From: Methylomonas subterranea
Lineage (GTDB): Bacteria > Pseudomonadota > Gammaproteobacteria > Methylococcales > Methylomonadaceae
Assembly (NCBI RefSeq): GCF_024505185.1
Contig: NZ_JANIBJ010000004.1
Span: 62,001 to 126,000 of the forward strand
DNA: 64,000 nucleotides
Reading direction: 5' to 3'
Positions within the stretch are counted from its first letter, which is position 1, and each line of letters begins with the position of its first letter. Below, in pieces: positions 1 to 64,000 of this stretch. The notes beneath the pieces were generated by a model. That model did no database searches and had not been told where the DNA came from. It saw only the letters and a list, made by a program, of their open reading frames with translations. The position numbers were made by a program, and so were the translations under genes.

Positions 1-321
1 GCTTATTTGTTTAGCAACATCATTATTTGGCCGATAAATTTCTTTGTTGTTTCATCTGTTATTAAGCTTAAATGGCGTTCTATATTTTTTGTATTATGGA
101 GGCCTATTATTGGATGTTTTGTTATGACCGCTGTTTTGAGATCTGATTGGATTTCCATGTTTAGTGGGTTATTAGAATTGGACTGGCTATGTTTGGTATT
201 TAAAGTTTTTATTGGTGTGGTTGTGTATTCTTTTACCGTATTATTATGTTGGTTTGTTTTTCGCAAACCGGAAGGGGCAGAAAAAACTATTGTGAATAGG
301 TTGTTTTATTCGCCAAATTGA
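1..321 (+). CDS. C-terminal end of a polytopic membrane protein, probably a Wzx-type polysaccharide flippase (5' partial)
   Basis: The reading frame is already open at base 1 and ends at a TGA, so this is the last ~106 codons of a gene that starts outside the window. The fragment is hydrophobic, with three likely membrane segments and a short basic tail (FRKPEG...). Its place directly upstream of sugar-transfer genes suggests the end of an oligosaccharide flippase or other polysaccharide-export membrane protein. No diagnostic motif is visible, so the family is inferred from context. A TTG at position 7 is in frame but is not a credible start, because the frame continues upstream of it. Confidence 0.6.
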   Translation, partial: AYLFSNIIIWPINFFVVSSVIKLKWRSIFFVLWRPIIGCFVMTAVLRSDWISMFSGLLELDWLCLVFKVFIGVVVYSFTVLLCWFVFRKPEGAEKTIVNRLFYSPN

Positions 322-355
322 GTGTTTTTGAAATTAGATTGGGCATTCTGGAGAA

Positions 356-1102
356 ATGATGGGAAGAACTGTAGTTAAAACTGGCCTTTTTTCGCGTATG
401 GGTGACCTAGATACAGGTGGGATGGAAAAAAATTACAAGGGATTGGCTATACATGCATTAAATGGACTGCACGAGTTTGTTGGGGATAAAGTAAAGGAGT
501 TGTTTTTTGATTCTGCGAATTTATTGGATCTTGCCGCAGGTAGTGGTGCGTTGTCTCTTCGGCTACAGGATATGGGGTTTAAGATAACCGCCTATGATTA
601 TGAAGAAAATAACTTTCGACTTAAGCAGTCTATCAAATTCAATCAAGTAGATTTAAATAACGACTTTTCGAAGATATCTGATTGTTTGTACGACGGAGTT
701 ATAGCTGTTGAAATAATTGAGCATCTGGAAAATCCGCGCCATTTAATTAGAGAGATCTATGATTCGTTGGTGCCAGGGGGCAAGGTGTTAATAACAACGC
801 CAAATATAGATAATCCGGTTTCACTTGCTTTCTATGTTCGATTTGGTTGGTTTCAATGGTTTAGTGATGAAAACTATAATAACGAAGGCCATATAACACC
901 TGTTTCCCAGCACTGGATGAATAAATTTCTGCTTGAGGCCGGTTTTGTAGATGTTGATTTTGTAAGTTACGGAGACCCGTTTCGTGTATTAGTTGGATGG
1001 CCCAAGATGAAATATTTTGCTCGTCTCTTAAGTTTTTTGACATCTATAGATAAAAGTAAACAAGGGGAAATAATGGTTGTGTCTGCGCGCAAGCCTAATT
1101 AA
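356..1102 (+). CDS. class I SAM-dependent methyltransferase
   Basis: This 248-residue protein has the class I methyltransferase pattern: motif I LDLAAGSGALSLRL at about residues 57-70, an acidic strand-2 end (TAYDYEENN), the post-strand-4 segment GVIAVEIIEHLENP and the loop VPGGKVLITTPN. The family transfers a methyl group from S-adenosylmethionine, and the layout is like UbiG-type enzymes. Between glycan genes it probably methylates a sugar or lipid-linked glycan precursor, but the substrate cannot be read from sequence. Two ATGs stand in tandem at 356 and 359, with a TGGAG-like ribosome site just upstream. The gene is AT-rich like its neighbours. Confidence 0.8.
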   Translation: MMGRTVVKTGLFSRMGDLDTGGMEKNYKGLAIHALNGLHEFVGDKVKELFFDSANLLDLAAGSGALSLRLQDMGFKITAYDYEENNFRLKQSIKFNQVDLNNDFSKISDCLYDGVIAVEIIEHLENPRHLIREIYDSLVPGGKVLITTPNIDNPVSLAFYVRFGWFQWFSDENYNNEGHITPVSQHWMNKFLLEAGFVDVDFVSYGDPFRVLVGWPKMKYFARLLSFLTSIDKSKQGEIMVVSARKPN

Positions 1103-1635
1103 CGTTGACGGTGCTCTGGTTATCATTGTAAGAGTTATTACAATTCAAAGCGAAAAATTTACAATCACTAATGCGCCATATAAATGAATTATTGGTCTTT
1201 TTATTCGCTCTGCAGAAAGGAAGTTATTCTAATGAGTCAATATTTGGCGGTGAAGGCAGGTTTAAGTGAATATGATGTGCTTGGATATGTGTATTCTGAT
1301 TATGCGGTCATTTAAAAGCATAAATATTTAGTGTGTGTGTAAATATGGCCATTATAGAGTCGGTGCTCTAATAATTTCGAGTTTGTTATAGCCATTACTG
1401 GTAACGTTTTTGATGATATTGCTTTAACGCCAGTTGATCTGCATTAAGGAAGGGGTTGGGGATGCATTTAATCATTTAGAATAGCTATAATATTAATTAT
1501 CGATTTTTTGTTCCTATTCATTGATTAAAACTTTTTATGCGTGGTTAGATACTTGTGTATATCAGTATTATTTTCTTGGCAATTTGTGATAAATTTATTG
1601 TTAAGTTTCTATATATTTGTAGCAGTTGTTGAATT
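1103..1635. other. AT-rich intergenic stretch without a convincing gene
   Basis: This is 533 bases between the methyltransferase and the next glycosyltransferase. It is strongly AT-rich, with stops in all frames. The only start-plus-spacer arrangement I could find is a 27-codon ORF at 1232-1315 (starts MSQYLAVKAG, preceded by AGGAAG), which I do not recognise. It may be a degenerate gene remnant within a variable glycan locus, or simply the leader and promoter region of the glycosyltransferase at 1636. Confidence 0.5.
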
Positions 1636-2793
1636 ATGAGCCAAAAAAATAAATGGCTTTTCGTACTTCCCTGGGAAATATCTTATCCTGGTGGGGTTAA
1701 TCAGGTAGTCAGCAATTTGCTTGCAGAGTTTGATAAGGACCCTGAGGTGAAAGGTGGCTTACTTATAGATTGCCATTATAAAGGAAGCGACGAAAACACA
1801 GGTGTAGATCGTATTTTGCTTAGCAATCCTTTTTGGTCTCCCGGACTGATAGGACTTGTTAAGTACATCGTTAAAATCCCCGGTATATTTTTGAAATTAA
1901 GAACAATTATTTCTGGTGACGTTGTTTGTGTTAATTCGCATTATCCGTCTTTGAATGTAATAAACTATATTTTTTACAAACGTGTATTTTTATGTAAGTG
2001 GAAAATTGTCTTATCGTTTCATGGTCTCGATATCAAAGGAATTGAAACTTCGGTTGGCATGGAGAGGCGATTTTGGTTGTATGTTTTTCAAAAAGTTGAT
2101 GCTATTGTCTTCTGTTCGTATTTTCTGGCTCAACACTTTTTAAATTTGGTTGGCGACAAGTACCAGGATAAAATTATAGTTATTCATAACGGTATTAATC
2201 CAGATTTATTAGCTCGGGAGTCCGTGGGGTATGAGTTGTTGCCTAATGGATTGGATACTAGGCCATTTATTTTGAATGTGGCTACATTTGAGTATAAGAA
2301 AGGCCAGGATTTATTGATAAAATCTTTTTCTAAAATTAGGCGTGTACATAATGTTAAGCTTTGCTTAATTGGAAGGGAGGCATCAGAGCTGGATTATTAT
2401 AAAGCTTTGGTTAGAGATTTAGGTTGTGAAGATGATGTAATTTTTTTTGAAAATGTCAAACATAGTGATGTCATGGCTTTTTTTAAAAAAGCAAGGCTTT
2501 TTTGCTTGCCATCCCGTTTCGAGCCTTTTGGCATTGTGTTACTTGAATCGGGTTTTCTGGGGTGTCCAGTCGTTGCGACGAAAGTTGGAGGTATCCCTGA
2601 GATAATAACAGACGGTTATGACGGGTATTTGTTTGAATCTGAAGACGTCGACGAGTTGACGTCTGTATTGGATACTGTTTTGAGAAATCCTGAACGTGCA
2701 GAGCAGAGCGCGGTTTGCTTAAAAGAGAAAATTATTAGGAATTTTACTTGGCATTATGCGGCGGAAAAATATCTTAAAATCTTGTCTGATTAA
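1636..2793 (+). CDS. glycosyltransferase family 4 (GT-B fold)
   Basis: The 385-residue protein has both GT-B halves. The N-terminal acceptor domain contains the glycine-rich loop ISYPGGVNQV near residue 15. The C-terminal nucleotide-sugar domain starts around residue 210 (LNVATFEYKKGQD) and carries the EX7E signature in RFEPFGIVLLESG, followed by PVVATKVGGIPEII. GT4 enzymes retain anomeric configuration while moving a sugar from a nucleotide donor to a lipid-linked acceptor in the cytoplasm. In this locus it should add one residue to the exopolysaccharide repeat. Donor and acceptor are unknown. It converges on the TPR gene at 2846. Confidence 0.9.
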   Translation: MSQKNKWLFVLPWEISYPGGVNQVVSNLLAEFDKDPEVKGGLLIDCHYKGSDENTGVDRILLSNPFWSPGLIGLVKYIVKIPGIFLKLRTIISGDVVCVNSHYPSLNVINYIFYKRVFLCKWKIVLSFHGLDIKGIETSVGMERRFWLYVFQKVDAIVFCSYFLAQHFLNLVGDKYQDKIIVIHNGINPDLLARESVGYELLPNGLDTRPFILNVATFEYKKGQDLLIKSFSKIRRVHNVKLCLIGREASELDYYKALVRDLGCEDDVIFFENVKHSDVMAFFKKARLFCLPSRFEPFGIVLLESGFLGCPVVATKVGGIPEIITDGYDGYLFESEDVDELTSVLDTVLRNPERAEQSAVCLKEKIIRNFTWHYAAEKYLKILSD

Positions 2794-2837
2794 TAAATAC
2801 AATGTTGTAGGTGGTATTTATATGATTTATTTTTTGT
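2793..2837 (+). terminator. possible Rho-independent terminator between convergent genes
   Basis: An 8-bp inverted repeat (ATAAATAC at 2793-2800 and GTATTTAT at 2814-2821) is followed by a T-rich tract. It lies between the converging glycosyltransferase and TPR genes. The stem is all A-T except one pair, so it is weak. Confidence 0.3.
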
Positions 2838-2845
2838 GAATTACT

Positions 2846-3502
2846 CTACTCAGTCCATATGCCTATATTTTTAAGTTTTAATTTTAAGCTTTCAGGTGTT
2901 TTTTTGTTTTTATATGCGATTTTTGCATATTTTAGTGCTCTTTCATATTCCTTCATGTCGATCAATAATAATGATAACGAATAAGCAATCTTGGGGTTGT
3001 CATTATCTATTTCAAGCGCTTTTTGATAAATTGTTGACGATTCGGTGAGATGACCTATTTTGTGGAGGTAATATCCGTATAAGGCATAGCTGGCGGAGTC
3101 TTGCGGGCTGAATTTTATGGCGCGTTGAAGGTAGCATTCGACCGGACTCAGGAGTTCCCTGTTTTCTGTTAACAATTTATTGGTTAATTTAAACTTATAC
3201 CTGATGACGCTAAGCAGGGCTCTGTGATGGTTAGGAAAAGCGCGAAGGGTGTAATCGAGATCAGCCGGAACATATCCTCCTATGCCTTTAATATGGTTTT
3301 CAACGTCAGCGGAAAAGTGACTATGTTCAACGATAGGCAAATTTTGCTTATCTTCCAGTTTTGTGTAGTCAAACGGACCATAACCCTGTGCTCCGCCAGT
3401 GCAGGGCAGTCCTTGGAGTGTTTGGCCCACCCAGGGTGCTGAATTGGCGGCTGCAGTGACTGTTGGGATTAAAGTCGTTATCAGTATTGCTAAAATCTTC
3501 AT
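2846..3502 (-). CDS. secreted TPR-repeat protein of the exopolysaccharide locus
   Basis: This 218-residue protein begins with a Sec signal peptide (MKILAILITTLIPTVTAAA, cleavage near residue 19). A short Cys-containing segment (LPCTGGAQGYGPFDYT) follows, then a helical C-terminal half with at least two tetratricopeptide units (about residues 135-205, with SASYALYGYYLHKIG and PKIAYSLSLLLIDM). It is predicted to be periplasmic. TPR proteins usually act as scaffolds, and such proteins are frequent in export and polymerisation loci, so a role in polysaccharide assembly or secretion is plausible but not shown. It is divergent from the O-ligase gene with only about 50 bases between the starts, so their promoters must be shared or overlapping. 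Confidence 0.7.
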   Translation of the reverse strand: MKILAILITTLIPTVTAAANSAPWVGQTLQGLPCTGGAQGYGPFDYTKLEDKQNLPIVEHSHFSADVENHIKGIGGYVPADLDYTLRAFPNHHRALLSVIRYKFKLTNKLLTENRELLSPVECYLQRAIKFSPQDSASYALYGYYLHKIGHLTESSTIYQKALEIDNDNPKIAYSLSLLLIDMKEYERALKYAKIAYKNKKTPESLKLKLKNIGIWTE

Positions 3503-3553
3503 GGTGCTAGGTTTCTAATGGTTGGTTATGGCGTGTATTTTCTGAGTTGATAA

Positions 3554-4855
3554 ATGAGAGACATTGTACTGGTTTTAGTTTTTTTGGGCCTATTTCCCAA
3601 AATGCTTTATCAACCTTTCATAGGTATTTTGGTATGGATTTGGCTGGCATTCATGATGCCTCAGTCTCTCGCTTATGGGTTTGCCAGAAGTATACCGTTC
3701 TCGGTACTTACGGCGGCGGCAATCTTGTTTTCTACGCTGATTTCCACGGAGCGAAAACGACTCCCCCTGACGCTGCTTACCGTGTTACTCATTATTTTTA
3801 ACATTTGGATGCAGACGACCACACTTTTTGCGTTATATCCGGAAGATGCGCGTGTTGTCGCATCGACCACAGTAAAAGCGCAGTTGATTAATTTTATCTG
3901 CATAATGCTTACTAGTAGCTATGAAAGAATAAAGCAAATCTTATGGGTGGTGGTGCTTTCAATCGGATTTTATATGCTCAAGGGTGGCGTGTTTGCACTT
4001 GTGACTGCCGGAAACTACATGGTTATGGGGCCGGAGGGATCTTATCTGGATGGAAATAATAACATTGGCTTAGTCGCGGCAATGTTGGTGCCTCTTATTC
4101 GTTTTTTACAAATGGATGATAGTAGGGTTTGGGTGAAACGTTGTCTTGTTTTTTTGATGATATGTTGTTTGTTGGTTTCCGCGGCATCATATTCTCGCGG
4201 CGCCATGTTGGCGGCCATAGCGATGGGTGGATTCCTATGGTTGAAAGGTACAAATAAACTTCCCATATTGATTTTGGTGCTTCTAAGCGGAGCGACTCTA
4301 TTACAGTTTATGCCTGATAGATGGAAATCCCGGATGGATACCGTGGAAACCTACGAAGAAGATGCCTCGGCGATGGGGCGTATCAATGCCTGGGAGATGT
4401 CTTGGAATCTCGCCAAGGATTATCCATTCGGAGCCGGATTTGAGTGTGGTGCAAGGCCAGAGTTATTTATGCTCTACGCACCAGATCCAACCGATAGTCA
4501 CGATTTTCATAGCAATTATTTTTCCGTATTAGCCCACCATGGGTATTTGGGATTGGGCTTATACTTTGCGATTATGTTCGTTGCATGGAGGACTGGCTCT
4601 CGAATAATTAAAAAGTCTGAATTGTTCCCGGACACTGCATGGATGGGAAAATTGGCGGCAATGATTCAGGTGAGTCTTATTGGTTATTGGGTGGGGGGGA
4701 CTTTTTTGAATTTGGCCTATTGGGATTTACCTTACTTGTTGATTGGTTTGCTTATTGTGCTCCAGCGCATGTTAAATGATCGAATTTCGATGAAGGAAGA
4801 CAGCGATTCTGGAAGGTTATATGCCCCTATTTCAGTCAGAACCCTAACTCGATAA
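3554..4855 (+). CDS. probable O-glycosylation ligase / Wzy-type polymerase, exosortase A-associated
   Basis: The 433-residue polytopic membrane protein has about ten hydrophobic segments. A large periplasmic loop contains the Wzy_C-type signature around SHDFHSNYFSVLAHHGYLGLGLY (His near residues 315-330). It fits the exosortase A-associated O-ligase family (the TIGR03097 type). Members join or polymerise undecaprenyl-linked glycans at the periplasmic face. The start at 3554 gives a clean hydrophobic N-terminus (MRDIVLVLVFLGLFP); a second ATG at 3547 opens a different, short frame. It heads a run of plus-strand genes that continues to about 11.4 kb. Confidence 0.85.
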   Translation: MRDIVLVLVFLGLFPKMLYQPFIGILVWIWLAFMMPQSLAYGFARSIPFSVLTAAAILFSTLISTERKRLPLTLLTVLLIIFNIWMQTTTLFALYPEDARVVASTTVKAQLINFICIMLTSSYERIKQILWVVVLSIGFYMLKGGVFALVTAGNYMVMGPEGSYLDGNNNIGLVAAMLVPLIRFLQMDDSRVWVKRCLVFLMICCLLVSAASYSRGAMLAAIAMGGFLWLKGTNKLPILILVLLSGATLLQFMPDRWKSRMDTVETYEEDASAMGRINAWEMSWNLAKDYPFGAGFECGARPELFMLYAPDPTDSHDFHSNYFSVLAHHGYLGLGLYFAIMFVAWRTGSRIIKKSELFPDTAWMGKLAAMIQVSLIGYWVGGTFLNLAYWDLPYLLIGLLIVLQRMLNDRISMKEDSDSGRLYAPISVRTLTR

Positions 4856-4876
4856 ATTAATTAATTACTAAAACTG

Positions 4877-7207
4877 ATGGTATCCATACGAAACACAGCT
4901 AGTTTAAAGAGTTCGCTTATGCTATTAATTAAGCTTGGGGTTACATCGCTGTTACTTCTGGTCGTATTTTCTAGAATAGATATTAATAATATCGCTCAAT
5001 TGTTGTTTTATGTTGACTGGAAATATATATTGGCTGCGATTTTTATTACTATACTCCAAACTTATATTCTCTCATGGCGGTGGCATAGAATTGTATGTTT
5101 TTTGGATGGCATGCTCGAAGTTGCAGTGGCTGTCAGACTGTCTTTTCTTGGTGTGTTCATGAATCAGGTGCTGCCTACTTCGATAGGGGGCGATGTTTTC
5201 AGGGTTTGGGGGGCTCATCGACACGGGTTGATTAGCAATATAGGTTTTAGTAGCGTGGTTATCGATAGAGTTACCGGGTTGCTTTCGCTCAGTATGGTGG
5301 TAACAATCGCATCGTTGTTTGTCTGGTCCGACCTTAATGATGGGCTTTTACGTTTTACAATATTGAGTTCCAGCGTGATGATCCTTGCACTGATAGTGTT
5401 TTGCACGGTTGGAGTCGGACAAAAATATAGATTTTTGAATCATCATATTGTCAAGTTAATGAACGATCTTGCCAGTGGTATGCGTAAATTGCTTGTTAAT
5501 CCGTATCGGGCAGTTGAAGTTTTAATAGTGGGAGCATTGGCTTCGTCAACCGGGTTTTTAGCGGTTTTTGTATTAAGTAAAAGTATTGGTATAGACGTTT
5601 CATTTTTTATCAGCGCTGTGTTTGTCGGTATGGTGACCTTGCTCGCCGCGTTACCAATTTCTATTGGAGGGTGGGGGGTTCGTGAAAGCGCCATGGTCGC
5701 GTTGTTTGGTATCGTGGGGGTGCCAAATGAAAAATCTTTGTTGTTGTCGGTGCTCTACGGGGTTGTAATGATGCTTGCTTCGTTACCTGGAGGGTTCTTA
5801 TGGTGGGGTGGCAAGGGCAGTCTCAAGTCTGATTCGACTTGCGCTCAAGTTGGGCAACTTGATTCAAAGGTGTGTATGGCGTTGGATTTTCATAATGCGA
5901 CGAATAAGAGAAGGGCGTTAGGCAGGATCGGGTTCTATGGCGCAAAAGCTATCAACCAGATGTTTCGCACTGAATTATCGACTTCTCATGCTTGGCTTTA
6001 TATCTTGCTGTTTTTGGGGTTGGGAATTTCCATATTGCTGAAAGGGCCGGTAATCAGTCTAGACTCATCGACCTATGTCAATCATTGGCCGACACGTTCC
6101 CCAGTGTATCCTTTTTTGCTCGATATATTTGATGAGCACTATCATCTTTTGGTGTTGATGCAATACATAACTGGAGTGGCATCAATAGTATTCTTTTGTG
6201 AAAAATTAAAGTCTATTTTTATTCGGACGCGGCACGTTAGTATAATGTTTTTTTTGTTGCTGATATTGCCATATTTGCCAATCGATTTTCTCGATATTGC
6301 CAATCTTGTAGGGGCGGAGTCTGTTTCTTATTCCTTGTTTTTGTTATCGACAGGTTATTTTATAGCTGGATTGTATGCACTAGATAAAAGAAGTATCTTC
6401 CTGTCATGTGTTATATTGTTTATTTTGATGTTGACTAGAAAACAATTCGTTTTTTTGTATCCGGTTTACGTCCTGATGTTATTGCTTATGCGAAATAAAT
6501 CAAAATCTTTGATCTTGATATGCATGGTTTTTGTTAGTTACTTTGGATCAAATGCAATCGAAAGGGTTTATAACGGCATTACAGCGGGTCATTTTACGGG
6601 AGTGCCATTTACTGGAATACAATTGGTCGTGCGTCCGCTTTGGATAGCTCGCTTCGTCGACGCGGATCAATTTTCTGGGCTTGAAAAGGAGGTTTTTGTT
6701 TCGACATTACAAATGATGGATAAAAACTATGTGTCATTAAGCTCCTGTAAGGAAAGCGCGTTGCCGATTCAATGCGGATACCATCATTTTCTCGAAAGTT
6801 ATAACTTAATTTGCTGGCAAATACTATATCCTGTACTTAAAGGGAATGGAATTACTGACTGGTGGGAAATTGATAGAATCACCCTTTCAATTTCCTATAA
6901 ATTAATCAAGGGCAATCTGTTTACATATCTTTCAGAGTATTATTCGGCAGTCAAAAATGGAGATGGTCCTTATTATATGCTCTTTCTGCTCGTTGTATTA
7001 ATCTTATCGTTAATAGATAGTATGAGGTATGATAAAATCACCTCAAGGGTTTTGCTAATGGTAACCATGATGTGTCTTGCCAATATTTTATTGGTTTCCA
7101 TCGTTGAACCACTCTTGCAGCGATATACTTTCTACACCAGTTTTCTGCAAATCGCCGTATTGGTAGTATTTTTATTTGAGCCAGAGAAATCTAAATGTGT
7201 GGAATAG
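4877..7207 (+). CDS. two-part membrane protein: YbhN/LPG-synthase-type TM domain fused to a GT-C-like domain
   Basis: Residues about 1-315 match the lysylphosphatidylglycerol synthase TM (YbhN/UPF0104) fold: multiple membrane helices with the signature loops NQVLPTSIGGDVFRVW (95-110) and PISIGGWGVRE (260-270). A hydrophilic linker (315-370) leads into a second polytopic half, residues about 370-776. That half contains DSSTYVNHWPTRSPVYPFLL near residue 400, which resembles the first loop of GT39/ArnT-like GT-C glycosyltransferases. I infer lipid-linked substrate flipping coupled to sugar transfer, but neither activity is proven. The gene overlaps the next start by 13 bases, indicating translational coupling. 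Confidence 0.7.
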   Translation: MVSIRNTASLKSSLMLLIKLGVTSLLLLVVFSRIDINNIAQLLFYVDWKYILAAIFITILQTYILSWRWHRIVCFLDGMLEVAVAVRLSFLGVFMNQVLPTSIGGDVFRVWGAHRHGLISNIGFSSVVIDRVTGLLSLSMVVTIASLFVWSDLNDGLLRFTILSSSVMILALIVFCTVGVGQKYRFLNHHIVKLMNDLASGMRKLLVNPYRAVEVLIVGALASSTGFLAVFVLSKSIGIDVSFFISAVFVGMVTLLAALPISIGGWGVRESAMVALFGIVGVPNEKSLLLSVLYGVVMMLASLPGGFLWWGGKGSLKSDSTCAQVGQLDSKVCMALDFHNATNKRRALGRIGFYGAKAINQMFRTELSTSHAWLYILLFLGLGISILLKGPVISLDSSTYVNHWPTRSPVYPFLLDIFDEHYHLLVLMQYITGVASIVFFCEKLKSIFIRTRHVSIMFFLLLILPYLPIDFLDIANLVGAESVSYSLFLLSTGYFIAGLYALDKRSIFLSCVILFILMLTRKQFVFLYPVYVLMLLLMRNKSKSLILICMVFVSYFGSNAIERVYNGITAGHFTGVPFTGIQLVVRPLWIARFVDADQFSGLEKEVFVSTLQMMDKNYVSLSSCKESALPIQCGYHHFLESYNLICWQILYPVLKGNGITDWWEIDRITLSISYKLIKGNLFTYLSEYYSAVKNGDGPYYMLFLLVVLILSLIDSMRYDKITSRVLLMVTMMCLANILLVSIVEPLLQRYTFYTSFLQIAVLVVFLFEPEKSKCVE

Positions 7208-9096
7208 CGGGTGAATTGAATTGGGGTGGCTCGGTTGATCCTGTTGCCATGGAGAAAGTAATTTCGGCAATGGTTCATAGGGGGCCCGATGCGGGGTCAA
7301 TAAAGCAATGCGGGAAAGTGGTATTGGGTCACCGCAGGCTATCGGTAATTGATACACGTGCTGTTTCTAATCAGCCGATGTTTGATAGAGACGGACTTGC
7401 CTGCATCGTTTTTAACGGAGAGATTTATAACCACGGCCAATTGAGGCAGGAATTGGTGGCGAGGGGGGCTGAGTTTTTAACTAACTCGGATACTGAAGTG
7501 ATTTTGCAAGCCTATCTGCATTGGGATGTGGAATGTCTGGCAAAATTCGTGGGCATGTTTGCTTTTGCAATATGGGACGTTCGGAAACAGCGTTTGTTTA
7601 TTGCGCGCGATAGGATGGGTGAGAAACCTTTATATTTTTTTGAAAACGAATATGGTGTTGTCTTTGCTTCCGAGCTAAAGGCGCTGATGCAACACCCCTA
7701 CTGCCCTCAAGCCGTAGATCCTCGTGCTATAAGTCAGTTTCTTTCCTTAAACTATGTTCTTACCGATTGTTGTATTATTCAGGGGGTTAAAAAATTAGCG
7801 CCGGCACATTATATTTTAGCGGACCATTCAAAACCGATAGTTATCAAAGAATATTGGGCGCTAAATGAGTTTTTTAATCATAAACAGGAGTGGTCAAGTT
7901 ATAAATTGGCTCAGGACCGGCTAAATGAGTTAATTAGTCAGTCCGTTTCGGGGCAGATAGTTGCGGATGTTCCTCTGGGAGCTTTTTTAAGCGGCGGTGT
8001 TGATTCCTCGACAATCGTGTACGGAATGGCAAAATTGGCCGGGTCGAATAGGACTAAAACTTACAGTATCGGTTTTAATGAGCACTCCTATAATGAACTT
8101 CCGGAAGCCCAATCGATGGCTGATTACCTTGGGGTTGGTTTGGATTCTAAAGTAATAGCTCCGCATATTTGTGATAATTTGCCTGCGATAACTTCCGCGT
8201 ATGACGAGCCATTTGCAGACAGTTCTATGATACCAACATATTTTTTATGCCAATTTGCGAGGCAAAATGTAACGGTATCGTTGTCAGGAGATGGCGGCGA
8301 TGAGTTGTTTCTGGGATACGAAACGTATATGGCGGACAAACTTCATAATGTGTTTTCCGGAGTCCCAAATTTTATCATTCAGGCCATGCGGGGCATTGTT
8401 AATGCTCATTTGCCGGTCACTTTTCATAAAGTAAGTTTTGATTATAAATTACGCCAATTTTTGGCTGGTTTGGCTTTGCCCTTTGAACGAGCTCACTATC
8501 ACTGGCGCACTATTTTTTCAGATGCCGAAAAACGTGCTTTTTTGAACGATCCCAGTATCATGGAATATGATCCTGCTGAATCTTTCCTGCAAAAGTTTTC
8601 CGAGGTATCCAACTGCCATTTTTTGGATCAGGCCTCATATGTCGATATGAAAACCTGGTTGGTTGACGATATTTTGATTAAATTGGATCAGGCGGCGATG
8701 GCGCATTCTCTTGAAACGCGTGTGCCTTTTCTGGATCATCGAATTGTAGAGTTTGCCGCGGGTCTACCGGTTTCTTGGAAGTTGAATAGGGGTAACAAAA
8801 AGGCAATATTAAAATCATCTCAAGAAGGCAATCTTCCACATGATCTTTTATACCGAAAAAAAAAGGGATTTAACGCTCCTGTGTCCCATTGGTTGTCTAA
8901 GGATTTGGCCGCATTGGGAAAATCCGCAACCTTGGATACTCCGCTGACTGAATGGTTAAATGGAGCTGTTATCGAAAGTTTGTGGCGCGATCACGAAAAC
9001 AAAGTATCAGATAATGGGTTAAAGCTGTATGGCTTGGTTTGTTTGGGGCTTTGGTTGCAAAAACATTATGAACATATTAATAGGAAATCTACATGA
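7195..9096 (+). CDS. asnB: asparagine synthase (glutamine-hydrolysing)
   Basis: This is a full-length 633-residue class B asparagine synthase. It has Cys2 as glutaminase nucleophile (MCGIAGELN), the Ntn-amidotransferase motifs HRGPDAG and FNGEIYNH, and the ATP-pyrophosphatase loop LSGGVDSST near residue 264. The family transfers glutamine-derived ammonia to an adenylated carboxylate. Copies inside exosortase A/polysaccharide loci may amidate a sugar acid or a carrier-bound acid instead of aspartate. That alternative is inference from context. It overlaps both neighbours (13 bases upstream, an ATGA junction downstream), so it is part of the same transcription unit. Confidence 0.92.
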   Translation: MCGIAGELNWGGSVDPVAMEKVISAMVHRGPDAGSIKQCGKVVLGHRRLSVIDTRAVSNQPMFDRDGLACIVFNGEIYNHGQLRQELVARGAEFLTNSDTEVILQAYLHWDVECLAKFVGMFAFAIWDVRKQRLFIARDRMGEKPLYFFENEYGVVFASELKALMQHPYCPQAVDPRAISQFLSLNYVLTDCCIIQGVKKLAPAHYILADHSKPIVIKEYWALNEFFNHKQEWSSYKLAQDRLNELISQSVSGQIVADVPLGAFLSGGVDSSTIVYGMAKLAGSNRTKTYSIGFNEHSYNELPEAQSMADYLGVGLDSKVIAPHICDNLPAITSAYDEPFADSSMIPTYFLCQFARQNVTVSLSGDGGDELFLGYETYMADKLHNVFSGVPNFIIQAMRGIVNAHLPVTFHKVSFDYKLRQFLAGLALPFERAHYHWRTIFSDAEKRAFLNDPSIMEYDPAESFLQKFSEVSNCHFLDQASYVDMKTWLVDDILIKLDQAAMAHSLETRVPFLDHRIVEFAAGLPVSWKLNRGNKKAILKSSQEGNLPHDLLYRKKKGFNAPVSHWLSKDLAALGKSATLDTPLTEWLNGAVIESLWRDHENKVSDNGLKLYGLVCLGLWLQKHYEHINRKST

Positions 9097-9953
9097 TCTC
9101 AGTCGTCATACCTGCATATAACGAACAGGGCGCCATTCACCATACTGTTAACGAAATCAGACATACTCTAGAGTCAATGAGTATTGACGGTTACGAAATT
9201 ATTGTTGTGAACGACGGTTCTACTGACAATACAGCGGAAGAAGCGCTAGAGAGCGGGGCGAAAGTTGTTAATCATCCTCATAACGTTGGGTATGGCAAGT
9301 CCCTAAAGAGTGGTATTTTGGCTGCAAACAACGATGCGATCGTTATTACCGACGCGGATTTAACTTATCCATTCGATCAATTTCCCAAACTCTACGAGGA
9401 GTATGTTAAGGGATTCGATATGGTGGTTGGGCGCAGGACGGGCGTACATGTAAATCCATCTATCCTTAAATCACCATTGCGGCGAATATTGAGGTTTTTG
9501 GTTGAGTTTACTGCCGGTCGAAAAATCCCTGACATAAATTCCGGATTGAGAGTGTTTAGTAAAAAAACTGTCGTTCCATATTTCAACCTGCTTTGCGATA
9601 CCTTTAGCTTTACCACGTCGCTAACTCTCGCCTATATGATGACCGGGCTATTTGTGTCATATATAGATATACCTTATTCAAAAAGGCATGGTAGCTCAAA
9701 AGTCCGATTGTTTAGAGATTCATTAAGAACTTTGCAATTTATTTTGCAAGCTGTAACTTATTATAATCCTATAAAGGTTTTTCTACTATTTGCTATCATT
9801 TGTATTTTATTGTCGTGTGTTGGCTTCTTGATATCAACCTTTCTGCATATAAATGCCGGTTATTATTTGGGGTTGGGCGGATTTTTGGTTTCTCTTATTA
9901 TATTGTGCATGGGGTTGATTGCGGATTTATTAAAACAAATTATGCATAAATAA
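9093..9953 (+). CDS. family 2 glycosyltransferase, dolichyl/polyprenyl-phosphate sugar transferase type
   Basis: The 286-residue protein has a GT-A domain: the start MISVVIPAYNE, the nucleotide-binding VVNDGSTDNT, and the metal-binding DXD equivalent ITDADLTYP at about residues 89-97. Two membrane helices follow at the C-terminus (about 225-280). This is the DPM1/DPG-synthase arrangement, which loads a single sugar onto a polyprenyl phosphate at the inner face of the membrane. The product could feed the GT-C-like domain of the protein encoded at 4877. The start overlaps the asnB stop (ATGA). Confidence 0.88.
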   Translation: MISVVIPAYNEQGAIHHTVNEIRHTLESMSIDGYEIIVVNDGSTDNTAEEALESGAKVVNHPHNVGYGKSLKSGILAANNDAIVITDADLTYPFDQFPKLYEEYVKGFDMVVGRRTGVHVNPSILKSPLRRILRFLVEFTAGRKIPDINSGLRVFSKKTVVPYFNLLCDTFSFTTSLTLAYMMTGLFVSYIDIPYSKRHGSSKVRLFRDSLRTLQFILQAVTYYNPIKVFLLFAIICILLSCVGFLISTFLHINAGYYLGLGGFLVSLIILCMGLIADLLKQIMHK

Positions 9954-10034
9954 ATATTCTTTATTTTGTTTGTTTGCTAATGATAGACTAATTCTCGAGA
10001 TTGCTGGTATTTATTAAATTTGGTTTTTATCTAT

Positions 10035-11111
10035 ATGTCAATAGAAGTTTCAAGTATTGATGGTTTGCGGGATGATGTTATTTTGGGGTTGAACCGTCCC
10101 GAAAGGGGGTTTTTTAATTCATTCGGTTGGTTTAGTAATTTTTTTAATAGTGTCGCTAAAGTTTTAAACTTCGATTGTTTTTTTTTGTATCAAAGCCAAA
10201 TTAATAATCCATTGATTCTGCCCTTGATGTATGAGGCAAATCATTCTCTTAAAGTTGTTAAGAGTATGTCAAATTATTATTCGCCAATCTTTTCATTGGT
10301 TGGCGATAGGGGGATGGTTGAGTCTGAAATCTCAAGCTTTTTACAACAAATCAATAAAAGGTTGCCGGCCTGGGACTTAATGGAGTTACGTCCGCTCAGT
10401 CTGGAGGAGTGTGATTTTTTGTTGTCTGAATTCCAAAAAAACGGGATGCCGGCAATTAAATTCTTTTGTTTTGGTAACTGGTTTCTTGATGTTGCTGGTC
10501 GATCATTTACCGAATACTTTTCTCAGCTCTCGTCGCAAGTTAGAAATACGGTATTGCGTAAATCGAAAAAATTTTTCCAATTGGATGGTGCAAAGGTTAC
10601 TATTTTCACATCTATTCAGCATATTGAAGAGGCTATAGCTTGTTATGAGCAAGTTTATCGCTCCAGCTGGAAAGTGGAAGAGCCGTTTCCGGAATTTATG
10701 CCTGGATTAATTAAACTGGCAGCGTCAAATGGTACGCTTCGTTTGGGGGTCGCCTATCTTGGTGACAAAGCCATCGCGGCGCAAGTCTGGATTATCGCGG
10801 ATAAAACGGCATACATTTTTAAGTTGGCTTATGATGATGCTTACACGCAATATTCCGCTGGTACTATACTGACTTCAAAACTCATGGAGCACGCGATCGA
10901 CCTGGACAAGGTGGAAATTGTCGATTATTTATCCGGCGATGATAGTTACAAGAAGGACTGGATGTCTCATAGACGCGAACGTTGGGGGCTTTTGGTGTTT
11001 AATACGTCTTCATTCAGGGGGTGTTTGGAATATCTCAAAGAAACCTTAAAAGCCCGTATAAAGCGATTGCGGGATATTTATGTAATGCTTAAAACTAAAC
11101 TAAAAATATAA
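10035..11111 (+). CDS. GNAT/FemAB-like acyltransferase (BioF2/CelD-type domain)
   Basis: This protein of about 358 residues carries the GNAT_6 (CelD/BcsL, FemAB-like) domain in its C-terminal half: ITSIQ-HIEEAIACYEQVYRSSWK, then GTLRLGVAYLGDKAIAAQVWI and the C-terminal DYLSGDDSYKKDW. XrtA loci often contain a FemAB-related protein next to an acyl carrier protein, as here. It likely transfers an acyl or aminoacyl group during glycan or carrier modification; the substrate is unknown. ATG at 10035 is preferred over an in-frame TTG at 10020; neither has a strong ribosome site. It is 2 bases from the ACP gene. Confidence 0.7.
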   Translation: MSIEVSSIDGLRDDVILGLNRPERGFFNSFGWFSNFFNSVAKVLNFDCFFLYQSQINNPLILPLMYEANHSLKVVKSMSNYYSPIFSLVGDRGMVESEISSFLQQINKRLPAWDLMELRPLSLEECDFLLSEFQKNGMPAIKFFCFGNWFLDVAGRSFTEYFSQLSSQVRNTVLRKSKKFFQLDGAKVTIFTSIQHIEEAIACYEQVYRSSWKVEEPFPEFMPGLIKLAASNGTLRLGVAYLGDKAIAAQVWIIADKTAYIFKLAYDDAYTQYSAGTILTSKLMEHAIDLDKVEIVDYLSGDDSYKKDWMSHRRERWGLLVFNTSSFRGCLEYLKETLKARIKRLRDIYVMLKTKLKI

Positions 11112-11113
11112 TT

Positions 11114-11359
11114 ATGTCCGTTACCGATCAAGTTAAAGAAATATTGATTTCAATTCTGCAGATTAAGGATAGTAGCGCCAATTTCGCAATGGATATGCCT
11201 TTATTGGGCGCTATTCCGGAATTTGACTCCATGGCTGTAGTGTCAATTATAACGGCATTTGAGGATCGATTCGGGTTTGCTGTCGATGATGATGAAATCG
11301 ATGCCTCGGTATTTGAGACATTCGGTTCTCTGGTAGCGTTTGTCGAAAATAAACTATAA
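11114..11359 (+). CDS. acyl carrier protein, exosortase A locus
   Basis: The 81-residue acidic protein has the ACP four-helix pattern and the phosphopantetheine-attachment serine at residue 39 in PEFDSMAVV. It is not the fatty-acid-synthase ACP (its context and sequence differ from AcpP). It would hold an acyl or aminoacyl group as a thioester for the ligase (16945-18546) and decarboxylase (15702-16937) encoded nearby. The spacing to the GNAT-like gene upstream is 2 bases, so the two are probably co-translated. Confidence 0.88.
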   Translation: MSVTDQVKEILISILQIKDSSANFAMDMPLLGAIPEFDSMAVVSIITAFEDRFGFAVDDDEIDASVFETFGSLVAFVENKL

Positions 11360-11755
11360 TTATTTATTTTGCCTTCGGTAATAATCGTTGTAAGTGTGCA
11401 TGTCTGAAACCAACCTCAGCGTATGGATGATATCTGCATATCGGTTGATCTTTTTGTTTGCCTCCATTTTCAAGTATTCCCTTCGTATTACGGCAACTGG
11501 TTGCACGGTATTAATTGGTTTTTAATGAGTTAATAGAAGATATCAACTATTTTGCCATCGTCGAATTTTACAATCATCCGGATTGCTTGTTTTGTGTATA
11601 TTAATTTCAATTGCGGGCAACGGTTATTTTTCACTAATGAAATCAGTAAAACTTGGTTATCTGGCTGGATATTCGTTAGCATTATCTCGCGCCAGTGGTT
11701 CATAGCGTAGTTTTTCTCCTCCATTACATGCCATGCTCTCTTTAGTGTTTGATCT
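11360..11755. other. intergenic region with a doubtful minus-strand small ORF
   Basis: This is 396 AT-rich bases between the ACP gene and the hydrolase 2 gene. On the minus strand a 64-codon frame (11530-11724, starting MEEKNYAMNHW, ending KFDDGKIVDIFY) is intact, but it has only a weak ribosome site and no recognisable family. No clear terminator or palindrome was seen. The region probably contains the promoter for the hydrolase genes. The small ORF is recorded here as unproven. Confidence 0.3.
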
Positions 11756-12574
11756 ATGAATCCTTTTTTTTTGGAAAGCCGATCGGGCACATTGTTTGCC
11801 GTTTATATCTCGCCTTCTGATTCTGAACCCAAGGGGGCGCTGGTGCATGTTCCAGCCTTTGCTGAAGAGATGAACAAATCAAGGCATATGGTTATGTTGC
11901 AAGCAAATGCGCTTTCTAAACTGGGATATGGCGTATTGATACTGGATTTGTTTGGGACTGGCGACAGTAGCGGTGACTTTGCTGAGGCTACTTGGGATTT
12001 CTGGTTAGCCGATCTTGCCGAGGGAGTTGCTTGGCTTAAACGACAAGGTATCGAACGGGTAGGTTTATGGGGTTTAAGGACCGGTATTTTACTGGCCATG
12101 GATTACGCTAAGCGCAATCCAGATACTATTTCGCGAATGTTGGCTTGGCAACCGGTTTTTAACGGCGACATGTTTGTTACCCAGTTTTTGCGACTTCGGA
12201 TTGCTGCCGCCATAATGAACAACCTTGCGCCGCAGGAAAAGACCGGCGATTTGAAAAGGTTGTTGCAGCAAGGGCAAGCGCTAGAGGTGGCCGGCTATGG
12301 TTTGAATCCTGAGTTGATGAATCCCTTGATGAAGTTAAAGTTCGATCCTTCCGCTTTGGTGTCTTTGAACTCGTTCGATGTGTTTGAAGTTGTCGCGGCG
12401 CAGAACCCACAATCATCTTTTGTTTATTTACAGGCTGTTGATAATCTGACGAATCAGGGAATCCCGACAACCTTGACAACCGTTACTGGTGAACAGTTTT
12501 GGGCCAGTCAGGAAATCAGTACGGCGCCCGCATTGCTTACCGTTACGCTAGAAAAGGTTAGGCTATGGCATTAA
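11756..12574 (+). CDS. exosortase A system-associated hydrolase 2 (alpha/beta hydrolase fold)
   Basis: The 272-residue protein matches the alpha/beta-hydrolase family tied to XrtA loci (TIGR03101 type). It has an oxyanion-side loop HVPAFAEEMNKSRH, then LILDLFGTGDSSGDF, and a nucleophile elbow WGLRTG. The elbow holds Arg108 where canonical members have Ser, so a classical Ser-His-Asp triad is absent. It may be a non-catalytic partner or use another chemistry. It is followed 138 bases later by hydrolase 1. The substrate is unknown for the whole family, though its genes travel with the ligase, decarboxylase and ACP. Confidence 0.85.
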   Translation: MNPFFLESRSGTLFAVYISPSDSEPKGALVHVPAFAEEMNKSRHMVMLQANALSKLGYGVLILDLFGTGDSSGDFAEATWDFWLADLAEGVAWLKRQGIERVGLWGLRTGILLAMDYAKRNPDTISRMLAWQPVFNGDMFVTQFLRLRIAAAIMNNLAPQEKTGDLKRLLQQGQALEVAGYGLNPELMNPLMKLKFDPSALVSLNSFDVFEVVAAQNPQSSFVYLQAVDNLTNQGIPTTLTTVTGEQFWASQEISTAPALLTVTLEKVRLWH

Positions 12575-12712
12575 TTAACGTAATCTCGAATTTTTTATAT
12601 TCTCGAAGCATATGTATGGCTGCTGTCAAGCTCATTTTGATCGATACAGTGTTTTATGTTTTTGCGGGAAATCGTACAAATCGCGATGTGTTCAAATATA
12701 TACAGTCGGTAA

Positions 12713-13588
12713 ATGTTTATGCGGCGTAATGAAATGCCGATGGTTTTTGACTGTCAGGGGGATCAACTGCTCGGAATAGTCCATCTGGCCGAAGGCGGCG
12801 CGCGGGTCGGCGTATTGATTGTAGTCGGTGGGCCACAGTACAGGGTCGGCAGCCATCGACAATTTGTTTTATTGGCTAGATATTTGGCTAGTCATGGAAT
12901 TCCGGCAATGCGCTTTGATGTTCGAGGAATGGGTGACTCGAAAGGGGGGGAGCGGCGGTTTGATCAATTGGATGCCGATATACGTAGTGCTGTCGATTGT
13001 TTTATGGCGTCTGTTGATCTAAAGAGCGTGGTAATTTGGGGGTTGTGCGATGCCGCTTCGGCAGCGCTGTTTTACGCTTATCAAGATCATCGGGTGGCGG
13101 GACTTGTGTTGCTCAATCCTTGGGTGTTTACTGAGCAAGGTTCCGCTAAAACTTTTCTCAGACATTATTATTTGCAACGGTTTTTGAGTTCGGATTTTTG
13201 GCGGAAAGTGTTTTTATTTAAGTTCGATTTTATCGGTGCTATCGTTTCGTTTGCCGATATTTTGAAGAAAGTTGTAAAAGGACCATTGCAGGCTTCGGCT
13301 GTATCTACTTCGTCTGCAGTTCATATCGACGACGGTTTGCCGTTACCGGTCAGAATGCGGGAGTGCTTCAAGCAATTCGGTAAACCGGTTTTATTGATAC
13401 TCAGCGGTAGAGATTTGACTGCGGACGAGTTCAGGCTGGTTGTTGCCGACGATTCGGTTTGGCAGGCATTGTTGAGCGATCCGCTGGTTACAAAGCGCGA
13501 TTTTCCTGAAGCGGACCATACATTTTCGTCGGCAGAGTGGCGTGACAGAGTTGCGGATTGGAGTGTGAATTGGATAAGGGCACTATGA
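12713..13588 (+). CDS. exosortase A system-associated hydrolase 1 (alpha/beta hydrolase fold)
   Basis: This 291-residue alpha/beta hydrolase is of the XrtA-associated type 1 (TIGR03100 type). The segments GGPQYRVGSHRQF and MRFDVRGMGDSKGG precede the nucleophile elbow WGLCDAASA, where Cys112 takes the place of Ser. The late acid and base can be seen in SGRDLTADEF and EADHTF. A Cys-His-Asp thioesterase-like or acyltransferase-like activity on the carrier-bound intermediate is a reasonable inference. The stop overlaps the next start (ATGA at 13585). Alternative ATGs lie at 12719 and 12734. Confidence 0.85.
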   Translation: MFMRRNEMPMVFDCQGDQLLGIVHLAEGGARVGVLIVVGGPQYRVGSHRQFVLLARYLASHGIPAMRFDVRGMGDSKGGERRFDQLDADIRSAVDCFMASVDLKSVVIWGLCDAASAALFYAYQDHRVAGLVLLNPWVFTEQGSAKTFLRHYYLQRFLSSDFWRKVFLFKFDFIGAIVSFADILKKVVKGPLQASAVSTSSAVHIDDGLPLPVRMRECFKQFGKPVLLILSGRDLTADEFRLVVADDSVWQALLSDPLVTKRDFPEADHTFSSAEWRDRVADWSVNWIRAL

Positions 13589-14835
13589 AAAATGTTTTGA
13601 TGATAGCGTACCACTTTCCGCCGGTAAGAGTCAGTAGCGGAATTCAACGTACGCTGAAGTTTACAACCTATTTGCTGGAACACGGCTGGTGTGCGCAGGT
13701 ATTAACCGTCGATCCGCGCGCATATGAAAAATGCAGCTCAGATCAGTTGCAAGAAGTCCCTCAACAAGTCACGGTCAAACGCGCTTTTGCCCTGGATACG
13801 GCAAGGCATTTGTCCTTTAAAGGGCGATATTCGAGATGGATGGCCTTGCCCGACAGATGGATAAGTTGGTGCTTGGGTGGTTTTTTTTCGGGTCTAATGT
13901 TAATTCGACGAAATAAGCCGCGCGTCATTTGGTCTACTTACCCCATTGCAACCGCGCATTTACTGGGATTTTTATTGCACCGCGCGACCGGTATCCCATG
14001 GATTGCCGATTTTCGTGACTCCATGACCGAAAATGATTATCCCGATGATCCGTTGCAGAGGCGTGTTTATCGTTGGATCGAGAGACAAACGATAAATCAT
14101 TGCAGTCGCGCTGTCTTTACTACTCCCGGAGCTATTCGGATGTACAAACAACGTTATCCGGACATTGCCGATGAGCGCTGGGTATTGATACCGAACGGCT
14201 TTGACGAGGAAAATTTTGTTAACGCCGAACGCTCTCAAGCTTTCAAGGATGTGTTGTTAAGTAAGCCTAATAAAATCGTTTTGTTACATAGTGGTGTAAT
14301 TTATCCGTCTGAACGCGACCCTAGTCATTTTTTTTTCGCGTTGGCTGAGTTGAAACAGTTTAATCAGATAAAAGCCGATCAACTCCGGATTATATTACGT
14401 GCTACCGGACATGACGCTTTACTTCAACGCATGATTGATGAATGCGATTTGAAGGATATAGTTTTTCTTGAGCCTGGTATCGCTTATGAGATGGCTTTGG
14501 CTGAAATGTTAGCGGTCGATGGCTTGCTGATATTTCAGGCGAGTAATTGTAATCATCAGGTTCCTGCAAAAATTTATGAGTATTTACGCGCCGGAAAACC
14601 TATTCTTGCATTAACCGATCCAGTCGGTGATACGGCTGGCGTTTTGTTTGAGGCTGGTTTGAATGAAGTTGTAGCGTTAGATGATAAGGAGTCCATCAAA
14701 AAAATATTTGTCCGTTTTATTGATGGTATTCAGCAAAAAAGTGTCAAGCTTGCATCCAAGCAGACTATAGAAATGCATTCGAGGCGGTACGGGGCCAATG
14801 TTCTGGCTGATGCGTTGAACTCAATAATCAGTTAG
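13585..14835 (+). CDS. glycosyltransferase, GT4-like
   Basis: This protein of about 416 residues starts MKNVLMIAYHFPPVRVSSG, typical of GT4-like enzymes of polysaccharide loci. It has the N-domain feature WIADFRDSMTEND and a C-domain beginning near VLLHSGVIYPSERDP, with the late donor-site region VPAKIYEYLRAGKPILALTD. It should add a sugar to the lipid-linked repeat unit in the cytoplasm. The ATG at 13585 overlaps the hydrolase 1 stop; the same frame runs back to a TTG at 13558, which is less likely. Its end overlaps by 4 bases the convergent gene at 14832. Confidence 0.85.
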   Translation: MKNVLMIAYHFPPVRVSSGIQRTLKFTTYLLEHGWCAQVLTVDPRAYEKCSSDQLQEVPQQVTVKRAFALDTARHLSFKGRYSRWMALPDRWISWCLGGFFSGLMLIRRNKPRVIWSTYPIATAHLLGFLLHRATGIPWIADFRDSMTENDYPDDPLQRRVYRWIERQTINHCSRAVFTTPGAIRMYKQRYPDIADERWVLIPNGFDEENFVNAERSQAFKDVLLSKPNKIVLLHSGVIYPSERDPSHFFFALAELKQFNQIKADQLRIILRATGHDALLQRMIDECDLKDIVFLEPGIAYEMALAEMLAVDGLLIFQASNCNHQVPAKIYEYLRAGKPILALTDPVGDTAGVLFEAGLNEVVALDDKESIKKIFVRFIDGIQQKSVKLASKQTIEMHSRRYGANVLADALNSIIS

Positions 14836-15593
14836 GCTATTAAGTTATTTATTGTTAATAACAACAATGCAGTAAGAAAAGATATATAGCCTATTAGATT
14901 TTTAGGATTTTCGAGTACTTGTGGTCGCTTTAAAAGGTATGGATCAACTTTTAGATTTTCTAATATGTTGGCAATTTTTCGCAAGTAGGGATTTTTATCC
15001 CAGTTTATGGTTTTAGGCCAGTTATAGCTTTCGGTTTCCCTTTTATAGAAGGCGATTTTATCGTCCTTACCGCGTAATTTTTCCAGAAAATCCAGGCGGT
15101 TGATTAATATTTCCGAATCAGCTTTCAAATCCGATACACCATAATAAGTATCATCATCCCTGGGAAAAGAAATGTTGAATACTGGGTCTGCGGCCATCCA
15201 GCCTTTCTCATATCGAGCATTGACAATCGTGTGTGTTGGTCCACTGGTTTCGGAACCATACAACATCACCAAAGTCGAGTCTATATTCAAGCGCTTAAGC
15301 AGGGCAGACAATAAACGCGATTTGTCTGCGCAGTCGCCGCCATTTTGCAAAACCTGCACCGGTGTTGGGCCTAGTTTTTGAAATAAAAAGTATTGTTTGT
15401 TTTTCGCAAACCCTTTGTTGAAGTACACAGCCTGATTTAGCCTTTCAATGATTTTACCTTTTGACAGGCCGGTAAGATCAACTGTAGATAAAAACCGATC
15501 TAAACTTTTTTCGTCAACGTACTGGCTATATTTTAGATATATTGACAATATAAAAAATATCGAGGAAAGGGCTAGGATAATATAACCAATCAT
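14832..15593 (-). CDS. membrane-anchored transglutaminase-like protein
   Basis: The protein has an N-terminal membrane helix (MIGYIILALSSIFFILSIYL), a central domain with a papain-like triad, and a C-terminal hydrophobic helix (IGYISFLTALLLLTINNLIA). Cys in NGGDCADKSRLL, His in SGPTHTIVNARY and Asp in MAADPVFNI have the order and spacing of transglutaminase-like proteases. Such proteins cleave or crosslink amide bonds, and relatives occur in polysaccharide and surface-protein loci. The chosen ATG at 15593 puts the signal anchor at the very N-terminus; the frame extends to a TTG at 15671. It converges on and overlaps the glycosyltransferase gene by 4 bases. Confidence 0.65.
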   Translation of the reverse strand: MIGYIILALSSIFFILSIYLKYSQYVDEKSLDRFLSTVDLTGLSKGKIIERLNQAVYFNKGFAKNKQYFLFQKLGPTPVQVLQNGGDCADKSRLLSALLKRLNIDSTLVMLYGSETSGPTHTIVNARYEKGWMAADPVFNISFPRDDDTYYGVSDLKADSEILINRLDFLEKLRGKDDKIAFYKRETESYNWPKTINWDKNPYLRKIANILENLKVDPYLLKRPQVLENPKNLIGYISFLTALLLLTINNLIA

Positions 15594-15701
15594 TTTTGAT
15601 TTTTCGCTAATTTGATGTGGGTTGAAATTCGTCGTTTTAAGATATCGAACCAGCGGGATGGATGTATCCAACTTATGGATACATCATCAATTTCATATTC
15701 A

Positions 15702-16937
15702 TTAGGCTAATATTTCCAGTGCATCCGGCTGACTAAGAAATCTGGCCGGACTGGCGGTGTAGCCATAAGCGCCCGACTGGAAAATCACCACCAGATCGCC
15801 GATTTCTGCCTTGGGTAGCGCCATTTTGTCGGCTAATATATCCAGTGGCGTGCACAACGGACCGACGATATTGACGGTTTCGTGTTCAGCAAAGTCCATT
15901 TTGTTACCGATGGCTACCGGATAATTCTTGCGTATGACTTGACCGAAATTGCCGGATGCCGCCAAGTGGTGGTGCAAGCCGCCATCCACAATTAAAAAAG
16001 TTTGGCCTCTGGAATTTTTTTTATCGATGATGCGTGTTACGTAAATACCCGCTTCGCCGACCAGATAGCGGCCCAGTTCGATGATGATTTCCGCTTCCGG
16101 CAGGGCGTGTTTTGTCGCCGCCATTTGCTCTCCCAATGCCTTGCCTACCTGTCCGATTTCCAGGGGAGTATCGCCTGGAAAGTAGGGTATGCCGAAGCCG
16201 CCGCCGATGTTGAGTTTACGAATGGGGGTAGGGCAATGTTCCGCCAGCCGTGCCGCCAGTTGCAGACTCTTTTTCTGTGCGTCGATGATGGATTCGGCTT
16301 TAAGATTTTGCGAACCGCTGTAGATATGAAAGCCTTGAAAGTCTAAATCGAGTGCCTTGATCAGCCTGAGTGCATCGGGTAACTGTTCTTCGTCGATACC
16401 GAATTGCTTGGGGCCGCCGCCCATTTTCATGCCGGAGGCTTTTAATTCGAACGCCGGATTGATACGGATGGCAACCTTGGCATTAAGACCCAGGGCTTGG
16501 CATTGTTCGGCAATGGTGTTTAATTCGTGAAAGGATTCGGCGTTAAGGGTCACCCCGGCTGCGATGGCTTGCGATAATTCCTGGGGGCGTTTGCCCGGGC
16601 CGGCGAAGCTGATGTGTGCCGCGGGCATGGGTGTGTCGAGCGCTACCTTCATTTCACCCGCCGAAGCCAAATCGAAACCGTCCACCAAGGTCGCCATATG
16701 TTGTACCACGGCCGGCATCGGGTTGGCTTTCATGGCGTAATGAATTTTCAATTCAGCCGGCATGTTTTTTCGCAGATCAAGCACTCGTTGCGTCAGCGCC
16801 TGTCTGTCGTAGGCGTAAAACGGGGTTTGGCCCACGCGTTGAGCCAATTGAGAGAGCGGTATGCCGCCAAGCATCAATTGCCCATTCGCTATGGGGAAGG
16901 TATTGATATCGGCATGTATGGGAGCGGCTGAATTCAT
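15702..16937 (-). CDS. PLP-dependent decarboxylase, exosortase A system-associated
   Basis: This fold-III (alanine-racemase-like) decarboxylase of about 411 residues is related to diaminopimelate/ornithine decarboxylases and matches the XrtA-associated family (TIGR03099). The PLP lysine is in HYAMKANPMP, the glycine loop is KLNIGGGFGIPYFPGD, and the active-site Cys of the partner subunit is in VGPLCTPLDIL. It probably decarboxylates an amino acid or its ACP-bound form made by the ligase just upstream. ATG at 16937 lies 7 bases after the ligase stop; the frame continues to 16967. The two genes form a minus-strand pair divergent from the exosortase gene. Confidence 0.9.
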   Translation of the reverse strand: MNSAAPIHADINTFPIANGQLMLGGIPLSQLAQRVGQTPFYAYDRQALTQRVLDLRKNMPAELKIHYAMKANPMPAVVQHMATLVDGFDLASAGEMKVALDTPMPAAHISFAGPGKRPQELSQAIAAGVTLNAESFHELNTIAEQCQALGLNAKVAIRINPAFELKASGMKMGGGPKQFGIDEEQLPDALRLIKALDLDFQGFHIYSGSQNLKAESIIDAQKKSLQLAARLAEHCPTPIRKLNIGGGFGIPYFPGDTPLEIGQVGKALGEQMAATKHALPEAEIIIELGRYLVGEAGIYVTRIIDKKNSRGQTFLIVDGGLHHHLAASGNFGQVIRKNYPVAIGNKMDFAEHETVNIVGPLCTPLDILADKMALPKAEIGDLVVIFQSGAYGYTASPARFLSQPDALEILA

Positions 16938-16944
16938 GTTGAAC

Positions 16945-18546
16945 TTAGGATTGAAACAGGTTGGCAAATTGTTGGACGAGCATTTTACGGTCTATTTTGC
17001 CGTTGGGGTTGCGAGGTAAATCCGCCAATACTTCTATTTTGGCGGGCACCATAAAATTCGGTAATTGTTTTCTGCAGACGTCGATTAATTGTTGAGGGTC
17101 GAATTCACCATCGACTTGCGGACTGGCGACGACCACGACAGCCTGACCCAGGGTGGCGTGTTCTATACCGATGGCCGCTGCTTCCTTGACCAGTCCCGAC
17201 GCATAGACGACTTCCTCTATTTCGCTGGGGCTGACCCGATAACCCGAGGTTTTGATCATATCGTCCTTGCGGCCGACAAAATATAAAAATCCCTCTTCAT
17301 CCATGGTCACGGTGTCGCCGGACCAAACCGCTATTTCGGTCAACGGCAGGCCGGATAGTTGGCCCGGCGCGGGTTTGAAGCGCTCGGCGGTTTTGCCGGG
17401 ATCATTCCAATAGCCCAGACTGACCAACGAGCCGCGGTGCACCAATTCGCCCGGTTCGTGCGGGGCGCAGAGGCTACCGTCTTCCCGCACCACCATGATT
17501 TCGGCATTGGGTATGGCCTTGCCCATGGAGTCCGGACGGATGTCGATTTGCTCGGGCGGCAGGTAGGTGGAGCGGAAGGCTTCGGTCAATCCGTACATTA
17601 AAAAAAACCGCGATTTCGGCGCTTTGGCGCGCAGTTTTTGTAAAACGGTTTTCGGCATTTTGCCGCCGGAATTGGTCATATAACGCAAGTGTTCGGCTAT
17701 ACTTTCCGGCCAGTTTAAATCCGCCAGTTGCGCCCACAGCGGCGGTACGGCGGCCAAACCCGTGATCCGGTATTTCTCCAGGGCCATGATGACATCGCGG
17801 GGCAATAAATAATCCATCAGAACGCAACTGGCCCCGGTCAGCAGGCTGGTTGTCAACTGGTTCAAGCCGTAATCGAAGCTGAAAGGCAGTGCCGCCAACA
17901 GGCGGTCATGGGCCTGAATTTGCAAATATTCGGCCACGCTTTCCGCGCCGGCTATGATGTTGCGGTGCGATAGCACCACGCCTTTCGGTTTACCGGTGCT
18001 GCCGGAGGTATACAAAATCGCGGCCATGTCGGCATCGATTAGTGGAACAGGCTTTGTTGAAGAATGATGTTCGGCGAATCGGTTGTATGTAGGCCAGTTT
18101 ATGATTTGGCGGGACTGATCGTTAATGTCTATCGAATCCTGATCGACCACAATGATAGTATGTAGATCGGTGCAGTCGTGCAGGGTGTCCCGCAGGCTTT
18201 GTAAACGACTTTTCGATGTAATCAAAATTTTGACGTTACAATCGTTCAGTATGTAGCCAACCTGTTGAGCCTTTAAAACCGGATTGATAGGTACGAACAC
18301 CCCGCCGGCAGTCGATACGGCTAAAAAACTGCTGACGGTTTCAATTTGCTTGGGTAAATAAATCGCTACCCGCTGCTGGCGTTTTAAATCCAGGCCTTGC
18401 AAGGCGTCAGCCTGTTGCTGTACTTGCAAGGCGAGTTGTTGGTAGGTGATTCGGCTGTCTTTATGCAGTATCGCGCCGGTGTTTCCCGATTTGTCTAGCG
18501 ATTTAAACAATAAATGATGCAAACAATTTGTCATGATATTGGTCAA
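16945..18546 (-). CDS. acyl-CoA ligase (AMP-forming), exosortase A system-associated
   Basis: The 533-residue adenylate-forming enzyme has the P-loop AILYTSGSTGKPKGV, the A5 motif MYGLTEAFRSTYLP, the A8 hinge GRKDDMIKTSGYRVSPSEIEEV and the A10 lysine in NPNGKIDRKML. It activates a carboxylate (an acid or amino acid) as an adenylate, then transfers it to a thiol, here most likely the ACP encoded at 11114. It belongs to the XrtA-linked ligase family (TIGR03098 type). It is the first gene of a two-gene minus-strand operon with the decarboxylase. MTNCLHH at codon 5 is an alternative start. Confidence 0.9.
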   Translation of the reverse strand: MTNIMTNCLHHLLFKSLDKSGNTGAILHKDSRITYQQLALQVQQQADALQGLDLKRQQRVAIYLPKQIETVSSFLAVSTAGGVFVPINPVLKAQQVGYILNDCNVKILITSKSRLQSLRDTLHDCTDLHTIIVVDQDSIDINDQSRQIINWPTYNRFAEHHSSTKPVPLIDADMAAILYTSGSTGKPKGVVLSHRNIIAGAESVAEYLQIQAHDRLLAALPFSFDYGLNQLTTSLLTGASCVLMDYLLPRDVIMALEKYRITGLAAVPPLWAQLADLNWPESIAEHLRYMTNSGGKMPKTVLQKLRAKAPKSRFFLMYGLTEAFRSTYLPPEQIDIRPDSMGKAIPNAEIMVVREDGSLCAPHEPGELVHRGSLVSLGYWNDPGKTAERFKPAPGQLSGLPLTEIAVWSGDTVTMDEEGFLYFVGRKDDMIKTSGYRVSPSEIEEVVYASGLVKEAAAIGIEHATLGQAVVVVASPQVDGEFDPQQLIDVCRKQLPNFMVPAKIEVLADLPRNPNGKIDRKMLVQQFANLFQS

Positions 18547-18647
18547 GAAACTGGAACGATGGTGTAGGTTGAATATCCTAGCAGAATATAGCGTTAATAC
18601 CGAATCTAAGCATAGCGGCTTGATGGATCGGTTGGAGAGACAGTTTC
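18547..18647. promoter_or_regulatory. divergent promoter region of the ligase/decarboxylase pair and exosortase genes
   Basis: About 100 bases separate the two divergent starts. A TTGGAGAGA ribosome site lies just before the exosortase ATG at 18648. I could not assign a confident -35/-10 pair on either strand. Confidence 0.35.
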
Positions 18648-20144
18648 ATGCTTAAAAGTATTGATGTTCCGGCGCATTGGCGAAGGTCGTTATGGATTTT
18701 GCTGCTGCTGCAATCTTGCTTTTTACTGCTTTTTTGGGAAGGCTGGCGTTCCATGGCGAGTGTTTGGTCGGGTTCCGATACCTTTGCGCATGGTTTTTTG
18801 GTGGCTCCGGTAAGTCTGTGGTTACTGTGGAGTCGAAAAGAAGTTTACGCAAGGTTCTATCCTCAGCCGAGTCCATGGGGTTTGGCGGGGATGATGATAT
18901 GCGGGTTCGGCTGGTTAGCGGCTGAATTAAGCCAGGTGTTGGTGGTTGAACAGTTTGCGCTGGCGGGGATGTTGATTTGCCTGATTTGGAGTGTATTGGG
19001 CAACCAGCTTACCCGCAACATGCTGTTCCCATTGGGTTTCTTGTTTTTAATGGTGCCGTTTGGCGAGGATTTCGTGCCGTATCTAATGGAATATACGGCC
19101 AGCTTCGTCGTCGCCATGTTGCGCTTGACCGGCATGAGTGTTTATCGGGAAGGTTTGCACTTCACCCTGACATCCGGTAATTGGTCGGTTGTGGAGGCGT
19201 GCAGCGGTATCCGCTATTTGATTGCCTCCATTACCCTGGGATTGCTCTACGCCTATTTGAATTACACCAGTTATCGCAAGCGAGCGGTGTTTATTCTGGC
19301 GTCCATTCTGTTGCCGATTTTGGCCAATGGTGTGCGAGCTTACATGATAGTGATGATAGGCCATTTAAGTAGCATGAAGTTAGCCACCGGGGTCGATCAC
19401 ATCATATATGGTTGGGTGTTTTTTGGTCTGGTCATGTTGTTGCTGTTCTACATTGGCTCGTTTTGGCGCGATGACTTGGTTGTTGTTGCTGTAGTGGATC
19501 AGCAAGCGTTATCGCAACTGACTATCCAGAACAGTAACTCCCGGTGGGTAGCTGTTATGAGCCTGCTGTGTCTGGCTGTGTGGCCGGTTGCCGCGATGCA
19601 ATTGCACGCCCGCCAAGCGGTGACTGCCGTTATTCCGTCGGAGATGTTGCAAAATTTGCCGGCGGAAACGGTTGCCGCGCCTGCTTGGCAATGGCGGCCG
19701 TTGTTCGATGGGGTGGTGGTGGCTGAAACGCGTTTTGTTGCAGACGACGAACAGGTAATTGGAATCTATTTCGCCAACTTTGGCGATGAATCGCGGGGCG
19801 GAGAACTGGTAAATTCGCAAAATATCCTGGTCTCTGGTATTCAGCGCGACTGGCGAGTTATCAGTGCTTCGATAAAAACCCTCGATTTGTCGACGAAGCC
19901 TTGGAGCATCGAAGAGCAAGTGATAACCGATAATCGAATTCATCTGTTGGTCATGCGCTGGTATCGAATCGGCCGTACCAATACCGCTAATGCGTATTAC
20001 GCGAAATGGTTGCAATTGCTCAAGCGTTTGAGTGGCGACGCCGCGCCGGAAATGATGGTGGTCGTCTATACGCAAACTCCGCACAACGACTATCGGCTGG
20101 CCCGAGAGCGCTTGCAAAAAATCGCCTTGGGCTGCTGCGAATAA
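18648..20144 (+). CDS. xrtA: exosortase A fused to EpsI domain
   Basis: The 498-residue protein combines a polytopic exosortase domain (about residues 1-275, around eight membrane helices) and a C-terminal EpsI/DUF3485 domain (about 295-498). The exosortase triad is visible: Cys185 in VVEACSGIRYL, Arg230 in LANGVRAYM and His251 in GVDHIIYGW. By family, it cleaves the C-terminal PEP-CTERM sorting signal of exported proteins and couples sorting to polysaccharide production. No PEP-CTERM substrate gene is in this window, so targets lie elsewhere. It is followed 69 bases later by manC. The call is firm. Confidence 0.95.
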   Translation: MLKSIDVPAHWRRSLWILLLLQSCFLLLFWEGWRSMASVWSGSDTFAHGFLVAPVSLWLLWSRKEVYARFYPQPSPWGLAGMMICGFGWLAAELSQVLVVEQFALAGMLICLIWSVLGNQLTRNMLFPLGFLFLMVPFGEDFVPYLMEYTASFVVAMLRLTGMSVYREGLHFTLTSGNWSVVEACSGIRYLIASITLGLLYAYLNYTSYRKRAVFILASILLPILANGVRAYMIVMIGHLSSMKLATGVDHIIYGWVFFGLVMLLLFYIGSFWRDDLVVVAVVDQQALSQLTIQNSNSRWVAVMSLLCLAVWPVAAMQLHARQAVTAVIPSEMLQNLPAETVAAPAWQWRPLFDGVVVAETRFVADDEQVIGIYFANFGDESRGGELVNSQNILVSGIQRDWRVISASIKTLDLSTKPWSIEEQVITDNRIHLLVMRWYRIGRTNTANAYYAKWLQLLKRLSGDAAPEMMVVVYTQTPHNDYRLARERLQKIALGCCE

Positions 20145-20213
20145 TTTTCAAATGAATGCTGCGTCGAATGGGCGCCGGCCTAAACTTTTAACGTATCGAA
20201 AAGGACAATTTAT

Positions 20214-21614
20214 ATGATACCCGTCATACTCTCTGGGGGCTCCGGAACTCGGCTATGGCCCTTGTCACGCGGTCAATATCCTAAACAATTTTTGCCCCTG
20301 GTTTCGGGTAAAACCATGATACAGGAGACCTTGTTACGGTTAAGCGGGGTTGCCGGATTACAGCCGCCGATTGCGGTATGTAACGAGGATCACCGCTTCA
20401 TGATGGCGGAACAATTATGGGAAATCGGCAGTAAACCGGCCGCCATCATTTTGGAACCCGTCGGCAAGAATACCGCTCCGGCGGTTGCCATGGCGGCCTT
20501 AAGCGCGGCTTCGGCTGACGATGTATTGTTGATATTGCCGGCCGACCATGTGATTGCCGATACCTCCAGCTTTCATCTGGCGATTGCTAAAGCAGAGCAG
20601 TTGGCCAAACAGGATCTGTTGGTTACCTTCGGTATCGTCGCCAACGCACCGGAAACCGGTTATGGATACATCAAGGCCGGCGCGGAGCAAATTGGTGAAG
20701 GGTTCAAAGTGGCCGCTTTTGTGGAAAAACCGGATGTGGAAACCGCGCAAAGCTACCTGGACAGTGGCGACTACTTCTGGAATAGCGGCATGTTTGCCTT
20801 TAAAGCCGGCGTCTTCTTGGCCGAGCTGGAAAAATTCAATCCGCAAATGCTGCAAGTGTGCCGGGAAGCCTTGGCGGCGGCCAAGACCGACCTGGATTTT
20901 ACCCGCTTGGACAAGCAGATTTTTTCTACCTGTCCGGCCGATTCCATCGACTATGCGGTGATGGAAAAAACCGATAAAGCGGCCGTGATTCCCCTGAATG
21001 CCGGCTGGAACGATGTCGGCTCCTGGTCGGCTTTGTGGGATGTTACCGGCAAGGACCAAGCCGGCAACGCCATCAAGGGCGATGTGTTGACCATCGATAC
21101 CAGCAATTCCTATGTGCATTCCAGCAGTAAATTGGTGGCCGTGATCGGCGTACAGGATTTGGTGGTGGTGGAAACGGATGACGCAGTTATGGTGGCCTCG
21201 AAGGACAGGGTGCAGGATGTAAAAGCCATCGTCGATCAATTGAAGGCCTTAAAGCGCGACGAAGCCCATGTGCACCGCAAAGTCTACCGGCCCTGGGGAC
21301 ACTACGATCTGGTCGATACCGGTGACCGTCATCATACCAAGCGTATCGTGGTCAAGCCGGGCGCCAAACTGTCGGTGCAGAAGCACCACCATCGCGCGGA
21401 GCATTGGGTGGTTGTGAAAGGCACCGCCTGGGTCACCAAGGACGGCCAAGAGGTGTTGGTGACCGAAAACGAGTCGATTTATATCCCGGTCGGCGTGGTG
21501 CACAGTCTGGAAAATCCCGGTGTGATTCCATTGGAAATGGTCGAAGTGCAGTCCGGCAGCTACTTGGGCGAAGACGATATCGTGCGCTATCAGGATAATT
21601 ATGGCCGGATATAA
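20214..21614 (+). CDS. manC: mannose-1-phosphate guanylyltransferase / mannose-6-phosphate isomerase (bifunctional)
   Basis: The 466-residue protein is a type II PMI/GMP. Its N-terminal nucleotidyltransferase has GGSGTRLWPLSR (8-19) and AFVEKPD. Its C-terminal cupin isomerase domain has KPGAKLSVQKHHHRAEHWVVV. It converts fructose-6-phosphate to mannose-6-phosphate and mannose-1-phosphate to GDP-mannose, the donor for mannose-containing exopolysaccharide. Position and orientation place it as the last gene of the exopolysaccharide locus. The length is normal and both domains are intact. Confidence 0.94.
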   Translation: MIPVILSGGSGTRLWPLSRGQYPKQFLPLVSGKTMIQETLLRLSGVAGLQPPIAVCNEDHRFMMAEQLWEIGSKPAAIILEPVGKNTAPAVAMAALSAASADDVLLILPADHVIADTSSFHLAIAKAEQLAKQDLLVTFGIVANAPETGYGYIKAGAEQIGEGFKVAAFVEKPDVETAQSYLDSGDYFWNSGMFAFKAGVFLAELEKFNPQMLQVCREALAAAKTDLDFTRLDKQIFSTCPADSIDYAVMEKTDKAAVIPLNAGWNDVGSWSALWDVTGKDQAGNAIKGDVLTIDTSNSYVHSSSKLVAVIGVQDLVVVETDDAVMVASKDRVQDVKAIVDQLKALKRDEAHVHRKVYRPWGHYDLVDTGDRHHTKRIVVKPGAKLSVQKHHHRAEHWVVVKGTAWVTKDGQEVLVTENESIYIPVGVVHSLENPGVIPLEMVEVQSGSYLGEDDIVRYQDNYGRI

Positions 21615-21706
21615 GCCGACTGGTTGACCCCGGCTATTCGGCGCGTGGTCCGGGTGACGTCGGTTATCATATCGGTTGTTAATTTGTCTTTACCCTGGAG
21701 TGTCCG

Positions 21707-22981
21707 TTGCAGTTACAAGCCGTCAACGATTTATTGAAAAAGCACCGGCTGGTGGAAAGCATGGTGCAGAATCAACCGCAGCCGCGCCGTAAACTGGTAA
21801 TCTCGCTGGTGCAAAAACAGCACATGGCCGAGTTGAATACCTTGTTGGGAAAATTGTCTCCCATCGAAATCGGCCAAATACTCTCGGCTCTCGGTTTGGA
21901 CGATGCCCGTCTGGTTTGGGAGCAGATTCCCGAAGCCCGTCAGGACGACGTGTTGTGGGAAATTTCCGACACCTTGCGCGAACAGCTGGTTGGCGACCGG
22001 GAGCCGCATTGCGGCGAAGGCCAGATGAGTGCCTTCGAGTTGAAGGAGGGCCGCTTGTCGAAGGTTTCCATCACCTGTCGTCACGATCTATTGGCGGTCA
22101 AGCCCATCTGGATCGATTTGTTGGCGCCGACCAAGGCCCAACGCACTCTGATCGGTCAGCATTACGATCTGGAATTGCCCTCGCCCGACGAGTTGACCGA
22201 TTTGGAGGCCAGCGCCCGCTTTTATGTCGCGCAGGATGAAATCCATATCCATTCGGATTTTTTGTTGGACAGGGAAGGCAAGTCCCGCAGCGTGCCGGTG
22301 GCTTTTGTATTGCGTGGAGAGATGTTGTTTTCCATCCGGGGCGAAGAATTGCCGGTGTTTAGGTTACAGCGCTTGCGGGCCAGGACCCAGCCCGGGTTTG
22401 TCACGGACAGCAAGGACATGCTGCTGGACTTATACGGCGCCGAGGCCGAATATTCGGCCGATTCGCTGGAAGACATCTACACCGAGTTGGAAGCCGTCAG
22501 CAAAAAAGTCTTGAGTCAGAATGTCAGCGATGAGGACGCCGAACAGATTCTGGCGGACATAGCCGAAGAAGAAGACTTGAACGGCCGGATTCGCCGCAAC
22601 ATGCTGGACACCCAGCGGGCGGTGTCGTTTCTGGTGCGGCGCAAACTGCTTTCGCCGGCGCAATTGGAAGATGCCCAGCAGATTTTGCGCGACATAGAAT
22701 CGCTCAACAGCCATACGGCGTTTTTGTTCGACAAAATCAATTTTTTGATGGACGCTACGGTCGGTTTCATCAACATCAACCAGAACAAAGTCATTAAAAT
22801 TTTCTCGGTCGCCTCGGTTGCCATGCTGCCGCCCACCCTGATCGCCAGCATATACGGCATGAATTTTCAGCACATGCCGGAATTGGAATGGGATTTGGGT
22901 TACCCGTTCGCCCTGGCAATGATGGCGTTTTCCATTTTATTACCCTATTTGTTTTTCCGCCGCAAGGGCTGGCTCAGGTGA
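21707..22981 (+). CDS. corA: CorA-type divalent cation transporter with MgtE-like N-terminal domain
   Basis: The C-terminal region has the two CorA membrane helices and the selectivity signature YGMNFQHMPEL near residue 385. A cytoplasmic helical funnel precedes them. Residues about 1-95 are unusual for CorA: HMAELNTLLGKLSPIEIGQI...ARLVWEQIPE resembles the superhelical MgtE_N domain. The fusion would couple a second magnesium-sensing module to the CorA pore. TTG at 21707 is chosen as start because a good ribosome site (CTGGAG, 21695-21700) sits 6 bases upstream. An in-frame ATG lies at 21761. Confidence 0.85.
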   Translation: MQLQAVNDLLKKHRLVESMVQNQPQPRRKLVISLVQKQHMAELNTLLGKLSPIEIGQILSALGLDDARLVWEQIPEARQDDVLWEISDTLREQLVGDREPHCGEGQMSAFELKEGRLSKVSITCRHDLLAVKPIWIDLLAPTKAQRTLIGQHYDLELPSPDELTDLEASARFYVAQDEIHIHSDFLLDREGKSRSVPVAFVLRGEMLFSIRGEELPVFRLQRLRARTQPGFVTDSKDMLLDLYGAEAEYSADSLEDIYTELEAVSKKVLSQNVSDEDAEQILADIAEEEDLNGRIRRNMLDTQRAVSFLVRRKLLSPAQLEDAQQILRDIESLNSHTAFLFDKINFLMDATVGFININQNKVIKIFSVASVAMLPPTLIASIYGMNFQHMPELEWDLGYPFALAMMAFSILLPYLFFRRKGWLR

Positions 22982-23000
22982 GAAGGGTAGGAAATAATAA

Positions 23001-23047
23001 CCGAGTACTTTACTCGGGAATTAAATAAGACTAAAATGGTCCTAAAT
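23001..23047 (+). promoter_or_regulatory. suf operon promoter with two Rrf2/IscR-like operator palindromes
   Basis: A sigma70-type promoter can be read: -35 TTTACT (23009-23014), a 17-bp spacer, and -10 TAAAAT (23032-23037). It overlaps a perfect 7-bp inverted repeat, CCGAGTA-CTT-TACTCGG (23001-23017), and a looser palindrome around GACTAAAATGGTC (23029-23041). Both resemble type-1 sites of IscR/Rrf2 Fe-S regulators. Repression by the adjacent Rrf2 protein is inferred. Confidence 0.55.
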
Positions 23048-23058
23048 CTGAGAGGGCC

Positions 23059-23508
23059 ATGTTAAAGCTAAGCAAATTAACCGACTACGCCACGGTGGTA
23101 CTGAGCGTGATTGCCAAGGACCAGCACCGATTGCATGATGCACTGGAGTTGGCCGAAGTGACCGGTATCGCCTTGCCCACGGTCAGCAAGATTTTAAAAA
23201 TTTTGACCAAGGCTGGCTTGTTGTCGTCCATGCGCGGTGCCAAGGGCGGTTATGCGCTGGCCCGCGAGCCGGAAAAAATCACCGTGGCCATGGTGATCGG
23301 TGCCTTGGAAGGGCCGATTGCCCTGACTGAATGCTCGGCTTCGCATAAAGGCTGCGATCAGGCCAGCGGCTGCCGCATACAAGGCAATTGGCATCTTATC
23401 AATCAGAAGATTGCCAACGCCTTGGAGTCCGTGACGCTGGCGGATATGATCCTGCCATTCAAGCAGCCGGCGGAAGTCAGCATCCCCCTCAGCCGTTTAT
23501 ACCGTTAA
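23059..23508 (+). CDS. sufR: Rrf2-family regulator of the SUF system
   Basis: The 149-residue winged-helix regulator starts [15 protein letters not shown], as SUF-associated Rrf2 proteins of Xanthomonas-like bacteria do (TIGR02944 type). The recognition helix region is [18 protein letters not shown] with the wing [11 protein letters not shown]. Three cysteines (92, 99 and 105, in [16 protein letters not shown]) could ligate a 2Fe-2S cluster. It probably senses Fe-S status and autoregulates the operon through the palindromes just upstream. A strong ribosome site (AGAGGG) precedes the ATG. It lies 16 bases upstream of sufB. The symbol is used by function only; it is not the cyanobacterial SufR family. 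Confidence 0.88.
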
Positions 23509-23524
23509 ATTATCGAGAGCGCCC

Positions 23525-24973
23525 ATGTCCGCGACCGCACAAGAAATCGAAAATCTGATCAGCCAGGAATACAAACAAGGTTTCGTCACCGAGCTGGAAG
23601 TAGATACTTTTCCGCCCGGTCTGGACGAAGAAGTCATCCGCCGCTTATCAAAAGTCAAAAACGAACCCGAGTTCATGCTGGAATACCGCCTGAAGGCGTT
23701 TCGACATTGGCAGACCATGCCGTCGCCAAACTGGGCGCAGCTTAAAATCGATCCCATTGATTATCAGGCCATTAGCTATTACTCGGCGCCCAAGTCGAAA
23801 AAAGCAGGTCCCAAAAGTCTGGACGAAGTCGACCCGCAATTGTTGGATACCTATAAAAAACTCGGCATTCCGCTGGAGGAACAAGAGCGGTTGGCCGGTA
23901 TCGCCGTCGATGCGGTATTCGACAGCGTCTCCGTCGCCACTACATTTAAAGGCAAGCTAAAAGAAGCCGGGGTGATTTTCTGTCCGATTTCCGAAGCCTT
24001 GCAGGAATACCCGGAATTGGTCAAACAATATCTCGGCAGCGTGGTGCCTCCCGGCGACAACTTCTTCGCCGCGTTGAATTCCGCTGTGTTTACCGACGGC
24101 TCTTTCGTCTACATCCCCAAGGGGGTGCGCTGCCCTATGGAATTGTCAACTTATTTTCGCATCAACGCCGCCAACACCGGCCAGTTCGAACGCACCCTGA
24201 TCATTGCCGACGCAGACTCGCACGTATCGTATCTGGAAGGCTGCACCGCGCCTATGCGCGACGAAAACCAATTGCATGCGGCGGTGGTGGAATTGGTGGC
24301 GCTGGACAACGCCCAAATCAAATATTCCACGGTACAAAACTGGTATCCCGGCGACAAGGACGGCAAGGGAGGTATTTACAACTTCGTCACCAAGCGCGCC
24401 GAGTGTCGCGGGCATAATTCCAAAGTGTCCTGGACCCAAGTCGAGACCGGCTCGGCGATCACCTGGAAATACCCCAGTTGCGTGTTGCTGGGCGATGATT
24501 CGGTCGGCGAGTTTTATTCGGTGGCCTTGACCAACAATCTGCAGCAAGCGGATACCGGCACTAAGATGATACATATCGGTAAAAACACCCGCAGTACCAT
24601 AGTTTCCAAGGGCATTTCCGCCGGCCGGGCGCAGAATACCTATCGCGGTTTGGTGAAAGTCGCCAAATCCGCCGAAAACGCCCGCAACCACACTCAGTGC
24701 GATTCATTGCTGGTTGGCGACAAGTGCGGAGCGCACACTTTTCCGTACGTGGAAGTCAATCAACCCACGGCGCAAGTCGAGCACGAAGCGACGACGTCTA
24801 AAATCAGCGAAGATCAGTTGTTCTTTTGTCAGCAGCGAGGATTGTCCGCCGAAGATGCGGTGTCGATGATTGTGAATGGGTTTTGTAAGGAAGTGTTCAA
24901 GGAACTGCCGATGGAGTTCGCGGTGGAGGCGCAGGCGTTGTTGGGGATTAGTCTTGAGGGGGCGGTTGGTTAG
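23525..24973 (+). CDS. sufB: Fe-S cluster assembly protein SufB
   Basis: The 482-residue protein has the normal SufB length and layout: a helical N-terminal region, then the beta-helix core with [32 protein letters not shown] and [19 protein letters not shown]. SufB forms the SufBC2D scaffold on which Fe-S clusters are built in the cytoplasm. It is intact, but the operon is interrupted directly downstream: about 2.2 kb of repeats plus a foreign gene separate it from sufC, whereas sufB and sufC are normally adjacent. Confidence 0.96.
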
Positions 24974-24980
24974 TTTTGTT

Positions 24981-25022
24981 CCCTCTCCCTCGGGGAGAGG
25001 GCTAGGGTGAGGGGGATTTTTT
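24981..25022 (+). repeat. GC-rich dispersed-repeat hairpin after sufB, possible attenuator
   Basis: CCCTCTCC and GGAGAGGG form a tight stem with a short loop (24981-25001). The hairpin is followed by a G-rich spacer and a T-run at 25017-25022. The sequence type (CCCTCTCC...GGGAGAGGG) is a common dispersed intergenic repeat in proteobacteria. Standing just after the sufB stop, it could reduce readthrough into sufC. Confidence 0.45.
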
Positions 25023-25082
25023 ATCGTTCCCACGTTTCGGCGTGGAAATGCGGTGACGGACGCTCCAGTGTCTGAGGGTGTT

Positions 25083-25328
25083 GTGTCGCTATCGCGACGG
25101 TTTGTTTTAAAGTCGGTTCGCGGACCGACGGCCGCGATACTTTCTTTTGCTTGGCCAAAAGAAAGTATCCAAAGAAAAGGCCACCCCATGCCGCTTGTAT
25201 CCTGCGCGCCGAAGGCTTTGAACGGGGTTTTTCGAAGGGGCTTCCCAGCCCCCACGAAAAACGCGATGCATCCCTGCATCGCCCCTGCGGGCATATCCGT
25301 TCAAACCCTCCGGTGCTCGGCGCGGCAT
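25083..25328 (-). repeat. left arm of a long imperfect inverted repeat flanking the HEPN gene
   Basis: Read on the minus strand, this block aligns closely with the plus strand of 26898-27144. Shared segments include GCGCCGAGCACCGGAGGGTT, GGGGCGATGCAGGGA, GGGGCTGGGAAGCCCCTTCG and CGACTTTAAAACAA, with small differences between. The two copies therefore face each other around the AT-rich gene at 25576. Several frames stay open in both copies because of base composition; I treat the block as a dispersed repeat, not a gene. Confidence 0.7.
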
Positions 25329-25391
25329 CAGGGGAGTAAACCCCGTTTCGGAATTGAAAGTGGTCGAATATTTTGACTTTGGCAAGAATTT

Positions 25392-25462
25392 GTAGGATGT
25401 GCCGACGGAAGGAGGCGCATCTGTCGCGAACGATGCGCTTCACTGCGTTCAGCACATCCTAC
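25392..25462. repeat. REP-like palindromic unit
   Basis: The 11-bp terminal inverted repeat GTAGGATGTGC / GCACATCCTAC bounds about 70 bases, with inner complementary segments GCGCATC and GATGCGC. It is a dispersed-palindrome type and lies inside the sufB-sufC insertion. Confidence 0.6.
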
Positions 25463-25575
25463 GAGCTGAATTGATAATTGCCAGATGATTTGGTTTATAA
25501 ATTGTCTGGAAAATAGGGTGCAATAGCAAAGAGTATTGCACCGGTGGTGGCAATAGCTATCGGTTATTACACTCT

Positions 25576-26793
25576 ATGGTTCTTAATCATATGTCAGTTA
25601 AATGGAAAAAAAGCAAAAGCCTTAAACCAGAATTAATTTTAGGAAAAGTAAAGGATTTAATTTTTCTTGATGGTGATCAGAAAACCTTTCGAGGAGGGCT
25701 TGAAATAGAATTTGCCTTGTCTGCGCTGGAAACCATGATTGATTTTAGTGAAGAATATTCTGATAAGTCTTGGTTGATAAGTCAAGTATTAAGGGAAACT
25801 ATAAATCTTGACAATAAAGATGATTTTATAAAGAATTTAGAAGCTAAATTAATAGATCAAGGAAAAAAGCCAGAGTCTGTTTTTCACGTTTTAACAAGTT
25901 TGTCTATATCTAGTAACTATATCAAAGAATATAGAATTAATGATTGTGTTGTTAAATTGGTTGGAAGTGAATTTGAGGGGGAATTTCATAATAGCCGAGT
26001 TAATGCTTTAGAAGGTCAGAGTGATGATGGAGATTTTTATAATAAAATTGTTGTAATTACAAAGTCTAAGTCTCCAAGCTGGGCTATGAACAAGGCATTG
26101 AGATCTCTGGATTTGCTAAGGTCTATTTTATGTCTTAAATCAAATGTCGATTACGAATTAGTTGGAAATGAGTGGAAGCCAATAAATCGGATCAGACTAG
26201 GTCCTTTTCATACTGTCCACCAAGAATCTGGAGAAGTTGTAACTAATGGGTTTTGGTCAGAACCTTTTTATTTTAAAGCACCATTTTTTGATCCGTGGAA
26301 AGATGTTAAATTTGACGAGGATACTGACTATATTTTAAATAGGCTTCGCATCTCAAAATATGCTAATAAATTAGAGAATGCTTTGTTACGTTATGTCGAG
26401 GCTCTCGATGAAAGAAATCATAATAACGCGGTAATAAAGCTGTGGGGGGCGATAGAATGTCTAGTTTGTCCATCTGGAGCGAATGGCGATTTGGTAACGA
26501 AACGATGTTCTTTTCTGTTTAAGGAGTCTTTGTTCCATAGGCAAGTTTTAGAACATCTGCGTGAGTACAGAAATAATTTAGTTCATGCTGGAGTATCGAG
26601 AGAAGAGGTTAAGAGCATATGCTTTCAACTGCAATATTATTTTAGACATCTTATGAAATTTCATTTTCAAGGTTCAGATGTTTTTAGTGATATAGATCAT
26701 GCTAACAACTTTCTTGATTTGCCGTTCGATGAAGTTAGTTTAAAGAAGAAAAAAGAGTTAATAGATTTAGCTTTAAAGTATGTTTCTGGATAG
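25576..26793 (+). CDS. HEPN-domain protein (Apea-like), candidate RNase/defence gene inserted in the suf operon
   Basis: This 405-residue protein is much more AT-rich than its suf neighbours. Residues about 260-365 have the helical arrangement of Apea-like HEPN domains: LENALLRYVEALDER, then AVIKLWGAIECLVCP, then EYRNNLVHAGVSREE. The last contains the HEPN ribonuclease motif Rx4H (Arg332, His337). The N-terminal 250 residues are not recognised. HEPN proteins of this type are frequently RNases in toxin-antitoxin or anti-phage systems, so a defence role is inferred. The gene sits between facing repeat copies (25083-25328 and 26898-27144), suggesting it arrived with them. ATG at 25591 is an alternative start. 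Confidence 0.65.
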   Translation: MVLNHMSVKWKKSKSLKPELILGKVKDLIFLDGDQKTFRGGLEIEFALSALETMIDFSEEYSDKSWLISQVLRETINLDNKDDFIKNLEAKLIDQGKKPESVFHVLTSLSISSNYIKEYRINDCVVKLVGSEFEGEFHNSRVNALEGQSDDGDFYNKIVVITKSKSPSWAMNKALRSLDLLRSILCLKSNVDYELVGNEWKPINRIRLGPFHTVHQESGEVVTNGFWSEPFYFKAPFFDPWKDVKFDEDTDYILNRLRISKYANKLENALLRYVEALDERNHNNAVIKLWGAIECLVCPSGANGDLVTKRCSFLFKESLFHRQVLEHLREYRNNLVHAGVSREEVKSICFQLQYYFRHLMKFHFQGSDVFSDIDHANNFLDLPFDEVSLKKKKELIDLALKYVSG

Positions 26794-26810
26794 GGATTCA
26801 ATTACGCTCG

Positions 26811-26878
26811 GTAGGGTGGGCACGATTTAGTGCCCACGCGGTATTAAAACCAACGGTGGGCAAAATTGCCCACCCTAC
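26811..26878. repeat. REP-like double-hairpin unit
   Basis: A perfect 12-bp terminal inverted repeat (GTAGGGTGGGCA at 26811-26822 and TGCCCACCCTAC at 26867-26878) encloses two smaller hairpins, GTGGGCA...TGCCCAC and GGTGGGCA...TGCCCACC. It directly follows the HEPN gene. Confidence 0.6.
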
Positions 26879-26897
26879 GCGGGATGGTTTTTTCCCG

Positions 26898-27144
26898 TTA
26901 TGTCGCGCCGAGCACCGGAGGGTTTGGGCGGATCAGCCCGAAGGGGCGATGCAGGGAGGCATCGCGTTTTCCGCAGGGGCTGGGAAGCCCCTTCGGAAAA
27001 CCCCGGTCAAACCCGAGGAGCGCAGGGATTACGCGGCATCCGGGTGTCGTTTCTTTTGGTTTCTTTTCTTTGGACAAGCAAAGAAAAGAAACTCGGCTGT
27101 CGGGCCGAGACCCGACTTTAAAACAACGTCGCGTTAGCGACACT
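26898..27144 (+). repeat. right arm of the long imperfect inverted repeat flanking the HEPN gene
   Basis: This is the plus-strand counterpart of 25083-25328 (see that entry). It contains its own inner hairpin around TTTCTTTGGACAAGCAAAGAAA. It ends about 70 bases before the sufC start, so the sufC ribosome site is preserved. Confidence 0.7.
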
Positions 27145-27213
27145 AAAAGATTTAATGCTGGGTTTCACTTCGTTCTACCCAGTCTACATTTTAAAACTTA
27201 GGTGACTAAACGT

Positions 27214-27963
27214 ATGCTCAGCATAAAAAACTTACACGTCTCCATCAACGACAAACCCATCCTCAAAGGCCTAACCCTGGACATCAATCCAGGTGAAGTC
27301 CATGCCATCATGGGCCCCAACGGTGCCGGCAAGAGTACATTGTCGCATGTGCTGTCCGGTAAAGCCGGTTACACGGTCACCGAAGGCAGTGTGACCTATA
27401 ACGGCAAAGACCTTTTGGAATTGGCTCCGGAAATTCGCGCCCGCGAAGGCGTGTTTCTGGCCTTCCAATATCCGGTGGAGATTCCCGGCGTCAGCAATAT
27501 TTATCTGCTGAAAGCCGCGTTGAATGCGATGCGCAAGCATCATGGCCTGCCGGAAGTGGATGCGATGGATTTTCTGACCATCGTCAAAAGCAAGGTCAAA
27601 TTGTTGCAGATGGACGAGAAGTTTTTATATCGCGCCGTTAACGAAGGTTTTTCCGGCGGCGAGAAAAAGCGCAACGAGATTTTGCAGGCGGCGGTGTTGG
27701 AACCCAAGTTGTGCATACTCGACGAAACCGATTCCGGCCTGGATATCGACGCCTTGCGCATCGTCGCCGAGGGTGTCAATTCCTTGCGTTCCGCCGAGCG
27801 TTCGTTCTTGATGATCACCCATTACCAGCGTCTTTTGGATTACATCAAACCCGATGTGGTGCATGTGCTGGCCGACGGCAAGATCGTCAAATCCGGCGGG
27901 CCTGATTTGGCGCTGGAACTGGAAGAAAAAGGTTACAGCTGGCTGGAAGGGCGGGCGGCATGA
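27214..27963 (+). CDS. sufC: SUF ATPase SufC
   Basis: The protein of about 249 residues is an ABC-type ATPase with Walker [10 protein letters not shown], the Q-loop [13 protein letters not shown], the SufC-type signature [11 protein letters not shown] and Walker [12 protein letters not shown]. It powers the SufBC2D scaffold. ATG at 27214 is chosen because TAGGTGA (27199-27205) is a good ribosome site about 8 bases upstream; a GTG at 27202 is in frame but lies within that site. It overlaps sufD by an ATGA junction. Confidence 0.95.
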
Positions 27964-29258
27964 TGAACGAGTTAAGTAACAATGCTTATTTGGCGGCTTA
28001 TCCGGCACTGGCGGACAGTTTGCCCGGGCGGGATTTGCCTTGGTTACAACAACTGCGCAACGAGGCCTTGCAGGTCTTCGGCCAAACCGGCTTTCCGGGC
28101 AATCGCGAGGAAGAATGGCGTTACACCAATTTGTCGGCCTTGGGCAAAACCGGGTTCGCTCCGGCGGCAGTTGGGGCGGTCGATGCCGATTGGTTGAATT
28201 CCTATCGTCTGGACAATGCGTTTTGCGTGGTGCTGGTCAACGGCTGTTTCGCTTCGGACTTGTCGCGGCTGGAAGGTTTGGAAGGCGTGACGGTAAACGG
28301 TCTCGCCGAAATCTTGACGCAAAATCCGGCGGCCTTGGAAGGCAAACTAGGGCAAGCGGTCGCAAGCGGCGAGCATAATCTGGTGGCCTTCAACAATGCC
28401 TGGTTTGGCGATGGCGTGACCATTGAAGTCGCCGCTAAACAGGTCTTGGATAAGCCTATTCAGATTTTGCATGTGGTGACCGAAGCCGGTGCCTTGGCCG
28501 CGACCCGTAATCTGATAACGATAGGCGACCAGGCCGAAGCCGAAATTATCGAAACCTATGTCGGCAGCACCGACAGCTACTTCACCGCCGCGGTCAACGA
28601 ATGTCTGCTCGGTCGAAACGCCGGTTTGACCTTGACCAAAGTGCAACTGGAAGCGGACAAAGCTCAGCATTTCGGCGGCACTTACGTCAAGCAAGCGCAA
28701 GACAGTCGCTTCCTTCATCATAATTTTGCCTTGGGTGGCGGCTTGGCGCGTAGCGATATACACAGCGATCTGGATAAAGCGGCGGAATGCTCGCTGAACG
28801 GTTTGTTTGTGGCCGGCAAGCGCCAACATATAGACAACCACACCCGCATCAAGCATCTTAAGCCGCACGGCGTCAGCCGCGAGTTTTACAAGGGCGTACT
28901 CGACAACCGCGCGCGCGGAGTGTTTCAGGGCCGGGTGATCGTCGCCGAAAACGCCCAGCGTACCGATTCGGAAATGAATAACCGCAATCTGCTGCTGTCC
29001 GCCGATGCCGAGGTCGATACCAAGCCACAATTGGAAATTTACAACGACGACGTCAAGTGTTCGCACGGCGTCACGGTGGGGCAGTTGGAGGAAAAATCTG
29101 TGTTTTATTTGCAATCGCGCGGCGTGGACGAGGCGACGGCCAGAAACATCTTGACCTTCGCCTTTGCCAACGAGATGGCGGATAAGGTCGAGAATGCCGA
29201 ATTGAAGGGCTTGCTATTAAATGAGTTGCTGGCGCGTTTTCCGGCGATGAGTTTGTAG
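27960..29258 (+). CDS. sufD: Fe-S cluster assembly protein SufD
   Basis: The 432-residue SufD has the usual divergent N-terminus ([19 protein letters not shown]) and a beta-helix core ending with [23 protein letters not shown] and the C-terminal [17 protein letters not shown]. It is the third scaffold subunit, required for iron entry and cluster assembly. The start overlaps the sufC stop, the only suf junction in this operon that remains tight. Downstream, an antisense Uma2-type gene separates it from sufS. Confidence 0.95.
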
Positions 29259-29275
29259 GGGGTATTAATCCGCCC

Positions 29276-29836
29276 CTACAGAATATCGGCAACTGTGATT
29301 TTAATCTCCGGTAAGGTTAGTAGATTAAGGCTATCGGATTTTGTCAGCACGGATTTATCCAGATAATCGCCTTCTTGCGGTTGCCGGTAAACTTCCAGGC
29401 AGTCATCGATCAGATTGACGATCCAGTATTCCGGAATCATATGTGTGGCATACAAACGGCGTTTTTGTTCGCGGTCGAAGCGCAGGGTGCTGTCGGAGAT
29501 TTCGACTAATAGCAATACGTCTTCCGCTTTGGGGTGGCGGTTGCTATAGAAATCCGCGTTTGGGGACAGCAGTGCCAAATCGGGTTCGGGTTCGGACAGA
29601 TCGCCCAGTTGAATAGGGCTTTGGATGCTGACGATGGCATGATTGACAGTCAGAAAGGTCAATAATGTGTTTAAACGGCGCAAGTGCCCCGCGTGATTAA
29701 ATCCAATCGGTGCCATGGTGAGAATTTCTCCTGCTATGAGTTCCAGGCGGCTGTCGGGCGGGAAAATACCGGCCTCGCCCATGCGGTGCCACTCGGCGAT
29801 GTCGGTGAGGTGTTTCTGGGGGAAGACGGCGGACAT
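29276..29836 (-). CDS. Uma2-family putative endonuclease (PD-(D/E)XK fold)
   Basis: The protein of about 186 residues matches the Uma2/DUF820 family: an N-terminal WHRMGEAGIFPPDSRLELIAGEI, then EPDLALL and VLLLVEISDSTLRFDREQKRRLY, with the acidic and lysine residues of the PD-(D/E)XK nuclease core, and EYWIVNL. The biological role of these widespread, often multicopy genes is poorly known. It lies antisense between sufD and sufS, only 17 and about 80 bases from them, so it was probably inserted into the operon. The frame continues upstream to 29899, but MSAVFPQKH at 29836 is the better N-terminus. Confidence 0.82.
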   Translation of the reverse strand: MSAVFPQKHLTDIAEWHRMGEAGIFPPDSRLELIAGEILTMAPIGFNHAGHLRRLNTLLTFLTVNHAIVSIQSPIQLGDLSEPEPDLALLSPNADFYSNRHPKAEDVLLLVEISDSTLRFDREQKRRLYATHMIPEYWIVNLIDDCLEVYRQPQEGDYLDKSVLTKSDSLNLLTLPEIKITVADIL

Positions 29837-29918
29837 AATGTTACCCAAATTTGGCGAATCGACGGGTTCGATTCTAGTGTTTAGTAAAGACGAAATCAAT
29901 TAAAGCAAACAGTTAGCG

Positions 29919-31142
29919 ATGAGCACATTTCCAATCGAACAAATCCGCGCCGATTTCCCCATCCTCGGCGAAAAAATCCGCAATAAACCCTTGGTATATC
30001 TGGATAACGCCGCCAGTTGCCAGAAACCGCAAGCGGTCATAGACAGCATAGTCCGCACTTATAGCCACGAATATGCCAACATCCATCGCGGCGTGCATAC
30101 CTTGAGCGTCAAAGCCACCGATCAATTCGAAGGCGCGCGGGAAAAGGTTAGGGCGTTTATTAATGCCGCCAGCGTTAAGGAAATCGTTTTCGTGCGCGGG
30201 GCGACCGAGGCCATCAATCTGGTTGCGCAAAGTTACGGAGCATCCCAATTAAAGGCCGGCGACGAAATCGTCATCAGCGCGATGGAGCACCATGCCAACA
30301 TTGTGCCCTGGCAGATGCTGTGCCAGCAGATCGGCACCGTATTGAAGGTGGCGCCTATCAATCAACAAGGTGAACTGATATTCGATGCATTCGAACAGTT
30401 GCTGAGCGAAAAAACCAAATTGGTCGCTATTGCTCATATGTCCAATGCCTTGGGCAGCATCAATCCGGTCGAGCGCATCGTTGCCGCCGCACATGCCAAA
30501 AATATCCCGGTGCTGCTGGACGGTGCGCAAGCGATTCCGCATATGCCGGTCGACGTGCGGGCTTTGGATTGCGATTTTTACGTGTTCTCCGGCCATAAAC
30601 TTTACGGTCCGTCGGGTACCGGTGTGTTGTACGGCAAGCAGGTCTTGCTGGAAGCCATGCCGCCGTATCAAGGCGGCGGCGACATGATACGGCAGGTTAC
30701 TTTCGAAAAAACCACTTACGCCGGTCTACCGCATAAATTCGAAGCCGGCACCCCGGCGATTGCCGAAATCATCGGCCTGGGCGCGGCCATCGACTACGTC
30801 AGTGCCGTCGGCATGGCTAATATCGCCGCTTACGAGGCCGAGTTGCTGACTTACGCCACCGAGCAAGCTCGGCAAATCCAAGGCCTCAACATCATCGGTC
30901 AAGCTGAACATAAAGGCGGCATTTTGTCGTTCACGTTGGATCATATCCATCCGCACGACATAGGCACCATGCTGGATAGTCTGGGTATCGCCGTGCGCGC
31001 CGGCCACCACTGCGCGATGCCTGTGATGGATTTTTACGGCGTGCCGGCCACCGCGCGGGCCTCGTTTGCGATGTACAATACCCGGCAGGAAATTGATGTG
31101 TTGATGCAGGGCATCAAGTCGTTGATAGAAGTGTTTGGATAG
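29919..31142 (+). CDS. sufS: cysteine desulfurase SufS
   Basis: The 407-residue type II cysteine desulfurase has its PLP lysine in FSGHKLYGPSGTG, the substrate-site MEHHANIVPW, and the catalytic Cys in RAGHHCAMPVM. It releases sulfur from cysteine as a persulfide for the SufU protein and the SufBC2D scaffold. The pairing SufS/SufU is standard for operons lacking SufE, and no sufE is seen here. The length is normal. A HicBA toxin-antitoxin pair follows 16 bases later. Confidence 0.95.
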   Translation: MSTFPIEQIRADFPILGEKIRNKPLVYLDNAASCQKPQAVIDSIVRTYSHEYANIHRGVHTLSVKATDQFEGAREKVRAFINAASVKEIVFVRGATEAINLVAQSYGASQLKAGDEIVISAMEHHANIVPWQMLCQQIGTVLKVAPINQQGELIFDAFEQLLSEKTKLVAIAHMSNALGSINPVERIVAAAHAKNIPVLLDGAQAIPHMPVDVRALDCDFYVFSGHKLYGPSGTGVLYGKQVLLEAMPPYQGGGDMIRQVTFEKTTYAGLPHKFEAGTPAIAEIIGLGAAIDYVSAVGMANIAAYEAELLTYATEQARQIQGLNIIGQAEHKGGILSFTLDHIHPHDIGTMLDSLGIAVRAGHHCAMPVMDFYGVPATARASFAMYNTRQEIDVLMQGIKSLIEVFG

Positions 31143-31158
31143 ATTTTAGGAGTGGCTT

Positions 31159-31389
31159 ATGCACTACACCGTCAAAGCGCACATTTATGCGGGTGAAAAA
31201 TCCGGCTACATGGCCGAATGCGTCGAATTTCCGGTAGTAACTCAGGGGCAAACGCTGGATGAAACCGTGCAAAATTTGCGCGAAGCGCTGGCGTTACACC
31301 TGGAAGACGAAGATTTGTTGGCACTGGGTTTTGCCAGTAAACAACCGCCGCTGGTGGTGAATTACGAGATGGAATCGGTTTGTGCCTAA
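31159..31389 (+). CDS. hicB: HicB-like antitoxin
   Basis: The 76-residue protein matches the small HicB form: the partial RNase H-like fold with MHYTVKAHIYAGEKSGYMAECVEFPVVTQG and TVQNLREALALHLED. It would neutralise the adjacent toxin by direct binding. A good ribosome site (TAGGAG) precedes the ATG. Its stop overlaps the toxin start, giving antitoxin-first order. No separate DNA-binding domain is visible. The pair sits between sufS and sufU, so it is probably transcribed with the suf operon. Confidence 0.85.
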   Translation: MHYTVKAHIYAGEKSGYMAECVEFPVVTQGQTLDETVQNLREALALHLEDEDLLALGFASKQPPLVVNYEMESVCA

Positions 31390-31624
31390 ATTAAAGCCGC
31401 TGACCGCCAAGCAGTTGTTGGCGATTTTTGCGCAATTCTGGTTTGCCGTGGTTTCGCAAAGAGGTAGCCACATCAAGTTGGTTCGGATTATCGCCGGCCA
31501 CAAACAGACTTTAACCATACCCAATCACAATGAACTCGATCCCGGTACTTGCAAGGCTATCATGCGCCAAGCTGGACGTTATATCGGCATTGATCAGCCT
31601 TATCCCCATTTTTATTCGGAATAA
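31382..31624 (+). CDS. hicA: HicA-like mRNA interferase toxin
   Basis: The 80-residue protein has the dsRBD-like HicA fold: LTAKQLLAIFAQFWFAVVSQRGSHIKL with the catalytic His in GSH, then LTIPNHNELDPGTCKAIMRQAG. HicA toxins cleave mRNA when free of antitoxin. Translation starts at GTG 31382 inside the hicB end, indicating coupling, and stops 2 bases before the sufU ATG. Its insertion leaves the sufU ribosome site (GGAATAA) within the hicA end. Confidence 0.85.
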   Translation: MPKLKPLTAKQLLAIFAQFWFAVVSQRGSHIKLVRIIAGHKQTLTIPNHNELDPGTCKAIMRQAGRYIGIDQPYPHFYSE

Positions 31625-31626
31625 CC

Positions 31627-32079
31627 ATGTTTGACGACTTACGCGACCTTTACCAAGAGGTCATCTTCGACCACAACCGCAATCCGCGCAACTTCCGCAT
31701 CATGGAAGACGCTAATCGGCGAGTGGACGGCTTTAATCCATTGTGCGGCGACAAGCTGACTTTGTTTTTGAAGATAGACGATCACGTAATCAGCGACGCC
31801 AGCTTTCAGGGTTCCGGCTGCGCGATTTCCACCGCCTCGGTATCGCTGATGACCGAAATCGTCAAGGGCAAGACAGAAGCGGAAGCCGAAGCCTTGTTTA
31901 CCCAATTTCACGAAATGACTACCGGTAAATCCGAACAAGTCAACCTGGAAGCCGTGGGTAAGCTGGCGGTATTGGCCGGCGTGCGCGAATACCCGGCCCG
32001 GGTCAAATGCGCTACCCTGGCCTGGCATACCCTGGACGCGGCCCTGAAAAACCAGCGGGACGCGGTTTCCACCGAATAA
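31627..32079 (+). CDS. sufU: sulfur-transfer protein SufU
   Basis: The 150-residue IscU-like protein has three conserved cysteines, in GFNPLCGDKL, GSGCAISTAS and ARVKCATLAW, and the SufU-type insertion between the second and third. SufU accepts sulfur from SufS, with zinc at the three-Cys site, and passes it to the scaffold. It is the last suf gene in this operon. Its end is 50 bases before rsmJ. Confidence 0.93.
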   Translation: MFDDLRDLYQEVIFDHNRNPRNFRIMEDANRRVDGFNPLCGDKLTLFLKIDDHVISDASFQGSGCAISTASVSLMTEIVKGKTEAEAEALFTQFHEMTTGKSEQVNLEAVGKLAVLAGVREYPARVKCATLAWHTLDAALKNQRDAVSTE

Positions 32080-32129
32080 GTTCGCTTGCAAAGTGCGGGA
32101 ACCCTGCAATATCAAGCGCTAACGAACCT

Positions 32130-32882
32130 ATGCGCAATCTCGCCATCCTGAGCGAGGATGATACCGATCCAAGGCCGCAAGTGTTAGCGGCGCGGCTTGA
32201 CCTGCCTTTGCTGGGCATGGCCGAAGCGGAAGCCGGAGCTTGCGGTTTTTTCCTGGCTTACCGAGACGGCTGCCTGAAATTATTGGACAGGCAAAACCTG
32301 AAAAAAGGCGGCTTGGCGGTCGAGATCGACCCGCGTCCCGGCGAGCAGCATTCCTATCCTGCCCCCAAAAAAGATCTGCTGGCGCAGGCGGTCGGTAAAA
32401 AATCCCATAGCGTTGTCGATGCCACCGCCGGCTGGGGGCAGGACGGACTGGCGCTATTCCGCATGGGTTATGAAGTGACTTGCATCGAACGTTCGCCGAT
32501 CATGGCGGCTTTGCTCGCCGATGGTTTCCAGCGGTTGATGCAAAAAGATTGGGTCCGAAAGCGGGAACTGGCGCCGCCAACCTTGTTGGTCGGAAACGCC
32601 ATCGAATTGCTGGCGAGTTTACCGGAAAAGCCGGACTGCATTTATCTAGACCCGATGTTTCCTCCAAAACGTAAACAATCGGCGGCAACCCGCAAATCCA
32701 TGGCGGTATTGCGCGATATTTTGGGGGACGATACCGACCGGCAAGCCCTGTTCGGTGCGGCTTTTGCCGCAACCGGCCGGCGGGTGGCGGTCAAGAGCCC
32801 GGATTATGCCGATCCCCTGGGCGGCAAGCCCAACGAAAGCTATCAGGGTAAGTTGTTGCGTTACGATGTGTATTTGAAATAA
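32130..32882 (+). CDS. rsmJ: 16S rRNA (guanine1516-N2)-methyltransferase RsmJ
   Basis: The 250-residue protein has RsmJ features: KKDLLAQAVGKKSHSVVDATAGWGQDGLALF (motif I), ERSPIMAALLADGF, the catalytic YLDPMFPPKRKQSA and the C-terminal KSPDYADPLGGKPNESYQGK. It methylates G1516 of 16S rRNA. The frame is open back into sufU (32007), but ATG at 32130 gives the family N-terminus and avoids overlap. Confidence 0.92.
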   Translation: MRNLAILSEDDTDPRPQVLAARLDLPLLGMAEAEAGACGFFLAYRDGCLKLLDRQNLKKGGLAVEIDPRPGEQHSYPAPKKDLLAQAVGKKSHSVVDATAGWGQDGLALFRMGYEVTCIERSPIMAALLADGFQRLMQKDWVRKRELAPPTLLVGNAIELLASLPEKPDCIYLDPMFPPKRKQSAATRKSMAVLRDILGDDTDRQALFGAAFAATGRRVAVKSPDYADPLGGKPNESYQGKLLRYDVYLK

Positions 32883-32924
32883 GCGAAAAACGTAATTTGT
32901 ATCCGTGGAATAGAGAGGTGCTTT

Positions 32925-33239
32925 GTGTCTGATTGGATAGACGTGGCGGCCGAATCGGCCTTGGCCGACGGCGAACATGTAGTGATCGAGGTTGACGGTT
33001 ACGATGTGGCGGTTTTTAAACTGGAAGGCCGATTTTATGCGATAGAAGATGTCTGCACCCATGATGGCGCGGAAATCGCCAGCGGCGAACTGGACGGCGA
33101 TGAAATCGTTTGTCCCCGGCATGGCGCAAGGTTTTGCGTGAAAACCGGCCAAGTCAAATGCGCGCCGGCCTATGAAGACGTGGCTACTTTTCCGGTTCGG
33201 GTGGTCGACGGCCGTCTGCAGGTAGCCGCTCAAAACTAG
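32925..33239 (+). CDS. Rieske-type 2Fe-2S ferredoxin
   Basis: The 104-residue protein has the two Rieske cluster loops, CTHDGAEI (Cys-X-His) and CPRHGARF (Cys-X2-His), in a small soluble Rieske domain like the ferredoxin component of aromatic ring-hydroxylating dioxygenases. Its electron partner is unknown, as no dioxygenase gene is near. Position after the suf operon and rsmJ may place it under the same transcript. GTG at 32925 is the start, with a GAGAGG ribosome site. Confidence 0.88.
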   Translation: MSDWIDVAAESALADGEHVVIEVDGYDVAVFKLEGRFYAIEDVCTHDGAEIASGELDGDEIVCPRHGARFCVKTGQVKCAPAYEDVATFPVRVVDGRLQVAAQN

Positions 33240-33245
33240 GGTTTA

Positions 33246-33274
33246 TGGTCTATAGTCGGACCAGGTTTTCTTTT
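33246..33274 (+). terminator. weak hairpin with T-tract after the Rieske gene
   Basis: TGGTC and GACCA form a 5-bp stem with an 8-base loop, followed by a run of mostly T. It could end the suf-rsmJ-ferredoxin transcript before the SPFH gene. The stem is short. Confidence 0.25.
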
Positions 33275-33287
33275 AAGGAATAACAAT

Positions 33288-33929
33288 ATGTCGACTGTTC
33301 AGGCTTCCGAAAATCCGTTTCGCCGAATTGGAAAAATCAGATTTTGGCATGTGCTGGGCTTGCTGCTTGTCGGCGTAATGCTGATTTCGCCGCCCTGGTT
33401 TATCGTGCAGCCTTCGGAAATGGCCAACGTGCGCCGCCTGGGCAAAATTCTGCATCCCGCGCCATTGGCGGACGGCTGGTATTTTAAAGTGCCCTGGTTG
33501 GATGAGGTCGATATTTTGCAAGTCTCCCTGACCGGTTTCCAGGCAAACGACCTGCCGATCTTTACCATGGACAACCAATGGATCAACGTCTCCGTCGGTA
33601 TTTCGTTCAGTGTGCCGGAAGCGGCGGTTTTAAACCTGCTGTATAAAGTCGGCCGTAGCGGCGACTTCGATATCGGGCAAAATCTGCGGCCGGTGCTTAG
33701 CGAAAGTGCCATGCTGGTGTTTTCCCGCCATTTGGCCGAAAAATTGCCGTCGGAGCGCGAGCAACTGGTGAAGGAATTGGAAACGGAATTGAGTGCGGCC
33801 TTGCAACGCGTTTTCGGCCTGACGGTAGAGGATGTGCAGATCATTAACATCAATTATCTATCCGAACGCGCCGCGCAGTTGTGCAACGAACTGAAACAGA
33901 TGGACAACCAGCCCGCCGCGGGCCAGTGA
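33288..33929 (+). CDS. SPFH/band-7 (prohibitin-like) membrane protein
   Basis: The 213-residue protein has one N-terminal membrane helix (HVLGLLLVGVMLISPPWFIV), then an SPFH domain with QPSEMANVRRLGKI and the coiled-coil-prone C-terminus REQLVKELETELSAALQRVFGLTVEDVQI. SPFH proteins assemble into membrane-bound rings linked to proteases or membrane microdomains. No HflK/C or NfeD partner is adjacent, so the role is unknown. It converges on the ATPase gene at 33943. Confidence 0.8.
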   Translation: MSTVQASENPFRRIGKIRFWHVLGLLLVGVMLISPPWFIVQPSEMANVRRLGKILHPAPLADGWYFKVPWLDEVDILQVSLTGFQANDLPIFTMDNQWINVSVGISFSVPEAAVLNLLYKVGRSGDFDIGQNLRPVLSESAMLVFSRHLAEKLPSEREQLVKELETELSAALQRVFGLTVEDVQIININYLSERAAQLCNELKQMDNQPAAGQ

Positions 33930-33942
33930 ACGGTACCCGGAG

Positions 33943-35538
33943 TCATTCCGGCTTGACCGCCGCCAGCAAGGCTGCGCGGCGCTGGTTCAATTGTCTGAAG
34001 CCATTGCTTAACTCATCGGCTTGTTCCCGCAGCTTGAGCTCTTCGTCCGCCATGTCCGCCAAGCTTTGCATGGTGCTAGCCAGCAATAAATCGCTCTTGC
34101 TCCGGTAAGGCCGTTTAAAACGCTGTTCAAAAGCCCGCCCCAAATCGTCCAGCAATTCTTGATAATGCGCTTCGCTGAATGCGGGTTTTTGGATGGCTTC
34201 CAGCAGTTCCCGCCGGGCGTCGAATACATCGCCGCCAAAGGCCAGTAAATAGGCCTCGCGCATCTGCGTGGCCAGTGCCCGCATCTCCGTTTCCGAGTCC
34301 TTGCATTGCACGATCAGGCGGGCCAGACCGTTTTCCGCATCATGCAGGGGTTGCCGGTGTTTTGCCATGTAGAGCGCTTCCAGCGTGCCGGCCAGTTCCT
34401 GCAACTGGGGGGCGGCGTAATCTTCCGCTTCCAGCCAGCGAAACAGCAAAGTCCGGAAGTTGGCTGGAAATCGGCCGAATCGGCCTTGAAAACCGGCCAT
34501 GAAACGGCCGCTAAAATCTTCCAGCATTTGCCGATCGGCCGACTGGTTTTGCATGGCCGTCAGCAATTGCTCGGCAAGCTCCGCGATACCTGATTCCGGG
34601 GCTGTTAAGTCCGGGGCTTGCGATACCGGGCCGGCTTGGAGGGCTTGGTCTTTTGCTTGATTGTGCCGGTTGCCCGTGGGTTGAAGGTTGGCGGTTTCCC
34701 GCGCAACATTTTGCCAATAATCGGCCAGGCCGACTTCGCTTTCCCTGCCGCCTACATGTTTCAACAAGTTATCCGCCAGGGCGAACAGGCAGCGGCTGGC
34801 CGGCGCGTTACCGAATAGCTCCACCAGCGGTGTCTGTTTGACGATGGATTGGGCTAAGCCATCGTCACGGGCCACGAAGCCACCGTAATCCACGTTTAGG
34901 TCCAGGTATTTGTTGACCGCGGCGTAAAAGCGGCGATAGGTTTCCGTGGCATGCTGATAATGCTCCACCATGTTGACCAGCACCCGGATACTACCGGGAT
35001 ATTGCCGGTTGTTCAGCAATTTCAGCATGGAAAAACCGTCCGTCAGCGAGGTCGGTTCGGGGGTGATCAGCAAAAAGGCGTGCGGTGCCGATTCGATGAA
35101 TTGCAATACGCTATCGGCTACCCCGGCCGCCGTGTCGATCAGAAAGTAGTCATAGTCGGCTTCCAACTCGGTCAAGGCCTTGCTCAGCCGGTTGCAGGTA
35201 TCGGCGTCGAGATCGGCTAAGCTGGCGATACCGGTGGCTCCGGGTACCACGGCCACGCCTTGGCGGGTCTTGACGACAATGTCGCGTAGCGATTTTTCGC
35301 CGTTGAGCACATGCTCCAGGGTAAATTCCGGCCGCAGGCCCAGCAAAATATTGATGTTTGCCAAGCCGGTGTCGGCGTCGAAGATACAGACCCTGGCGCC
35401 TTTTTGCGCCATGGCGGTGGCGACATTGGCGGTCACGCAGGTCTTGCCGACGCCGCCCTTGCCGCTGGTGAACGCCACTACATGGGCGCGAGGTTTGTCG
35501 GCCGGCAAGGGCTGTTCGGCAAAATTCGAGGATTCCAT
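33943..35538 (-). CDS. MinD/ParA-family ATPase (FlhG-like) with long C-terminal helical region
   Basis: The protein has a deviant Walker A FTSGKGGVGKT near its N-terminus, switch motifs FDADTGLANINILLG and FLIDTAAGVADSVL, and an FlhG-like segment LLITPEPTSLTDGFSMLKLL. After about residue 280, a Pro/Gln-rich linker leads into about 240 residues of predicted helices not found in FlhG itself. FlhG/MinD proteins position flagella or other polar structures; no flagellar gene is near, so the partner is unknown. ATG at 35538 is chosen; an in-frame GTG lies at 35571. Confidence 0.8.
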   Translation of the reverse strand: MESSNFAEQPLPADKPRAHVVAFTSGKGGVGKTCVTANVATAMAQKGARVCIFDADTGLANINILLGLRPEFTLEHVLNGEKSLRDIVVKTRQGVAVVPGATGIASLADLDADTCNRLSKALTELEADYDYFLIDTAAGVADSVLQFIESAPHAFLLITPEPTSLTDGFSMLKLLNNRQYPGSIRVLVNMVEHYQHATETYRRFYAAVNKYLDLNVDYGGFVARDDGLAQSIVKQTPLVELFGNAPASRCLFALADNLLKHVGGRESEVGLADYWQNVARETANLQPTGNRHNQAKDQALQAGPVSQAPDLTAPESGIAELAEQLLTAMQNQSADRQMLEDFSGRFMAGFQGRFGRFPANFRTLLFRWLEAEDYAAPQLQELAGTLEALYMAKHRQPLHDAENGLARLIVQCKDSETEMRALATQMREAYLLAFGGDVFDARRELLEAIQKPAFSEAHYQELLDDLGRAFEQRFKRPYRSKSDLLLASTMQSLADMADEELKLREQADELSNGFRQLNQRRAALLAAVKPE

Positions 35539-35687
35539 GGCCGGGGAGTGTAGTTGGTTTATGTGATCCACAGCTTACAGGTTTGGCTTAATGTTGCAGA
35601 TGTACGGTAGTACAGGCGCTCTTCTTACCGCGGCATGTCGGGCGGGCTCGGTTATAATGGCCGGCCTTTTGTTCAATTCAAAACGCC

Positions 35688-36227
35688 ATGAAAGCACCGC
35701 GTCTTGCCTGGGCTGTCACAGGTTCCGGCCATTATATCGAAGAATGTCTCGAATTCATGCTGGGCCTGGATAATGTGGATTGTTATCTCAGCCAAGCCGG
35801 CGAAGAGGTGCTGAAGATGTACGGCATCACTCTCAACAACATCAAGGACAAAATGCCGGTGTACCGGGACCGGGCGGCATCGGCGCCACCGGTGGGCTTG
35901 TTTTATAAAGGTTATTACCATACTTTCGTGATGGCGCCGACTACCTCCAACACCATCGCTAAATGCGTTTTGGGTATCGCCGATTCGCTGGTGACCAATC
36001 TGTATTCACAAGCCGGCAAATGCCGGGTGGAAAGCATCGTTTACCCCTGCGACATAGCGCCCGAGATGGAGACCACCGCGCCCGGCAATAAGCGCGTGAT
36101 GGTTTATCCGCGCCCCATCGATTTGGAGGCCACCGCTAAAATCCGAACTTTTCCGTTTACCCAGGTGGTGGAAAGCGTGGACGAACTGAAAGCGGCGGTG
36201 ATACGCCGGTTGGCGTCATTATCATGA
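35688..36227 (+). CDS. flavoprotein, DmrB-like dihydromethanopterin reductase
   Basis: The 179-residue flavodoxin-like protein starts MKAPRLAWAVTGSGHYIEECLEF and has the FMN-binding segment FVMAPTTSNTIAKCVLGIADSLVTN and the Cys-containing IVYPCDIAPEMETTAPGNKRVMVYPRP. This is the archaeoflavoprotein/DmrB pattern. DmrB reduces dihydromethanopterin to the tetrahydro form, the last step in making the one-carbon carrier of methylotrophs. The Burkholderia homologue forms a large protein cage (recalled from the literature). Coupling by an ATGA overlap to the next, pterin-related gene supports the call. Confidence 0.75.
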   Translation: MKAPRLAWAVTGSGHYIEECLEFMLGLDNVDCYLSQAGEEVLKMYGITLNNIKDKMPVYRDRAASAPPVGLFYKGYYHTFVMAPTTSNTIAKCVLGIADSLVTNLYSQAGKCRVESIVYPCDIAPEMETTAPGNKRVMVYPRPIDLEATAKIRTFPFTQVVESVDELKAAVIRRLASLS

Positions 36228-37633
36228 GCGACGAACGCATTTTGTTTTTGACCGGCAAACTGGCGGAAAAACAGCTCCGGCAGATTCTGGCGGCCATGCA
36301 GCCGGATTTCTATTACAAGGTCAAGGAAATGGGCGTCAAGGTGGCGGCCTTGATGACCGCCGACATGATAGGTCGGCGCTTGAAGGATACCGAAGGTGCT
36401 ACCCGCATCGTCATTCCCGGCCGCTGCCGCGGCGATATCGAGGCGTTGTCGCGGCAACTCGGGGTGCCGGTCGAGCGCGGGCCGGAGGAAGTCAAGGACT
36501 TGCCGGAGTATTTCGGCAAGGGCGCGCATCATTACGATCTCAACGCTTATCAAACCAAAATATTCGCCGAAATCGTCGACGCGCCCAATATCAACGTCGA
36601 AGCGGTGGTCGAGCGAGCCTACTACTACAAATCGCAGGGCGCCGACGTGATAGACATAGGCTGCTTGCCCGGTACGCCGTTTCCGCATCTGGCCGAGTGT
36701 ATTCAGACCCTGAAACAGGAGGGCTTCACGGTCAGCATCGATTCTTTGGAAGACGCGGATTTGCTGGCGGGCGGACGCGCCGGCGCCGATTACATGTTGA
36801 GTCTGACCGCCGAAAGCCTGTGGATAGCCGAGGAAGTGGCGGCCACGCCGATTATCATCCCGCAAGTGCACGGCGATTTAAGCAGCCTGGACGGGGTGAT
36901 AGAAACCCTGCAACGCAAGCGCCGCGCCTTCATCGTCGACCCCATCCTCGATCCGATTCATTTCGGTTTCACCGCATCCATCGTGCGCAATTACCAATTT
37001 CGCCAGCGCTATCCGGAGGTGGAGATGATGCTAGGGGTCGGTAATATCACCGAATTGACCCATGCGGATACTTCCGGCATGAATGCGTTGCTGCTGGGGA
37101 TTTGTTCGGAACTGAACATCAACCACATTCTGGCCACCGAAGTCAGCAAACATGCTTGCAAGGCCGTCAAGGAAGCGGACTCCGCCCGGCGCATCATGTA
37201 CGCGGCCAAGCAGCACGACAGTCTGCCCAAGCATATCGCCCCGGATTTACTGACGGTGCACGACAGCGCGCCTTTTCCCTATAGCCGCGCGGAAATCGAA
37301 GCCATCGCCGCCGAGATCCGCGACCCCAGCTACCGTATACAGGTCAGCGGCGACGGACTGCATGTGTTCAATCGCGACGGCTTTCATAGCGCGCGCGATC
37401 CCTTCGATTTATATCCGCATCTGGGTGTCGAAAGCGACGGCGGCCATGCCTTTTATTTGGGCGTTGAGCTGGCGCGGGCGCAAATTGCCTGGCAACTGGG
37501 CAAACGCTTTACGCAGGACCAGCAACTGAACTGGGGTTGCGCGGCCCGGGGCGGGGAAACGGAAGCGGATTTGCATACCTTCAAGCCGGCCGGCAGTACA
37601 CTGAAAAAACGGCACGAGCACCAAGCGGATTAA
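36224..37633 (+). CDS. dihydropteroate synthase-like protein of methanopterin biosynthesis
   Basis: The 469-residue protein has a unique N-terminal region (about 1-130) and a central TIM-barrel like dihydropteroate synthase (YKSQGADVIDIGCLPGTP, VSIDSLEDADLLAGGRAGADYMLSLT, FIVDPILDPIHFGF, MLGVGNITELTHAD). The family occurs with methanopterin genes in archaea and methylotrophs. It is thought to act in pterin cofactor assembly, though the exact step is not settled. It overlaps dmrB by ATGA. The TAA is immediately followed by a truncated transposase, so the native downstream sequence may be lost. Confidence 0.78.
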   Translation: MSDERILFLTGKLAEKQLRQILAAMQPDFYYKVKEMGVKVAALMTADMIGRRLKDTEGATRIVIPGRCRGDIEALSRQLGVPVERGPEEVKDLPEYFGKGAHHYDLNAYQTKIFAEIVDAPNINVEAVVERAYYYKSQGADVIDIGCLPGTPFPHLAECIQTLKQEGFTVSIDSLEDADLLAGGRAGADYMLSLTAESLWIAEEVAATPIIIPQVHGDLSSLDGVIETLQRKRRAFIVDPILDPIHFGFTASIVRNYQFRQRYPEVEMMLGVGNITELTHADTSGMNALLLGICSELNINHILATEVSKHACKAVKEADSARRIMYAAKQHDSLPKHIAPDLLTVHDSAPFPYSRAEIEAIAAEIRDPSYRIQVSGDGLHVFNRDGFHSARDPFDLYPHLGVESDGGHAFYLGVELARAQIAWQLGKRFTQDQQLNWGCAARGGETEADLHTFKPAGSTLKKRHEHQAD

Positions 37634-38491
37634 GGATTCCGGACCCTGCAACGGGCGCGCGCCGCCCGGCATCGGCTGCATGACGACCACGGTCTGCCAG
37701 CAACCATGCTGGCGGCACTCGACGGTTATCTGGTGCATGTCGAGCGGCAGATCGATCAGATTCGCCGCCGGGTCCCGCAAGGTGAAGCCATCCCGCATGG
37801 CGAAAAAGTCTTTTCCATTTTTCAGCCGCGCACCGAATGGATCAGCAAAGGTAAAGCCGGCGTACCGGTTGAGTTAGGTTTGCGGGTAGCGGTCGTCGAA
37901 GATCAACACCGCTTCATCCCGCACCATCAGGTCATGGGAAAAAACACCGACGATCAAGTCGCCGTATCCCTGGTCGAACACGCCCAAACCCGCTTTCCCG
38001 CCGTCAGGGCAATGAGTTTCGACAAGGGCTTTCACAGTCCCGCGAATCAGACCGAACTCAAACAGCGCCTGGAACACGTGATATTGCCGAAAAAAGGCCG
38101 ATTATCCGAAGCCGGCAAAGCCCGCGAATCCGCCCCGGAATTTGTCCGCCCGCGCCGTCAACACTCAGCCGTCGAATCGGCGATTAATGCACTGGGTGTA
38201 CATGGCCTGGACAAATGCCCCGATCATGGCCTTAACGGCTTCAAACGCTACGTGACGCTGGCCGTTGTTGCCCGCAACATTCAACGACTGGGTGCCGTCC
38301 TGCGCGAACAAGCGCAACCGGAAGCCGATCGACGACGAGGCCCGTACAAAAGCCCGAAGCACAGGAAGGGTGCATCCAAAATTCGCCCTGAAGGACTGAT
38401 TGGTATCGTTGTGTACAACGCAATAAGAAAAAATGCCGGCCTACGCCGAAAAACGGCTAGCGCTATGCTGAGTAAGCCGGCAGGATTTTGA
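37634..38491 (+). pseudogene. 5'-truncated ISNCY-type transposase
   Basis: The frame is open from 37634, directly after the previous gene's stop, without a proper start. The last ~285 codons encode an ISNCY-family transposase core: GEKVFSIFQPRTEWISKGKAGVPVELGLRV, then SFDKGFHSPANQTELKQ, then RPRRQHSAVESAINALGVHGLDKC. The N-terminal part of a full-length ISNCY transposase (roughly a third) is missing. It is a remnant of an insertion or deletion event that ended at the stop codon of the DHPS-like gene. An ATG at 37706 is available but would make an incomplete enzyme. Confidence 0.8.
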
Positions 38492-38639
38492 AAAAAGCGA
38501 GTTTCCTGTCAAGCACCAACTATTCAGCGATTGTGAAGGGTGGATAAGCCCCGCGCATCCACCATGATTGCCGGATGGTTTGGTTTATCCTACGAGACTG
38601 TCTTTCATTTGCCGGGGCGATGCGCCTGTTTCATGAGCG

Positions 38640-39455
38640 TTACGATTGGCATGCGCCGCAGAAATAGCTGGCGCGCTGGCCGATTTTGAGTTGCTGGATG
38701 GGTTCGGCGCAGGTCAAGCAGGCTTGCCCGGCCCGGCCGTATACCGCAAGCGATTGCTGAAAATATCCGGGCTTGCCTTCGGCGTTGACAAAGTCGCGTA
38801 GCGTGGTTCCGCCTTGTTCTATCGCCCATTGCAAGACGGTTTTAATGGCTTCGCAAAGGCGCAGGCAATCGGCCAAGTCAAGTGCCCCGGCCGGCCGGTT
38901 AGGATGCACACCGGCCATGAACAGCGATTCGCTGGCGTAGATATTGCCCACCCCCACCACCACATGGCTGTCCATGATCAGGTTTTTTATCGGGCCGCGG
39001 CGGTTAAGGCATTGATCCAGCAGGAATTGGGCGTTGAAGCGGTCGGATAGCGGCTCCGGTCCCAATCCGCTCAACAACACGTGCCGCTCTGCCGGTTCGC
39101 TGGTCCATAGTATGGCGCCGAAACGGCGCTGGTCGTTAAAACGCAATATCGTGCGGTCGGCGAAAACAAAATCGGCGTGATCGTGCTTGAGAACGGCTTG
39201 TTGACCGTCGGTAATCCGCAGGTTTCCCGACATGCCCAGATGAATCAATAAAGTCCCCGCGCCGGTAGACAACAACAGATATTTTCCCCGCCGCTCTACG
39301 CCTTCCAGCCGCAGGCCGGGCAGGGTGACCGTCAAACCGTCGGGTACCGGCCAACGTAAACCGGGCTGGCGGATAATGACTTGAGCAAAGGTTTTGCCCA
39401 GAATATGCGGCGCAATGCCGCGCCGGGTGGTTTCGACTTCGGGTAATTCCGGCAT
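38640..39455 (-). CDS. mutM: formamidopyrimidine-DNA glycosylase
   Basis: The 271-residue enzyme starts with the catalytic MPELPEVETTRRG (Pro2/Glu3 with Met, i.e. Pro1/Glu2 after processing) and ends with the zinc finger CLTCAEPIQQLKIGQRASYFCGAC. The helix-two-turn-helix segment VGVGNIYASESLFMAGVHP is present. It excises 8-oxoguanine and formamidopyrimidines and cleaves the abasic site. It is the last gene of a minus-strand run (EAL-HDOD, rhodanese, hflD, mutM), 6 bases after hflD. Confidence 0.95.
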   Translation of the reverse strand: MPELPEVETTRRGIAPHILGKTFAQVIIRQPGLRWPVPDGLTVTLPGLRLEGVERRGKYLLLSTGAGTLLIHLGMSGNLRITDGQQAVLKHDHADFVFADRTILRFNDQRRFGAILWTSEPAERHVLLSGLGPEPLSDRFNAQFLLDQCLNRRGPIKNLIMDSHVVVGVGNIYASESLFMAGVHPNRPAGALDLADCLRLCEAIKTVLQWAIEQGGTTLRDFVNAEGKPGYFQQSLAVYGRAGQACLTCAEPIQQLKIGQRASYFCGACQS

Positions 39456-39461
39456 GGACGC

Positions 39462-40085
39462 TCAAATTTGCGCAAGCAAATGTTTGGCTTCGGCTTGCAG
39501 TTTGGCTCTGGACAGCAATAAATGCCAGCGGCTGCCGCCGCATTGGCGCCATAGTAGGCTGGCGCGGATGCCGGCCAGCAACAGGGCACGGATTTTGTTG
39601 ACGATGGTTTGATTGCCCAGGTGTTGCGGGTCGCCGTTGATCATGATGCGCGGCTGCAAGGTGCTGATAGTGCCGTGGTAGACATCGGCCAGATTGGCCA
39701 GCACGTTTTCGTGCATGACGCCAAAATGCTCGGCCTGGCCTTGCGCGCGGACAATACCTGTGCGAATCTGCTTCAGCATCTCCGAGTTCCGAGTCAATTG
39801 TTTTTGCAGATGCACCAACTGAGCCGCGTAGCGGGCTTGTTCCGGGTTGGCCACCACGCGGCTGGTCAGTTGCAGATCCAGTTGTTCCAGCCCGTGTTTT
39901 ACTCCGTTCAGGCCGCCATACACCTCGGCCACGCTGTCCGAATCTATTTTCAATACGCTGCCTATGCTGGCCGTCATGGCATCCGGGTCGGCGTTGCCGG
40001 TGCTGGCCAGTTGGCGTACCAATGAACAGGCTTGAGCGATGCCCGCCAGGGCGATAGTTTGATTGCTGAGCGAAATTAGTGACAT
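39462..40085 (-). CDS. hflD: HflD family protein (lysogenisation regulator homologue)
   Basis: The 207-residue all-helical protein matches HflD: it starts with SNQTIALAGIAQACSLVRQLA, has SVLKIDSDSVAEVYGGLNGVKHGL in the middle, and HENVLANLADVYHGTISTLQPRIMINGDP before the C-terminal ALLLAGIRASLLWRQCGG. In E. coli HflD binds phage lambda CII and sits at the membrane; elsewhere its role is unknown, though it is often next to mnmA. Here it is 5 bases downstream of a rhodanese gene, in a different setting from the usual one. Confidence 0.9.
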   Translation of the reverse strand: MSLISLSNQTIALAGIAQACSLVRQLASTGNADPDAMTASIGSVLKIDSDSVAEVYGGLNGVKHGLEQLDLQLTSRVVANPEQARYAAQLVHLQKQLTRNSEMLKQIRTGIVRAQGQAEHFGVMHENVLANLADVYHGTISTLQPRIMINGDPQHLGNQTIVNKIRALLLAGIRASLLWRQCGGSRWHLLLSRAKLQAEAKHLLAQI

Positions 40086-40090
40086 TTAGG

Positions 40091-40531
40091 TTATTTACAG
40101 GCTACTTGTATGCAATTGGGAGAAACGGGATGGCCGGCTTTCAGCCAGGACTGCAAGCCGTTATCCAGGTGATAAACATTTTTCATGCCCAGTTTTTGGG
40201 TCAACAGGGCGCCGACTTTGCCGCTGCGATTGCCGGAGCGGCACACCAAAATCACGGCTTGGTCGGGAGAAGACTGCATTTTTCGCAGATCGGCCGCCCA
40301 TTGGTCCGGGTCGAAGCGGCCTTGCGGATCGAAGGCTTGCAATTTGCGGCTATCGGCAATCAGGCCGGAGCTTTGCCACTCCGCTTCGGTGCGAATGTCC
40401 ACAACCAGCGCATTTTGGTTTTGCTGCATTTTCAGCAATTGTTCGGGGCTGACGGCGGTCGGTTCGTCCGCCAACGTTGCATGGCCGAGGAACAGCAAAC
40501 CGGCGAAGATCAAGTTTACAATTTTTTTCAT
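40091..40531 (-). CDS. exported rhodanese-domain protein
   Basis: The 146-residue protein has a Sec signal peptide (MKKIVNLIFAGLLFLGHATLA) and one rhodanese domain ending with the active-site loop VILVCRSGNRSGKV (Cys in position) and the tail VYHLDNGLQSWLKAGHPV. It is predicted to be periplasmic, where it may transfer sulfane sulfur, though many single-domain members have no known substrate. It is 15 bases downstream of the EAL-HDOD gene and 5 upstream of hflD. Confidence 0.88.
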   Translation of the reverse strand: MKKIVNLIFAGLLFLGHATLADEPTAVSPEQLLKMQQNQNALVVDIRTEAEWQSSGLIADSRKLQAFDPQGRFDPDQWAADLRKMQSSPDQAVILVCRSGNRSGKVGALLTQKLGMKNVYHLDNGLQSWLKAGHPVSPNCIQVACK

Positions 40532-40546
40532 GGGGCTAAAGCGGCA

Positions 40547-41749
40547 TTATTTGATGTAGGGATACACTTGGCTGCTCCACCACTGGATGCAGTCCAGGTA
40601 AATTTCGGCAATACGCTTGGGTTTGATGTTGCCGAAGGTGGGGCGATTCACGTCCCAACGTTCGTAATCCAAGGCATATTGCAGGGCTTCTCCCGCCACG
40701 CCGGATTTTTGCAATATCGCGTCGCTGACCAGATTGGACAACGGCAGTTGTTGCAAGCCTTTTTCCAGCGGTAAATCCAATATGCTGTCCAGGCCGGACA
40801 GCAGGCCGACCAAGAAAAAAGTTTCCGGGTCCTGTTTGATCTCGGCCGCCAGCAATTCGCACATTTTGGCCCGCACCAGTATGGTTTGCAATATGGCGGG
40901 CGATTTCGCCGACATAGAGGAAAGCGCCAGAATATTCACCCAGCGTCTTAATTCCTTCAGCCCCAGATAGGTGGCGGCATGTTGCAGCGACTGAATTTTG
41001 TTGGGTAGGGCAAACGAGGCGGAATTCAAGTAATGCAGCAATTTGTAACTCAGGCTGACATCCTGGGCAATCACCTTGCTGATTTCCTGAAAGCCGACAT
41101 CCTGTTTGTTGATGATGGCCAAAAGCTGCAGGGTAGCCGTTTGCGACACGCCGAGTCGCTTGCCTTCCACTATATTGGGTTTGCTGAAGAAAAAGCCCTG
41201 GAACAGTTCACAGCCCCATGCCTGCAACATTTTGAACTCCTGATGGGTTTCGACTTTTTCGGCCAGCAGCTTTAGCTTGTAGGGTTTTAGGTTTTCGATC
41301 AGTCGCTGGGTGTCTTCCAGGCTGCAGGCCATGATGTCCAATTTGATGATATCGACGAATTCCAGCAGCGGCAGCCATTCCGGCGTCAATTCAAAATCGT
41401 CCAGCGCTATGGTATAACCCTGGGCGGACAACTCGCGCAAATTGTTGATGATGCGCGTATCCACTTTGACATTCTCCAGCACCTCCACCACGATGCGCTC
41501 CTTGGGCAGATCGAGCGGGGTTTTCTCCAGAATATTTTGCGCGGTAAAGTTTATAAAGGCCAGATGAGGCCCCACCAGTTCGTTTAAGCCGATTTCCAGA
41601 ATGGTATCGGTAATGACTTGATTGGTGGCCGAGGCCGCGCTTTCCTGAACCGATAAATCGAAGTCATTGCCGCGAAACAGAATTTCGTAAGCGAAGGTGT
41701 TCAATCTGTGATCAAGAATTTGTTGGCGACCGATCAGGAAGTCTGTCAT
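40547..41749 (-). CDS. EAL-HDOD two-domain signalling protein
   Basis: The 400-residue protein has an N-terminal EAL domain (about 1-205) and a C-terminal HDOD domain (about 205-400, with DVSLSYKLLHYLNSASFAL). EAL residues are partly conserved: YEILFRG in place of EALLR, VEVLEN, ALDDFELTPE without the GTG, IKLD, and the final FQGFFFSKP. It may bind or slowly hydrolyse cyclic di-GMP and act as a regulator, as other YuxH-type proteins do; activity is uncertain. It is the first gene of the minus-strand operon. Confidence 0.85.
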   Translation of the reverse strand: MTDFLIGRQQILDHRLNTFAYEILFRGNDFDLSVQESAASATNQVITDTILEIGLNELVGPHLAFINFTAQNILEKTPLDLPKERIVVEVLENVKVDTRIINNLRELSAQGYTIALDDFELTPEWLPLLEFVDIIKLDIMACSLEDTQRLIENLKPYKLKLLAEKVETHQEFKMLQAWGCELFQGFFFSKPNIVEGKRLGVSQTATLQLLAIINKQDVGFQEISKVIAQDVSLSYKLLHYLNSASFALPNKIQSLQHAATYLGLKELRRWVNILALSSMSAKSPAILQTILVRAKMCELLAAEIKQDPETFFLVGLLSGLDSILDLPLEKGLQQLPLSNLVSDAILQKSGVAGEALQYALDYERWDVNRPTFGNIKPKRIAEIYLDCIQWWSSQVYPYIK

Positions 41750-41881
41750 TGGGTTTACGAATCGGGGAGCGTTACACTATGATGAAAATCGAAAACCTTA
41801 TACCATGAGCGACCAAGCCAGTCGAGTTGGCGCCGGGTTTGAATCTTTTTTATTTTCCCCATCATAATCAGGAGAGCCATT

Positions 41882-42091
41882 ATGTCTGAATCAGTATCAA
41901 TCAACGTCAGCGGCATGAAATGCGGCGGATGCGAAAATACCTTGAATACCGCCTTGTCGGCTATTGAAGGGGTGTTGGCCGTCAAGGCCTCGCACCAGGA
42001 GAAAAAGGTTGAGGTCGAGTTCGATCCCGCCAAAACCGATCTGGACGAGATCGAGGACGCCATTGCCGACGCCGGATTCAGCGTCGAATAA
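41882..42091 (+). CDS. copZ: small heavy-metal-binding (HMA) protein, CopZ-like chaperone
   Basis: The 69-residue protein is a single HMA domain with the metal-binding loop VSGMKCGGCENTL (CXXC). It is likely a copper(I) chaperone that hands metal to the P-type ATPase encoded 48 bases downstream. A ribosome site (AGGAGAGCC) precedes the ATG. I saw no CueR-type operator upstream. Copper handling is of special importance in methanotrophs, which use copper methane monooxygenase. Confidence 0.85.
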   Translation: MSESVSINVSGMKCGGCENTLNTALSAIEGVLAVKASHQEKKVEVEFDPAKTDLDEIEDAIADAGFSVE

Positions 42092-42139
42092 AGGCATGAT
42101 TCCGCTTGGACTTCCAAGCCCAGCCCATCCGAGATAGCG

Positions 42140-44386
42140 ATGAACACAGAACAAAGCATGACGCGGGAGCAGGAACTGCGCTTATCCATTTTGGGTATGC
42201 GCTGCGCCGGTTGTATTGCCGCCGTGGAAACCGCGTTGCAAGGCGTGGCCGGCGTTAAAACGGTAAACGTCAATTTTGCCGATCACTCGGCCGTGGTAAC
42301 GGGAGCAGCGGAACCGGAGCAAATGAAACTGGCCTTGAAACAGGCCGGCTACGACGCGGCGGTAATGGAAGGTTTGGAAGATCCTGGCGAAGAGGAAAAG
42401 CAGGAAGAAGCGCGTTACCGGGATTTGATGCTGAAGGCCGCCGTGGCCGGTGCTTTGGGCGTGCCGTTGATGTTGGGCGCCCATCTGGACTGGTTTCCGA
42501 TGATGGGCACCGATGCGGGTACCGGATTTTGGACCAATGTGGCGTTGTTGACCCTAGCGGTGCTGTTTTATTCCGGCGGCCATTTTTTCACCAGCGCGGT
42601 CAAACTGCTGCGGGTCAAGCAGGCCAACATGGATACCCTGATAGCCTTGGGTACCGGCTCGGCTTGGTTGTATTCCTCCATCGTGATTGATTACTCCGAC
42701 CAACTGCCGTCCTTATCGAATCACGCATATTTCGAAGCCTCGGCGATTATTCTGGCATTCATCAATTTGGGCAGCGCGCTGGAAACCCGCGCCCGCGGCA
42801 AAACCTCGGCCGCCATTCGGGCCCTGATAGGGTTGCAACCCCGCACCGCGCGAGTGGTGCGGGACGGGCAGGAAATCGACATTCCCATCGAAGATGTTGG
42901 TTTGGGCGAAGTGCTGCGGGTTAGGCCCGGCGAGAAAATCGCCGTGGACGGGACCTTGTTGGAAGGTCATTCCAGCGTGGACGAATCCATGTTGACCGGC
43001 GAATCGCTGCCGGTGGAGAAAAGTCCGGGTAGCAGCGTGGCGGCCGGCACCATCAACCAGAACGGCAGCTTTTTGTTCAAGGCCACCCGGATCGGCCGCG
43101 ATACGGCCCTGGCGCAAATCATTTACAGCGTGCGGCAGGCGCAAAGTAGCAAGCCGGCGTTGGCCAGACTGGCCGATAAAATCTCGGCGGTTTTTGTGCC
43201 GACGGTAGTGGTTTTCTCGCTATTCACCTTTTTTGTCTGGCTGATCTTCGGACCCGACCCCGCCCTCGGTTACGCCTTCGTGACCTCGATGACGGTGCTG
43301 GTGATTGCCTGCCCCTGTGCCCTGGGGTTGGCGACGCCGATTTCGGTCATGGTGGCCGTGGGCCGGGCGGCTCAGATGGGTGTCTTGATCCGCAAGGGCG
43401 AAGCCCTGCAAACGGCGGGTAAATTGACCTGCCTGATCCTGGACAAAACCGGTACGGTAACGGTCGGAAAGCCCACCTTGTCCCAGGTTGTAGCGTTTGA
43501 AGGCTATACGGAAGACGAGGTGTTGCGACATGCCGCCAGCCTTGAGTCCGGTTCGGAACATCCGCTGGCGGCGGCGATATTGGCCGCCGCCGAAGAGCAA
43601 AAACTCAAGTTGGAAAAGGTCAGGAAATTCCAGGCCGTGGCCGGACATGGCATCACGGGATCGATAGACAAGCGTCTCTGGTTGTTCGGCAACGCGGCGC
43701 TGATGGCCGAGCACGATATCGGCATCGATGCTCATGCCGATACCATGGCCGAACTGGCGGGAAAAGGCCAAACGCCCATGCTGTTGGCGGTCGACAAAAC
43801 CCTGGTAGGCATCGTGGCGGTGGCCGACCCGATCAAGGCCGACTCGGCCGACGCGGTCCGCCGCTTAAAACAACGCGGCGTGCGGGTGTTGATGGTGACT
43901 GGCGACAACGAAATCACCGCCAAGGCTATTGCCGCTCAGGCGGGGATAAGCGAAGTTCGCGCGCAGGTGTTGCCGCAAGACAAGGCTGCCGTGGTCAAGG
44001 AACTGCAGAGCCGGGGCGAGAAGGTCGGCATGGTGGGGGATGGTATCAACGATGCGCCGGCCCTGGCGCAAGCCGACGTCGGCTTTGCGATTGGCACTGG
44101 CACCGATGTGGCAATCGAAAGCGCCGACGTGGTGTTGCTGCAAGGTTCGCTGATGAAAGTGCCGGAAGCCATGGCCTTGTCTTTGCTGACCGTTGCAAAC
44201 ATCAAACAAAATCTCTTGGGCGCGTTTTTTTACAACACCATCGGTATTCCGGTTGCGGCCGGTTTGCTATATCCCTTGTTCGGCATATTGTTGAATCCGA
44301 TGATAGCCGGGGCGGCCATGGCGATGTCGTCGGTTACGGTGGTCAGCAATGCCAACCGCTTGCGCTGGATCAAGCTGGACGAATGA
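42140..44386 (+). CDS. copA: copper-translocating P-type ATPase CopA
   Basis: The 748-residue P1B-ATPase has one N-terminal HMA domain (GMRCAGC, Cys22/Cys25), the transmembrane CPC at 391-393 ([12 protein letters not shown]), the phosphorylation motif DKTGT (435-439), the nucleotide-domain HP locus [10 protein letters not shown], and the hinge [26 protein letters not shown]. It exports Cu(I) from the cytoplasm. The MxxSS-type motif of the last helix ([16 protein letters not shown]) supports the P1B-1 subgroup. It is probably co-transcribed with the HMA protein. Confidence 0.93.
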
Positions 44387-44897
44387 CGGATCAGACTTAT
44401 GCGCCGTAAACTTGGGAACGCGCGTGAAATAACTTTTACAAGGTTTTCCCCTCCCTTCGGAGGCTGTCGTAAAAGGTAGGCCGGCTGAATGTAATGAAGC
44501 CCAACATTCTGATTTTGTTGGGTTAAGCTGCGCTAACCCAACCTATATTTCGACTTAACGACAGCGTCCTGAGGGAGAAGGGATTGATCGGCTTTTACGG
44601 CAGACTCCTTCGGGAAAGGCTGAGGGAATTAAATGCCAAAGTTATAAGGTTTGCATTCCTTATCCCGTTTGAATGTTTTTGTTTCGCTTGTCGGTTTTTC
44701 CTTAGACATCGGTTTCGCTGGTATTGGCGGTCATGCCGGCGAACAATCTTTCCGCAATCGCTCTCCCACCATCAGCGCGGCAGTGTTTTGTCCTTCAACC
44801 TCGGTCTGATTCTGATTAGGTTCTAATGTTACAATAGGCGGTTTTACGCCCGGCCGGGTGCGGCACGGGAGAACGTTGAATCAAACTGTGGTCGTTT
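44387..44897. other. intergenic region without a supported gene, containing one repeat element
   Basis: This is about 510 bases between copA and gnnA. The first half carries the palindromic element at 44463-44565. The rest has no credible ORF (one 80-codon frame at 44584 lacks a ribosome site and any recognisable feature) and probably contains the gnnA promoter. Confidence 0.5.
44463..44565. repeat. MITE-like palindromic element
   Basis: Terminal 8-bp inverted repeats GCTGTCGT (44463-44470) and ACGACAGC (44558-44565) enclose a hairpin GTTGGGTTA...TAACCCAAC (44517-44542). No coding capacity is visible. The inner hairpin is a dispersed-repeat type. Confidence 0.5.
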
Positions 44898-45836
44898 ATG
44901 AGTAAACTGAAGTGTGCCGTGATAGGCGCGGGCTATTTGGGGAAGTTTCATGCAGAGAAATATGCGACGTTAAAGGATTGCGAATTGGTGGCCGTGGTTG
45001 ACGTTAACCGGGAGGCTGCCGAACAAGTTGCCCAGCTATACGGCGCGCAAGCCATGACGGACTATCAATCCCTGCTTGGCCAAATTGATGCGGTGAGCAT
45101 CGTGGTTCCGACCAGTTTGCATCATCAGGTGTCGCGAGATTTTCTATGGGCCGGCACCCATGTTCTGGTGGAAAAGCCGATCACGGTAACCGTGGAAGAA
45201 GCCGACGAGCTGATTGCGATTGCCAAGGAAAAAAATGTCATCCTGCAGGTGGGGCACCTGGAGCGTTTCAATCCCGCCGTGGCCGGCTTGGAAAAAATGG
45301 AAGACAAGCCGCTGTTTATCGAGTCGCACCGTTTATCGCCGTTTAACCCGCGCGCCAACGACGTCAGCGTGGTGCTGGATTTGATGATACACGACATCGA
45401 CATCATCCTGGCCTTGGTCGGTTCCGAAGTGGAACGCATCGATGCCAGCGGCACCTCGGTCTTGACTCAAGGCACCGATATCGCCAACGCCCGCATTACC
45501 TTCCAAAACGGCTGCGTGGCCAACGTCACCGCCAGCCGGATCAGCATGAAAATGGAACGCAAAATGCGCATGTTCCGGCCTTGCTCCTATGTTTCGGTGG
45601 ATTTTCAGAATCGGGTGCTGATCAAGCACAGAACCGGCGAAAAAGAGATGTTTCCGGGCATACCGGAAATCGTCACCGAAGAATCGGTATTCGAATCGGG
45701 CGATGCCTTGCTGGAAGAAATCAAACATTTTGTACATTGCGTAAAAACCGGCGAAAATCCGCTGGTACCGGGCGAAGCCGGCCGGAAGGCCTTGGCCACC
45801 GCCATCGAAATCACTAAATTCCTCAAACACGGATAA
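44898..45836 (+). CDS. gnnA: Gfo/Idh/MocA oxidoreductase, probable UDP-N-acetylglucosamine 3-dehydrogenase (GnnA)
   Basis: The 312-residue protein has the N-terminal Rossmann motif VIGAGYLGKFHAEKY, the dinucleotide-side EKPITVTVEEAD with its catalytic Lys, and the C-terminal substrate domain HLERFNPAVAGLE, LMIHDIDIILALVG. It fits GnnA, which oxidises carbon 3 of UDP-GlcNAc, the first step toward UDP-2-acetamido-3-amino-3-deoxyglucose. The call rests largely on its neighbours: an aminotransferase and lpxB, the same set known from Acidithiobacillus, where gnnA and gnnB lie between lpxA and lpxB. Here copA lies upstream in place of lpxA. Confidence 0.82.
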   Translation: MSKLKCAVIGAGYLGKFHAEKYATLKDCELVAVVDVNREAAEQVAQLYGAQAMTDYQSLLGQIDAVSIVVPTSLHHQVSRDFLWAGTHVLVEKPITVTVEEADELIAIAKEKNVILQVGHLERFNPAVAGLEKMEDKPLFIESHRLSPFNPRANDVSVVLDLMIHDIDIILALVGSEVERIDASGTSVLTQGTDIANARITFQNGCVANVTASRISMKMERKMRMFRPCSYVSVDFQNRVLIKHRTGEKEMFPGIPEIVTEESVFESGDALLEEIKHFVHCVKTGENPLVPGEAGRKALATAIEITKFLKHG

Positions 45837-45849
45837 GGGCAGTAGCGAT

Positions 45850-46944
45850 ATGATCCCCATGGTCAATTTAAAGGCGCAATACGCCGACATTCAAGACGAA
45901 ATCCTGGGAGGCTTTGCCGAAACCCTGGACAACTGCGCCTTCATACTTGGTCCCAATGTGCAAGCCTTCGAAAAAGAGGCGGCCCAGTACCTTGGGGTCA
46001 AACATGCCATCGGTTGCGCGTCCGGAACCGACGCATTGCATCTGGCCTTGCTGGCGGCCGGCATAGGCCGGGGCGATGAAGTCATCACCAGCGCCTTCAC
46101 TTTTATCGCCACCGCCGAGGCCATCAAATACGTGGGAGCCACGCCGGTATTCGTGGATATCGATCCGGCCACCTTCAACATTACGCCGGAAAACATCCTG
46201 AATGCGATTACGCCGAAAACCAAGGCGGTGATGCCGGTGCATTTGTTTGGCCAACCGGCCGATCTGCCTGCCATCAAGGCCATTTGCGACAGACACGGTT
46301 TGAAGTTGATCGAGGACTGCGCCCAATCCTTCGGCGCCACGGTCAACAATCAGCAAACCGGCAGTTTCGGGCACGCGGCCGGATTCAGTTTCTTTCCCAG
46401 CAAAAATCTGGGCTGTTTTGGCGACGGCGGTCTGGTAACCACCCACTGCGACGAGACGGCGGCCAAAATCAGGCAATACCGCAATCACGGCTCCGACGTG
46501 CGTTATTACCACGACGTGGTGGGCTACAACAGCCGGCTGGACGAATTGCAGGCGGTGGTGCTGCGGGCTAAATTGAAGCGTATCGATCAATACAACGCCG
46601 CCCGCCGGCACGCCGCGCATTTATATTCAGAACTAATGGCGGATTTGCCGCTGACGACGCCTTATGAAGACGGCGTCGGCGTGCACGTCTATCACCAATA
46701 CACCTTGTTGTGCGAGCGTCGCGACGAGGTGATGAAGGCGTTGCAAGACCGGCAAATCGCTTGCGCTGTCTATTATCCGGTGCCCTTGCATCAACAAAAC
46801 GTATTCAAGGACGAATGCGCCGGTCTGTCGCTGCCGGTGACCGAATCGGTAGCCGCTCGCTGCTTCTCGCTGCCGATTTGCGCCAATCTGAGTGATGAAA
46901 CCGTCAAACAAATAGTCGGCGTGATTCGCGGCGTATTTCAATAA
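45850..46944 (+). CDS. gnnB: DegT/DnrJ/EryC1-family aminotransferase, probable GnnB
   Basis: The 364-residue sugar aminotransferase has ASGTDALHLALLAAG, the VIEDCAQSFGATVNN segment and the PLP lysine in FFPSKNLGCFGDGG. As GnnB it would transaminate the 3-keto-UDP-GlcNAc made by GnnA. The product gives lipid A an amide-linked acyl chain at position 3, replacing the ester. It starts 13 bases after gnnA. MVNLKAQYADIQDE at the second ATG is an alternative start. Confidence 0.85.
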   Translation: MIPMVNLKAQYADIQDEILGGFAETLDNCAFILGPNVQAFEKEAAQYLGVKHAIGCASGTDALHLALLAAGIGRGDEVITSAFTFIATAEAIKYVGATPVFVDIDPATFNITPENILNAITPKTKAVMPVHLFGQPADLPAIKAICDRHGLKLIEDCAQSFGATVNNQQTGSFGHAAGFSFFPSKNLGCFGDGGLVTTHCDETAAKIRQYRNHGSDVRYYHDVVGYNSRLDELQAVVLRAKLKRIDQYNAARRHAAHLYSELMADLPLTTPYEDGVGVHVYHQYTLLCERRDEVMKALQDRQIACAVYYPVPLHQQNVFKDECAGLSLPVTESVAARCFSLPICANLSDETVKQIVGVIRGVFQ

Positions 46945-46946
46945 AT

Positions 46947-47010
46947 GTAGGGTGGCTTACGCTACAGCCCTCTGATTACTCCATGGCGGATTACGCAACG
47001 CTAATCCGCC
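46947..47010. repeat. dispersed hairpin repeat between gnnB and lpxB
   Basis: GTAGGGTGGCTTACGC is followed by the hairpin GGCGGATT...AATCCGCC (46985-46992 and 47003-47010). It is a common methylotroph-type intergenic repeat unit, here inside a probable operon. Confidence 0.45.
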
Positions 47011-47030
47011 CCACGTGAATCCAATTTTCG

Positions 47031-48212
47031 ATGTCCGCCGTCAACTCTCCCTACACCGTACTTTTCAGCGCCGGCGAATCTTCCGGCGATCAGCACGCCG
47101 CCCACATGTTTCAGGAATTGCAAAAACAGTGTCCGGCCATTCGCGGCCAGGGCATGGGCGGAAGCAAAATGCGCCGGGCCGGCATCGATATCCGTTTCGA
47201 CTCGTCCGATATCGGCGTGATTGGTCTGGTGGAAATCCTCAAGCATTACGGCGAGATTCGCCGCGCCCTGAGGCTGATGAAACAAATCGTCGCCGACGAA
47301 AAGCCGGATTTGCTGGTTTGCGTTGATTACAAGGAGTTCAATCTGAAGCTGGCGCAATTCGCCAAGCGCCGGGGCGTGAAAGTGTTGTTTTACGTCAGTC
47401 CGCAAGTTTGGGCCTGGCGGCCTGGGCGGGTGGAAACCTACGGCAAGGCCATAGACATGATGGCGGTGATTTTTCCGTTCGAAACCGCTTATTACGACGC
47501 CAAGAACGTACCGGTACGTTACGTCGGCCATCCGTCGGTCGATAAGGTCCAGCCCCTACGCGACAGACCGGCCGACTTCGAATTGTTCGGTCTGGATACC
47601 GGTCGCCCGGTGGTGGGCCTGTTGCCCGGCAGCCGCGCCAACGAAATCAAACGCATGTTGCCGGTCATGCTGGAGGCGGTCGCTCTGCTGGCCAAGCGTT
47701 TTCCGGAATTGCAATTCCTGCTGCCGCAGGCCGATTCCGTTTCCGACGAGGTGATGCAGAGTTATCTGCGGGATTTTGCCGTACCGGTCAAAATCGTCAA
47801 ACAGCAAGCCTACGACGCCATTCAATGTTGCAATGCGGTAATGACCACCTCCGGCACCGCCTCGCTGGAAATTGCCCTGTTACAGGTGCCCATGCTGATC
47901 GCCTACCGCCTGTCGCCGTTTACCTACTGGCTGGGCAAGCAATTGGTGCACATACCTTACATTGGCTTGCCCAACATCATCGCCGGCAAGGCCATCGTCA
48001 AGGAATTGATACAGGACGCCGTCAGCGCGGAAAATCTGGCCGCCGAGATCGAAAGTCTGCTGTTCGACACCGACTACCGCCACAGTGTGCTGACTGAACT
48101 ACGGCGGGTCAAGACTTTGTTGGGCGAGGGCGGCGGTTCGAAAAACATGGCGGATCTGGCGTTGGAGATGTTGCTTAAACAAGTTCCGGAATCCGGAATC
48201 TCAGCCGAATAA
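47031..48212 (+). CDS. lpxB: lipid-A-disaccharide synthase
   Basis: The 393-residue protein starts with the LpxB pattern LFSAGESSGDQHAAHMFQEL and has VDYKEFNLKLAQFAK, FYVSPQVWAWRPGRV and TTSGTASLEIALLQVPM. It joins UDP-diacylglucosamine and lipid X to form the lipid A disaccharide on the cytoplasmic membrane. With gnnA and gnnB just upstream, the acceptor and donor are probably diamino sugars. The length is standard. Confidence 0.95.
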   Translation: MSAVNSPYTVLFSAGESSGDQHAAHMFQELQKQCPAIRGQGMGGSKMRRAGIDIRFDSSDIGVIGLVEILKHYGEIRRALRLMKQIVADEKPDLLVCVDYKEFNLKLAQFAKRRGVKVLFYVSPQVWAWRPGRVETYGKAIDMMAVIFPFETAYYDAKNVPVRYVGHPSVDKVQPLRDRPADFELFGLDTGRPVVGLLPGSRANEIKRMLPVMLEAVALLAKRFPELQFLLPQADSVSDEVMQSYLRDFAVPVKIVKQQAYDAIQCCNAVMTTSGTASLEIALLQVPMLIAYRLSPFTYWLGKQLVHIPYIGLPNIIAGKAIVKELIQDAVSAENLAAEIESLLFDTDYRHSVLTELRRVKTLLGEGGGSKNMADLALEMLLKQVPESGISAE

Positions 48213-48444
48213 TGCCTTTCATGCCATAGGCCGCCATCAATTGGCGCCGCCGCAGTTATAAAACCGCCACATCCACCCATCGCCGCGATCCGGACGGTTC
48301 GTTTTCAATTCGGCAAATTTCTAAAATAACGCACTGAAGCTTGCTGTAAATATTGGACGGTGATGCGAGTGTCCTGAATGATTGACCGCGAAACTACTCT
48401 GAAGGCCATGCTTGGATTGACGCATAGCCGGGTTCGTAAGCTCT

Positions 48445-49188
48445 TCATCGCCAATGCGCGTCGCTCCTACATGTCGCCATAAAAATTACCGATGCGGGCT
48501 GCAGAGTTTCGGGATGGAGCGGTTCGCGCGTTTCAAATAATTCAAGCCCGGATTCTTGAAATAAGGCTCGCCAGGATTCCAGGGTTCTGAAGTACCAAGG
48601 CGCGGGATCTTTAAATCGCTCGTTAAATCCTTGCCAACTGCCTGGCCGCCAACCGTCCCGATAGGGTAGGTCTCCGCATGCGGCAAGCGGGTGTAGGGTT
48701 TGCACGATAAGCATGCCTCCACTATTGAGTAAGGATGGGATTTGTCGGAATAAACACGATACGGATTCGTTGCCCAGCAACGAGAAATTACACACCACCG
48801 CATCGAAACATTCGTTCAGATAACGCTGGGACAGGTCTTGATATGAAGCTACTTTAAATCGTCCGGCGTATGCCTGCCGGGCGCGGTTTATAAATTCAGG
48901 CAGGGCATCGATACCCAATGCATCAATACCGAAATTGTGTAAGGCACCGACCAGCCAGCCTTCCCCGCAACCGGCGTCAAGAACCGACTTGGGTGCGATG
49001 CTCATGACGGCTTCCAGTATGGCTCGGTCAGTAATCAAAACCCTGCTTTCGACTTCACCAAGCCGCACCGCTTCTGTCCAAGCGGCAACATTCTTTTTCC
49101 AGGCCGCCAGTATCCTTTGTTCGGCAAGGTTTTGCCCGGATGGGTTTTGCCGGTTCAAACGGAATGCCCCCGTTTGATATTGAGACAA
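48445..49188 (-). CDS. class I SAM-dependent methyltransferase
   Basis: The 247-residue protein has motif I VLDAGCGEGWLVGAL, LGIDALPEFINRAR (motif II), FDAVVCNFSLLGNESV and a C-terminal WRALFQESGLELFETREP. The substrate is unknown; the overall arrangement resembles small-molecule or tRNA methyltransferases. Its start overlaps the recC end by 34 bases, so it may be co-transcribed with recC. Confidence 0.85.
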   Translation of the reverse strand: MSQYQTGAFRLNRQNPSGQNLAEQRILAAWKKNVAAWTEAVRLGEVESRVLITDRAILEAVMSIAPKSVLDAGCGEGWLVGALHNFGIDALGIDALPEFINRARQAYAGRFKVASYQDLSQRYLNECFDAVVCNFSLLGNESVSCLFRQIPSLLNSGGMLIVQTLHPLAACGDLPYRDGWRPGSWQGFNERFKDPAPWYFRTLESWRALFQESGLELFETREPLHPETLQPASVIFMATCRSDAHWR

Positions 49189-52100
49189 AGCGGCCGGTAC
49201 AGCAGGTTCGCCCAGTGTTCGAAATTCGCGGCATCGGATGGATACAAACTGGCGAAGTCGGGGAAAAAACGGCCCAGATAAGGATCGAAATCGACTTCAC
49301 CAGAATTCCATTCGTCGCCGTCGTATTGGGTTTGAGCGGTTTCCGTAGCTTTATCTTCCGGAGCGTTCAGCCAAGCGAAGGCCGTGCGGCAGGCCACCGG
49401 CAGCGGTGCCCGCATGCCTTGCAACCAAGCTTCCAGCAAGCTCTGCAAACAGGCCAAGGCTTGTTCTTGCGGTAGCGCTTGAATCGAAATAATGCCGTCG
49501 GCGGCGGCAATCAAGCTTTGCACCGGTAAGCCGTCGGCGCAGGCGGCCAGATGTTGCAGCCAGGGCAGGATCAGTCTGTGGAATTGAATCAGGTCTTTTT
49601 TTACCAGCGATTGGGCGGTCAAGCCGAGCAAAGCGCGGCTGTCGGCCGTATCGCCTTGGCATAAATGGCTGAGGCCGGCGGCCAATTGCACGTTTATGCC
49701 GCCGGCAAGCTTAAAGCTCAGTTCGATATGGCGCGGATGCATCCGCAACGGCCATGGTTCCATCAATGTCAGATAGTGGCGCCAGGCAGCGGCGACGGGG
49801 GTGGCGATGCCGGCGAAAGCGGTTTCGGCAAAGCCGCCCAAGGGTAGGGCGCCCTTGCCGCTTAATTCGGTCAGTTGTTGTTGAAAAAAATCTTCCAGGT
49901 CGGCCGGTTGGCGATTTTGCAAGGCCGCCAGCAGTTCCGTGCCGTGGATGTGATACTGCAAGCCGTCGAAACCGAAGGGCTCGTTGTCCTCGCTGGTGAA
50001 GTCATGGCGGTCGAAACTGAATTTCAGGCTGTGCTGGCAATAGCTTTTGACCGGCGCCGCGAGGAAGCGCGCCAGTGCTTCCGGATTCAGCGATAGGGAT
50101 TGATCCCCGCCATCGAAGGCTTCCCGGCTGATCTCTCGGTCCGGCGACGGCTGGAACCATTCCCGCGCATGGGTGAATAGGCGCGGGTCGCGGCCGGCCT
50201 TGATGTAGTCCGGGCTGAAGGGTTGCAAGGGGTGTTCCAGCGTCAGCGCTTCCAACAGCTTTTGCCCTTCCGGCAGGCTGAAGCTCTGTTGCAGAAAATC
50301 CCGCAACTGGGCGATCAACACCGAGGGCGGTCGCGCGCTGTTGTCGCGGATGCCGCGACCTATCCAACTGATATACAACTGCTGTCTGGCCGACAGCAAG
50401 GCTTCCAGAAGCAGGTATTGGTCGTCCTGCCGCCGCGAGCGGTCGCCGGGCCGGTATTGGCCGCGTTGGCTCATCAGGTCGAAGCCGTGCGGGTATTGGC
50501 TGCGCGGGTAGTCGCCGTCGTTCATGCCCAGCAAACAAATCACCCTGAATGGGATGGCCCGCATCGGCATCAAGGTGCAGAAATTGACCCGCCCGCCGAG
50601 GAAACGCTGTTGCAGATTGGGCTGGTCCACCGCCGCCAGCCAAGCTTCGCGCACCACGTTCAACGGCAAAACGTCGTTGGCGCCGCAGCCGCCTTGCCGG
50701 CAGGCCTGATGCCAGTTAGCCAAGGCAATTTGCAAGGTATCCAGGGTTTTGCGGTCGGGCTCCTGGTCGGCCGAAAAAAAGTCGGCCAGCAGTTCGGTCA
50801 GGGTTTCCAGCCAGTTATCGGCGCTTTTCTGTTGCTCCAGGCTGCCGGCGTATGTTTCCAGCGTATCCAGGATGTGGCACAAGTGGCCCAGCCATTGCGC
50901 ATCCAATCCGCCGATTTCCGGGTAGGGTTCTATGCCGTTGAAGGCCGCTCCGGCACCCACCGCGTAACCCAGCAGCATGCGGCGTAAGCCGAATTGCCAG
51001 GTGTTGGCGCCGAAGCCGGCCGGCATCTGCGCCGCTCGGGCGCGTTGTTCGGCATTCAGGCCCCAGCGGATGCCGGCTTGCTCCAGCCATTGGTGAATTT
51101 TGGGGATGGCGGTTTCGTCCAGGCCGAAGCGCCGCCGCAAGGCCGGGACTTCCAACAGCCCCAAAAATTCGCTGACGGTGAAGCGCGATTCCGGCAAATG
51201 CAACAGCGTTTCCACGGCGACCAGCAGCGGATTTTCGCCGCGTTGTTGTTGGTCGGTCAGACTGAACGGAATATGGCGCGGATCGTCGGTTGTCATCTGG
51301 CCGAACACGGCGCGGATATGCGGCGCGTATTGGTTGATATCCGGCACCATGACGATAATGTCGCGCGGATGGAGTTTGTCGCCGGCTTGCTCGGCGGCAT
51401 TGAAGCGGGCCAGCAGTTGGTCGTGCAATATTTCCACTTCCCGCTGCGGGCCGTGGGCGATATGAAAAGCCAGCGAATCGTCGACCCGCTCCAGCAACTC
51501 GGTTTGTTCCGGTACCGGCTCCAGATCCAGAATGCTTTGCTGCAGGCGTTGCAGCAGGCTGCGCCGGCCTTCGGCGCCGTAATCCTCGAACAAATCGATT
51601 TTGTGGTCCGGCCACTGCCAGCCGGCGTAGGCTTGGGTTTCGTCGAAATGGTCCAGCAGGCGGATGTAGTCGCGGCCCTGCTTGCCCCAGGCCGCCAACA
51701 GCGGGTTGGCATGCAGATGCAGTTGTTCAGGGGGCAAGCCGGCGGCCATGCCGGTTTTGTAGCGTTGCCGCCGGCGTTGGGCTTTTAACAAATCCTTATC
51801 TTCTATGATGTCGGCCCAATAATGCCGACAGGGGTTGTGTACGAACAACACGATCTGGCAAAACTTACCCAGACTGGCCAGCACTTCCAGCGATTGTCGA
51901 GGCAGCGACGACAGGCCGAACAGCACGATGCGGCGCGGTATGCCGGCCGGCGGACGGTCGAGTTGTTCGATATCGACCATGAATTGGGCATGCACCGAGG
52001 CCCGGCTGGCAAAGAGGTTGTGCTCGCTACCCAGGTCGTCCAATACCGCCCGCCACAGCTGCGCCTGCCAGCTTTGCCGATCCGCCAGCGGGCTGGCTTC

Positions 52101-52613
52101 GCCGCGCGCGTCGCGCAAGATGTCCCGGCCGCCGGCCCAATCGGCTATCCAGTCGGAACGGTAGACTTGGTATTGGTCGAACAGATCGGCCAGTTGTTCG
52201 GCCAGTTGAAAGCGCTTGCGTGCGTCGGGATCGTGCCGCAGAAAGTGTGCCAGAGTCTCGAAACCGGCTTGCCGAATCAAAGCCGGCAGCAAGCGGTACA
52301 AGCGCCAAGTCAGCGGAGCCTTGGCCAAGGGTTGCTGCTTGGGAATCTGCGAACCCACTACCGCCCGGTAGACGCCCCAGATAAACAGCGACGGCAGTTG
52401 AATTTGCATGGCGGCGGCGATGCCGAGGGCGCTGTTTTGCGCCAGACTTTGTTTCAACCATTGACCCATGCCGTTGCTTTGCACCAGCAAGACTTCGTTT
52501 TCAAGCGGTGTCAGCGGGTATTGGCGCAGCCAGTACTCCAGTACGTCCCGCAAGGTTTCCAATTGGTTGGAATGAATGACGGCGATGCCGCTGTCCAGGT
52601 TTCGGCTGATCAA
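49155..52613 (-). CDS. recC: exodeoxyribonuclease V subunit RecC
   Basis: The 1152-residue protein is a full-length RecC. Recognisable segments include VLLVQSNGMGQWLKQSLAQ near the start, LRHDPDARKRFQLAEQLADLFDQYQVYRSDWI, IVMVPDINQYAPHIRAVFG, GGRVNFCTLMPMRAIPFRVICLLGMNDGDYPR and the C-terminal domain with EALARFLAAPVKSY. RecC recognises Chi and helps RecBCD unwind and resect DNA ends. recB and recD are not in the window; only a lipoprotein gene precedes recC. Confidence 0.95.
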   Translation of the reverse strand: MISRNLDSGIAVIHSNQLETLRDVLEYWLRQYPLTPLENEVLLVQSNGMGQWLKQSLAQNSALGIAAAMQIQLPSLFIWGVYRAVVGSQIPKQQPLAKAPLTWRLYRLLPALIRQAGFETLAHFLRHDPDARKRFQLAEQLADLFDQYQVYRSDWIADWAGGRDILRDARGEASPLADRQSWQAQLWRAVLDDLGSEHNLFASRASVHAQFMVDIEQLDRPPAGIPRRIVLFGLSSLPRQSLEVLASLGKFCQIVLFVHNPCRHYWADIIEDKDLLKAQRRRQRYKTGMAAGLPPEQLHLHANPLLAAWGKQGRDYIRLLDHFDETQAYAGWQWPDHKIDLFEDYGAEGRRSLLQRLQQSILDLEPVPEQTELLERVDDSLAFHIAHGPQREVEILHDQLLARFNAAEQAGDKLHPRDIIVMVPDINQYAPHIRAVFGQMTTDDPRHIPFSLTDQQQRGENPLLVAVETLLHLPESRFTVSEFLGLLEVPALRRRFGLDETAIPKIHQWLEQAGIRWGLNAEQRARAAQMPAGFGANTWQFGLRRMLLGYAVGAGAAFNGIEPYPEIGGLDAQWLGHLCHILDTLETYAGSLEQQKSADNWLETLTELLADFFSADQEPDRKTLDTLQIALANWHQACRQGGCGANDVLPLNVVREAWLAAVDQPNLQQRFLGGRVNFCTLMPMRAIPFRVICLLGMNDGDYPRSQYPHGFDLMSQRGQYRPGDRSRRQDDQYLLLEALLSARQQLYISWIGRGIRDNSARPPSVLIAQLRDFLQQSFSLPEGQKLLEALTLEHPLQPFSPDYIKAGRDPRLFTHAREWFQPSPDREISREAFDGGDQSLSLNPEALARFLAAPVKSYCQHSLKFSFDRHDFTSEDNEPFGFDGLQYHIHGTELLAALQNRQPADLEDFFQQQLTELSGKGALPLGGFAETAFAGIATPVAAAWRHYLTLMEPWPLRMHPRHIELSFKLAGGINVQLAAGLSHLCQGDTADSRALLGLTAQSLVKKDLIQFHRLILPWLQHLAACADGLPVQSLIAAADGIISIQALPQEQALACLQSLLEAWLQGMRAPLPVACRTAFAWLNAPEDKATETAQTQYDGDEWNSGEVDFDPYLGRFFPDFASLYPSDAANFEHWANLLYRPLCLNIKRGHSV

Positions 52614-52655
52614 AACGGCGCCAGTCGGGTCGGTGGGTTCGAGGATGGACCCGGT

Positions 52656-53027
52656 TTAGGGATCGTTTTTGGGAAGCAGCGCTTCCAGAATGTGGATTTT
52701 TTTGTCGCATTCTTCGATGCTGGCCTTTACCCGCCGTTTAAAAAACAAGCCCATCGATTCGCCCGACATTTCGTGATCGGCATACTCGTTCAACAGATGG
52801 CAGGCATCGTTCATGTCCTGCTCGGCGTCTTCCAGAGTCTCGTTTTCGGCCATTGCCTCGCTGAGCATCATCAAACGGCTGCTCAACAGATTTTGATGCC
52901 GAAATACCGATTCCACATAATCGGAGAAGTTGTCGAAATCTTTTGCGGCGGGGGGCAGGGTAGAGCAGGCGGCGGCCCCCAACAGAGTTACGGTCAGAAG
53001 TTTCTTAAATCCGGGTAAAACCATCAT
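52656..53027 (-). CDS. small predicted lipoprotein, helical, function unknown
   Basis: The 123-residue protein starts MMVLPGFKKLLTVTLLGAAAC, a signal peptide ending at a Cys that fits a lipobox only loosely (GAAAC). The rest is charged and helical (LMMLSEAMAENETLEDAEQD, RRVKASIEECDKKI). I do not recognise the family. It is 42 bases upstream of recC on the same strand; co-transcription is possible. Confidence 0.65.
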   Translation of the reverse strand: MMVLPGFKKLLTVTLLGAAACSTLPPAAKDFDNFSDYVESVFRHQNLLSSRLMMLSEAMAENETLEDAEQDMNDACHLLNEYADHEMSGESMGLFFKRRVKASIEECDKKIHILEALLPKNDP

Positions 53028-53203
53028 TCATCTCTTATTTGCAAGGCAGCCAGGCAAGGTATTGTTGGTCCGATTCTTCCTTACGGGCGCTACGGCACGC
53101 TGATGCGTGGCGCTGCTTACGGACTGGCCGGCGAGGCTATTTTAACCATTCGCTGCCTGATCGGTAAAAATTAAGCGTGGCAATACCATGGCGGTCAATC
53201 CAC

Positions 53204-53860
53204 TCAAGGCAGTCGCAGGCTGGTGAAACGCGCCGCTTTGATGGATTTGGACCAGTATGTCGGAGGCAGCCCGGCTTTTTGCTTCAGATGCTGCAGAAAT
53301 TTCAGCGGACTTTGCAGGTTATGCCAGTTGGACGGCAGGAATGATGCATGGTGCGTACCGTCCGTTAACAGCAAGCCGTCGATGTTCGGTCTCAATTGCT
53401 GGATGAGATCCAACTCCGTGCCGAACTCGAGCGGTTCCAGCGCGGATAGCAGATCGAGATGGATCACCAGATGGTCAAGTTCGCCGTCGGTCACCGAGGG
53501 GAAATGCCGGTCACAAAACGCCGCGGCGAAAGCGTTTTCCGATACGTCTTCCACTAAAGGCCGAATCGGCTCCAGATTGCCGATGCAGCCGCGCGCTTGC
53601 TGTTGGAATTCCAGGCTGACAAAGGTCGCGCATGGCCTTGCCAATTCAGCCGAATAGGTTGAGTTATCAATGCCAAGCGGTTTACCCGTTTTTAAACCAT
53701 GGGCGATGGATTGCCAGGCCAGAGTCAATAAAACGTTTTGTTGCGGTTGAGTCAATGATTGAGGCACGAAATATTCCTTATCGATAAACGGCCGGATTAC
53801 TTTAGTTAAAGAAGGCGCATGGGACAGGGCGTGCTTATCACCATTGGGATTTATGCACAT
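53204..53860 (-). CDS. AMMECR1-domain protein (AmmeMemoRadiSam system protein A-like)
   Basis: The 218-residue protein carries the AMMECR1 domain: the family motif LEFQQQARGCIGNLEPIRPLVEDVSENAFAAAFCDRHFPSV and HLVIHLDLLSALEPLEF. In the AmmeMemoRadiSam system this subunit sits beside a Memo-like protein and a radical SAM enzyme. Neither is present here, so it stands alone. Its start overlaps the dbpA end by 23 bases. Function is unknown. Confidence 0.85.
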   Translation of the reverse strand: MCINPNGDKHALSHAPSLTKVIRPFIDKEYFVPQSLTQPQQNVLLTLAWQSIAHGLKTGKPLGIDNSTYSAELARPCATFVSLEFQQQARGCIGNLEPIRPLVEDVSENAFAAAFCDRHFPSVTDGELDHLVIHLDLLSALEPLEFGTELDLIQQLRPNIDGLLLTDGTHHASFLPSNWHNLQSPLKFLQHLKQKAGLPPTYWSKSIKAARFTSLRLP

Positions 53861-55223
53861 TAAAGTTACGGCCCTTGATTTTGCCGTTTCTTAAACAGGC
53901 CAGGGCTTTGTCGGCATAGGCACGGTTTATCGCTACATACGCTTGTTTATCGAACACATCGATTTTGCCCACTTCACTGGCGGCGATGCCGGCGTTACCG
54001 GTCAAGGCGCCCAAAATATCGCCGGGGCGGACTTTCTGTTTGCGGCCGCCATCGATCCACAGTGTCACCATGGGCGGTTGAAAGCGTGGTTCATAGCTCA
54101 GTTTAAATGGCGCGATGTCGTCCCAATCAGCCGAAATGTTCAGGTAATCCTCGATGGCCTTGACCCTGTCCAACTCGGCATCGGCACACAAACTCAGCGC
54201 CAGGCCTTTGTTACCGGCCCTGCCGCAGCGGCCGATGCGGTGCACGTATACTTCCGGATCCCAAGGCAATTCATAATTGATTACCGCTTGCATATCCTTG
54301 ATATCCAGACCCCTGGCGGCTACATCGGTGGCTACCAATACCGAGCAACTTTTATTGGCAAACCTGACCAACACCTGATCGCGGTCTTTTTGTTCCAAAT
54401 CGCCATGCAACGCTTGCACGGAAAAGCCGCAATTGGCCAGACTGTCAGCCACATCCTGGCATTCGCGTTTGGTGTTGCAAAATACCAGCGTGGATTCCGG
54501 CCGATGGTATGCCAATAAATAAGCCAGCGCGTGCAATCGTTTGCCGGGATCGGCCCGATGGAAATGTTGTTCCATCTGGTTGTGATGGTGGCTGGTGTCT
54601 ATGCTGATCGAGACCGGTTTGAACTGAAAAGACAGACTCAATTTTCGAATCGGGTCGCTGTAAGTGGCCGAAAATAACAAGGTTTGCCGGTGGCTGGGGG
54701 CGTGAGATACCACATCGGTGATGATGTCCGCAAAGCCCATGTCCAGCATGCGGTCGGCCTCATCCAGAACCAAGACTTTTAAATGCTCAAGATGCAGGCT
54801 GTGTTTTTGCAGATGTTCCTGCAAGCGGCCCGGCGTACCCACTACCACATGCGCGCCGTGCAGCAGGGAATCTCGCTGTGGCGCAACCGGCACGCCGCCG
54901 CATAACGCCAATACTTTAATATTGTGCGTAAAGCGGGCCAGTTGACGAATTTCCTTGCAGACCTGATCGGCCAGTTCGCGGGTAGGGCAGATGATCATGG
55001 CCTGCACTTTAAAATTGCCGACATCCAGCCGGGATAGCAGGCCGATCCCGAACGCCGCCGTCTTGCCGCTGCCGGTTTTGGCTTGGGCTATTACATCATT
55101 GCCCTCCAGGATATGCGGTAGACTTTCGGCTTGTATCGGGGTCGGATGGGTATAACCCAGCGCTGCAATGTTGTCGAGCAAGGCGGGTTTTAGCGCTAGG
55201 GAGGAAAATTCCGGGGTATTCAC
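53838..55223 (-). CDS. dbpA: DEAD-box ATP-dependent RNA helicase DbpA
   Basis: The protein of about 461 residues has all DEAD-box motifs: Q-motif HPTPIQAESLP, AKTGSGKTAAF, PTRELADQV, the DEAD box VLDEADRMLD, SATYSD, and HRIGRCGRAG. The C-terminal RNA-binding domain (KIDVFDKQAYVAINR...GKIKGRNFNV) identifies DbpA, which is targeted to 23S rRNA hairpin 92 in 50S assembly. The start is taken as GTG 55223, giving VNTPEFSSLALKPALLDNI; the frame continues to 55277. Confidence 0.93.
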   Translation of the reverse strand: MNTPEFSSLALKPALLDNIAALGYTHPTPIQAESLPHILEGNDVIAQAKTGSGKTAAFGIGLLSRLDVGNFKVQAMIICPTRELADQVCKEIRQLARFTHNIKVLALCGGVPVAPQRDSLLHGAHVVVGTPGRLQEHLQKHSLHLEHLKVLVLDEADRMLDMGFADIITDVVSHAPSHRQTLLFSATYSDPIRKLSLSFQFKPVSISIDTSHHHNQMEQHFHRADPGKRLHALAYLLAYHRPESTLVFCNTKRECQDVADSLANCGFSVQALHGDLEQKDRDQVLVRFANKSCSVLVATDVAARGLDIKDMQAVINYELPWDPEVYVHRIGRCGRAGNKGLALSLCADAELDRVKAIEDYLNISADWDDIAPFKLSYEPRFQPPMVTLWIDGGRKQKVRPGDILGALTGNAGIAASEVGKIDVFDKQAYVAINRAYADKALACLRNGKIKGRNFNVHKSQW

Positions 55224-55289
55224 AAAGTCTCTGTTTTTAATGATGCGGCGGATTGCCTGCATCCGGCAGCGCATCATAACAGGCTTGGC

Positions 55290-56360
55290 TTATAGCGATG
55301 CCAGCGTGATCAATTTTTTCATCAATTCGGCTTGGCTGTGCACATTCATTTTCTGCATGGTGTGCTTGATATGGTTACGCACGGTTTCCTGCGAGCGGTA
55401 GCTATGCTGGGCGATGTCCGCTATGGACGGATTTTTCATGAAGTGCAGGGCGCAGATGGCTTCGCAGCGGGACAGATTGTGCAGGCGCATCAGCCGTTCC
55501 ATGGCCGGGTTCTTGTCTTTTTCATGGGTAAACGACAGGATGAAGCCGTCTATATGACACTCCCATTGATACAGGTTTTTTAACGCGGCCAGGGGAATCA
55601 GGGAAATTTGGCAGGACTGGCATTGGTTATGGATGGAACGGCTTTCCTGGTTATCCCGCATCAGGGATAGCAGTTTTTGTTCGATGGCCGGATTTTTCAT
55701 GCCGAAGCGGTTTTCCGTGATTTGCACGCAATCCAGTTGGCTGATGATGGCCGTATAGACTGGATCGGAAAACAGAATGTTAAGCCCCTGATCGACGATG
55801 ATATAGCCGTCGAAATGATCGCCGAGATGATGCAGCAATTGAGTGTTGATCTTATGGCGTTGTTCCTTATGCATGGCATCCTGCAATTTCGGTAGGGTAT
55901 TTTCCAATAAGCGGCTGATATGTTGTTGTTCGATGTCGGTAAATGCGGTGTCGCGACCGAGCAGCAGGCTGAGCGCATGGTTTTGCCCGCATGTCAAGGC
56001 GACGCCGAAGCGAAAGGTTTGTTGCTCGGGCGATGGCAAAGCGCCTTTGTGCTCGCCCGGGAGTTCGTTTATCAGGTTTTGATTGCAGAATATCCGCCGA
56101 GGATTTTGGCAGATGTAGCGGTTGAAATGGTCTTGCCGGTTGAGCCTGTCTTCGTACTGTTCCCGATATTCTTGCGGGATATGGGCGCTGAACAGAAAGC
56201 GGGTCTTGCCGAAATCGTTCAGATCGGTCACCAGCAGGGCGCCGGAGTCGCAGGACAGTTGCCGGGTCAGCTCAAGCAGAAAGCGGTTCCAGATCAGCGG
56301 ATAGCCCGGAGCGTTCGCCAGTATGGTGTGCAGGTACAGGTCGTCGGATAATTGCCTCAT
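55290..56360 (-). CDS. LuxR-type transcriptional regulator, probable regulator of the haem-oxygenase-like operon
   Basis: The 356-residue protein has a C-terminal LuxR-type helix-turn-helix (about residues 300-350, LHFMKNPSIADIAQHSYRSQETVRNHIKHTMQKMNVHSQ). The N-terminal part is sensor-like, with PAS/GAF-type segments and a Cys-rich QCQSCQISL. No receiver phospho-Asp domain is apparent, so it may sense a small molecule. It is divergent from the operon starting at 56689, and the intergenic region holds a perfect 20-bp palindrome, making it the likely regulator (inference). Confidence 0.78.
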   Translation of the reverse strand: MRQLSDDLYLHTILANAPGYPLIWNRFLLELTRQLSCDSGALLVTDLNDFGKTRFLFSAHIPQEYREQYEDRLNRQDHFNRYICQNPRRIFCNQNLINELPGEHKGALPSPEQQTFRFGVALTCGQNHALSLLLGRDTAFTDIEQQHISRLLENTLPKLQDAMHKEQRHKINTQLLHHLGDHFDGYIIVDQGLNILFSDPVYTAIISQLDCVQITENRFGMKNPAIEQKLLSLMRDNQESRSIHNQCQSCQISLIPLAALKNLYQWECHIDGFILSFTHEKDKNPAMERLMRLHNLSRCEAICALHFMKNPSIADIAQHSYRSQETVRNHIKHTMQKMNVHSQAELMKKLITLASL

Positions 56361-56688
56361 TGAACGCCACCCTTGTTTTTATAATCAGTGTTTTTCATCG
56401 ATCGACGGCCGATTGGCTAAGGGGCGCCCAACCCGCTTAGCCCGCTTTGCCGTTGCCTCAAGACCATGCCTCCTGCCGCCATGGGCGCCGCATGCGGCGC
56501 CCGCAAAAACCTTGCATAAAAAACGCCGTTTCCGCGACGAAACAGCCGGGCCTAGCATAACCCCTAAATAATTGATATGGCAAAAAATTGACCTGTTTGG
56601 GTCATGGCGGCGGCTGAACACTTCAGTTAAGCTGGACTCGGATAGCGTGGCGGGCCGCCGCCATTCACGGGATTTGGGAGGCAAGACG
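56361..56688. promoter_or_regulatory. divergent control region with a perfect 20-bp palindrome
   Basis: The region holds the half-site GGGCGCCGCA and its exact reverse complement without spacer (56483-56502), between the LuxR-type gene and the operon. A TTGACC hexamer at 56588 is a possible -35 box, and it sits in a small repeat TGACC...GGTCA. A GGGAGG ribosome site (about 56675) precedes the ATG at 56689. The palindrome could be an operator or a hairpin. Confidence 0.45.
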
Positions 56689-59628
56689 ATGAAAACAACA
56701 ATAAAGGTGCCGGTGCTTTTTTTAATGTTGGGGTTTATGGCAAACGTTTGCCAAGCCGAAGCCGTTTCCACCGCGGAAAGACTCAAGGCCGACAAAGCCT
56801 GCGCGGCAATGGTGGCCAAGGGCTTCCGGCCGATTGCCCAGCAGCAGAACGAACGTTTTCTCGGTAAGGTCAGCGAAACCACCGCTGAATGTCGCGGCGG
56901 CAAAAAAGCCTTGGCCGGCCGCAGCGTGGTCTGGGTGGATTGGCCCAATTACTGGGGTACGGGCGATGCCGAAAGCAAGGCGGGAGGCTGGGAGTCCATC
57001 ACCAAGTTGGGTAAACACCTGAATCCCAACGGTAGGGGCGTGGACGGTGCCTTGATGGATCTGGAATATCAGCGCATGGAGTTGCTGCGCTTTAACCTCT
57101 ACGACAATAAAACCTACGAAACCTATATCAAGGGTATCGGGACAACTCCAGGCCCCATCGTCAAAGTTTGGGGCGAGATGCGTTTGCCGCCCAATCACGC
57201 GCAATACGACCAAGTCACCGGCAAGGACGGTACTCAGGTATGTAACGGCGATTTGATCCGTCACCGCACCATAGATGGCATTTGCAACGACATTTTCAAT
57301 CCGGCCATGGGCTCCGCCAATCAATTGTTCGCCCGCAATGTCAGCTTCGACTCCACCTTTCCGGATTTGGGCGCCAACGAATTGGTTCGTAACCGCCACG
57401 GTGACCGCTTGAGTCTGTTGAAGCCGGACCCGCAAGTCATCTCCAGGAAATTGTTTACCCGTGCTCAGTCCAAGCCGGAGGCCTGCAACCAGGGCCAGGG
57501 CTTGCCGGGCAATGCCAAAAATGCAGAGTGCGATTATAAAAAAGCACCTTTTTTCAATGTGTTGGCGGCCTATTGGATACAGTTCATGACCCACGACTGG
57601 TTTTATCACCTGCGCGAAGGTCAAAATAGCGCAGCCAGAATGCCGGTCGGTTGCGCCAGCCAATTGGTGAATAATCAGGAACAGCCCTTGAGCGCCGAAC
57701 AGGCCGCCAAACTGGGTTGCCGGCCGAACGATAAAGTGGACGTGGCCTTGATTGCGCAAAAGGAACCGGCCCCTACCTTCGAGCATGAGGGCAACACCTA
57801 TTTGTCCCGCGCCCATCGCACCACCGAAAACACCGTCACCGCTTGGTGGGACGCCTCGCAGATCTATGGTTTCGATGAACTCTCGCAAAAACGCGTCAAG
57901 CGCGATCCGCAAGATCCGGCCAAATTATGGATGGTGCCGCGCGGTAATCATGGCGGGGCCGGCGATAAACAAGGCTATCTGCCCTTGTTCAACAGCTGCG
58001 AAAATGCCGGCGCCGACTGTGTGCCCGATCCCATCAATCCGGCCTGGAAGGGCCAGGAAGCCGCCGGCTTCGCGGATAACTGGACGGTGGGCATGAGTTT
58101 TTACCACAATCTGTTCACGCGCGAACACAACGCCTTTGTGGATGCCTTCCGCGCCAAGGCGGCGGTCAACCCGGATTTGGACTCGGGCCTGCGCAATCCG
58201 GACAAGCCCGAACAAGTGATCACCTATAAAAAAGTCAGCGCCGAGGAGTTGTATCAGGCGGCTCGACTGGTAGTGGCGGCCGAAATCGCCAAAATTCATA
58301 CCATAGAATGGACCACTCAGTTGTTGTACGGCGAACCCTTGTATCTGGGCATGAACGCCAACTGGAACGGCTTGTTGATGAAGGACGACCCGGTTTCCAA
58401 GGCCCTGAAAAAAGTATTGGACAGGTTGGTGGTGAACAAACTGGCCAAATCCGAGCGGGAAACCAAGGCTAACCAGTTTTATTCGGTATTCGCCTCCGGA
58501 GCCGGCATATTCGGCCTGGGCAGTCATCGCTACAAAGACCATCCGACATTTCTGGGTAAATTGGTCGACAAAAAGGATATATGGGATATCCGCAATCCCG
58601 AGCATCTGAACGGCGGCGTCAACCACTTCGGCTCGCCTTTCAATTTTCCGGAAGAATTTCCCACCGTATATCGCCTGCATCCGCTGATACCCGATTTGCT
58701 GGAATACAGGGAACTGGGCGCTCCGGACGCCATTGCCCATAAAGTGCCGGTTGTCGGCACCTTCAGGGGCAAAGCCACCCAGGCCATGGCCGACGGCGGC
58801 CTGAGCAACTGGGCCTTGAGCATGGGCCGGCAGCGCCTGGGCCTGCTGACCTTGCAAAACCACGCCCAGTTTTTTCAGAATCTGGACTTGCCGCGCCTGA
58901 ATACCGCAACCAACAAAATCGATATCGCGGCGCTGGACTTGATTCGCGACCGCGAACGCGGCCTGCCTCGTTTCAACGAATTCCGCCGCCAATACGGTTT
59001 GAAGCAACTGACCGGCTTCGACGATTTCATCGACTGGCGCTTGCCCACCACCAGCGCGGAATATCTGGAACAAAAGCGCCTGACCGGATTGTTGCGCGAA
59101 GTCTACGGCCAGCATAAATGCGACGCCGGCAAGATCATAACCGCCGCCCAACTGAACGAGGACGGCACGCGCATCAACGATTGTCTGGGGCACCCGGACG
59201 GCAGCATGGTCGACAATATCGAAGACCTGGATACCGTGGTGGGCTGGCTGTCCGAGTTTACCCGGCCGCACGGTTTCGCCATTTCCGAAACCCAATTTCA
59301 CGTGTTCATTCTGAATGCCTCGCGGCGCTTGTTCAGCGACCGCTTCTTTACCTCCAGCTTCCGGCCGGAGTTTTATACCTCGCTGGGCGTGGAATGGGTC
59401 ATGAACAACGGTCCCGACGGCAAGAAAATGGAGCCCAAGCCTTCCAACGGCCACGAGGTCGAAGTGTCGCCGTTGAAAAGGATCATGCTGCGCACCATGC
59501 CCGAACTGAAAGACCAGTTGGCTGGGGTCGTCAACGTATTCGACCCTTGGGCGCGCGACAGGGGCGAGGACTATACCTTGCAATGGAAGCCTAGAGCCGA
59601 TGCGGCTGGCGACGAAAGCTTCAAGTAA
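56689..59628 (+). CDS. exported haem dioxygenase/peroxidase of the cyclooxygenase/alpha-dioxygenase type
   Basis: The 979-residue protein starts with a Sec signal peptide (MKTTIKVPVLFLMLGFMANVCQA). It belongs to the animal-haem-peroxidase superfamily. The distal haem His is His302 in FMTHDWFYH. The proximal His is His664 in VYRLHPLIPD, preceded by Tyr661, the place of the cyclooxygenase radical Tyr (Tyr-X2-His). This pattern marks COX-like or plant alpha-dioxygenase-like fatty acid oxygenases better than simple peroxidases. I infer dioxygenation of an unsaturated fatty acid; peroxidase activity is the alternative. The frame is open from 56572, but ATG 56689 has the ribosome site and signal. 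It is 33 bases upstream of a catalase-related gene. Confidence 0.8.
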   Translation: MKTTIKVPVLFLMLGFMANVCQAEAVSTAERLKADKACAAMVAKGFRPIAQQQNERFLGKVSETTAECRGGKKALAGRSVVWVDWPNYWGTGDAESKAGGWESITKLGKHLNPNGRGVDGALMDLEYQRMELLRFNLYDNKTYETYIKGIGTTPGPIVKVWGEMRLPPNHAQYDQVTGKDGTQVCNGDLIRHRTIDGICNDIFNPAMGSANQLFARNVSFDSTFPDLGANELVRNRHGDRLSLLKPDPQVISRKLFTRAQSKPEACNQGQGLPGNAKNAECDYKKAPFFNVLAAYWIQFMTHDWFYHLREGQNSAARMPVGCASQLVNNQEQPLSAEQAAKLGCRPNDKVDVALIAQKEPAPTFEHEGNTYLSRAHRTTENTVTAWWDASQIYGFDELSQKRVKRDPQDPAKLWMVPRGNHGGAGDKQGYLPLFNSCENAGADCVPDPINPAWKGQEAAGFADNWTVGMSFYHNLFTREHNAFVDAFRAKAAVNPDLDSGLRNPDKPEQVITYKKVSAEELYQAARLVVAAEIAKIHTIEWTTQLLYGEPLYLGMNANWNGLLMKDDPVSKALKKVLDRLVVNKLAKSERETKANQFYSVFASGAGIFGLGSHRYKDHPTFLGKLVDKKDIWDIRNPEHLNGGVNHFGSPFNFPEEFPTVYRLHPLIPDLLEYRELGAPDAIAHKVPVVGTFRGKATQAMADGGLSNWALSMGRQRLGLLTLQNHAQFFQNLDLPRLNTATNKIDIAALDLIRDRERGLPRFNEFRRQYGLKQLTGFDDFIDWRLPTTSAEYLEQKRLTGLLREVYGQHKCDAGKIITAAQLNEDGTRINDCLGHPDGSMVDNIEDLDTVVGWLSEFTRPHGFAISETQFHVFILNASRRLFSDRFFTSSFRPEFYTSLGVEWVMNNGPDGKKMEPKPSNGHEVEVSPLKRIMLRTMPELKDQLAGVVNVFDPWARDRGEDYTLQWKPRADAAGDESFK

Positions 59629-59661
59629 TTCAAAGACGCCATGGCAGCGGGGGATGCGATT

Positions 59662-60618
59662 ATGAATGCGGAAATGCCGATAGCCGAACTGGTGGCCGAG
59701 ATGGGGCAGCGGATTGCCGCCATTATCTCGGATGAAGCCGAAGAAGGCGTGGTGCCGCGCTTCAATCAGGCTAAAACCCTGGGTTGTCTGCGCGGGGAAT
59801 TCCGCGTGCACCAGGATGTTCCCGCCGAATTACGGCACGGTATTTTTGCCGAAGCCAAAACCTATCCGGCCATGCTGCGGTTTGCCAACGCCACTAGCAG
59901 GGACGATGCCGAAAAGGACGCGAGGGGCTTGTCCATTCGTTTGTCCGGCGCGCGCGGGCCGGTTTTGTGGGGCGAAGAGGGTTTTCAGGATTTCGTTTTA
60001 AACAGTTATCCGGCTTTGTTCGTGGCTACGCCGGAGGATTTTTTGGGCTTTATTCGGGCCCGGCAGGCCGACAGGAAGCTGTGGTTTTTTTTGAATCCGT
60101 TCAACCCGCACCTGAAATCGTTCTGGATTGCCTTTAAATCACGCCAAAAGCATTTATGCCCGTTCGACGTGCGCTTCTGGAGCACTACGCCCTACAAACT
60201 GGGCGAAGACAGCGGGCAAGTGGTGAAGTATTCCGTGATTCCCTGTTCGGATTACCAAACCACGCAAGCGGAGAATCCGGGCCGCGATCAGTTGCGGGCG
60301 GCGATGCGGGCGCATTTGCGGCGCGAGCCGGCCAAGTTTCATTTTGCCGTGCAACTGCAAACCGAGCCGGCAAGCATGCCGATTGAAGATGCTTCGGTAA
60401 TCTGGGACGAAACGCTTTCACCTTTTCAAATTGTTGCCACCATCACGATAGAAGACCAGGATTTTGCGGACGAGGACACCATGGCGGCGTGCGAACGCCG
60501 CAGTTTCAATCCCTGGCAATCCTTGGCGGCGCACGAACCCTTGGGGCGCATGAACCTGGTCCGGCGCGAGGTATACGCCCATGCCGCCGCCCTTCGCACT
60601 AGTAATAATCGGGAGTAA
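59662..60618 (+). CDS. catalase-related haem protein (allene oxide synthase / hydroperoxide lyase type)
   Basis: The 318-residue protein has the short catalase-like fold: the GCLRGEFRVHQDVPAELR segment, MLRFANATSRDDAEKDARGLSIRL, DFVLNSYPALFVATPEDFLGF, and the proximal haem Tyr in RREVY (Arg301-X3-Tyr305). The distal position, usually His in HAKG, appears as Gln36 (NQAKTLGC), which would abolish ordinary catalase activity. Relatives convert fatty acid hydroperoxides. With the COX-like protein upstream it forms a candidate oxylipin pair. ATG 59662 has a GGGGGA ribosome site; an earlier ATG lies at 59641. No signal peptide is seen. Confidence 0.78.
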   Translation: MNAEMPIAELVAEMGQRIAAIISDEAEEGVVPRFNQAKTLGCLRGEFRVHQDVPAELRHGIFAEAKTYPAMLRFANATSRDDAEKDARGLSIRLSGARGPVLWGEEGFQDFVLNSYPALFVATPEDFLGFIRARQADRKLWFFLNPFNPHLKSFWIAFKSRQKHLCPFDVRFWSTTPYKLGEDSGQVVKYSVIPCSDYQTTQAENPGRDQLRAAMRAHLRREPAKFHFAVQLQTEPASMPIEDASVIWDETLSPFQIVATITIEDQDFADEDTMAACERRSFNPWQSLAAHEPLGRMNLVRREVYAHAAALRTSNNRE

Positions 60619-60623
60619 GCACC

Positions 60624-61073
60624 ATGAACGATACCGTCAACAGTTGGTTGAGCAAATCGCGGGAAGAGCTGGATGAAATTTATTGCAATGCCGAGCCGGG
60701 CAATATTCCGAGCGGCGACACCCAAGGCACCGCGATTCTGGCCGGCTCCGTATTCGCCAAGTTGGCGGCTTTTCTGGCCGGGGTTTACGCTTGGCAGGGC
60801 AAACGGTTCGATTTGTTTTGCGCCGGCGGCCAGGCTGGGGTACTGGTAAATAAAATCACTTTTTTCAGTCTGACCTTCATCGTCGCCAAGGTTTATAAGG
60901 ACAAAAGCTGGCTGGACCAAAAAGACACCATCGTCATCGATTATTCGACCACCTCGTTTTTCGCCAAGGCCATCCGCGACGAAATCCGCGAGATTGAACC
61001 CGGGGTTTATCTGGGCAAGGTCTGGTGGGGTAAAAAACGCATTCTGGATTTTGCCCTGACCCGCAAGGATTAA
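60624..61073 (+). CDS. protein of unknown function in the haem-oxygenase operon
   Basis: The 149-residue protein has a hydrophobic stretch (AGSVFAKLAAFLAGVYAW) near residues 40-58, a PGNIPSGDTQGTAIL segment before it, and the later SWLDQKDTIVIDYSTTSFFAKAIRDEIREIEPGVYLGKVWWGKKR. I do not recognise a characterised family. It begins 6 bases after the catalase-related gene and ends 13 before the next, so it is part of the same operon. It may bind or modify the lipid product, but no motif proves this. Confidence 0.6.
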   Translation: MNDTVNSWLSKSREELDEIYCNAEPGNIPSGDTQGTAILAGSVFAKLAAFLAGVYAWQGKRFDLFCAGGQAGVLVNKITFFSLTFIVAKVYKDKSWLDQKDTIVIDYSTTSFFAKAIRDEIREIEPGVYLGKVWWGKKRILDFALTRKD

Positions 61074-61085
61074 GCAGGCTAGTCG

Positions 61086-62387
61086 ATGACGCCTCAATCC
61101 ACCTTCATGATAGTAGCGCCGGTCCGCGGCGGAGAGTTGCAGAAGCTGCGCGCGTTGTTGGCCGGTATGAACAAATCAGTCGGGCTGGCCGACCCGGACA
61201 ACGAACTGCTGCCTTTCGGCGCTTTCGAGCGTCTGCACATGGCACGCTTTGTCATCGTGGAGTCGATTACCGGAGACGAGATCAAGGCTTATGGTAAGCA
61301 GCCGCGGCCGTGGCAGCCGGTCTTGGCGTTTCTGGGGGATATAGATGGCGACAGACTGGCTTTTTTTGCCGAATTGGCTCGCAAGGCCGAAGCCGGTTTG
61401 CAACAAATCTTTGCCCATTGCGAAGGCTTTACCAAGGCATTCGATCTGCTCAGCTGGATGCTGGCGCATAACATCGAGCCGGCCGCCAATTACGTCAACT
61501 GGCTGGGACGCACGGTCAAACAGGTGCGCGAGGAAGCCGCGCTGCATCGCTGTCTGACTGAATACCTGCAACAGATCGTCGTGGAATCCGGGCGGGATAA
61601 CCCCAGGGTTTTACGGCAAAAACTGTTATCTCATGTGGAGATGCAAAAGCACGCTGGCCTCCTCAAACTGAGTCCGGAAGAACCCACGCCCTTGGCCTGG
61701 AGGATCCGGAACGGGTTGCACAAGATCGGGATACCGTTGGTTTTATTGCTGCTATCGCCGGTATTCCTGATCTTGGCGCCTTTTTTTGCCCTGCGCCTGC
61801 GCCTGCTGGAACGTTCCGACCCCGAACTGTTCATCCGTCCGAGCCGGGAACATATCGAAGCCCTGGCCTATTTGGAGGATAGGGATGTCAGCAATCAATT
61901 CAATGTGTTCGGCGACATCAAGCCGGGCTTGTTCCGCCTGCTGTTGTTCAAACTGTTGATGTTGCTGACGGACTACGTGGCCAGACACATCTACAAACGG
62001 GGGTTTTTGACCCGGATCAGATCCATACATTTCGCCCGCTGGGTGTTCATGGATAACAATCGGCGGGCTTTTTTCGCCAGCAATTACGACGGCAGCCATG
62101 AAAGCTATATGGACGATTTCATCAACAAGGCCGGTTGGGGACTGAATCTGGCCTTCGGCAACGCGGTAGGCTATCCCACCACCCGATGGCTGGTCAAACA
62201 GGGCGCGGAACGGGAACAGCAATTCAAATACACCCAAAGGCGGCACCAGTTGCCGTCCCAGGTTTGGTACAAGGCCTATCCGGATTTGACGGCCGTCGAT
62301 CTGGCGCGCAACAGCCGGATACGCAAGGGCGTGGAAATACGTCAGGCCGATGATCAGGCCATACGCGATTGGCTCGGCGAAATCTAG
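61086..62387 (+). CDS. membrane-associated protein of unknown function in the haem-oxygenase operon
   Basis: The 433-residue protein has one strong hydrophobic region at about 210-240 (IGIPLVLLLLSPVFLILAPFFAL), probably a membrane hairpin. Its C-terminal domain has the distinctive stretch IHFARWVFMDNNRRAFFASNYDGSHESYMDDFINKAGWGLNLAFGNAVGYP. I recognise no catalytic motif. A similar stretch is, from memory, found in proteins encoded next to DyP-type peroxidases, as here. It ends 9 bases before that gene's start. It could act at the membrane on fatty acyl substrates; this is conjecture. Confidence 0.6.
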   Translation: MTPQSTFMIVAPVRGGELQKLRALLAGMNKSVGLADPDNELLPFGAFERLHMARFVIVESITGDEIKAYGKQPRPWQPVLAFLGDIDGDRLAFFAELARKAEAGLQQIFAHCEGFTKAFDLLSWMLAHNIEPAANYVNWLGRTVKQVREEAALHRCLTEYLQQIVVESGRDNPRVLRQKLLSHVEMQKHAGLLKLSPEEPTPLAWRIRNGLHKIGIPLVLLLLSPVFLILAPFFALRLRLLERSDPELFIRPSREHIEALAYLEDRDVSNQFNVFGDIKPGLFRLLLFKLLMLLTDYVARHIYKRGFLTRIRSIHFARWVFMDNNRRAFFASNYDGSHESYMDDFINKAGWGLNLAFGNAVGYPTTRWLVKQGAEREQQFKYTQRRHQLPSQVWYKAYPDLTAVDLARNSRIRKGVEIRQADDQAIRDWLGEI

Positions 62388-62395
62388 GCGGGTAC

Positions 62396-63925
62396 ATGAC
62401 AACGACATATTCAAGCGATTTTCCCTTTGACGACCTGCAAGGACTGTTGCGCTTTGGACACAGGCATTTAAAAGACAGCTGTTTTTTATTGTTGCGGGTG
62501 GCCGATGCCAAGGCCGCCAAGCAGTGGCTGGCGGATGCGCCGGTTTCGTCGGCCATCCAGAACGGTTCCCGTCCCAAAACGGCCCTGCAGATAGCCTTTT
62601 CCGTGGCGGGTTTACGCGCTTTAGGCTTGCGGGAATCGGTCATCGGGGATTTTTCCGACGAATTCATCAGCGGCATGGCCGGCCACGAAAGCCGCTCCCG
62701 CCGTCTTGGCGACGTGGACGGCAATTCACCGGAATATTGGGCGTGGGGCGGCGGCGAGCAACAAACTCCGCACGTACTGCTGCTGTTGTATGCCGAAGCC
62801 GGCAAAATCGCCCCGTGGCGCAAAAAGGCCCAGGGCAAGCCGTTTGCCGAGGCGTTTGAGTTGTTGGCCGAATTGCCGACCGACGATCTCGGTGCGATAG
62901 AACCCTTCGGCTTTGTCGACGGCATCAGCCAGCCGGAACTGGATTGGGCGGGCACTCAGGCAATAGACAGCCACGGCCGAGACGGTTTCTCCAATCTGCT
63001 GGCGGTAGGCGAGGTGGTGTTGGGATATCGCAACGAATACGGCCAATATACGGTCAGGCCGTTGATCGATCCCATGCACGACCCCGGCGCGGCCCTGTTG
63101 CCGGCGGCGGAAGACCGGCCCGGGTTGAAGGATTTTGCCCGTAACGGCAGTTATCTGGTGTTGCGGCAACTGGGTCAGGACGTGCCGGGATTCTGGCAAT
63201 TTATAGACAAAGCCAGCGGCGGCGATGCGACACAGCGTGAACAACTGGCCGCCGCCATGGTGGGTCGGCAGCGCGACGGCAGGCCTTTGCTGCCGCCGGC
63301 CGCTGCTGAAATTCCCGGCATTCCCGCCGACGACTCGCTGAACAGTTTTAATTATTTATCCGATCCGGCCGGCATGCGCTGCCCCATCGGCGCCCATGTG
63401 CGCCGGGCCAATCCGCGTAGCGGCGATATGCCGTCGGCTTCCGGCTGTATTTTCAGCCGGTTGTTGAAAATACTGGGCTTCGGGCTTAACCGTCACGACC
63501 AGGACTTGATTGCCTCTACGCGCTTTCACCGTTTGCTGCGCCGGGGTCGCCCTTATGGGCCGCTGTTGACGCCGGAGCAGGCGGTCAAGGCCGATGCACC
63601 GGCGGCCGAACGCGGCTTGCAATTCATTTGCCTGGTGGCCAATATCTCCCGGCAGTTTGAATTCGTACAGAACGCCTGGATGGTGAACAGCAAATTCGCC
63701 GGTCTGCAACAAGAACGCGATCCGCTGTTGGCGCATCGCCAGCCACTGAACGACGGCACGCCGACCGACCAATTCCATCGCCCCGATCCAGCCGGGCCGG
63801 TGCAAACCGTTGCGCATTTGCCGCAATTTATCAGCGTACGCGGCGGTGCTTACTTTTTCATGCCGGGGCTGAGCGCCATTCGTTATCTTGCCGCCTTACC
63901 CACTCAGGGAGACCAGCCGTCATGA
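62396..63925 (+). CDS. DyP-type peroxidase
   Basis: The protein of about 509 residues has the DyP ferredoxin-like fold signatures: FGFVDGISQP (the GxxDG distal Asp, about residue 175), and the proximal haem His in RCPIGAHVRRANPR (about residue 334). The length is longer than the classic EfeB/DyP-B forms. DyP enzymes oxidise dyes and other compounds with peroxide. Here it may consume hydroperoxide products of the upstream genes. No Tat signal is apparent, so it is probably cytoplasmic. The start is ATG 62396; the frame extends to 62369. It overlaps the next start by ATGA. Confidence 0.9.
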   Translation: MTTTYSSDFPFDDLQGLLRFGHRHLKDSCFLLLRVADAKAAKQWLADAPVSSAIQNGSRPKTALQIAFSVAGLRALGLRESVIGDFSDEFISGMAGHESRSRRLGDVDGNSPEYWAWGGGEQQTPHVLLLLYAEAGKIAPWRKKAQGKPFAEAFELLAELPTDDLGAIEPFGFVDGISQPELDWAGTQAIDSHGRDGFSNLLAVGEVVLGYRNEYGQYTVRPLIDPMHDPGAALLPAAEDRPGLKDFARNGSYLVLRQLGQDVPGFWQFIDKASGGDATQREQLAAAMVGRQRDGRPLLPPAAAEIPGIPADDSLNSFNYLSDPAGMRCPIGAHVRRANPRSGDMPSASGCIFSRLLKILGFGLNRHDQDLIASTRFHRLLRRGRPYGPLLTPEQAVKADAPAAERGLQFICLVANISRQFEFVQNAWMVNSKFAGLQQERDPLLAHRQPLNDGTPTDQFHRPDPAGPVQTVAHLPQFISVRGGAYFFMPGLSAIRYLAALPTQGDQPS

Positions 63926-64000
63926 CCGTCAAAAACTGCATACTCATGGCCATTCACCGGTTTTTGCTGCAACTGTTGTATCTGGAGCGCCGTTTGGAAC
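63922..64000 (+). CDS. next operon gene, 3' end outside the window (unidentified)
   Basis: An ATG overlapping the DyP stop (ATGA) opens a frame MTVKNCILMAIHRFLLQLL that continues past base 64000. Only 26 codons are visible, with a hydrophobic start that could be a membrane helix. The family cannot be named from this. Confidence 0.6.
   Translation, partial: MTVKNCILMAIHRFLLQLLYLERRLE

Follow-up and report, generated by a model that had tools for sequence, protein, structure and literature searches.

A conserved gene cluster of Methylomonas subterranea that probably oxygenates fatty acids and processes the products

Few bacterial oxylipin systems have been described, chiefly those of Pseudomonas aeruginosa (diols) and some cyanobacteria, and the natural roles of DyP peroxidases are mostly open. 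In Nostoc, a COX-superfamily 10S-dioxygenase (10S-DOX) is described as paired with a catalase-related hydroperoxide lyase (PMC13049297), an arrangement that the pairing of dioxygenase and catalase-related protein (CRP) reported here resembles. Corals offer a further example in their AOS- and HPL-lipoxygenase fusions (PMC5617202), in which, as here, a fatty-acid dioxygenase is coupled to, or fused with, a catalase-related domain; the partner is a lipoxygenase in corals but of the alpha-dioxygenase (alpha-DOX) type in our case. For rice alpha-DOX, PMC8720084 assigns carboxylate and C2 positioning to H311, T316 and R559, catalysis to Y379 and haem binding to H157 and H382. Finally, PMC4496055 places two P. 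aeruginosa enzymes, a fatty-acid 10S-dioxygenase and a diol synthase, in the RoxA-like group.

The window, i.e., the whole 64,000-nucleotide stretch of M. subterranea DNA that was analysed, contains near its end a gene cluster that had been recognised in an earlier note as five genes plus the beginning of a sixth, all on the forward strand, with gaps of 33, 5, 12 and 8 bases and an ATGA overlap. We confirm this cluster and its layout, including the overlap at 63922-63925 (Table 1). The cluster is larger than described there: the sixth gene, which had been missed, extends past the window end and encodes a second catalase-related protein (CRP2). Our analysis indicates that these six genes probably add oxygen to fatty acids and then process the products. 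An NCBIfam search gave no match for genes 1-4 (genes 3 and 4 at E 0.01), and scans for promoters (3 Sigma-70-like sites versus 5.1 in shuffles) and terminators (19 versus 13.9 in shuffles, sd 4.6) were uninformative. No description of the cluster was encountered in the literature found, most subscription papers being outside the search.

Table 1. Features of the cluster and its surroundings (window positions).
Feature	Position	Strand	Basis
Divergent LuxR-type regulator, upstream of gene 1	55290..56360	-	PF00196, E 1.7e-6
Gene 1, alpha-dioxygenase-type animal haem peroxidase, 979 aa, predicted exported	56689..59628	+	PF03098, E 3.6e-63
Predicted signal peptide of gene 1, ~23 residues	56689..56757	+	Hydrophobic N-terminus, AxA-like site
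Distal haem His302 (rice H157)	57592..57594	+	Alignment, 81/81
His537 and Thr542 (rice H311 and T316), carboxylate binding and C2 positioning	58297..58314	+	Alignment, 81/81
Catalytic Tyr661 and proximal His664 (rice Y379 and H382)	58669..58680	+	Alignment, 81/81
Arg880 (rice R559), carboxylate salt bridge	59326..59328	+	Alignment, 81/81
Gene 2, CRP1, catalase-related haem protein	59662..60618 (alternative start 59641)	+	PF00199, E 1e-7
Gene 3, U149, 149 aa, predicted lipocalin/FABP-like beta-barrel	60624..61073	+	Model and Foldseek
Gene 4, U433, 433 aa, predicted tandem ABM-like alpha+beta domains with internal hydrophobic helical hairpin	61086..62387	+	Model
U433 hydrophobic helix pair, residues 203-243	61692..61814	+	Model helices 203-222 and 224-243, sequence
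Gene 5, DyP-type peroxidase, 509 aa	62396..63925	+	Solved-protein matches
Gene 6, CRP2, 399 aa	63922..64000, continuing beyond the window (L004:9923-11122)	+	ATGA overlap, ORF

Judged by its sequence, gene 1 is closest to plant alpha-dioxygenase. Among solved proteins it aligns best with 4kvj, the fatty acid alpha-oxidase of rice (E 3.2e-56), followed by the alpha-DOX 4hhr (E 1.3e-50). It has the superfamily, haem ligands, catalytic Tyr and equivalents of H311, T316 and R559 in common with alpha-dioxygenases from plants and cyanobacteria (rice 4kvj; CalDOX and LepDOX, PMC8720084) but is longer (979 aa versus 621-652 for the solved alpha-DOX chains), is predicted to be exported, with a lipobox often present in its relatives, and belongs to an operon with CRPs, U149, U433 and a DyP. 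COX and fungal DOX have YxW or YxF around their catalytic Tyr (PMC13049297), a motif carried by none of our 81 gene 1 sequences: all have YRLH, and rice alpha-DOX has YRMH in the alignment with gene 1. The COX/alpha-dioxygenase haem site previously proposed from the sequence is borne out by the alignment of His302, Tyr661 and His664 with their rice equivalents. The carboxylate and C2 residues were compared between rice alpha-DOX and these 81 sequences (the window's and those of 80 relatives, the best 80 of 423), and the six residues that serve haem binding, catalysis and carboxylate binding in the rice enzyme are each invariant in 81 of 81; they are also kept in two distant plasmid relatives. 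The occurrence of His537, Thr542 and Arg880 throughout this set predicts 2-hydroperoxy fatty acids as the product of gene 1. Bacterial manganese-oxidising peroxidases belong to the same superfamily, and close relatives of gene 1 are found in Candidatus Manganitrophus and its family (L025 and L028). However, these two loci do not carry the other cluster genes and the alpha-DOX residues are invariant there too, which makes it highly improbable that gene 1 serves metal oxidation as a manganese-oxidising haem peroxidase of the animal type.

The second product had been described as catalase-related, and its Pfam match as well as that to coral allene oxide synthase (1u5u; E 4.8e-6) agree with this. 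Gene 6 by itself has no Pfam catalase match, and its label as catalase-related therefore rests on its similarity to gene 2 (35% identity over 299 columns, E 5e-48); its matches to KwaB (Pfam, E 0.16) and to armadillo and kinase entries of the PDB were taken as noise. A proximal haem Tyr with an upstream Arg occurs in all 52 CRP sequences. The distal Thr66-His67 of the catalase-related AOS and HPL, including the coral enzymes, is missing at its usual place in CRP1 and CRP2. At the distal position of the catalase motif, fixed in the alignment by Arg at -3 and Lys at +2, catalase and the coral enzymes have His, whereas 26 of 27 CRP1 sequences (that of the window among them) have Gln and 24 of 25 CRP2 sequences Asn. 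CRP2 has a pair 3-4 residues past the usual place, i.e., Thr-His in 21 of 25 and Thr-Tyr in 4 of 25. These residue counts, and the locus counts (26 for CRP1, 25 for CRP2), include the "CRP1" of L083 and the "CRP2" of L092, which were rejected as cluster members: they keep the catalase His and lie elsewhere relative to gene 1. With Gln or Asn at the distal His position, lyase activity cannot be read across to the CRPs.

This bears on the parallel drawn earlier with Nostoc, in which gene 1 would act on linoleate or oleate as a 10S-type dioxygenase, with CRP1 as a hydroperoxide lyase making short aldehydes. The pairing of a COX-superfamily oxygenase with a CRP fits such a parallel, and PMC13049297 reports that the Nostoc 10S-DOX works with its CRP lyase and accepts oleate. 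However, compared with the Nostoc pair, which we liken by description only, gene 1 has alpha-DOX as its best match and the alpha-DOX carboxylate residues in 81 of 81 sequences, the CRPs are without the distal His and four extra genes are present. We consider this parallel, and with it the lyase reading of CRP1, unlikely.

The assignment of gene 5 as a DyP peroxidase can be retained: by sequence, its link to the family is clear from its matches to the solved 8re3 ("Peroxidase, putative"; E 1.3e-37) and, from E 4.5e-29, to named DyPs, despite a score under the NCBIfam DyP cut-off (TIGR01413; 76.4 versus 100.5 bits) and Pfam DyP_N and Dyp_perox_C matches that are also under their cut-offs. Asp175, His334 and Arg382 are kept in 30 of 30 sequences; Asp and Arg of this motif are distal and His proximal, as in DyP-type peroxidases such as 7anv and 4au9. 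Apart from its sub-cut-off score, the cluster DyP differs from known DyPs in being partnered with, and sometimes fused to, U433, a P450 or CRP2.

The two proteins previously listed as uncharacterised, U149 and U433, indeed lack a Pfam match even at E 10. For U149 the structure model is of moderate confidence (pLDDT 72); its best Foldseek match is 4mve (function not known; E 5.8e-5), followed mostly by FABP, CRABP and bile-acid-binding proteins at E of at least 0.03, and a sequence profile gave no match in the PDB. A fatty-acid-binding-like barrel is a tentative prediction, of moderate confidence. The U433 model (pLDDT 86) matches 9lmn (E 5.3e-5) and 9ltx (E 1.2e-4) in Foldseek, its sequence profile only one PDB entry at chance level (E 0.34). 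The helix pair in this model is likely a membrane hairpin, and U433 is predicted to be a membrane-anchored alpha+beta-barrel partner of DyP; the idea that it is a sequence paralogue of DyP was dropped, as it has no sequence similarity to gene 5. Matches of more than 500 bits to U149 and to U433 have an identical distribution, covering 13 of 301 genomes. Since U433 resembles polyketide ABM/SchA-like domains and a GMC oxidoreductase and P450 are among the neighbours, the haem oxidases might tailor a non-fatty-acid specialised metabolite (e.g., polyketide-like, terpenoid or aromatic). We regard this as rather less probable even than the Nostoc parallel: the neighbours scanned, for which annotation is partial, include no scaffold synthase, gene 1 keeps the fatty-acid carboxylate residues, and the RoxA-like proteins that act as replacements in related clusters (see below) group with known fatty-acid oxidisers.

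Gene neighbourhoods were surveyed in the best 80 of 423 gene 1 loci, and the counts therefore lean to close relatives. The synteny suggested as a check is present: the gene set is syntenic in Gamma- and Betaproteobacteria, its arrangement being far above chance, and occurs in methanotrophs, nitrifiers and marine or halophilic gammaproteobacteria. It is also found in three other phyla, only in metagenome-assembled genomes (six module-bearing loci outside Pseudomonadota among the best 80 of 423, all metagenome-assembled according to their record titles). Counting genes on one strand within 500 bp in the best 80 of 423 loci, the order COX to CRP1 holds in 25 of the 26 loci with both, CRP1 to U149 in 23 of 25, U433 to DyP in 26 of 26 and DyP to CRP2 in 21 of 24 (in the remaining three, CRP2 precedes U433).

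The cluster is modular, with parts that are interchangeable or fused among related bacteria. Within the same best 80 of 423 loci, a P450 takes the place of CRP1 (5 versus 26 loci, never both) and a tandem di-haem RoxA-like pair replaces U433-DyP-CRP2 (9 versus 27, never both); among the 36 loci with U149, 8 have the RoxA-like pair and 27 U433/DyP, again never both (hypergeometric 3e-7, ignoring kinship). The swapped-in P450s were considered as possible CYP74 members: those of L029 and L026 have a CAGKD/CAGKS haem loop reminiscent of CYP74 but keep the I-helix Asp-Thr pair, which is absent from those of L040, L060 and L072. Fusions are found of DyP with CRP2 (five loci of Halomonas and kin), of P450, U433 and DyP (three plasmid proteins, the P450 match of one being under the Pfam cut-off), of U433 with DyP (one plasmid protein) and of U149 with a RoxA-like protein (a single ORF at L040). 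The dioxygenase/CRP pairing pointed out earlier is likewise conserved, and CRP and alpha-DOX form a single protein on Rhizobium and Phyllobacterium plasmids. Conversely, 43 of the best 80 of 423 gene 1 loci have no CRP1 (L083 apart), P450, U149, U433/DyP or RoxA pair; only 11 of these have less than 2 kb of downstream DNA, so gene 1 can work without the other modules. Four genomes carry U149-U433-DyP-CRP2 without gene 1, from which it follows that this module can also work alone. Phospholipase families occur in the fetched flanks (Tle1-like in 6 and patatin in 5 of the best 80 of 423 loci). The original interpretation as a lipid-oxidation pathway is partly supported, by the conserved dioxygenase/CRP pair, the synteny and the phospholipases near some copies, though not in its Nostoc parallel.

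The RoxA-like replacements provide a link to the oleate-diol synthase PA2077/PA2078 of P. aeruginosa (PMC4496055), a likeness that runs via the RoxA-like family and not via direct sequence comparison; the window's cluster itself lacks the pair. Those of the swapped-in genes that were scanned are RoxA-like. In the window's own genome, RoxA-like Pfam matches sit on other contigs, two above the Pfam cut-off and none above that of NF040606. In 14 control genomes, PF03098 was found in none, PF21419 in one (E. coli) and NF040606 in one (Thermus composti), both below cut-off. These swaps also bear on the idea that gene 1, the CRPs and the DyP defend against oxidative stress by removing H2O2 and lipid peroxides as peroxidase- or catalase-like enzymes. 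Genes 1, 2 and 5 do belong to haem peroxidase or catalase superfamilies and the catalytic residues of the DyP are intact, but such specific P450 and RoxA-like swaps are ill-suited to scavenging, catalase's distal His is absent from the CRPs, and gene 1 retains carboxylate residues for which a plain peroxidase would have no use. We judge stress defence improbable, about on a par with the Nostoc parallel.

It had been considered puzzling that the dioxygenase appears exported and the other proteins cytoplasmic. Using simple hydrophobicity and lipobox scripts, not SignalP, we found a hydrophobic N-terminus in 72 of 81 and a lipobox in 37 of 81 gene 1 family members. The puzzle is partly eased by relatives: for CRP1 in the COX-CRP1 arrangement, 10 of 25 have a lipobox near the N-terminus when ORFs are read upstream and 6 further have a hydrophobic N-terminus, judged by eye, while the RoxA-like proteins of related clusters combine an N-terminal hydrophobic stretch with CxxCH haem motifs. 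It persists for the window itself, where genes 2-6 gave no export signal in the hydrophobicity scan, the closest being gene 6 (1.6 versus a threshold of 1.8).

Taken together, we favour, with a probability of roughly two in three, an operon for fatty-acid oxygenation that begins outside the cytoplasm and whose products are processed by haem enzymes. The exported gene 1 product would use a Tyr661 radical to take a C2 hydrogen off a free fatty acid held at its carboxylate by His537 and Arg880, yielding a 2-hydroperoxy fatty acid. CRP1, with its Tyr-ligated haem and without catalase's distal His, or a P450 would then convert the hydroperoxide or a derived aldehyde, a step coupled to gene 1 by gene order, swap and fusion. 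U149 may carry substrate or product. U433 would anchor DyP, and CRP2 with it, at the inner membrane, a partnership evident from the fusions, and DyP and CRP2 would perform the last oxidation. The pathway would most probably end in a modified aldehyde or an oxylipin that serves in signalling, in the membrane or in defence. More tentatively, and with rather less than even odds in our view, the clusters could represent a widespread modular bacterial oxylipin pathway with a periplasmic alpha-dioxygenase, a CRP/P450 step, a lipid-binding carrier and a swappable terminal oxidation unit (U433-DyP-CRP2 at the membrane or a tandem di-haem pair), repeatedly rebuilt by swap and fusion, in which U433-DyP is a new membrane-anchored DyP complex acting with a CRP or P450.

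All this suggests that the cluster is a bacterial counterpart of plant and animal lipid-signal pathways, the P450/catalase and DyP/RoxA swaps paralleling the differing solutions of plants, corals and fungi. A conserved alpha-dioxygenase cluster would open bacterial alpha-oxidation and its products to experiment, give DyP peroxidases a new set of partners and provide a role for two conserved families without Pfam or NCBIfam model (U149 and U433). The divergent LuxR-type gene is a possible regulator of the operon; such a gene neighbours gene 1 in 6 of the best 80 of 423 loci, all of them titled Methylomonas, Methylomicrobium or Methylococcaceae.

The earlier note had described a candidate oxylipin operon in which five full genes are followed by the beginning of another, and their coordinates, gaps and ATGA overlap were all confirmed; a genome-neighborhood search likewise bore out the expected co-occurrence, with the cluster genes recurring in order beside part of the best 80 of 423 relatives of gene 1. 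The products are, in order, an alpha-dioxygenase-type enzyme, a catalase-related protein (CRP1), proteins of 149 and 433 aa without Pfam or NCBIfam match (U149 and U433), a DyP peroxidase and a second catalase-related protein (CRP2). Gene 6, read past the window end, encodes 399 aa with 35% identity to gene 2 (299 columns, E = 5e-48), and gave no catalase match when searched alone against Pfam. The strand switches 3' of gene 6, and the surrounding 4.4 Mb genome contains a single PF03098 gene.

Features adjoining the operon and related loci (L004 is the window's own operon extended past the window end; other L-numbers are fetched loci)
Feature	Location	Orientation	Basis or context
LuxR-type regulator	upstream of operon	divergent	Pfam
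Gene after operon, PEP-CTERM-like C-terminus	L004:11231-11887	opposite strand	by eye
Gene after operon, PEP-CTERM-like C-terminus	L004:11947-12789	opposite strand	by eye
Tle1-like phospholipase	L022:18524-20221		directly 3' of CRP2
Tle1-like phospholipase	L024:13891-15525		directly 3' of CRP2
Tle1-like phospholipase	L108:15068-16615		directly 3' of CRP2
195-aa membrane-like and uncharacterised 454-aa proteins	L120:8279-10281		conjugative Rhizobium plasmid, after CRP-alpha-DOX fusion and RoxA-like gene; no Pfam match for either

Gene 1 matches Pfam An_peroxidase (E = 3.6e-63), and its best sequence relatives in the PDB are plant alpha-dioxygenases (3.2e-56 to 1.3e-50), followed by lactoperoxidase (0.0014). 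Counted along the PDB alignment, where chain numbers are rice numbers + 3, its His302, His537, Thr542, Tyr661, His664 and Arg880 correspond to rice H157, H311, T316, Y379, H382 and R559, the functions of which are described in an excerpt of PMC8720084; the 4kvl chain has Phe at the alignment place of Tyr661. These six residues are invariant in all 81 aligned sequences, i.e., the window and 80 relatives (closest named ones among the best 80 of 423: Methylomonas sp. WSC-6, 92%, and M. lenta, 82%), and are shared by distant proteins encoded on plasmids of Rhizobium phaseoli and Streptomyces. The tyrosine motif is YRLH, not the YxW that an excerpt of PMC13049297 gives for COX and most fungal DOX. 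Simple scripts found a hydrophobic N-terminus in 72 of the 81 sequences, some of the other nine being cut by contig ends, and a lipobox in 37; predicted export is a trait of the gene 1 family.

Gene 2 matches PF00199 (E = 1e-7), with coral allene oxide synthase as best PDB match (4.8e-6). The proximal Tyr and its two Arg neighbors are retained in 52/52 CRP1 and CRP2 sequences. At the place of the distal His, which Arg at -3 and Lys at +2 mark, 26/27 CRP1 have Gln and 24/25 CRP2 have Asn; the two exceptions (L083 and L092) are probably not cluster members. Because of this Gln or Asn, CRP1 and CRP2 do not have, at its usual place, the distal Thr-His of catalase-related AOS/HPL, the earlier note having likened genes 1 and 2 to a Nostoc dioxygenase and lyase. 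Slightly past the distal place, CRP2 carries a Thr-His (21/25) or Thr-Tyr (4/25) pair. One idea is that the Asn or Gln amide might serve as in CYP74 enzymes. A fusion protein of R. phaseoli retains His at the distal place of its CRP domain and, therefore, CRP chemistry may differ between clusters.

The aligned sets comprised 32 U149 and 24 U433 sequences. The predicted model of U149 (pLDDT 72) is best matched in Foldseek by 4mve (E = 5.8e-5, TM 0.66), a structure without known function; most of the hits ranked below it, all with weak E-values, are cellular retinoic-acid-, fatty-acid- and bile-acid-binding proteins. That of U433 (pLDDT 86) has a hydrophobic helix pair flanked by two ABM-like alpha+beta units, its best matches being 9lmn (5.3e-5) and 9ltx (1.2e-4). 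DyPs are likewise alpha+beta barrels; no DyP is among the 50 listed matches of the U433 model, and U433 was rejected as a sequence relative of gene 5, to which it has no sequence similarity. Asp175, His334 and Arg382 of DyP are retained in 30/30 sequences, four of them from a more distant U433-DyP pair.

The 423 relatives of gene 1 came from one scan of genome contigs and the best 80 were kept, so that counts favor close relatives. In these 80 loci tblastn within the fetched flanks found CRP1 (26), P450 (5), U149 (36), U433 (27), DyP (26), CRP2 (25), a tandem pair of di-haem RoxA-like proteins (9), GMC (7), long di-haem cytochrome (6), Tle1-like phospholipase (6) and patatin (5). Same-strand neighbors less than 500 bp apart are COX-CRP1 (25/26), CRP1-U149 (23/25), P450-U149 (4/4), U433-DyP (26/26), DyP-CRP2 (21/24) and RoxA1-RoxA2 (9/9). 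Among the best 80 of 423, CRP1, U149 and DyP occur together in 18 loci (15 Gammaproteobacteria, 1 Campylobacterota, 2 Thermodesulfobacteriota), P450, U149 and DyP in one Desulfuromonadia and one Gemmatimonadota, and U149 and DyP without CRP1 or P450 in seven (six Betaproteobacteria), while gene 1 is bare in 43, in 11 of which less than 2 kb lies downstream. U149, U433 or the RoxA pair is present in 37 loci, 31 of which belong to Pseudomonadota; the six from other phyla are all titled MAG and, therefore, spread beyond Pseudomonadota could partly be misbinning. The Tle1-like phospholipase is possibly a source of free fatty acids.

Some parts replace each other: no locus among the best 80 of 423 combines P450 with CRP1, or the RoxA-like pair with U433/DyP. 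Among 36 U149 loci, eight have the RoxA pair, 27 U433/DyP, none both and one, on a short contig (L094), neither; for independent loci this distribution would have a chance of 3e-7, but the loci are not independent. The gene 1 tree (FastTree, 83 rows, 23 weak branches among 80 inner ones) requires a minimum of 9 changes for CRP1/P450/fused/none and of 13 for DyP/Rox/none, "none" including cut contigs. In 301 genomes of the window's order, gene 1 occurs in 12 and U149 in 13, with an overlap of nine; the genomes in which U433 scores more than 500 bits are precisely the 13 with U149. The four genomes with the module and without gene 1 all have an adjoining long di-haem cytochrome, and two a GMC. 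More distant U433 (257-307 bits) occurs in 18 other genomes, and weak partial matches alone in nine. Four of these 18 were inspected (L104-L107): DyP adjoins U433 in all, as does a GST-P450 gene in three (two assigned by Pfam, the third by alignment).

Fusions provide the strongest evidence for joint action of the parts. Catalase-related and alpha-DOX-type domains share one annotated CDS in R. phaseoli (942 aa, domain scan), where a RoxA-like cytochrome gene follows, and in Phyllobacterium (949 aa, two matches inside one CDS), where the third gene upstream encodes a patatin phospholipase. P450-U433-DyP fusions occur on plasmids of Pararhizobium, Novosphingobium (pNL2; P450 match 20.2 bits, under Pfam's 22.8) and Sulfitobacter, and a U433-DyP fusion in Rhizobium sophoriradicis. 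DyP-CRP2 forms a single ORF of 875-897 aa in L064, L068, L073, L076 and L096, and U149 with a RoxA-like protein one of 683 aa in L040. Plasmid pMPPM03 of Methylorubrum populi (L121) carries a row of ferredoxin, FAD oxidoreductase, P450, catalase family protein, 203-aa protein and DyP, adjoined by a transposase.

The RoxA-like replacements tie the cluster to fatty-acid oxygenation, because PA2077 and PA2078 are grouped with RoxA in an excerpt of PMC4496055; the likeness runs via the RoxA-like family, not direct sequence comparison. Both L077 proteins match PF21419, and RoxA1 scores 190.9 bits against the NCBIfam NF040606 cut-off of 150; these two served as the tblastn queries that located the remaining RoxA-like loci.

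Residues, gene order, swaps, fusions and the gene 1 export signal form the observed part of a model in which gene 1 would oxygenate at C2, CRP1 or P450 would process its product, U149 might act as carrier, and DyP and CRP2 would perform the final oxidation at the inner membrane, yielding an end product with a possible signaling, membrane or defense role. Its weakest joint is that gene 1 is exported whereas genes 2-6 of the window have no export signal. In COX-CRP1 relatives, CRP1 has a lipobox in 10/25 and, by eye, a hydrophobic N-terminus in six more; most of the window's closest relatives have neither, and since these signals vary, step 2 may take place at different sites in different lineages. 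Each enzyme superfamily in the cluster is already known; the literature searched gave no description of the cluster, its exchangeable parts or the U433-DyP partnership, and there is a fair chance that the system is more than a variation on a known kind.

In Nitrosomonas (L046, L053, L056, L062), GMC oxidoreductase and long di-haem cytochrome genes lie between gene 1 and U149-U433-DyP-CRP2, and CRP1 is absent. Upstream of gene 1 in Nitrospira-type loci (L034, L036-L039, L043) lies, as judged by eye, a putative trypsin-type protease gene, accompanied in five of the six by a small conserved gene.
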